Shown here: positions 1 to 25,625 of the stretch, piece by piece
Layout: each line of letters begins with the position of its first letter
How positions within the stretch are numbered: position 1 is the first letter of the stretch
Source: a virus
Strand: one strand, 5' to 3'
Virus record (IMG/VR): IMGVR_UViG_3300012936_000148
Location: 1-25,625 of that record
Length of the DNA stretch: 25,625 nt
Notes under the pieces: generated by a model
What the model saw: only the letters and a program-made list of their open reading frames with translations
What the model was told of the DNA's origin: nothing
The model's database searches: none
Program-made: the position numbers and the translations under genes

Positions 1-1
1 A

Positions 2-373
2 TTCGACGTAGGTGATCTTCTCCTGATTGATGCTGAAATTTTGGTGATCACTTCCGTTTCTGGTAAGGACATCACAGTTACTCGTGGACAGTATGCAACT
101 TCTGCTGCTTCTCACGCTGCTGGCGCTAACATCACTCTGATTGAACCCGCTGGTACTTCTTCTACCCTGAACGAAGGTTCCACCCTTACTGACTCTGACA
201 CTACTGTTACTGTAACTTCTGTTGCAACTCTGGGTGCTACCACCAACTCCTACATCGAGATCGACGATGAGATCATGCAGGTTACTGGCGTAAGCGGTAA
301 CGACCTGACTGTCTCCCGTGCTCAACTCGGTACTTCTGCTGCTTCTCACACTGACGGTGTTGCCGTTGATCTG
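2..373 (+). repeat. Tandem 78-residue repeat inside tail sheath gene
   Basis: Two copies of a beta-rich module are visible, spaced exactly 234 bases. The first copy (2-139) is cut by the window edge and the second spans about 140-373. Aligned cores are IDAEILVITSVSGKD against IDDEIMQVTGVSGND, then TVTRGQYATSAASH against TVSRAQLGTSAASH. The DNA is also similar around the TSAASH stretch, so the duplication may be fairly recent or kept alike by codon bias. More copies may lie upstream of the window. Confidence 0.85.
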
Positions 374-2449
374 AGAACTGTAACTGCTGCCAAGACGATC
401 ATCGACGAGGAAACCTCCACTGGTGTTACTCCTCCCCTGATCAAGAACGAAGACGAGTACGAAGCAACTACCGAGACTGCTGCTAACAACTGGAAGTGGG
501 CTGCTAGAAACCCTGGTCAGTATGGTAACAGCATCAGAGTCGTAATGACTGACGCTGGTCCTGACCAAGTTCTTCACCTTGCAGAACCTGCCGCTGCTGC
601 TGCTGAGTGGGAAATGACCCCTGGCGCTGGCGTATCTTTCTCCGCTGGAAACATCTACGGTAAAGTTTACTCCTACTCCTTGGTTGTAACTCTTTCTCCT
701 GGCGCAAGTCTGGTTGGTGAGTTCAATGCCGACAACTTCTTTACCGCTAACGCTGGTAACGTAACTGGTCGCGTCATGGCATACGATCCTGCCAAGCGCA
801 CACTCGAACTGACTGTTGACAACACTTCTTCGGATCACCTCTCTGTTGGCGATACCATCACTGAACTCGCAAATAACAGCGGTTCTGCTGGTGCTGCTAC
901 TGGCGACAGCGCAGTTGTTTCTACCGTCAAGCGTAGACTGACTGTTGTTCTGGAAGAAGGTTCTAAGGACTTCTATGCTAACCTCACGATCAAGGATTCT
1001 AGCACTGTAACCTCTGGCGAAAACGCTGGTGACAACGTTACTGTTAGCGCCGTTGAGAGCGAGTACATCAGCAGAATCTACGGTCCTGGTCAGAAGTGGG
1101 CATCCGTTGCCGAGCGTCCTGGTACTTCCCAGTATGCTGCTGAGCGTGGTGGTTTCCGCGACCTGATGCACATCCTCGTCATTGATGGCGACGGTGGTAT
1201 CACTGGCGTTCCTGGTTCAGTTCTTGAAAAGTTCACTAACCTTTCTAAGGCAAGAGACGCTAAGACTGCACAAGGTGCAAACCTCTACTATAAGGATGTC
1301 ATCAAGGCGAACTCTGCGTATCTCTTCTGGGGTGCTCATGAGAACATCAAGATGTTCGATGTAAACACTGGTGCTACTGGTGACATCGGTTCTGCCGTAC
1401 TGAACAGAAAGTTTGACCTGTTCAAGAACGACTACTCCATCAAGTCCATTGATGATCCTACTGGAACCAACCTGAGATCTATTCCTCTGGTTAACTCCAA
1501 GAACACTTCTACCTTGAAGTATCAACTTCGCGGTGGTGTTGATGGTTACACTGCTGAGCGTGACAAGCTCTTTGATTCTTACGATCTGTTCTCTGATCCT
1601 GAGACCGAAGAACTGGATTACATCATCATGGGACCTGCAATGTCCAACGATGATGACTCTGTTGCTAAGGCACAGAAGATGATCGACCTTGCAGAAACCA
1701 GACAGGACTGCATGGCATTCATCTCCGCACCGAGAGACGCCATCATTGGTGTACCTAGCAGCCACGAGATCGTGAACAAGACTGTCGAATACTTCGACAA
1801 ACTGTCTTCTTCCTCTTACGCTGTATTTGATAACAACTACAAGTATGTTTATGACAAGTATAACGACAAGTATCGTTATCTTCCCATGAACGCTGACATT
1901 GCTGGTCTTATCCTCGACACCGCAATCGAAGCAGAACCTTGGTTCTCCCCTGCTGGATTCAGCAGAGGTCAGATCCGTAACGCTGTGAAACTTGCATACT
2001 CTCCGCTCAAAGATGAGCGCGACAGACTGTACGCTTCCAGAGTTAACCCTATCGTCGCCTTCCCTGGTGAAGGTATTGTTCTCTTCGGAGACAAGACTGG
2101 ACTGGCAACACCTTCTGCCTTCGACCGTATCAACGTTCGTAGACTGTTCCTGGTGATTGAAAGAGCAATTAGTGATGCTGCTAAGTCCCAACTCTTTGAA
2201 ATCAACGATGAGTTTACTCGTCAGTCCTTCAAGGATGTTGTTGACCCCTATCTGAGAGGAGTCCAGAGCCGCCGTGGTATCGAAGATTATCTGGTTGTGT
2301 GCGACAGCACCAACAACCCCGATGATGCCGTTGACCGTGGTGAGTTCTTTGCAGAGATCTTCGTGAAGCCGACCCGCTCCATCAACTTCATTACTCTCCG
2401 CTTTACCGCAACCCGTACTGGCGCATCATTCGCTGAGATCGTCGGTTGA
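2..2449 (+). CDS. gp18: Tail sheath protein gp18 (5' end outside window)
   Basis: Subunit of the contractile sheath around the tail tube; contraction drives the tube into the host. The frame is open from base 2, so the gene is cut by the left edge and 815 codons are visible. The C-terminal half is typical T4-type sheath: the LDYIIMGPAMSND stretch, the DCMAFISAPRD strand, the NVRRLFLVIERAI helix near 2130-2170, and a terminal part with SRRGIEDYLVVCD and the INFITLRFTATRTG strand. The visible part alone is longer than T4 gp18 (659 aa). The excess lies at the N-terminal side: a tandem repeat of 78 residues (bases 2-373) and a further beta-rich, Gly/Ala/Thr-rich section (about 620-1060) that look like surface domains inserted in the sheath fold. 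A UUCG hairpin follows the stop. Identity is firm; the function of the inserted domains is unknown. Confidence 0.95.
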   Translation, partial: FDVGDLLLIDAEILVITSVSGKDITVTRGQYATSAASHAAGANITLIEPAGTSSTLNEGSTLTDSDTTVTVTSVATLGATTNSYIEIDDEIMQVTGVSGNDLTVSRAQLGTSAASHTDGVAVDLRTVTAAKTIIDEETSTGVTPPLIKNEDEYEATTETAANNWKWAARNPGQYGNSIRVVMTDAGPDQVLHLAEPAAAAAEWEMTPGAGVSFSAGNIYGKVYSYSLVVTLSPGASLVGEFNADNFFTANAGNVTGRVMAYDPAKRTLELTVDNTSSDHLSVGDTITELANNSGSAGAATGDSAVVSTVKRRLTVVLEEGSKDFYANLTIKDSSTVTSGENAGDNVTVSAVESEYISRIYGPGQKWASVAERPGTSQYAAERGGFRDLMHILVIDGDGGITGVPGSVLEKFTNLSKARDAKTAQGANLYYKDVIKANSAYLFWGAHENIKMFDVNTGATGDIGSAVLNRKFDLFKNDYSIKSIDDPTGTNLRSIPLVNSKNTSTLKYQLRGGVDGYTAERDKLFDSYDLFSDPETEELDYIIMGPAMSNDDDSVAKAQKMIDLAETRQDCMAFISAPRDAIIGVPSSHEIVNKTVEYFDKLSSSSYAVFDNNYKYVYDKYNDKYRYLPMNADIAGLILDTAIEAEPWFSPAGFSRGQIRNAVKLAYSPLKDERDRLYASRVNPIVAFPGEGIVLFGDKTGLATPSAFDRINVRRLFLVIERAISDAAKSQLFEINDEFTRQSFKDVVDPYLRGVQSRRGIEDYLVVCDSTNNPDDAVDRGEFFAEIFVKPTRSINFITLRFTATRTGASFAEIVG

Positions 2450-2455
2450 TTCATT

Positions 2456-2473
2456 GGGGTCCTTCGGGACCCC
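2456..2473 (+). terminator. UUCG-capped hairpin after gp18
   Basis: A perfect 7-bp stem GGGGTCC/GGACCCC encloses a TTCG loop, giving the very stable C(UUCG)G tetraloop, 7 bases after the gp18 stop codon. The following sequence is C/T-rich but lacks a clean T run. It may therefore terminate weakly or protect the 3' end of the sheath mRNA rather than stop all transcription into gp19. Confidence 0.7.
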
Positions 2474-2521
2474 TACCCTTCTCCCCTTTCATTCATCAAC
2501 ATTCCCCAGGAGTAATATCCA

Positions 2522-3256
2522 ATGTCAGACCCAGTAAGAAGAGGTGGCAATCGCCGCCGTAACGCATCCAGGCAGGAGGGAACGGAAACCTCTCTGTCAA
2601 TCATGAATTTTAGGAATCAGATTCAGGATCTTGCAAGACCTAATCTATTCCAAGTTCAAATCGAATTCCCCGACATCGACGGTGGTGACTCAGGTCGTCC
2701 CGATGGCGGTAGAGATCGCGGTAGAGGCGGCAGAGGCCGTAGAGGTAGAAACAAGAACCAGGATACCAACCTGTCTACCTTCCTTGTGAAAGCAGCAAAC
2801 CTTCCTGCTTCAACTATCGGTGTGATCGAAGTACCTTTCAGAGGTCGTCAGCTCAAAATCGCTGGTGATAGAACCTTTGAACCATGGACTGTCACCGTCA
2901 TGAACGACGAGGCAATGCAACTTCGCACCAAGTTTGAAGGATGGGCGCGTGCTATCCAGGAACTTAGCATGAACTATCAGCGTGCTGATACGATTGCTAA
3001 CTACCAAGCAACTGCTCGTGTGTTCCACTACGACAGACAGAACGGTGCCAACGGTGCTTATCAGTTTGAAGGTATCTGGCCTTCTAACATCTCTGCCATT
3101 GACCTGGCATGGGATAGCAACGACACCGCTGAGGAATATACCGTTGAGTTCCAAGTTCAATACTGGGAGCCTACTACGGATATTAACCAACCTCATGGTC
3201 GTCAGAGACGCAGAAGAAACCGTAACCGTAGAGGTAGAGGCGGTAGAGATAGCTGA
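2522..3256 (+). CDS. gp19: Tail tube protein gp19 with Arg/Gly-rich extensions
   Basis: Monomer of the inner tail tube through which DNA passes. The core matches the T4 gp19 family: NFRNQIQDLARPNLFQVQIEFP at the N-terminus, LPASTIGVIEVPFRGRQLKIAGDRTFEPWTVTV in the middle and EEYTVEFQVQYWEP at the end (each named here only as a landmark). AGGAG at 2508-2512 sets the start at 2522. The protein has 244 residues against 163 in T4. Three basic Arg/Gly-rich pieces account for essentially all the excess: residues 6-18, an internal loop at about 53-80, and the C-terminal tail at 226-243. Such segments are unexpected in a tube protein. The gene sits between sheath and portal as in T4. Confidence 0.93.
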   Translation: MSDPVRRGGNRRRNASRQEGTETSLSIMNFRNQIQDLARPNLFQVQIEFPDIDGGDSGRPDGGRDRGRGGRGRRGRNKNQDTNLSTFLVKAANLPASTIGVIEVPFRGRQLKIAGDRTFEPWTVTVMNDEAMQLRTKFEGWARAIQELSMNYQRADTIANYQATARVFHYDRQNGANGAYQFEGIWPSNISAIDLAWDSNDTAEEYTVEFQVQYWEPTTDINQPHGRQRRRRNRNRRGRGGRDS

Positions 3257-3283
3257 TCTCTAAAACACATACTAACGAACTTG

Positions 3284-3290
3284 CTAAATA
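3284..3290 (+). promoter_or_regulatory. Late promoter-like -10 box before gp20
   Basis: CTAAATA followed by GTATT lies 26 bases before the portal start. It matches the T4 late consensus TATAAATA in all but the first bases. The same CTAAATAGTATT string recurs before the prohead core gene. T4 late promoters need only this -10 element, read by gp55. Confidence 0.6.
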
Positions 3291-3316
3291 GTATTTGAAG
3301 TAATTACTTTCATTTG

Positions 3317-4921
3317 ATGTCTCAACTATTTGGTTATTCGTTAGAGCGTAAGAAGGGGCAGGGTTCTGCTCCTTCTTTTGTGCGTAAAGAGTCGGATGAC
3401 GCCGCCCAACCCATCGTCGCTGGTGGATATTTTGGTCAATACGTTGAGATGGGAGATGCCGCTAATAAGGCATCAGAGGCAGATCTAATCGGTCGTTACC
3501 GTGAGATGTCTCTGCACCCCGAAGCAGATGCTGCTATTAATGATGTGGTCAACGAAGCAATCGCTGGGGATCTGAATGATCACCCTGTGGACATTGACCT
3601 TCAACACCTTAAAGTTTCTCAGACCCTTAGGAATAGAATCCGTGAGGAGTTTGAAAATGTTTTGGTGCTCCTAGACTTTGATAGAAAAGCATACGATATT
3701 TTCCGTAGATGGTATATCGACGGTCGTCTCTTTTATCATAAGATGATCGATACTAACAACCCTAGTGCTGGCATTAGTGAGTTGAGATATATCGATCCCC
3801 GTAAGATCAAAAAGGTTGTCGAGTTTGACAAACCTAAGGATCGTCTCCAACCCATTGATCCTCAGACTGCATCTATTGTGCCTAAGTCTGTTGAGTATTA
3901 TATTTACTCACCCAAGGGTCTGAAAGGGTACGAGAACAATGGTATTAAAATTGCGCCAGACGCTATCACATACTGCCACTCTGGTCAGTTGGATATGCAG
4001 CGCAACTATGTACTATCACACCTCCACAAAGCAATTAAAGCACTCAATCAACTTAGAATGATTGAGGACTCTCTGGTTATCTACCGTTTGAGTAGAGCAC
4101 CTGAGCGTAGAATTTTCTACATTGACGTTGGTAATCTGCCTAAGCAAAAAGCAGAGCAGTATCTGCGTGAGGTGATGTCTCGCTATCGTAACAAGTTGGT
4201 ATACAACGCTGACACTGGCGAGATCCGTGACGACAAAAAGTTCATGTCTATGCTGGAAGACTTCTGGCTTCCTAGACGTGAAGGTGGTCGCGGTACAGAA
4301 ATCTCCACCCTACCTGGTGGACAAAACCTTGGTGAACTGGAAGACGTTAAGTATTTCCAGAAGAAACTGTACAGATCTCTGAATGTTCCAGAGTCCAGAT
4401 TGGAATCTGAGAGCAGTTTCAACATCGGTCGTAGTGCCGAGATCACCAGAGACGAAGTTAAGTTCCAAAAGTTTGTCACTAGACTCCGCAAAAAGTTTAG
4501 TGATCTGTTCAATGATCTTCTGAGAACTCAACTCGTTCTGAAAGGTGTCATCACTCTCGATGAGTGGGATGACATGAAAGAACATATCCAGTATTCCTTC
4601 ATCGCGGATAACTATTTCGCAGAGATGAAGGAGAAGGAAGTCATGAACGAGAGACTTGCTCTCCTCGCTCAGATGGATCCTTACGCTGGTAAATACTTCT
4701 CTCTTGAATACCTTCGTCGTAACATCTTGCGTCAGTCTGATGCTGACTTCCAAGAGATCGATGAACAGATGCAAGCAGAAATTGATGCGGGTCTAATCGT
4801 TTCTCCTGCTGAAATGCAGCAGATGGAAAAAGCGCAAATGGAGTTGTCACTGATGCCTCCTGAGCAACCAGAAGAAGAGGAAGGAATGGATCCAAAAGAT
4901 TATGAAAAAGGAAACATCTAA
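3317..4921 (+). CDS. gp20: Portal vertex protein gp20
   Basis: Dodecameric portal at the special capsid vertex. It nucleates prohead assembly and is the channel for DNA packaging by terminase. The 534-residue length is close to T4 gp20 (524). Recognisable portal stretches are the HPEADAAINDVVNEAI region near residue 55, the RWYIDGRLFYHK strand near 133, the RAPERRIFYIDVGNLPK segment, the GGRGTEISTLPGGQNLGELEDV segment and the YFQKKLYRSLNVPESRL region. The ATG at 3317 is chosen over the TTG just before it. The C-terminus is Gln/Glu/Met-rich and acidic. g20 is the classic marker gene for cyanomyoviruses. Its position between tube and prohead core genes matches T4. Confidence 0.96.
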   Translation: MSQLFGYSLERKKGQGSAPSFVRKESDDAAQPIVAGGYFGQYVEMGDAANKASEADLIGRYREMSLHPEADAAINDVVNEAIAGDLNDHPVDIDLQHLKVSQTLRNRIREEFENVLVLLDFDRKAYDIFRRWYIDGRLFYHKMIDTNNPSAGISELRYIDPRKIKKVVEFDKPKDRLQPIDPQTASIVPKSVEYYIYSPKGLKGYENNGIKIAPDAITYCHSGQLDMQRNYVLSHLHKAIKALNQLRMIEDSLVIYRLSRAPERRIFYIDVGNLPKQKAEQYLREVMSRYRNKLVYNADTGEIRDDKKFMSMLEDFWLPRREGGRGTEISTLPGGQNLGELEDVKYFQKKLYRSLNVPESRLESESSFNIGRSAEITRDEVKFQKFVTRLRKKFSDLFNDLLRTQLVLKGVITLDEWDDMKEHIQYSFIADNYFAEMKEKEVMNERLALLAQMDPYAGKYFSLEYLRRNILRQSDADFQEIDEQMQAEIDAGLIVSPAEMQQMEKAQMELSLMPPEQPEEEEGMDPKDYEKGNI

Positions 4922-4924
4922 ATA
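4918..4924 (+). promoter_or_regulatory. Late promoter-like -10 box before gp67
   Basis: CTAAATA overlaps the gp20 stop codon and is followed by GTATT, 21 bases before the next start. It has the same form as the box before gp20. Confidence 0.6.
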
Positions 4925-4945
4925 GTATTAGTATTACAACACATT

Positions 4946-5206
4946 ATGCCTTCCCAATCCGCACTTGATATTGTCAATCAACTGTTTGCGGGTCAGAAAG
5001 ATCTTTCTGATTACGTTGACACTCAAATGAAATCCCTTGCCATGGATAAGATTGGTGATATGAAAAAAGATGTAGGTGCAAGCATGTTTGCTCCACCTGC
5101 TGATGGTCCTGAGAATACTGAACAACCTGAGGACGCTGTACCCCCCGATCAACCCGAAGCATCAACCGAGGAACCCACTGATGAAACTGATAACGGAGAA
5201 GATTGA
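4946..5206 (+). CDS. gp67: Prohead core protein, gp67-like
   Basis: An 86-residue acidic protein. The N-terminal half is helical (DIVNQLFAGQKDLSDYV, then a Lys/Met-rich helix). The C-terminal half is Pro/Glu/Asp/Thr-rich and probably disordered. T4 gp67 is a small acidic internal component of the prohead core encoded directly between the portal (20) and protease (21) genes, exactly this place. The call rests on position, size and composition; I cannot show residue homology. The 3' end overlaps gp21 by 26 bases, which suggests translational coupling of core protein and protease. Confidence 0.65.
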   Translation: MPSQSALDIVNQLFAGQKDLSDYVDTQMKSLAMDKIGDMKKDVGASMFAPPADGPENTEQPEDAVPPDQPEASTEEPTDETDNGED

Positions 5207-5828
5207 AGACGCCAAGATCGTAATTACCGAGGGTAAGAACGGCAAGCGTAACACTTTCATCGAAGGTGTGTTTCTTCAAGCAGAAATTTGCAACCGCAAT
5301 GGTCGCATGTATCCCATGAGAACCATGGAGCGTGAAGTCCAGAAGTATAACGAGAATTTCGTTAAGTCTGGTCGTGCTCTGGGTGAACTGGGTCATCCTG
5401 ATGGTCCTACCATCAACCTCGACCGTGCATCTCACCTGATCACTTCTCTCAAAAGAGAGGGTAATAACTTCGTCGGTAAAGCAAGACTTCTTGAAACACC
5501 GATGGGTAAGATCGCTAAGCAACTGCTTGACGAGGGTGTCAAGTTGGGAGTTTCCTCACGCGGACTGGGTTCTATCAAGGAAGAAAATGGTGTCAAGATC
5601 GTTGGCGAAGACTTTATGCTCGCTACCGCTGCTGATATCGTAGCAGATCCTTCTGCTCCTGACGCTTTCGTCAATGGAATCATGGAAGGTAAGGAATGGG
5701 TATGGGCAAATGGATCAGTCCATGAGTCTGATATCGACAAAATCAAGAAAAGAATTGACAACGCTGCGGTAGCGCAGTTGGAAGAAAGAAAGATCTCCGC
5801 ATTTTCGGACTTCTTGAAAAATCTGTAA
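5181..5828 (+). CDS. gp21: Prohead core protease gp21
   Basis: Serine protease that matures the T4-type prohead by cutting core proteins and the N-terminus of the capsid protein after Glu. The 215 residues match T4 gp21 (212). Candidate catalytic residues are His72 in GELGHPDGP and Ser125 or Ser126 in GVSSRGLG, as in the gp21/U9 family. The ADIVADPSAPDAFVNG stretch is also family-typical. The frame is open upstream, but the ATG at 5181 (MKLITEKIEDAK) gives the family start; longer forms would read through the gp67 coding region. The reading frame overlaps the end of the gp67 gene. Confidence 0.93.
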   Translation: MKLITEKIEDAKIVITEGKNGKRNTFIEGVFLQAEICNRNGRMYPMRTMEREVQKYNENFVKSGRALGELGHPDGPTINLDRASHLITSLKREGNNFVGKARLLETPMGKIAKQLLDEGVKLGVSSRGLGSIKEENGVKIVGEDFMLATAADIVADPSAPDAFVNGIMEGKEWVWANGSVHESDIDKIKKRIDNAAVAQLEERKISAFSDFLKNL

Positions 5829-5829
5829 C

Positions 5830-5837
5830 TATAAATA
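5830..5837 (+). promoter_or_regulatory. Exact T4-type late promoter box before gp22
   Basis: TATAAATA, identical to the T4 late -10 consensus, begins two bases after the gp21 stop and 48 bases before the gp22 start. It is the best match in the window. Confidence 0.75.
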
Positions 5838-5877
5838 ATTAGAGCAATCACACCATTCGTAGCATTTGGAGCCAACA

Positions 5878-6915
5878 ATGTCTGACAAAATTGAAGAAAC
5901 AACACTCGATGAATCCAGCGTAACTGCTGGTGCAAAACCTGCCGACCCACAGGGTAAACTGTCAGACGACGGTAGTGCTCTCGGTGGTGTGCAGGATCTG
6001 GGTGGACCTACCCCCCAGAACTCTAAGCCCGATGACGAAAGCAATAAGTATCGCATCGTAGCAAAGAGTGCTTCTGCCCCTACTACCAAACCATCCGACG
6101 CTTCTGGTAACAAGCAGGATTCTATTTCTAAGTCTCCTACGTTTGACCATACTGAGCACGATGGTGAGGAAGTGATTGCTGAGGAAGAGGAAGTCGAAAC
6201 TATCCAGATCGATCTTTCCGCTGACGTTGCTGCTCTAACCGAAGGTGAAGACCTGAGCGAAGAGTTCAAGCAGAAAGCAGCCACCATCTTTGAAGCGGCA
6301 GTTGTTTCCCGCCTCAACGAGGAACTGGATCGCATCCATGGCGACTACGCCAAGGTGCTTGAAGAAGAAATTGAGACAGTTAAGTCTGAACTTGCTGAGC
6401 AAGTGGATGAGTATCTTTCATTCGCTGTTAGCAAGTGGGCTAAGGATAACGAACTCGCTATCGAACACGGCATCAAGACCGAGATGGCAGAGAGCGTCCT
6501 TGCTGGACTCAAAGAAGTTTTCGTCGAGAATTTCATTGATCTTCCCGACGAGAAAGTTGACTTGGTTGACGAGATGACCGAGCAACTTGATATTATGCAA
6601 AATAAACTCAACGAACAAATCGAAGAGAACGTTGGTCTCTCCAAAGAGGTCGGCGGTTATATCAAGAATGGGATTGTGAGCGAACTGAGCGAGGGTCTGT
6701 CCCTTTCGCAACGCGAAAAGCTGGCATCTCTTGCTGAGGGAGTTGAGTTTGAAAATGAAGAGACCTTCCGCGAGAAGGTGGCGACTCTGAGAGAGTCGTA
6801 CTTCTCTACCAAACCCGAAGTAACTACTGTTACTGAGGACGTTCAGGTTGAGAATCAGGAAGTTGGCGACACTATGAACGCCTACGTCCAAGCACTTTCC
6901 CGCTGGGCTAAGTGA
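5878..6915 (+). CDS. gp22: Prohead scaffold (assembly core) protein gp22
   Basis: Major scaffold protein around which the capsid shell assembles; it is degraded by gp21 before packaging. The 345 residues are strongly acidic, with a low-complexity N-terminal third (Ser/Asp/Pro/Gly-rich, then a Glu run near residue 100) followed by long predicted helices and coiled coil. The signature NAYVQALSRWAK ends the protein. Several (L/I)xE sites, such as IFE-AAV and LAE-GVE, fit the gp21 cleavage rule. The start is the ATG at 5878 with TTGGAG just upstream, not the TTG at 5866. The gene lies between protease and capsid genes as in T4. Confidence 0.92.
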   Translation: MSDKIEETTLDESSVTAGAKPADPQGKLSDDGSALGGVQDLGGPTPQNSKPDDESNKYRIVAKSASAPTTKPSDASGNKQDSISKSPTFDHTEHDGEEVIAEEEEVETIQIDLSADVAALTEGEDLSEEFKQKAATIFEAAVVSRLNEELDRIHGDYAKVLEEEIETVKSELAEQVDEYLSFAVSKWAKDNELAIEHGIKTEMAESVLAGLKEVFVENFIDLPDEKVDLVDEMTEQLDIMQNKLNEQIEENVGLSKEVGGYIKNGIVSELSEGLSLSQREKLASLAEGVEFENEETFREKVATLRESYFSTKPEVTTVTEDVQVENQEVGDTMNAYVQALSRWAK

Positions 6916-6953
6916 TTTTAGTACCACTATTCTACACACGTAAGTAAAAGCAA

Positions 6954-8300
6954 ATGTTCAATTCCGAATCTTTGCAGGAAAAGTGGGCACCCATTCTGGA
7001 ACACTCCGAACTGAATAACATTTCGGACAAGTATAGAAAGGCTGTCACCTCCATCCTGCTTGAAAACCAAGAAAAATTCCTCCGTGAGGAAGCAGGCGTC
7101 CTTAACGAGGCAGCCCCCACCATGAGTGCTGGCACCGCTGGTTTCTCTGGTAGCAGCACTGCCACTGGTCCTGTCGCTGGTTTCGACCCCGTGCTGATCT
7201 CCCTGATCAGACGTTCGATGCCTAAGTTGATTGCCTATGATATCGCAGGCGTTCAACCGATGACTGGTCCTACTGGACTCATCTTTGCCATGCGTTCACG
7301 CTATGGCACAAACCGTACCGCTGGCACCGAAGCATTCTTCAACGAAGCTGATTCGGAGTTCTCTGCTGAGAACGCAGCATCTGACCTCGGTAGAACCGCT
7401 CAAAGCGGAAGCAACCCTGGTCTGCTGAATGACAGCGGCACCTACACCGTCTCTGACGGTATGCCGACTGCTGAGGCTGAGGCACTGGGCGACGCATCTG
7501 GTAACCAGTTTGCTGAAATGAACTTCTCAATCGAGAAGGTCACCGTAACCGCCAAGTCTCGTGCTCTGAAAGCAGAATACTCGCTTGAACTTGCTCAGGA
7601 CCTGAAAGCCGTTCATGGTCTGGATGCTGAGTCTGAGCTCGCCAACATCCTCTCAACAGAGGTACTCGCTGAGATCAACCGCGAAGTTGTACGTACCGTA
7701 TACCGCATTGCTCGCCCTGGCGCTCAGAACAATACAGCAACCGCTGGCGTGTTTGACCTCGACGTTGATTCCAACGGTCGCTGGTCGGTCGAGAAGTTCA
7801 AGGGTCTCCTTTTCCAGATTGAGCGTGATATGAACGCCATCGGGCATGAGACTCGTAGAGGAAAGGGTAACATTCTGATCTGCTCCGCTGACGTTGCTTC
7901 GGCACTGTCAATGGCAGGCGTTCTGGATTACACCCCTGCACTGTCTGGTAACAGCAACCTGTTGCCTGATGACAACAGCAGCACCCTGGCAGGTACTCTG
8001 AACGGTCGTATCAAGGTCTACGTTGATCCTTATTCCGCTAACGTAAGTGATCGTCACTTCTACGTTGCTGGTTACAAGGGTTCTAGTGCCTATGATGCTG
8101 GACTCTTCTACTGCCCCTATGTGCCCCTCCAAATGGTTCGCGCCGTTGGTCAGGATACATTCCAGCCCAAGATCGGTTTCAAGACTCGCTACGGCATGGT
8201 CGCAAACCCATTCGCAGAAGGAACGACGCAGGGGAGCGGCGCTCTTACTGCAAATGCTAACCGCTACTACCGTAGAGTGTTGGTTGACAACCTTATGTGA
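6954..8300 (+). CDS. gp23: Major capsid protein gp23
   Basis: Hexamer-forming HK97-fold shell protein; 448 residues against 521 in T4, usual for cyanomyoviruses. Family landmarks are LQEKWAPILEH at the N-terminus, LIRRSMPKLIAYDIAGVQPMTGPTGLIFAMRSRYG near residue 83 onward, the EMNFSIEKVTVTAKSRALKAEYSLELAQDL segment, and PKIGFKTRYGMVANPF near the C-terminus. A gp21-type site LNE-AA after Glu52 would remove a 52-residue propeptide. Upstream, only a weak purine stretch and no clean late box are visible in the 38-base gap, so it may rely on the promoter before gp22. A strong terminator follows. Confidence 0.97.
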   Translation: MFNSESLQEKWAPILEHSELNNISDKYRKAVTSILLENQEKFLREEAGVLNEAAPTMSAGTAGFSGSSTATGPVAGFDPVLISLIRRSMPKLIAYDIAGVQPMTGPTGLIFAMRSRYGTNRTAGTEAFFNEADSEFSAENAASDLGRTAQSGSNPGLLNDSGTYTVSDGMPTAEAEALGDASGNQFAEMNFSIEKVTVTAKSRALKAEYSLELAQDLKAVHGLDAESELANILSTEVLAEINREVVRTVYRIARPGAQNNTATAGVFDLDVDSNGRWSVEKFKGLLFQIERDMNAIGHETRRGKGNILICSADVASALSMAGVLDYTPALSGNSNLLPDDNSSTLAGTLNGRIKVYVDPYSANVSDRHFYVAGYKGSSAYDAGLFYCPYVPLQMVRAVGQDTFQPKIGFKTRYGMVANPFAEGTTQGSGALTANANRYYRRVLVDNLM

Positions 8301-8322
8301 TCCATCACGGATACATTCTTTC

Positions 8323-8349
8323 AAGAGACCCTACGGGGTCTCTTTTTTT
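8323..8349 (+). terminator. Rho-independent terminator after gp23
   Basis: A perfect 9-bp stem AAGAGACCC/GGGTCTCTT with a TACG loop runs directly into a T tract. It closes the structural gene block 22 bases after the capsid stop. Confidence 0.92.
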
Positions 8350-8381
8350 GTACTTTCTTAAAGTTATGTAATAAAGCAACA

Positions 8382-8413
8382 AATGTTCACTACGAACATT
8401 ATCGTCTTATAAG
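8382..8413 (+). promoter_or_regulatory. Palindrome overlapping a putative promoter
   Basis: A perfect 7-bp inverted repeat, AATGTTC-ACTAC-GAACATT, spans 8382-8400. It overlaps TTCACT at 8386-8391, which is 16 bases from TATAAG at 8408-8413, a plausible sigma-70-like pair. The geometry suggests an operator over the -35 element, or alternatively a 5' hairpin. CTTATAAGTA at the -10 also resembles the late box, so which polymerase form uses it is open. Confidence 0.4.
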
Positions 8414-8442
8414 TAGTAGCAGCGCAACTATGGAGGTGTGCG

Positions 8443-8469
8443 ATGTACCCAAAACCCTTTCCCTTTTAG
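8443..8469 (+). CDS. Possible leader peptide MYPKPFPF
   Basis: An 8-codon frame with a near-ideal ribosome site (GGAGGT at 8432-8437, 5 bases before ATG) ends in TAG 30 bases before the next gene. It is rich in proline (three of eight residues). It could be a regulatory leader for the downstream 57-codon gene. No homologue is known to me, and its shortness makes coding status uncertain. Confidence 0.35.
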   Translation: MYPKPFPF

Positions 8470-8499
8470 AATATGTAAACCATTGCAGGAGGAAGGATA

Positions 8500-8673
8500 A
8501 TGCACAACATTCTATCAAGAAATCAACTTGATGAGTGGAGGCACTTTGAGGATACCTTGGACTCTATCGATTTAGAGAACCAAAGACTCAATGACTACTA
8601 CGAATGCATGATCGAGTGCGACGATGTTAAATCGCACAGTTGTAAGAAGATATGTAGGAGCTTGCTTATGTGA
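8500..8673 (+). CDS. Small Cys-containing hypothetical protein (57 aa)
   Basis: I do not recognise this protein. The start is well supported by AGGAGGA at 8488-8494, six bases before ATG. It is charged and probably helical (EWRHFEDTLDSIDLENQRL). Four cysteines lie in the C-terminal half (C36, C40, C48, C52), spaced so that a metal site or disulfides are conceivable. The gene stands alone between the leader region and a strong terminator. This suggests a monocistronic small transcript, possibly early and host-directed, but that is inference. Confidence 0.65.
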   Translation: MHNILSRNQLDEWRHFEDTLDSIDLENQRLNDYYECMIECDDVKSHSCKKICRSLLM

Positions 8674-8699
8674 GAAAAACCACACGCTTCGTCTGTCTT

Positions 8700-8723
8700 A
8701 GCACCCCTATGGGGTGCTTTTTT
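8700..8723 (+). terminator. Rho-independent terminator after the 57-aa gene
   Basis: AGCACCCC/GGGGTGCT stem of 8 bp with a TAT loop, followed by six T. It ends the transcript of the small gene at 8500-8673 and separates it from the next unit, whose late-like box begins two bases on. Confidence 0.92.
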
Positions 8724-8724
8724 G

Positions 8725-8731
8725 TTAAATA
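8725..8731 (+). promoter_or_regulatory. Late promoter-like -10 box
   Basis: TTAAATA followed by GTA lies directly after the terminator and 24 bases before the next start. It belongs to the same family as the boxes before gp20 and gp67. A TATAAT string at 8738-8743 follows but has no -35 partner. Confidence 0.5.
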
Positions 8732-8754
8732 GTACACTATAATATGGATACTCC

Positions 8755-8919
8755 ATGCCCAGAGGCATCATGCTGAAACCAGATATTTTGACTAAGATTT
8801 ATAAGTTGAAGACTAAACTATTCGACGGAGAACATAGTGATAAAGGGGCAGAGTGGCACGAGGGTGCTCATTTCGCCTATAATAAAATCCTAGATACATT
8901 ACAAGAGTATAGAGAATGA
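8755..8919 (+). CDS. Small hypothetical protein (54 aa), first of an overlapping trio
   Basis: MPRGIMLKPDILTKIYKLKTKL... is a compact, charged, helical protein (54 residues) with no recognised domain. A second in-frame ATG at 8770 could be the true start. The stop overlaps the next start as ATGA, so it is the head of a translationally coupled trio (8755-9229) between the capsid gene and the tail completion gene. It ends with LDTLQEYRE. Similar small genes occur near gp23 in cyanophages as far as I recall; no function is assigned. Confidence 0.7.
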   Translation: MPRGIMLKPDILTKIYKLKTKLFDGEHSDKGAEWHEGAHFAYNKILDTLQEYRE

Positions 8920-9041
8920 CACAAGGAAAAGATCTCGACTTCATCGATGATGTTCTTGATGATATCGAAGAAAAGAAAAGCAATGTAACCGAAGCAACAG
9001 AAGAAGACTACAAAGACTTCTGGTATGGTACGGAAGCATGA
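8916..9041 (+). CDS. Small acidic hypothetical protein (41 aa)
   Basis: A 41-residue, very acidic peptide (MTQGKDLDFIDDVLDDIEEKK, ending EDYKDFWYGTEA). Its start overlaps the stop of the preceding gene and its stop overlaps the start of the next, both as ATGA. The double overlap is the main argument that it is real. No family is recognised. Acidic residues plus a terminal aromatic patch could suit a binding peptide, but that is speculation. Confidence 0.6.
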   Translation: MTQGKDLDFIDDVLDDIEEKKSNVTEATEEDYKDFWYGTEA

Positions 9042-9229
9042 CCAGTTACGTATCCAAAAAAGAATGCCAGGAGATGATCGATGCTGCAATTCGTAAACAC
9101 AACCGTAATGCTTCAATTATTTCTATGTTTGTCGGGTGGTTTGTTCTTGCTCTCTTTGCTGAGGGCCTCCTCAGGTTGATTGGTGTAATACCACCAGTAT
9201 TACCATGGATGGATATCTCTATCATGTGA
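9038..9229 (+). CDS. Small single-pass membrane protein (63 aa)
   Basis: The first 24 residues are polar and basic (SYVSKKECQEMIDAAIRKHNRN). Residues 26-49 form one clear hydrophobic helix (IISMFVGWFVLALFAEGLLRLIGV), followed by a short Pro/Trp-containing tail. It should insert once in the inner membrane. The start overlaps the preceding stop as ATGA. Size and single helix are compatible with a holin-like or membrane-anchor role, but nothing specific supports either. It is the last of the trio before the gp3-like gene. Confidence 0.7.
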   Translation: MTSYVSKKECQEMIDAAIRKHNRNASIISMFVGWFVLALFAEGLLRLIGVIPPVLPWMDISIM

Positions 9230-9230
9230 T

Positions 9231-9237
9231 CTAAATA
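9231..9237 (+). promoter_or_regulatory. Late promoter-like -10 box before gp3-like gene
   Basis: CTAAATA lies one base after the preceding stop and 24 bases before the next start, in a spacing very like that of the other late boxes in the window. Confidence 0.55.
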
Positions 9238-9253
9238 GGAGTGAAGAACTCCT
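9237..9253 (+). promoter_or_regulatory. Hairpin at the gp3-like translation start region
   Basis: AGGAGT (9237-9242) can pair with ACTCCT (9248-9253) across a GAAGA loop. The stem holds the only AGGAG; the remaining AGGG (9254-9257) beside the stem is the likely Shine-Dalgarno. If transcription starts at the late box, only the 3' arm would be in the RNA, whereas read-through RNA would carry the whole hairpin. Confidence 0.4.
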
Positions 9254-9261
9254 AGGGATAC

Positions 9262-9831
9262 ATGACTTACTACCAGGACGCAGATAATACTGCTAGATGG
9301 GAAAAACAAATCGAGAATAGGAACTTTCTATCGCCTATTGGATTCAAGATGTTGCTTGAACAATTCCCGAAGGTTCCATATTTCTCTCAATCTGCCAACA
9401 TTCCTGGCATGGGTCTCAACACTGTTGAGCAACCCACTATGTTAGGGCGTCCTATTCCTTGGGATGCTCATGGTCTGAACTATGAACCGTTCAACCTGAC
9501 GTTCCTGGTGGACGAGAACTTAGAAAACTATCTGATCATTCACAACTGGATGAAGGGTATCAGTGGTGGTGATGCTACGTGGGAACGTGGAGACTATGAG
9601 AATGAGTTCCTACCACGTTGTGATGGTTCTCTTGCTGTCATGAATTCTAACATGACAACTAACTTCTTTATCAACTTCAAGGATCTATTTCCTGTGTCAT
9701 TGAATGCGTTGGAATTTAATGCTACAATAGATGGTACAGAGTATGCCACGGCGTCAGTCGAATTCAGGTATACTGCATTTGAAATCCAAGACAAAGATGG
9801 CAAGCGGAGGAAACTCTTGAATGACTCTTGA
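9262..9831 (+). CDS. gp3: Tail completion / sheath stabiliser protein, gp3-like
   Basis: A 189-residue protein with the tail-tube fold pattern: FPKVPYFSQSANIPGMGLNTVEQPT, then PIPWDAHGLNYEPFNLTFLVDENLENYLIIHNWMKG (landmarks at about residues 35-60 and 64-99), then a strand-rich end with SVEFRYTAFEIQ. T4 gp3 caps the tail tube and belongs to the tube-protein superfamily with similar size (176 aa). Cyanomyoviruses usually carry gp3 just before uvsY, as here. A second tube-like paralogue is the alternative. It overlaps uvsY by 11 bases, so a virion gene is coupled to a recombination gene. Confidence 0.7.
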   Translation: MTYYQDADNTARWEKQIENRNFLSPIGFKMLLEQFPKVPYFSQSANIPGMGLNTVEQPTMLGRPIPWDAHGLNYEPFNLTFLVDENLENYLIIHNWMKGISGGDATWERGDYENEFLPRCDGSLAVMNSNMTTNFFINFKDLFPVSLNALEFNATIDGTEYATASVEFRYTAFEIQDKDGKRRKLLNDS

Positions 9832-10243
9832 TGACATTCGTGACATGTGGAGGGAAGACTGTAAAGTAGATCAGAACGACCTCGACACTGAAAACTTTAA
9901 GTGTACTGTGGTACATGAGAAGTATTTGAATATATGGTCTCAGTTCAAACTGATGCACTCAGACGCTGAGACCAAAGGTAGGATGCTCTACAAACGAAAG
10001 TTTGAATACTATGCTGGTAAAGCACCTGCCAAAGAATACGCCGACAAACCTTTCAATCACAAGGTACTCAAAGGAGATCTCAACACATACATCTGGGCGG
10101 ACGAAGAGTGGTTGAGAAACAAACAGAAAATAGACTACCTTGAAACGTGTATAAATTACTTAGAGATGATTCTTAAACAGTTATCCTCACGAGGATTTCA
10201 GATTAAGAATTTTATTGATCTGAGGAAACACGGTGATTACTAA
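9821..10243 (+). CDS. uvsY: Recombination mediator UvsY
   Basis: Helps load the UvsX recombinase on single-stranded DNA covered by gp32. The 140 residues match T4 UvsY in length (137) and in the C-terminal signature SRGFQIKNFIDLRKHG, which corresponds to the SRGF-IK-x-x-D-R pattern in T4. The middle has KRKFEYYAGKAP, matching the T4 LDYYSGR region. The start overlaps the end of the gp3-like gene and its end overlaps the uvsW start, so the three form one coupled unit. The uvsY-uvsW pairing is conserved in T4-like phages. Confidence 0.9.
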   Translation: MTLDDIRDMWREDCKVDQNDLDTENFKCTVVHEKYLNIWSQFKLMHSDAETKGRMLYKRKFEYYAGKAPAKEYADKPFNHKVLKGDLNTYIWADEEWLRNKQKIDYLETCINYLEMILKQLSSRGFQIKNFIDLRKHGDY

Positions 10244-11699
10244 GATTGAGAAAAAGAACGAAGTATACATTAAGGTTTCAGCAGAACCACACGTACATAA
10301 AGAACTAAGCGAGCACTTCCAGTTTGAGGTGCCCCAAGCAAAGTTCATGCCACAGTACCAAAAGTACAAATGGGATGGCAAGATCCGTTTATACTCCCCA
10401 GCAACAGGGGAGATATATGCGGGTCTTTTTGATTATGTCTGCGAGTTCCTTGATCAGAAAGGATATGAGTGGGAAGTAGAAGAATCCAAACACTATGGAA
10501 AACCAAATGAATCAGAACTTCTCGTATCTCCTGAGGCAGTTGCGGGGTATGTTAGATCTCTGGGACTACCTTTTAAGGCACGAGACTACCAGTTACGAGC
10601 AATTTACCAAGCACTTAGGTTTAATCGCCGCCTTCTATTATCCCCGACAGGATCAGGAAAATCCCTAATCATCTATGCCCTGGTGCGTTGGCATCAAGGT
10701 ATGGGACGTAGGACATTGATCATTGTTCCTACTGTGTCCCTGGTTGAACAGATGTATAAGGACTTCCAACAGTACGGATGGAAGGCAGATGCATACTGCC
10801 ACAAGATCATGGGTGGTACAGAGAAGTACAACGATGCCCCCGTGGTCATCTCTACATGGCAGAGTATCTACAAGGAACCACGTAAGTTCTTCAAGGAGTT
10901 TGATGTGGTCATCGGTGACGAGGCACATCTCTACAAGGCGAAAAGTCTGTCAGGTATTCTTACTAAACTGCATGACTGCAAATACCGTATAGGACTGACA
11001 GGTACTCTCGATGGTATGCACACTCACCAGTTAGTGCTGGAAGGTTTGTTTGGTCGATGTGACCGAGTGACTAAGACTATTGATCTAATGAAGAAGGGAC
11101 ACCTCACACCTCTGAAAGTGAAGTGTCTGGTATTGAAGCATGGATATGTACCGTTTGATGACTATCAACAAGAGATGGACTACATCGTCAGTCATCCCAA
11201 GAGAAACAATCTCATTACTAACCTAGCGTGTGACCTGGGTGGTAATACTCTCATCCTATTCAACTACATCGAGAAGCACGGGGAACCTTTGTGGGAGATG
11301 CTAAATAATAAGGTAACAGAAGGTCGTAAGATTTTCTTTATTCACGGTGGTATTGATGCATATGATCGCGAAGAAGCGCGATCTATTTGTGAGAAGGAAA
11401 AGGATGCAATCATATTGGCATCATACGGAACCTTCTCAACAGGAATCAATATCAAGAACTTGCATAATGTTATCTTTGCGAGTCCATCCAAGTCGAGAGT
11501 GAGGAACCTCCAATCTATTGGACGTGTCCTCCGTAAGGGTGATAACAAGGCACAGGCAGTGTTGTATGACATTGCAGATAACTGCGCCCGAGGATCCAAA
11601 AGTAATTATACCCTTCGTCATCTTGCTGCACGTATCAAGATCTATCAAGAAGAGTCATTCGATTACGAAATTAAGGAGATCAAATTAAAACATGATTAA
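10233..11699 (+). CDS. uvsW: DNA/RNA helicase UvsW (GTG start)
   Basis: Superfamily 2 helicase that unwinds R-loops and branched DNA and drives the switch from origin- to recombination-dependent replication in T4. At 488 residues it is close to T4 UvsW (503). It has an N-terminal UvsW-type domain with KYKWDGKIRLYSP near residue 44, Walker A SPTGSGKS at 137-144, DEAH at 229-232, an IGLTGTLDG motif III, and motif VI IQSIGRVLRKG near the C-terminus. The start is GTG at 10233, inside the uvsY end; the next in-frame ATG would delete part of the conserved N-terminal domain. Confidence 0.95.
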   Translation: MITKIEKKNEVYIKVSAEPHVHKELSEHFQFEVPQAKFMPQYQKYKWDGKIRLYSPATGEIYAGLFDYVCEFLDQKGYEWEVEESKHYGKPNESELLVSPEAVAGYVRSLGLPFKARDYQLRAIYQALRFNRRLLLSPTGSGKSLIIYALVRWHQGMGRRTLIIVPTVSLVEQMYKDFQQYGWKADAYCHKIMGGTEKYNDAPVVISTWQSIYKEPRKFFKEFDVVIGDEAHLYKAKSLSGILTKLHDCKYRIGLTGTLDGMHTHQLVLEGLFGRCDRVTKTIDLMKKGHLTPLKVKCLVLKHGYVPFDDYQQEMDYIVSHPKRNNLITNLACDLGGNTLILFNYIEKHGEPLWEMLNNKVTEGRKIFFIHGGIDAYDREEARSICEKEKDAIILASYGTFSTGINIKNLHNVIFASPSKSRVRNLQSIGRVLRKGDNKAQAVLYDIADNCARGSKSNYTLRHLAARIKIYQEESFDYEIKEIKLKHD

Positions 11700-12144
11700 T
11701 TACATTCGACACGACGAACAATTCTTTGCAACAATAAAATTAATTACTGGGGAAGAAATCCTCGGTGAGGTACTTATTAGTGAAGATCCTGATTCAAAGA
11801 AAGATATGATTTTTGTACAGAATCCAGCAAAGACTAAGGTGATCGATATGAATAGTGAAGATCCCACAGACACCAATAAGCATAAAGTCGCTATGGGGTT
11901 CATCCGCTGGATGAACTTCTCAGATGAAGATTTTTATGTCCTAGACGAATCCTCTCTCATCTCTATTGCTCCTATGTCAAAGGAAGCAGTTATGATGTAC
12001 AAGAGGTGGGTACGTAAAGAACTCGGGAACGAAGAGACACAAGAAACTGAGGTGCCCATCAATGAAAGCATGGGACTCCTTGGTAAAGTAGAGGACGCAA
12101 GGAGTCTACTGGAACGTTTGTTCAATGATAAGTCATCTAAGTAA
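11692..12144 (+). CDS. Conserved cyanophage-type hypothetical, possibly Sm-like N-terminus
   Basis: A 150-residue acidic protein whose start overlaps uvsW by 8 bases. The N-terminal part (FFATIKLITGEEILGEVLISED, residues about 11-32) resembles the strand-turn-strand of Sm/LSm-like folds, in which a -TGEE-x-x-GEV- turn is common. A FIRWMNFSDEDFYVLDESSLISIAPM strand pair and a helix ending KRWVRKEL follow, then a variable acidic linker and a C-terminal helix (VEDARSLLERLF). The fold guess is weak. Its location between uvsW and the gp55 unit recalls conserved small genes in cyanomyoviruses. Function unknown. Confidence 0.75.
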   Translation: MINYIRHDEQFFATIKLITGEEILGEVLISEDPDSKKDMIFVQNPAKTKVIDMNSEDPTDTNKHKVAMGFIRWMNFSDEDFYVLDESSLISIAPMSKEAVMMYKRWVRKELGNEETQETEVPINESMGLLGKVEDARSLLERLFNDKSSK

Positions 12145-12246
12145 CTAAGAGCTCTCTGTCTCTGAACCCTTGCAGTGTTAGTATAATTAATTATTATTAT
12201 GCTGTCAAGCCCTATGAACGTGTGTCACCTTGTCACTTGGGTTTTC

Positions 12247-12275
12247 TTGACTTATTGGTCACGATAAGGTAACAT
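12247..12275 (+). promoter_or_regulatory. Sigma-70-like promoter before gp55
   Basis: TTGACT (12247-12252) and TAACAT (12270-12275) are separated by exactly 17 bases, 24 bases before the gp55 start, inside the longest gap of this half of the window (12145-12298). The host RNA polymerase could use this before gp55 exists. A separate TATAAT at 12182-12187 lacks a clear -35. Confidence 0.5.
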
Positions 12276-12298
12276 TATGACATCCGTGATAATCCACT

Positions 12299-12787
12299 AT
12301 GCCGATTACTATGCCACGGAAGAATGCCAAAAAGAAAGAACACTATGTAGATAACAAACAGTTCTTACACGAACTGATTATCTATCGTAACAAGTGTGCA
12401 GTTGCTAAGGAAAAGGAACTGCCCAAACCTCGGGTGTCTAATTACATTGGTGAATGCTTCCTTAAAATCGCAACCCACCTGTCCTATCGTCCGAACTTCA
12501 TTAACTACATGTACCGAGAGGACATGATTGGTGATGGTATCGAGAACTGTATCCAGTACATCCACAACTTTGATCCAGAGAAGTCGTCCAACCCGTTTGC
12601 ATATTTCACACAGATCGTGTACTATGCATACCTGAGGAGGATTGCTAAGGAGAAGAGACAGCAAGCAATCCGAGAGAAGATCCTAGAACGCAAGGGATAT
12701 GAAGAGGTGTTCCACACGGATGACCTTGACAATATCTCCGATATGAATTATATTAAAGCACGAGTTGAAACCAACACGAGGTACTAA
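12299..12787 (+). CDS. gp55: Late-transcription sigma factor gp55
   Basis: Phage sigma factor that directs host RNA polymerase to late promoters. At 162 residues it is shorter than T4 gp55 (185). Aligned landmarks are YVDNKQFLHELIIYR (T4 YVNNKELLQAIIDWK), MIGDGIENCIQYIHNFDPEKSSNPFAYFTQ (a region-2-like segment) and IAKEKRQQAI. An alternative start is the ATG at 12311. The C-terminus ends ARVETNTRY and has no counterpart of the T4 terminal DFLYE-type motif that binds the sliding clamp. It follows a sigma-70-like promoter and heads the 55-47-46 cluster; the late boxes in the left block are its expected targets. Confidence 0.92.
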   Translation: MPITMPRKNAKKKEHYVDNKQFLHELIIYRNKCAVAKEKELPKPRVSNYIGECFLKIATHLSYRPNFINYMYREDMIGDGIENCIQYIHNFDPEKSSNPFAYFTQIVYYAYLRRIAKEKRQQAIREKILERKGYEEVFHTDDLDNISDMNYIKARVETNTRY

Positions 12788-12790
12788 TTC

Positions 12791-12976
12791 ATGGCGAACG
12801 ACCGTTACATGGCGCGTTACTGGCACGGTGGAAAAGATCGAGATCGGATCCGCGAACTTTGTGAAGAACTTACCAGCATCCTTGGTGGTGTAACATATAC
12901 ACAATCCTGCAAGACAAGCGCAGGCAAGCAGTACAAGAAACTGGTATTTGAATATGAAGTTACTACTAATAACTGA
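12791..12976 (+). CDS. Small hypothetical protein (61 aa)
   Basis: A basic, soluble protein with no recognised domain: MANDRYMARYWHGGKDRDR, a helix RIRELCEELTSILGG, then a strand-rich end (KQYKKLVFEYEVTT). It begins three bases after the gp55 stop and overlaps gp47 by 23 bases in another frame, so coupling to the nuclease subunit gene is likely. The pattern helix-strand-strand is compatible with a small nucleic-acid-binding or adaptor protein, but I have no positive evidence. Confidence 0.65.
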   Translation: MANDRYMARYWHGGKDRDRIRELCEELTSILGGVTYTQSCKTSAGKQYKKLVFEYEVTTNN

Positions 12977-13982
12977 CCAGCATTTCGGTGCCAGAAATGA
13001 TAGTCTTGTCTATGTAAATAAGTACCGTAAGTTCTACGAAGGAACTGTACTACCTTATATCGATAAACATAAGATCACTCAGGTACTCTGCCTGGGTGAT
13101 ACTTTTGACAGACGTAAGTATGTAAATTATAGTTCGTTGCAAGCAGCAAAGGACATGTGGTTTGACCCTCTTCGTGAGCGTGATGTGAAAATGCACATGC
13201 TTGTGGGTAACCATGATATTTACTACAAGAATACTCTACGAACTAATTCCCCAGACTTGCTCTTGGGTGACTATCCCAACATTACTGTCGTTACTAATCC
13301 TACTGAACTATCTTTTGGTGGTTTGGATATTCTTCTTCTGCCTTGGATTTGTGATGACAATCGAAGAGAATCCATCGAAGCGATTGAAAATAGTAAGTCT
13401 TCTATCTGCCTCGGTCATCTGGAACTTAATGATTTTGAACCTATTCCTGGATACACCATGGAACATGGGGATGACCCGAATATGTTTGCCAAGTTTGATC
13501 TAGTGTGTAGTGGTCATTACCACCACAGATCTACCAAAGGTAACATCACATACCTCGGTAATCCGTACCAAATGTTCTGGAATGATTACGGTTGTGATAG
13601 GGGGTTTAACGTACTAAATACAAATACGAAAAAACTTTCCTTTGTAAAAAATCCGAATAGTATGTTCCACAAGATCTACTATCGCGATTCCGAAACTGCC
13701 ACTATTGATTATAAGAAATTGAATGGTAGTTACGTCAAACTGATTGTAGAGAAGAAAGAGGACCAAGTTCTCTTCGATAAAACTCTCAAAAAGATTACCG
13801 ATTCAGATATCGCTGATCTTAAAATCATAGAGGATACCTTCGTACACCTTGACGACGTAGACGATAGTCTAGAATCAGAAGATACTCTTAGTATTCTTCA
13901 AAATTGTGTCAAGGAAATCGACAACAAAGATGAGATCTTTGGTATCCTACAATCATTATATGTAGAAGCACTAAGACTCTGA
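12954..13982 (+). CDS. gp47: Recombination nuclease subunit gp47 (Mre11/SbcD type)
   Basis: Nuclease subunit of the gp46-gp47 complex, which resects double-strand ends for recombination-dependent replication and host DNA breakdown. At 342 residues it is like T4 gp47 (339). All calcineurin-type phosphoesterase motifs are visible: D8-x-H10 in LITDQHFG, GDTFDRR, GNHD in MLVGNHDIYY, LGHLEL and GHYHHR. The start is the ATG at 12954; a TTG two codons earlier is less likely. The stop overlaps the next start as TGATG. Confidence 0.95.
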   Translation: MKLLLITDQHFGARNDSLVYVNKYRKFYEGTVLPYIDKHKITQVLCLGDTFDRRKYVNYSSLQAAKDMWFDPLRERDVKMHMLVGNHDIYYKNTLRTNSPDLLLGDYPNITVVTNPTELSFGGLDILLLPWICDDNRRESIEAIENSKSSICLGHLELNDFEPIPGYTMEHGDDPNMFAKFDLVCSGHYHHRSTKGNITYLGNPYQMFWNDYGCDRGFNVLNTNTKKLSFVKNPNSMFHKIYYRDSETATIDYKKLNGSYVKLIVEKKEDQVLFDKTLKKITDSDIADLKIIEDTFVHLDDVDDSLESEDTLSILQNCVKEIDNKDEIFGILQSLYVEALRL

Positions 13983-14245
13983 TGTTCGTACTAGTTGACA
14001 AAAAATCTGGTGGAGTGTACGCTGTTCGGGATGACACCATCGACGAAAGGGTAGTCCAGATCTTTGAAGACGAGGACGACGCTCAGCGTTACCATGGTTA
14101 TCTGATTGCTGACAACTACAAAAGGGCGCTTGAAGTTCTGGAAGTAGAAGAAGATGTCGTTAAAGAAAACTGCAATCAATTCGGTTACAATTACACGGTC
14201 ATTCGACCTCACGATATAGTATTTCCTCCAAAGGATTTAGAATAG
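13982..14245 (+). CDS. DUF3110-like protein between gp47 and gp46
   Basis: An 87-residue acidic protein beginning MFVLVDKKSGGVYAVRDD and containing VVQIFEDEDDAQRYHGYLIADN. This pattern, a short strand, YAVRD, then a FEDEDDAxRY helix, resembles the cyanobacterial DUF3110 family of unknown function; I make this match from memory and it needs a profile search. It is translationally coupled to gp47 (TGATG) and ends one base before gp46. A gene shared with the cyanobacterial host sitting inside the nuclease operon suggests acquisition from a host. Confidence 0.75.
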   Translation: MFVLVDKKSGGVYAVRDDTIDERVVQIFEDEDDAQRYHGYLIADNYKRALEVLEVEEDVVKENCNQFGYNYTVIRPHDIVFPPKDLE

Positions 14246-14246
14246 T

Positions 14247-15962
14247 ATGATTGTTTTTGAAAAGATCCGATGGAAGAATTTCCTGTCCACTGGTCAGCAG
14301 TTCACCGAAGTCGATCTTACTGAATCCCCTACAACATTGATCGTAGGCAATAACGGCGCAGGCAAGAGTACCATTCTTGATGCGCTTTGTTTTGTCTTGT
14401 TCAATAAACCGTTCAGGAAGATCACCAAGTCACAACTGATGAACAGCGTGAACGAACGTGAACTTTTGTGTGAGGTTGAGTTCAAAATCGGCACGATGAG
14501 TTATAAAATATGTCGTGGGGTCAAACCTAATGTGTTTGAGATCTACCGTAACTCAGAACTGGTGGACCAGAATGCTGCTAACAAGGACTACCAGAAGTAC
14601 CTGGAACAGAGCATACTTAAACTTAACTACAAGTCTTTCACTCAGGTTATTATTCTTGGTAGTTCAACTTTTGTTCCTTTCATGCAGTTACCTGCTGCTC
14701 ATCGAAGAGAAGTTATCGAAGATATCCTGGATATCCAAATCTTTTCTCAGATGAATGGTATCCTCAAAGAGAGGATCAAAGATGTAAAAGATCAACAACG
14801 ACAGTGTGAGTACGAATTAGAGATTGCTCAACAGAAAGTTGACATGCAGATTCGTAACATTGAGAATTTGTCAGCAGTTGATCAGAAACAAATCGAAGAC
14901 AAGCAAGCAAAGTTTGTAGAGAATGAGAACCGTGTAGTAGATATCAAAGGTGAGATCAAAGAACTCAATAAACAGATCACTCTTCTAGAACCTGAGATTC
15001 TCAAACTAGATGTCACCGTAGAGAAGCATGAGAAGTTCAAGGACATGAAGTCCAAGATCTATCACAAGTTGAATACATCTAAGAAGAACTATGATTTCTT
15101 TGTAGAGAATAAAACTTGTCCCACCTGTACACAGGAGATCGACAAAGAACTTCGTATTGATAAGCAAGCAGAACTCAATCAGAAATGTGTTGAACTGACT
15201 GACGCAGGTTCTCAGATCATGATGCAGATCACAACCCTTGGTAAAACTATCAAGGAACTACGTGAGAAAGCATCTTCTCTCAATGATCTACGCTATCAGA
15301 TTCAATCTCTCACCAAGGAAGAGATGCGTCTGCTGAAAGAGAACACTCAGATCATGACTGATGTAGGTAGTGACTGCACTAATCTGGAAAGTGAGAAGCA
15401 AGATCTTCTCAAAATGCAACAACTACTTGACAACAAACAAGATTCATGTTCTAATATAAACAAGCAGACGGATCATCTCAAAACGGTTGCTAATCTCCTG
15501 AAAGACGGTGGTATCAAAACTAAGATTATCTCTAAGTTTGTTCCCATAATTAATCAGAGGATAAATAAGTATCTACAAAGCATGGATTTCTACGTGAACT
15601 TCACGCTTGACGATAACTTCAACGAGAAAATTCTTTCTCGCTTCCGTGATGATTTTTCTTACGCCTCATTCTCCGAGGGTGAGAAACAAAAGATCGACCT
15701 GGCACTGCTGTTCACCTGGCGAGAAGTCGCTCAGTTAAAGAACAGCGTCAGCACAAACCTTCTCCTTCTGGATGAAGTGTTTGATTCCTCGCTCGATCAG
15801 TCTGCTACGGATGAACTGATGAGGATATTGAAAGGACTGGGGGAGAAGACCAATCTATTTGTGATCTCACATAAAGGCGATGTATTGTTCGACAAGTTCG
15901 ATCGCATCGTAGAGTTCTCAAAAGATGGGGACTTCTCCACCATGTCGAATATCCAAGGATGA
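14247..15962 (+). CDS. gp46: Recombination nuclease ATPase subunit gp46 (Rad50/SbcC type)
   Basis: ATPase partner of gp47. The 571 residues are close to T4 gp46 (560). In order: FEKIRWKNFLSTG N-terminus, Walker A GNNGAGKS at 34-41, long coiled coil, zinc hook CPTC at 291-294, second coiled coil, ABC signature SFSEGEKQK, and Walker B with D509-E510 in LLLLDEVFD. All ATPase and hook elements are intact. The stop overlaps the speD start as ATGA, linking DNA resection and polyamine genes in one transcript. Confidence 0.96.
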   Translation: MIVFEKIRWKNFLSTGQQFTEVDLTESPTTLIVGNNGAGKSTILDALCFVLFNKPFRKITKSQLMNSVNERELLCEVEFKIGTMSYKICRGVKPNVFEIYRNSELVDQNAANKDYQKYLEQSILKLNYKSFTQVIILGSSTFVPFMQLPAAHRREVIEDILDIQIFSQMNGILKERIKDVKDQQRQCEYELEIAQQKVDMQIRNIENLSAVDQKQIEDKQAKFVENENRVVDIKGEIKELNKQITLLEPEILKLDVTVEKHEKFKDMKSKIYHKLNTSKKNYDFFVENKTCPTCTQEIDKELRIDKQAELNQKCVELTDAGSQIMMQITTLGKTIKELREKASSLNDLRYQIQSLTKEEMRLLKENTQIMTDVGSDCTNLESEKQDLLKMQQLLDNKQDSCSNINKQTDHLKTVANLLKDGGIKTKIISKFVPIINQRINKYLQSMDFYVNFTLDDNFNEKILSRFRDDFSYASFSEGEKQKIDLALLFTWREVAQLKNSVSTNLLLLDEVFDSSLDQSATDELMRILKGLGEKTNLFVISHKGDVLFDKFDRIVEFSKDGDFSTMSNIQG

Positions 15963-16321
15963 AACACATTCTATTCACCCTCAAAGGTTGTCCACTGTTT
16001 CTATTAGATGATGAACCTCTCATTCGTACTATGTTAGCGAATGCAGCGAGCATTGCACAAGCAGAACTGCTAGATATCGTATCCCACAAGTTTAGTCCAC
16101 TCGGGGTTACAGCAGTTGCATTACTCGCAGAGTCTCATATCAGTATTCATACCTGGCCAGAGAAGAACATGGCAGTATGTGATGTGTTTACGTGTGGCAC
16201 GAGGGCAGTGCCTGAATACGCAGTAACATACATCTCTGAATACTTAGAAGCACATGAGATAATCCATTCACAGTTCATCCGTCCGTTGGACCAGGATCCA
16301 CACGGACATCAAGACAGTTAA
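15959..16321 (+). CDS. speD: S-adenosylmethionine decarboxylase SpeD
   Basis: Pyruvoyl enzyme that makes decarboxylated AdoMet, the aminopropyl donor for spermidine synthesis. At 120 residues it is of the short prokaryotic (class 1B) type. The autocleavage motif is complete: AESHISIHTWPE with predicted cleavage between Glu58 and Ser59, followed by the downstream Cys in VFTCG (residues 76-80). It belongs to the set of auxiliary metabolic genes known in cyanomyoviruses. No speE or other polyamine gene is in the window, so a host or distant phage enzyme must use the product. A hairpin terminator follows. Confidence 0.94.
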   Translation: MKHILFTLKGCPLFLLDDEPLIRTMLANAASIAQAELLDIVSHKFSPLGVTAVALLAESHISIHTWPEKNMAVCDVFTCGTRAVPEYAVTYISEYLEAHEIIHSQFIRPLDQDPHGHQDS

Positions 16322-16335
16322 ATTAGTGGCACAGA

Positions 16336-16363
16336 CCCTGTGGTTTTTGAACCATGGGGTTTT
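16336..16363 (+). terminator. Hairpin terminator after speD
   Basis: CCCTGTGGTT pairs over 10 bp (including two G-T pairs) with AACCATGGGG across a TTTG loop, followed by four T, 15 bases after the speD stop. TTGAAC (16347-16352) in its loop and 3' arm, and TATATT (16368-16373), form a possible promoter with a short 15-base spacer, so terminator and next promoter may be fused. Confidence 0.65.
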
Positions 16364-16392
16364 ATACTATATTCATACAACACAAAAATCAC

Positions 16393-18588
16393 ATGCGTCA
16401 AAACTCCCACGAAATTCAAGGTAACCTTGCTAGACTGCTCGCTACCGAGAACCTCTTGGTGGAGCACAAGGAAGTCCAGACTGCTTCCTTTGACGTTGAC
16501 AAGCGTGTGCTTACCCTGCCTATCTGGCAACGTGCAAGCAAGACTGTATACACCATGCTCGTTGGACACGAGGTAGGACACGCTCTGTTTACTCCTAACG
16601 ACTTCTCCTTCACCGATGAGTGCCCTAAGGCATACGTGAACGTCACTGAGGACGCTCGCATTGAGAAACATATGAAACGTAAGTTCCCTGGTCTCACCAA
16701 GGACTTCTACAAAGGTTATCAGGAACTCCATGATGACGATTTCTTCTGCGTAGCAGACGAAGATCTCTCTCAGATGACTTTGATCGACAGAATCAATCTT
16801 CACTTCAAGATTGGTGCTTACGCAATGCTCCCATTCAGTGCCTCTGAGACCCCTCTGAGAGACGCTGTGGGCGCTGCTGAGACATTTGAGGAAGCAGTTG
16901 CTGCTGCTGTCGCTATTTACAAGTTTGCTAAGGAGCAGCAAGAGGACAAGCAGAAGACCTCAATACCCGCTCAACCACAGCAATCTTCTGGTCCTAGCAC
17001 TGGTCAAGAAGAGACCAAACAGGAGAAAAAGAGTGAGAGTCCTGAGGATTCTGACGGTGAAGGTGATGATGAGAAGGAAGAGTCACGTCCCTGGTTCGAT
17101 ACTGACGAGGGAGAGGACACTGGCACCAGCAAGAATGATGATCCAGCAGACCTTGACACTCCTTCTTTTGAGTATCACGAACCTGACATCAACAATGTTG
17201 CAACTCAACGCAACTTCGATGAGTCAGCAAAGGGTCTGATCGATCCGAATGCTACTCCACCTGAGTATGTCTCTTATCCTAAGTTTGACATGAGTAAAAT
17301 CGTCACTCCTAACAAAGCACTTTGGGAGAGAACAGTAGAATACTGGAACGATTACTATGCTGACCACATTGCAGAGGGTCGTAACGTCTTCGCAGCAGTA
17401 GATGAGAAGTTCCAGAAGTTCTGCAACTCTACTGCTAAGGATGTGAACTACCTGGTCAAGGAGTTCGAGTGCAAAAAGTCTGCATCTTCATACGCTCGTG
17501 CTACTACATCACGTACTGGTGTTCTTGACACTAAGAAACTCCACAATTACAAGTTCAGTGAAGACATCTTCCGTAAGGTGACACGTACACCTGATGGTAA
17601 GAATCATGGTCTTGTATTCCTGCTTGACTGGTCTGGTTCTATGTCAGGAGAGATCTTCGACACAGTAAAACAGGTCATCAATCTTGCTCAGTTCTGTAAG
17701 AAAGTCGGTATTCCTTTCGATGTGTACTCTTTCGTGACTGATGCAGGACAAAATCAGTTCTTCGGTCTTCCTACTGATGCTGATTACAGGGACATTCCTG
17801 ACCACCAGACTCGTAATGTCGGTGAGTTCTGGGTTGACAAGAGATTCAAACTGGTCAACCTGTTGACTAGCGAAGGAAACAACAAATACTTCAAACATCA
17901 GTGCAACATGCTGTTCCGTGTGGCAGCATACTGGGAGGAGCGTGGTTACTACGAGTTCCGTGTTGCACCTCCACACTTCCTAGGACTCGGTGGCACCCCT
18001 CTGAACGATGCTCTCGTGGTTATGCACCAGTATTTCGGTGAGTGGCAGCGTAAAGTGGGTGTAGAGAAGGGTCACCTGATCATCCTGACTGATGGTGAGT
18101 CACAGTGCATCGGTCGTACAGCAGGTGCTGAGGAGTCTCCATACATGTCCCACAAGTATCCTCGTACTCTTGGATACAACACTGTTATCCGTGACCGTGG
18201 ACGTTACTACTCAGGTATCCACAATGCAAACAGTTCATGTACTGCTGGTCTGCTTCGTGTGCTCCGTCAGAAGTATTCTGATTGCAGCATCCTTGGATTC
18301 AGAATCTGTCAACCACGAGCACTGACTTACTATCTTCACAACATGGATATGTGGGACGAGGCAGATAAGTACAACAAGACATTCAAGAAGGATTCCTCTG
18401 TTGTTATCAAGAACTCTCCTTACACTGAGTTGTATGTCATCAAGTCAAACTCCTACAAGGAAGATGTTGAGATGGAAGTTGCAGAGGATGCAACCAAGGG
18501 TCAGATCAGGACTGCCTTCAAGAAGACCTTGAAGTCCAAGGGTGTGAACCGTAAGATGCTCTCATCCTTCGCTTCTCAGATCGCATAA
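16393..18588 (+). CDS. Zincin-VWA protein with CobT-like layout (putative peptidase)
   Basis: A 731-residue protein. Residues 59-63 are HEVGH, an HExxH zinc motif, and E86 or E91 in VTEDARIEKH is a likely third ligand, giving a gluzincin-like domain. A highly acidic Ser/Glu/Asp linker follows (about 185-260). A C-terminal von Willebrand A domain has a complete MIDAS: D412-x-S414-x-S416 in LLDWSGSMSG, the later LGGTPLND threonine and LTDGES. The acidic linker plus VWA resemble CobT, partner of CobS, whose homologue is the next gene. With no corrin genes here, a MoxR-type ATPase/VWA remodelling or proteolysis role is more plausible than cobalt chelation. The ATG at 16393 is preferred; the ATG at 16354 would start inside the terminator hairpin. 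Confidence 0.88.
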   Translation: MRQNSHEIQGNLARLLATENLLVEHKEVQTASFDVDKRVLTLPIWQRASKTVYTMLVGHEVGHALFTPNDFSFTDECPKAYVNVTEDARIEKHMKRKFPGLTKDFYKGYQELHDDDFFCVADEDLSQMTLIDRINLHFKIGAYAMLPFSASETPLRDAVGAAETFEEAVAAAVAIYKFAKEQQEDKQKTSIPAQPQQSSGPSTGQEETKQEKKSESPEDSDGEGDDEKEESRPWFDTDEGEDTGTSKNDDPADLDTPSFEYHEPDINNVATQRNFDESAKGLIDPNATPPEYVSYPKFDMSKIVTPNKALWERTVEYWNDYYADHIAEGRNVFAAVDEKFQKFCNSTAKDVNYLVKEFECKKSASSYARATTSRTGVLDTKKLHNYKFSEDIFRKVTRTPDGKNHGLVFLLDWSGSMSGEIFDTVKQVINLAQFCKKVGIPFDVYSFVTDAGQNQFFGLPTDADYRDIPDHQTRNVGEFWVDKRFKLVNLLTSEGNNKYFKHQCNMLFRVAAYWEERGYYEFRVAPPHFLGLGGTPLNDALVVMHQYFGEWQRKVGVEKGHLIILTDGESQCIGRTAGAEESPYMSHKYPRTLGYNTVIRDRGRYYSGIHNANSSCTAGLLRVLRQKYSDCSILGFRICQPRALTYYLHNMDMWDEADKYNKTFKKDSSVVIKNSPYTELYVIKSNSYKEDVEMEVAEDATKGQIRTAFKKTLKSKGVNRKMLSSFASQIA

Positions 18589-18611
18589 AACCACTTGGAT
18601 AAGTGTCCACT

Positions 18612-18634
18612 ACCCCCTGACCAGGGGGTTTTTT
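18612..18634 (+). terminator. Rho-independent terminator after the zincin-VWA gene
   Basis: A perfect ACCCCCT/AGGGGGT stem of 7 bp with a GACC loop runs into a six-T tract. With the hairpin at 16336 it isolates the zincin-VWA gene as its own unit. Confidence 0.92.
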
Positions 18635-18673
18635 ATTGCTATTGTATATACATACAAACAAACACACACGATT

Positions 18674-19768
18674 ATGCCTTTCGCTCCTGTTCCCGTTACC
18701 ACAGACGACCTCATCCAGTTCCTTTCTGACAAGCATGGTGAAACCGTAGGTACTCAGGAATTGCTGGGTGCTGCTGATCACTTCAACTGCTCCTTCGCTA
18801 CCGTGAAGAAGCGTCTGAAAGGTCACAAGGCAGGCATCGGCAAGTGGAACCTGACTGCTGTTGAGCAACTTGAAAAAACTCTCTCAGCACCTGCTGTCCT
18901 CCCTGCACACGAAGTCAACTTGGTCCCTGCAATCGATAACAACTATGTTCCTTTTGGCAACTTCACTGATGTCAAGAAGGTTATCAAGTCCAACATCTTT
19001 TACCCTCTGTTCATCACTGGTCTCTCTGGTAACGGTAAGACCTTCGGTGTTGAGCAAGCATGTGCATCACTGGGTCGTGAACTGATCCGCGTAAACATTA
19101 CCGTAGAAACTGATGAAGATGATCTTATTGGCGGTTTCCGCCTTGTTGATGGCAACACCGTCTGGCACAATGGCCCAGTCATTGAAGCACTCCAAAGAGG
19201 ATCTGTACTGCTCCTTGATGAGATCGACCTCGCTAGTAACAAAATTCTCTGTCTCCAATCTATCCTTGAAGGGAAAGGAGTTTACCTTAAAAAAATCGGA
19301 AGATGGGTTTCTCCTGCAAGTGGATTCAACGTCATCGCCACAGCCAACACTAAGGGTAAGGGTAGCGACGACGGACGATTCATTGGAACTAACGTGCTCA
19401 ACGAAGCGTTCCTAGAACGTTTCCCTCTGACCTTTGAGCAGGAGTATCCTACCCCTACTGTTGAGATCAAGATGCTCAACAACTACTGCAAGGAACTCGG
19501 TTGCTGTGATCAAGAATTCATGGACAACCTTGTGAACTGGGCAGACATCATCCGTAAGACTTTCGCTGAGGGTGGTTGTGACGAAGTGATCAGCACCCGT
19601 CGTCTTGTCCATGTTGTTCGTGCCTTCGCTATCTTCAACAACCGTATCAAAGCGATCAAGTTGTGCCTCAATCGTTTCGATGAAGAGACTAAAACCTCCT
19701 TCCTTGAACTTTACACAAAGATTGATGCTAAGGTTGAACTCTCTGAATCACCCCTCCTTGAATCCTGA
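18674..19768 (+). CDS. cobS: CobS-like AAA+ ATPase with N-terminal helix-turn-helix-like domain
   Basis: A 364-residue MoxR/CobS-type AAA+ protein, annotated as cobS in many cyanomyoviruses. Walker A is GLSGNGKT at 116-123 and Walker B SVLLLDEID at about 177-185; sensor 1 is in VIATANTKGKG and arginine-finger-region residues lie in LNEAFLERF. Residues 8-70 (DLIQFLSDKHG, then TQELLGAADHFNCSFATVKKRLKG) look like a helix-turn-helix-type domain that I do not expect in bacterial CobS. Bacterial CobS powers cobalt insertion with CobT and CobN; no CobN is here. Its natural partner is the zincin-VWA protein immediately upstream. The stop overlaps the next start as TGATG. Confidence 0.9.
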   Translation: MPFAPVPVTTDDLIQFLSDKHGETVGTQELLGAADHFNCSFATVKKRLKGHKAGIGKWNLTAVEQLEKTLSAPAVLPAHEVNLVPAIDNNYVPFGNFTDVKKVIKSNIFYPLFITGLSGNGKTFGVEQACASLGRELIRVNITVETDEDDLIGGFRLVDGNTVWHNGPVIEALQRGSVLLLDEIDLASNKILCLQSILEGKGVYLKKIGRWVSPASGFNVIATANTKGKGSDDGRFIGTNVLNEAFLERFPLTFEQEYPTPTVEIKMLNNYCKELGCCDQEFMDNLVNWADIIRKTFAEGGCDEVISTRRLVHVVRAFAIFNNRIKAIKLCLNRFDEETKTSFLELYTKIDAKVELSESPLLES

Positions 19769-20331
19769 TGCTATATCGCACACAAATCCTTGATAAAGCA
19801 GGCGTAGATCGCCTGCTTGGTCAGGTTGATCCTGTCCTTGTGACCACACCGTTCAAAAATGTTGAGGAACACAAGGGAGTTGATCCTGACTGGTTAGACG
19901 AGAGAGTCGGTGAGTCTCTCCACCCAGATCTATCACTCAGCAGCGGTAGAACTGGGTACACATACAAGAAGTATGGTGTTGATCAAGATTATGATTGGCA
20001 CCAAGATGAAGTTACTAACATCGATGGTTTGAGACTCGATGTTTCTACCACACTCTTCCTTAACGAACCAACAGATTACGAGGGTGGAGAGTTAGAGTTG
20101 CGTTTTGGCGACTTTGGTGTTAGTATTAAACTTCCCGCAGGTCATGCCGTTATGTACCCGACAGGTATCATTCACAGAGTGACCCCTGTCATCTCAGGAG
20201 TACGTAAAGTCATTCACTGGTGGGACGAATCTAACGTGCAGAATCCATTCATTAGAGACTCTATTGTTCAACTGAACAAACTCCCTAAGCGAGTGGATCT
20301 TCACACTGCAACCCTTGAAAGATTCTGTTGA
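19768..20331 (+). CDS. 2-oxoglutarate/Fe(II) oxygenase, PKHD-hydroxylase type
   Basis: A 187-residue double-stranded beta-helix dioxygenase. The iron facial triad is visible: H78-x-D80 in DWHQDE and H136 in IIHRVTPV. R146 in SGVRKVIHWW is the 2-oxoglutarate-binding arginine. The EGGELELRFGDF strand and LPAGHAVMYPT are typical of the PiuC/prolyl-4-hydroxylase-like group common in cyanophages. The substrate is unknown; protein hydroxylation or nucleobase modification are both possible. It is translationally coupled to the CobS-like gene (TGATG), so it belongs to the same transcript. Confidence 0.9.
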   Translation: MLYRTQILDKAGVDRLLGQVDPVLVTTPFKNVEEHKGVDPDWLDERVGESLHPDLSLSSGRTGYTYKKYGVDQDYDWHQDEVTNIDGLRLDVSTTLFLNEPTDYEGGELELRFGDFGVSIKLPAGHAVMYPTGIIHRVTPVISGVRKVIHWWDESNVQNPFIRDSIVQLNKLPKRVDLHTATLERFC

Positions 20332-20333
20332 TT

Positions 20334-20624
20334 ATGAACTTAAAGTACAATGAAGACGCAACCCTGGAAGAACTTCGCCAGTATATTATTGCCACCTACA
20401 ACCAGCATTATTCTGCTGGACCTGATAGTGTTCAGACCCTGGACCTAATCAATGCCGTTGGTGATGGTGAGGCATTCTGTCGTAGCAACATCTTGAAGTA
20501 CGCATCTCGATACGATAAGAAAGGGACCGCTAGACGTGACATCATGAAGGTGTTACACTACGCAGTGCTACTGATGCACTTCAACGATCAAGCAACCATT
20601 ACCGAAGAATACCCTAACCGATGA
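20334..20624 (+). CDS. DUF3310-like protein
   Basis: A 96-residue protein with the pattern HYSAGPDSVQTLDLINAVGDGEAFCRSN then ILKYASRYDKKG then KVLHYAVLLMHF (three adjacent landmarks). This matches the phage DUF3310 family, small helical proteins of uncertain role sometimes labelled nucleotide kinase-like. There is no Walker motif, so kinase activity is not supported here. The start is the ATG at 20334, two bases after the preceding stop; a TTG at 20328 is possible. It overlaps gp45 as ATGA, which couples it to the sliding clamp. Confidence 0.8.
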   Translation: MNLKYNEDATLEELRQYIIATYNQHYSAGPDSVQTLDLINAVGDGEAFCRSNILKYASRYDKKGTARRDIMKVLHYAVLLMHFNDQATITEEYPNR

Positions 20625-21352
20625 CCTGTATGAAATTTTCCGAACCCCAGATGGATATCTTGGGACTCTTTATGAACATCAATCCTTCGATTATGTTCAA
20701 ACCTGGTCAGAAGGTGTCCACTATCTCTAACAACCGTAACATCCTCGGTTCTTGTGTCTTCAAGGACATCGAGTTTGAGCGCAAGGCACCTATCTATGAC
20801 CTTGGTAACATGATGAAGACCATCAAGGTCTTGTCTCGTAATACTTCTTCCACTCCTGACGTGAACTTCGACGAGAAGTTTGTTGACATCTCTCTGGCAC
20901 GTTCTCGCATGAAGTATTACTATGCTGAGGAGCGTATGATCACAGTTCCACCCGAGAAGATCAACAGTCTGGGTGAACCTGCTATCACTACTGAGATTTT
21001 CAACGAGCAACTGTTCCAGATCTTCTCTGCTGCTGCTAGTTATCAACTGCCTGATCTGTGCTTCCAAGGTAAGAATGGTATTCTGTATGCCATCGTGACT
21101 GACAAGCGCAACTCTACTGCTAACACCCTTGAAATTGAACTGGGTGAGACTGATCGTGAGTTCTGCTTCTGCATGAAGATCGAGAACATGGCAGTGGTTA
21201 TGTCTGGTGGTACTCCTTGTCGTGCTGTGAAGGGTTTCAAAGTGGACCTGTACGAGCAGAAAGTTGCTAAACTGTATGGTATCGTTAGTGAGAACAGTTC
21301 AGTACAAAACCTTGAACTGATGATCGCCCTGGAACCTGATTCCGAATACTGA
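20621..21352 (+). CDS. gp45: Sliding clamp gp45
   Basis: Trimeric DNA polymerase processivity clamp; in T4 it also activates late transcription. At 243 residues it is close to T4 gp45 (228). Landmarks: an N-terminal KFSEPQMDILGLFMNINPS helix, NRNILGSCVFKDIEFE, the linker around DVNFDEKFVDISLARSRMKYYYAEE, and the C-terminal strand NLELMIALEPDSEY. The first ATG (20621) overlaps the preceding stop; an alternative ATG at 20630 (MKFSEP) is equally plausible and closer to the family start. The stop overlaps the next start as TGATG. Confidence 0.9.
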   Translation: MTCMKFSEPQMDILGLFMNINPSIMFKPGQKVSTISNNRNILGSCVFKDIEFERKAPIYDLGNMMKTIKVLSRNTSSTPDVNFDEKFVDISLARSRMKYYYAEERMITVPPEKINSLGEPAITTEIFNEQLFQIFSAAASYQLPDLCFQGKNGILYAIVTDKRNSTANTLEIELGETDREFCFCMKIENMAVVMSGGTPCRAVKGFKVDLYEQKVAKLYGIVSENSSVQNLELMIALEPDSEY

Positions 21353-21879
21353 TGAACATCTTCGTTACGGACCCATCCCCATACAAGTCTGCTATGGTTC
21401 TTCCTGACAAGCACATTGTCAAGATGCCCTTGGAGACCTGTCAGATGCTTGCTATTGTATGCTCTGACAAATGGGGTCATGGATTTGGCACCCTTCCCAA
21501 AGCAGACGGTACTCCCTATGCTACTGAGAAGGGTGCTTTTCGTAACCACCCATGTACCAAGTGGGCGAATGATTTTGTCATGAACTGGCAGTGGTTACTC
21601 GCACATGGGTTCGCCCTGTGTGAAGAGTATGCCGCTCGCTATGGTAAAGTTCATACTTGCTTCTTGACTCTCTGTGCAGCAAAAGAGATCCTACCCACGG
21701 GTGATCCCACAGGACGCTCTGGCAAGGGACCTAAACCTTTTGTGTTTGCAGGACCTGATGAGTTCAAGTATGATACAAGCATCGATATCTACACTGCCTA
21801 TAAGATGTACATTGCATCTAAACCATGGGTAGCAGATAACTATATTAAACTTCCACATCGTAAACCCGAATGGGTTTGA
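21352..21879 (+). CDS. Conserved phage hypothetical inserted between gp45 and gp44
   Basis: A 175-residue protein starting MNIFVTDPSPYKSAMVLPDKHIVKMPLE with a DKHIVKM motif (residues 19-25), several conserved-looking Cys and Trp residues (TKWANDFVMNWQWLLAHG) and a YTAYKMYIASKPWV end. I recall related proteins with a D-K-H-V-V-K-M motif in other phages and bacteria but know no established function. The short His-Lys motif might be catalytic or metal/nucleic-acid binding; that is guesswork. It starts inside the gp45 stop codon and ends 9 bases before gp44, so it sits in the middle of the clamp/clamp-loader operon, unlike in T4. Confidence 0.8.
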   Translation: MNIFVTDPSPYKSAMVLPDKHIVKMPLETCQMLAIVCSDKWGHGFGTLPKADGTPYATEKGAFRNHPCTKWANDFVMNWQWLLAHGFALCEEYAARYGKVHTCFLTLCAAKEILPTGDPTGRSGKGPKPFVFAGPDEFKYDTSIDIYTAYKMYIASKPWVADNYIKLPHRKPEWV

Positions 21880-21888
21880 CACTTAATT

Positions 21889-22830
21889 ATGAATGATTTC
21901 CTTTGGGTTGAAAAGTACCGTCCACAGACGGTTGACGAATGCATCTTGCCTGAGGAGACTGCTGTGATGTTTAAGGGGTTCATCGAACAAGGTGAAGTCC
22001 CTAACCTGCTACTAGCAGGACCCGCTGGTATTGGTAAGACTACTATTGCCAAAGCACTCTGTAATGAACTGGGTGCTGACTACTATGTGATCAACGGATC
22101 GGACGAAGGACGCTTCCTGGACACTGTTCGGAACCGTGCTAAGTCATTTGTGTCCACTGTCTCCCTGACCTCTAAGGCGAAGCACAAGGTGCTGATCATC
22201 GATGAGGCAGACAACACCACTCAGGACGTACAGATGCTCCTGAGGGCGTTCGTAGAGGAGTTTCAGGGCACTTGTAGGTTCATCTTCACCTGCAACTACA
22301 AGAACCGCATCATCCAACCTCTGCACTCACGTTGCTCTGTTGTGGAGTTCAACGTCAAGGGCAAAGAGAAGGTCAATCTTGCTGCCTCATTCTTCAAACG
22401 TGTGCATACCATCCTCGCTGAGGAGGGTGTTGACTTTGAGATGGCAGTGCTGCGAGAGATCGTGATGAAGCACTTCCCTGACTTCCGTCGCACTCTGAAT
22501 GAACTGCAACGTTATGCCTCAAAGGGCAAGATCGACGTGGGTATTCTGGGTCAGGTGTCTGATACAGGTATGAATGACCTCATGGGTTACCTGAAAGCAC
22601 GTAAGTATACTGACATGAAGAAGTGGGTCGTATCCAACATGGACAACGAACCTCATATCATCATGAGAAATGTGTACGACTCGCTGTATACATACTTACA
22701 ACCCAAGAGTATTCCCGAAGCAGTGCTTGTTATCGGTGAGTACCAATACAAAGCAAACTTTGTCATGGATCAGGAGATCAACCTCGTTGCATTCATGACT
22801 GAGATCATGATGAGGTGTGAATTCAAATGA
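21889..22830 (+). CDS. gp44: Clamp loader large subunit gp44
   Basis: AAA+ ATPase that, with gp62, opens and loads the clamp. The 313 residues match T4 gp44 (319). Visible motifs: the WVEKYRPQTVDECILPE N-terminus, Walker A GPAGIGKT at 44-51, Walker B DEAD at 105-108, sensor 1 IFTCNYKNRI, and the SRC motif at 147-149, the trans-acting arginine finger. The initiation region (ACTTAATTATGAATG) is A/T-rich with no Shine-Dalgarno, resembling RegA-repressed starts in T4. Its stop overlaps the following oxygenase start as ATGA. Confidence 0.95.
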   Translation: MNDFLWVEKYRPQTVDECILPEETAVMFKGFIEQGEVPNLLLAGPAGIGKTTIAKALCNELGADYYVINGSDEGRFLDTVRNRAKSFVSTVSLTSKAKHKVLIIDEADNTTQDVQMLLRAFVEEFQGTCRFIFTCNYKNRIIQPLHSRCSVVEFNVKGKEKVNLAASFFKRVHTILAEEGVDFEMAVLREIVMKHFPDFRRTLNELQRYASKGKIDVGILGQVSDTGMNDLMGYLKARKYTDMKKWVVSNMDNEPHIIMRNVYDSLYTYLQPKSIPEAVLVIGEYQYKANFVMDQEINLVAFMTEIMMRCEFK

Positions 22831-23453
22831 GTATAACCAAGCACGATCTATTCCCTACTACTGTGTACCAGTTCAATCTGGACCCAGATGATATGGAGAT
22901 GTCGGATCAGGCATTGGCATTCATTAAGACTCTCAATATGCAGATGTATAACTTCCCTGCTGGTGTTAGAACCAGTCGTGGAGATATACATAAGGAAGAC
23001 GAAATGCAACCTCTGTGTGGTTTCTTCCATGACTGTCTGGACTACATTCGTTGTGACCTCGCTCTCCAAGTTGAGGAACTTCGCATCTCTTTGTCATGGG
23101 CGAATTATGCACCACCTGGATCAGGTGCTGGTCATCCTCTTCATCGGCATAATTATTCTTATCTCTCTGGCGTATACTACTTCACCGAGGGAAGTGATAC
23201 TGTCTTTCAAGACCCTGTTGATATCCGTAATCTTGATACCTTGGAGATCACTAGGGATTGGTTCGACGGACCCTATGAAAGATTTAAGGCAGAACCTGGT
23301 AAACTTCTTGTCTTCCCTGGATGGTTGAGACATTACAGTAACCCTCACGCTGGTGAGAACTCACGTTACACTATGTCGTTCAACTCATTACCCCATGGAC
23401 CAGTCAATGCTGGACCTCAGGGTGTACCTATGGCGAACATTAATGTATTATGA
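22827..23453 (+). CDS. 2OG-Fe(II) oxygenase family protein
   Basis: A 208-residue dioxygenase of the phage 2OG-FeII_Oxy_5-like group. The first iron ligands lie in GHPLHRHNYSYLSGVYYF (H106, H108 region). A distal histidine H169 is in LLVFPGWLRHYSNPH, and R180 in NSRYTMSFN should bind 2-oxoglutarate. FQDPVDIR is the conserved mid-region. It is coupled by ATGA overlaps to gp44 upstream and to a DNA methylase downstream, so it is expressed in the clamp-loader operon. Physical linkage to Dam suggests, but does not prove, a nucleic-acid or replication-protein substrate. It is distinct from the PKHD-type oxygenase at 19768. Confidence 0.88.
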   Translation: MSITKHDLFPTTVYQFNLDPDDMEMSDQALAFIKTLNMQMYNFPAGVRTSRGDIHKEDEMQPLCGFFHDCLDYIRCDLALQVEELRISLSWANYAPPGSGAGHPLHRHNYSYLSGVYYFTEGSDTVFQDPVDIRNLDTLEITRDWFDGPYERFKAEPGKLLVFPGWLRHYSNPHAGENSRYTMSFNSLPHGPVNAGPQGVPMANINVL

Positions 23454-24280
23454 AACCTTTGAAGACACCACTCCGATACCCTGGTGGTAAATCGAGAGCA
23501 GCAGCACAACTCTACAAGTGGTTCCCTATTGACGCTAAGGAATATAGAGAACCTTTCCTAGGTGGTGCCTCTATGGCACTGTATTACTCCCAGTTACATC
23601 CTGATTCTCCTGTGTGGGTTAATGACAAATACTTTTACCTCTATAATTTCTGGGTCCACTTACAAGAAGACGCTGACTTACTGTCTGATGTCTGCTATGC
23701 AATCAAGCAGGAGCACAGCACCGTTGACCTTGCTAAGGAGTTGTTCATCCGAAGTAAAGAAGAGATATCCGACGCCGATCCTTTTCGCCAAGCTGTTCTA
23801 TTTTGGGTTCTTAATAAGTGTTCTTACTCTGGGTTGACTGAGAACTCTTCGTTCTCTCAGTCTGCATCTAAACAGAACTTCACATTGCGTGGTGCAGCAA
23901 ACCTCAGGAAGTATGGTGATATCATATCTCACTGGCGTATAACGAACCTTGATTATGCTGAACTCATGGACGGTGGATCGGAAATCTTAACATTTCTTGA
24001 CCCACCTTATAAAATTGGATCCTATCTCTACGGGACCAATGCCGAAATGCATAAGGATTTTGATCACGATAGGTTCGGAGCGGACTGTAAGCAGTGCCAA
24101 AACAGATGGATGGTGACCTATAATGTAGATGAACAGATCGAAGAGATGTTCAAAGACTATCATCAAAGATACTTTGACATTACCTACGGTATGAAACATC
24201 GTGAGAACAACAGGAAGACTGAACTTCTCATTACAAACTACGATACAACTCCTACATCATTAGATAAGTTTTTCTCATGA
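23450..24280 (+). CDS. dam: DNA adenine N6-methyltransferase, Dam/D12 class
   Basis: The 276 residues fit the D12 class (T4 Dam 259). The AdoMet motif is LRYPGGKSRAA near residue 8, followed by REPFLGGASMALYYS, and the catalytic DPPY is at 184-187 in FLDPPYKIGSYLYG. KTELLITNY closes the fold. Methylation of GATC is the usual activity of this class and would protect phage DNA from restriction or mark it; the specificity cannot be read from sequence by eye. It lies between gp44-side genes and gp62, where T4 has no gene, and its stop overlaps gp62 as ATGA. Confidence 0.92.
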   Translation: MKPLKTPLRYPGGKSRAAAQLYKWFPIDAKEYREPFLGGASMALYYSQLHPDSPVWVNDKYFYLYNFWVHLQEDADLLSDVCYAIKQEHSTVDLAKELFIRSKEEISDADPFRQAVLFWVLNKCSYSGLTENSSFSQSASKQNFTLRGAANLRKYGDIISHWRITNLDYAELMDGGSEILTFLDPPYKIGSYLYGTNAEMHKDFDHDRFGADCKQCQNRWMVTYNVDEQIEEMFKDYHQRYFDITYGMKHRENNRKTELLITNYDTTPTSLDKFFS

Positions 24281-24669
24281 GCGATTACGAATTCCAACTC
24301 AAAGATTACCTCAACGGTATCAACTTGAAGCAAGGCAACGTTCATGAAGACGAACGTGCTATGAGAAAATATCCTTCCTTCGTCGTAAACAAGTGCCTCG
24401 CTGGTTTTATTGACTGCATCATGCATGTCAATGAGATGAATCGTTATCACCAACTCGACAACGATCTGCAATATAACTATTACCTATATAGTATTAGGAA
24501 ATCCAAACGCTTCGCGCCTTGGGATAAATTTCAGACAGATAATGATCTAGAACTTGTAAAACAGTTCTACGGATACAGCACCGACAAGGCGAGAGATGCC
24601 CTGAAACTGCTCAACAAGGATCAGTTAGAAGTCATCAGATCTAAATTAAACGTTGGAGGAAGAAAATGA
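24277..24669 (+). CDS. gp62: Clamp loader small subunit gp62
   Basis: Non-ATPase subunit that completes the gp44-gp62 loader. The 130 residues begin with FQLKDYLNGINLKQGN and contain the characteristic KYPSFVVNKCLAGFIDCI (about residues 29-46) and YYLYSIRKSKRFAPW (about 68-82). It is clearly shorter than T4 gp62 (187), as usual in cyanophages to my knowledge, so the C-terminal part is reduced. The stop overlaps regA as ATGA, keeping the T4 order 62-regA. Confidence 0.9.
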   Translation: MSDYEFQLKDYLNGINLKQGNVHEDERAMRKYPSFVVNKCLAGFIDCIMHVNEMNRYHQLDNDLQYNYYLYSIRKSKRFAPWDKFQTDNDLELVKQFYGYSTDKARDALKLLNKDQLEVIRSKLNVGGRK

Positions 24670-25085
24670 GTGACGAGATCAGATGGTCTCAGGATATGAT
24701 GTTAGAAGTGGCATTGAAGGAACCAGATGACTTCCTAAAAGTGCGCGAAACTCTAACCCGCATCGGTGTTGCATCTCGCAAAGATCGTAAGCTGTATCAA
24801 TCCTGCCATATCCTTCACAAGAAGGGCAAGTATTACATCGTTCATTTTAAGGAGTTGTTTGCACTCGACGGCAAACCTGCTAACATTACTAAGAACGACA
24901 TCGAAAGACGCAATCGTATTGCTAAACTCCTGTTTGACTGGGGTCTAGTAGATTTTGAGGCAGAAGGTCTGGTGGACATTGCACCACTGAACCAGATTAA
25001 AGTTCTCTCTTACAAAGATAAGTCCGAATGGACACTTGAATCTAAGTACAACATCGGTAAAAAGAAAGTAGTATCAGAGTCGTAG
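24666..25085 (+). CDS. regA: Translational repressor RegA
   Basis: RNA-binding repressor that blocks translation starts of many early phage mRNAs, including 44, 62, 45 and its own in T4. The 139 residues are very close to T4 RegA (122) over the core: LKEPDDFLKVRETLTRIGVASRKDRKLYQSCHILHKKGKYYIVHFKELF (residues about 17-65, a landmark), then RRNRIAKLLFDWGLVDF. It carries a short N-terminal extension (MSDEIRWSQDMM) and a Lys-rich tail. GGAGGA lies 4 bases before the start. Confidence 0.96.
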   Translation: MSDEIRWSQDMMLEVALKEPDDFLKVRETLTRIGVASRKDRKLYQSCHILHKKGKYYIVHFKELFALDGKPANITKNDIERRNRIAKLLFDWGLVDFEAEGLVDIAPLNQIKVLSYKDKSEWTLESKYNIGKKKVVSES

Positions 25086-25088
25086 TTT

Positions 25089-25277
25089 ATGTATGAGGAT
25101 ATGGACTGCTATGATAAGGCGATCCAACTTTTTGGAAGAAGAGTTGGCATGATCTGTGCCATGGAAATGGGAAAGAAACTAAGTGCCGAGACCGCCTACG
25201 CTAACATTAAGATGGAGTTGAAAGAACTCAAAAAAGTCCGTAAAAAATGGAACAAAGAACACTCTGATGATTGCTAA
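25089..25277 (+). CDS. Small hypothetical protein (62 aa)
   Basis: A short, probably all-helical protein: YEDMDCYDKAIQLFGRRVGMICAMEMG, then a basic Lys/Glu-rich helix (IKMELKELKKVRKKWNKEH) ending DDC. No family is recognised. It starts three bases after the regA stop and abuts the carbamoyltransferase start without a gap, so it is transcribed with both. The two helices could form a small DNA- or protein-binding hairpin; that is inference. Confidence 0.7.
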   Translation: MYEDMDCYDKAIQLFGRRVGMICAMEMGKKLSAETAYANIKMELKELKKVRKKWNKEHSDDC

Positions 25278-25625
25278 ATGAAATTTCTTGGACTGAGAGT
25301 CGAAGACCACGACTCCAACATTTGTTATACTGATGGTAAGAAAGTCAAGTACCTCTCTACGGAGAGGTATTTTGGTGTCAAGCACCATGGACTGAACAAT
25401 ACATGGCAGTGGGAAGACATCCTAAATGATTGGGGTGTTCACACTGCTGAACTGGATGCTATCTGTATTGTCAGTGATCAAATAACCTTTGAAGAGGGTG
25501 AATTATACCGTGAAATTGACCTCGGTGTGACATGTCGTGCCTTCGCTATTGATCACCACTGGGCACATGTCCTATCTCAATGGCCTGCTGGTCCTATTCC
25601 CTACCTAAACTATGTGTTTGATGGG
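25278..25625 (+). CDS. Carbamoyltransferase (NodU/TobZ type), 3' end outside window
   Basis: 116 codons are visible and the frame is open to the right edge. MKFLGLRVEDHDSNICYTDG has the N-terminal strand and His-Asp of the Kae1-like carbamoyltransferase domain. DHHWAH (residues 92-97) is the family's HHxxH-like metal/substrate motif, and YVFDG at the edge leads into the next conserved segment. NodU/TobZ enzymes transfer a carbamoyl group from carbamoyl-adenylate to a sugar or antibiotic hydroxyl. In cyanophages the acceptor is unknown. The first base follows directly on the stop of the previous gene. Confidence 0.82.
   Translation, partial: MKFLGLRVEDHDSNICYTDGKKVKYLSTERYFGVKHHGLNNTWQWEDILNDWGVHTAELDAICIVSDQITFEEGELYREIDLGVTCRAFAIDHHWAHVLSQWPAGPIPYLNYVFDG

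Follow-up and report, generated by a model that had tools for sequence, protein, structure and literature searches.

In the window, by which we mean the whole analysed stretch of 25,625 nt, gene 19 occupies positions 2522–3256 on the plus strand and encodes a protein of 244 amino acids that sequence and model evidence identify as a tail tube protein of the T4 gp19 type. The assignment draws on (i) Pfam and PHROGs matches (PF06841, Phage_T4_gp19, 30.5 bits at a cut-off of 28.2; phrog_45, tail tube, 8.6e-64), (ii) matches to solved structures, which place the protein in the same type, and (iii) the gene order sheath gp18–tube gp19–portal gp20, which is that annotated in S-WAM1, S-SZBM1, and P-TIM40. 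The AF2 model of the window protein matches the T4 tube (5w5f) with a VIA Z of 10.2 and a Foldseek value of 4e-10. Residues 36–216 superpose on residues 14–163 of T4 gp19, identity to 5w5f is 37% over 140 aligned residues, and the tube β-sandwich with its flanking helix is present in the model; the AF2 models are of moderate confidence (mean pLDDT 64 and 69). An earlier, sequence-only reading had picked the right gene but gave it the span 2537–3253, which begins at codon 6.

Upstream lies gene 18 for the tail sheath protein (positions 2–2449, plus strand, 5′ end beyond the window edge), recognized by Phage_sheath_1, Phage_sheath_1C, and phrog_23 (6e-112). At positions 2–400, the N-terminal part of the sheath carries a repeated TSAASH-type module that matches tail fibre and other tail families in PHROGs (phrog_1101, phrog_8469), which suggests a domain common to sheaths and fibres. 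Opposite the sheath gene, the minus strand has long open frames of 390 and 324 aa between positions 2 and 2191, probably an effect of codon composition. A second tube-fold gene at 9262–9831, gp3 (annotated as tail completion protein in S-WAM1), is devoid of basic arms.

The window tube protein shares its fold, its Pfam and PHROGs matches, and the sheath–tube–portal order with the T4 gp19 family, but differs from T4 gp19 by about 80 extra residues contained in three basic arms predicted to be disordered. These are, all on the plus strand, an N-terminal arm (residues 1–27, positions 2522–2602, net charge +3), an insertion in the β1–β2 loop (residues 50–84, positions 2669–2773, net charge +3) between predicted strands β1 (41–48) and β2 (84–91), and a C-terminal tail with an RNRN motif (residues 217–244, positions 3170–3253, net charge +8). 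The 90 residues of the arms contain 24 Arg, 1 Lys, and 17 Gly; the loop is merely moderately basic because Asp is also present there, and the core of the protein has a net charge of about −6, opposite in sign to the arms. Disorder of the three Arg-rich segments is predicted from pLDDT values below 50 at residues 1–25, 54–82, and 224–244; such values also occur at residues 36–38, outside these segments. The RG/RR-rich residues 6–18, 53–80, and 226–243 are as the sequence-only reading described them, and its attribution of the excess over T4 gp19 to these segments agrees with the structure alignment, in which about 80 of the 81 extra residues belong to the N-arm, the loop, and the C-tail. Other Arg-rich segments of this kind were found neither in the window nor in the 83.5-kb contig behind L017, and a match of the loop to SERBP1 in a PDB sequence search (E ~0.15) was discarded as a low-complexity match.

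We compared gp19 across IMG/VR contigs and cyanophages, with at least 145 distinct proteins listed from three scans. All three basic segments occur together in one clade of at least about 12 IMG/VR contigs (L006–L017) from uncultured marine cyanophages, hereafter the RG clade, and are jointly basic in every complete member. Charges within the clade are +3 to +5 for the N-arm (L008 is cut 5′ of it), +3 to +6 for the loop, and +7 to +9 for the C-tail; the gp19 of L006 is nearly identical to that of the window. Among the 145 distinct gp19 proteins listed, a C-tail charge above +1 is seen solely in the RG clade and no convergent basic gp19 occurs outside it. We checked whether most cyanophage gp19 proteins carry the same segments; with one clade among the 145 listed, they do not, and the basic addition is unusual among cyanophages. 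In the literature searched, we found no published description of an Arg-rich cyanophage gp19.

The closest cultured relative is S-WAM1 (gp19 identity about 59%), and over the full alignment the gp19 proteins of S-WAM1, S-SZBM1, and P-TIM40 (Kyanoviridae) are 55–58% identical to that of the window. They have an N-arm, shorter in P-TIM40, and a β1–β2 insertion of similar length at the same sites. In contrast to the window protein, however, their loop is acidic (−5 to −7), their N-arm is near neutral, and their C-tail is slightly acidic and spans 11–13 residues where that of the window is long and basic. Across sister phages, the loop is about as long and ranges from acidic to near neutral. In the tree, the RG clade forms one side of a fully supported branch, with S-WAM1 and L114 as its sister. 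A partial state is seen in this sister group, where gp19 of L114, L115, and L118 combines a basic N-arm (MASPRKTGRTPRENKRQRPG, +5) with an acidic loop and a short C-tail; the basic N-arm of L114 beside an acidic loop indicates that the N-arm can be basic independently. S-WAM1 (L185) also encodes, at 40428–41846 near the small terminase gene, a hypothetical 472-aa protein with a net charge of about +49, which is poorly conserved in RG-clade contigs.

Within the RG clade, the net charge of the arms is kept at +14 to +17 while residues change. Arg and Lys swap freely, the RNRN motif of the C-tail is nearly conserved, and dN/dS in the arms is 0.14–0.42 in five of six pairs and 0.83 in one pair of low divergence, compared with 0.09–0.22 in the gp19 core. 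By this sequence comparison, the conserved feature of the arms is charge rather than a motif, and the arms are under purifying selection. The description of the segments as basic and disordered is borne out by charge and pLDDT, but their RGG-like character is not: window gp19 has three RGG repeats and the divergent members L009–L017 none or one. Because RGG repeats are limited to the window and the relative closest to it, and because Arg and Lys are exchanged, we rejected an RGG/GAR nucleic-acid-binding motif. The similarity of DNA noted earlier between the internal and C-terminal segments is real, in that the 13-mer CCGTAGAGGTAGA, coding for RRGR, occurs on the plus strand at exactly two places in the window, 2737–2749 and 3226–3238. 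Once amino acids and codon usage are taken into account, however, a shared run of 13 nt has P ~0.04, and relatives are without the 13-mer but share shorter runs of 7–11 nt; the inference of an internal duplication is therefore weak, and we rejected it as the 13-mer is compatible with codon usage.

Where the arms point can be judged from the topology of the family. In published tube structures the lumen is lined by the inner sheet, and both β1 and the last strand, β6.2, belong to the outer sheet; the β1–β2 loop contacts the sheath in the case of V. cholerae Hcp and, in lambda, the external Ig-like domain, and most contractile systems have the N-loop in contact with the sheath (PMC8718954). The model of window gp19 has the same strand order, with the three arms at low confidence. 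Because this topology puts their sites on outer elements, we infer that all three arms lie on the outer, sheath-facing side of the tube.

The sheath has changed as well. In related phages, the conserved core of the sheath contacts the tube (PMC9230969), and the inner handshake domain of the Milano sheath consists of residues 1–23 and the last 123 residues (PMC10811340). The C-terminal 290 residues of the window sheath (positions 1577–2449, plus strand) include this tube-facing domain and, judged by net charge and fixed Asp and Glu, are acidified in the RG clade. Over these 290 residues, RG-clade sheaths have a net charge of −11 to −14 and those of sisters 0 to −6; over the last 150 (C150), the values are −2 to −5 and 0 to +4, with S-WAM1, S-SZBM1, and P-TIM40 at +1 to +3. 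In ORF numbering, the fixed acidic changes are S639D, N643E, H672E, T/V/L/Q725D, N745D, V/I/T761E, and A/P/S774D; position 745 is Asn in 47 of 47 non-RG sequences and Asp in the RG clade. Two long helices are predicted in the handshake domain. The first (positions 2120–2188, residues 182–204 of the C-terminal fragment) carries T/V/L/Q725D and the second (positions 2210–2269, residues 212–231) N745D and, in five of seven, K744N; the changes at 639 and 643 lie in the body part. Fixed acidic and basic shifts stand at 9:1 in the C-terminal region and at 7:13 in the remaining sheath (Fisher P 0.007). In the portal, gp67-like, and protease controls they are roughly balanced; for this reason, and because no further Arg-rich segments of the kind turned up in the window or the 83.5-kb contig, we rejected a proteome-wide basic or acidic drift.

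Phylogenetic contrasts place both changes on one branch, the RG stem: among 98 contrasts, those for the tube arms and for sheath C150 both reach their greatest size there, with opposite sign. With the RG stem removed, the tube-arm/C150 correlation across cyanophages vanishes (r 0.001); a general correlation is thus rejected and the link to the sheath rests on one evolutionary event. Some relatives break the charge rule, such as L165 with arms at −12 and sheath C150 at −2. Arm and tube-core charge, by comparison, are anticorrelated family-wide (r −0.38; r −0.34, P 0.0006 without the RG stem). The RG-clade tube core is more acidic at 136, 143, 156, 168, 171, 183, and 216, with Arg no longer present at 133, 136, and 168 and new acidic residues at 136, 156, 168, and 171. 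The anticorrelation speaks for arms that attach to the surface of the tube, whether or not they also engage the sheath. Between S-WAM1 and the window, identity is 95.5% for gp20 and 96% for gp23 but 70% for gp18 and 58.5% for gp19, and the long RG contigs are 92% identical to S-WAM1 in the upstream gp17 and about 65% in gp18. With such low identity between conserved gp17 and gp20, gp18 and gp19 form a divergent block (positions 2–3256 of the window), which by its sequence could reflect a module exchange or joint fast evolution; gp19 is fast-evolving in general.

We consider it about evenly balanced whether this T4-type tube protein uses its three external, disordered, basic arms as electrostatic cross-links between tube and sheath. 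Each hexameric ring would carry 18 arms, placed along its edges and in the space between tube and sheath. They would probably attach to the tube's own acidified exterior (helix 129–150 and residues 156–183) and probably also to the handshake domain on the inside of the sheath, likewise acidified. As flexible cross-links they would assist polymerisation of the sheath around the tube and keep it in place until contraction pulls it away; arm–sheath binding and its possible consequences for assembly or contraction are inferred. A wider claim, that the polarity of the tail flipped as a unit in one genus-level group of cyanophages, the disordered arms changing from acidic or neutral to basic and the tube core and inner sheath face becoming more acidic, is put forward tentatively and is less likely than not.

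A doubtful though not negligible competitor confines the arms to the tube, which they would stabilise by attaching to the acidic exterior of adjacent subunits and rings, the sheath change being unrelated drift. Both the family-wide anticorrelation and the Arg losses and acid gains of the RG cores speak for it, since acidic core changes by themselves could explain the arm charge through self-binding, with the sheath change coincidental; it leaves unexplained why the acid shift of the sheath is the largest of 98 contrasts, falls on the same branch, and is limited to the tube-facing end. Near-neutral drift of low-complexity sequence, in loops that tolerate any polar residues, is unlikely. Sister loops and N-arms do differ widely in sequence and charge, so that length outweighs sequence there, and one pair has a dN/dS of 0.83, but the other five pairs, the charge retained through residue change, the nearly conserved RNRN, and the joint basicity of the arms in every complete clade member stand against it.

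The arms might instead serve after contraction, when the bare tube would present them as a cationic brush to the cyanobacterial envelope, whose outer membrane is acidic, or to its peptidoglycan or inner membrane, and they could aid penetration or anchoring. Gram-negative envelopes are anionic, which suits such a role; nevertheless it does not predict acidification of either sheath or tube core, and the arms are restricted to a single clade, with nothing found to point to a host difference, so that we regard it as quite improbable. Least credible are lumenal arms in contact with DNA or the tape measure protein, even though Arg-rich peptides generally bind DNA. By published topology the three sites lie on outer elements, phage lumens are typically negative, as suits the passage of DNA (PMC8718954), and by our arithmetic about 91 residues from each of six subunits would overfill a lumen 40 Å wide and 40 Å high. 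The sequence-only reading had left lumen and sheath as alternatives; tube topology and the acidified tube-facing sheath domain favour the external placement over the lumenal one.

For the preferred reading of arms as tube–sheath cross-links, the comparison with the nearest relatives suggests a tube–sheath interface that is electrostatically inverted and new at the scale of a genus. If the wider, tentative claim of a polarity flip is true, sheath and tube would be a lock-and-key module that can be exchanged only as a pair, with the arms serving as a fuzzy electrostatic clutch that tunes the timing of tail contraction. Relatives whose portals are 95% identical differ here in arm sign and in the charge of the sheath inner face, so that the reversal of polarity, the compatibility of modules, and the part that disordered arms play in holding or triggering a contractile tail become testable.

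Sheath–tube contacts are reported to be electrostatic in the contractile systems that we surveyed, with opposite polarities in different systems and no documented path between them. In phiKp24, a positive patch on the outer tube faces a negative patch on the C-terminal helix of the sheath, the polarity that our reading proposes for the RG clade, with a predicted positive tube surface and a candidate negative patch on a helix in the sheath C-terminal domain; phiKp24 is, however, an unrelated jumbo phage, its charge sits on the folded tube surface rather than on disordered arms, and its interface also has one salt bridge of opposite sense (PMC9700779). In the R-type pyocin (PMC6088184) and Milano (PMC10811340), the sheath inner domain is likewise attached electrostatically but with the opposite polarity, the tube being negative and the sheath positive. 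Both polarities are thus already known among contractile systems; what appears to be new in the RG clade is that polarity changes among phages so closely related, and that disordered arms are used.
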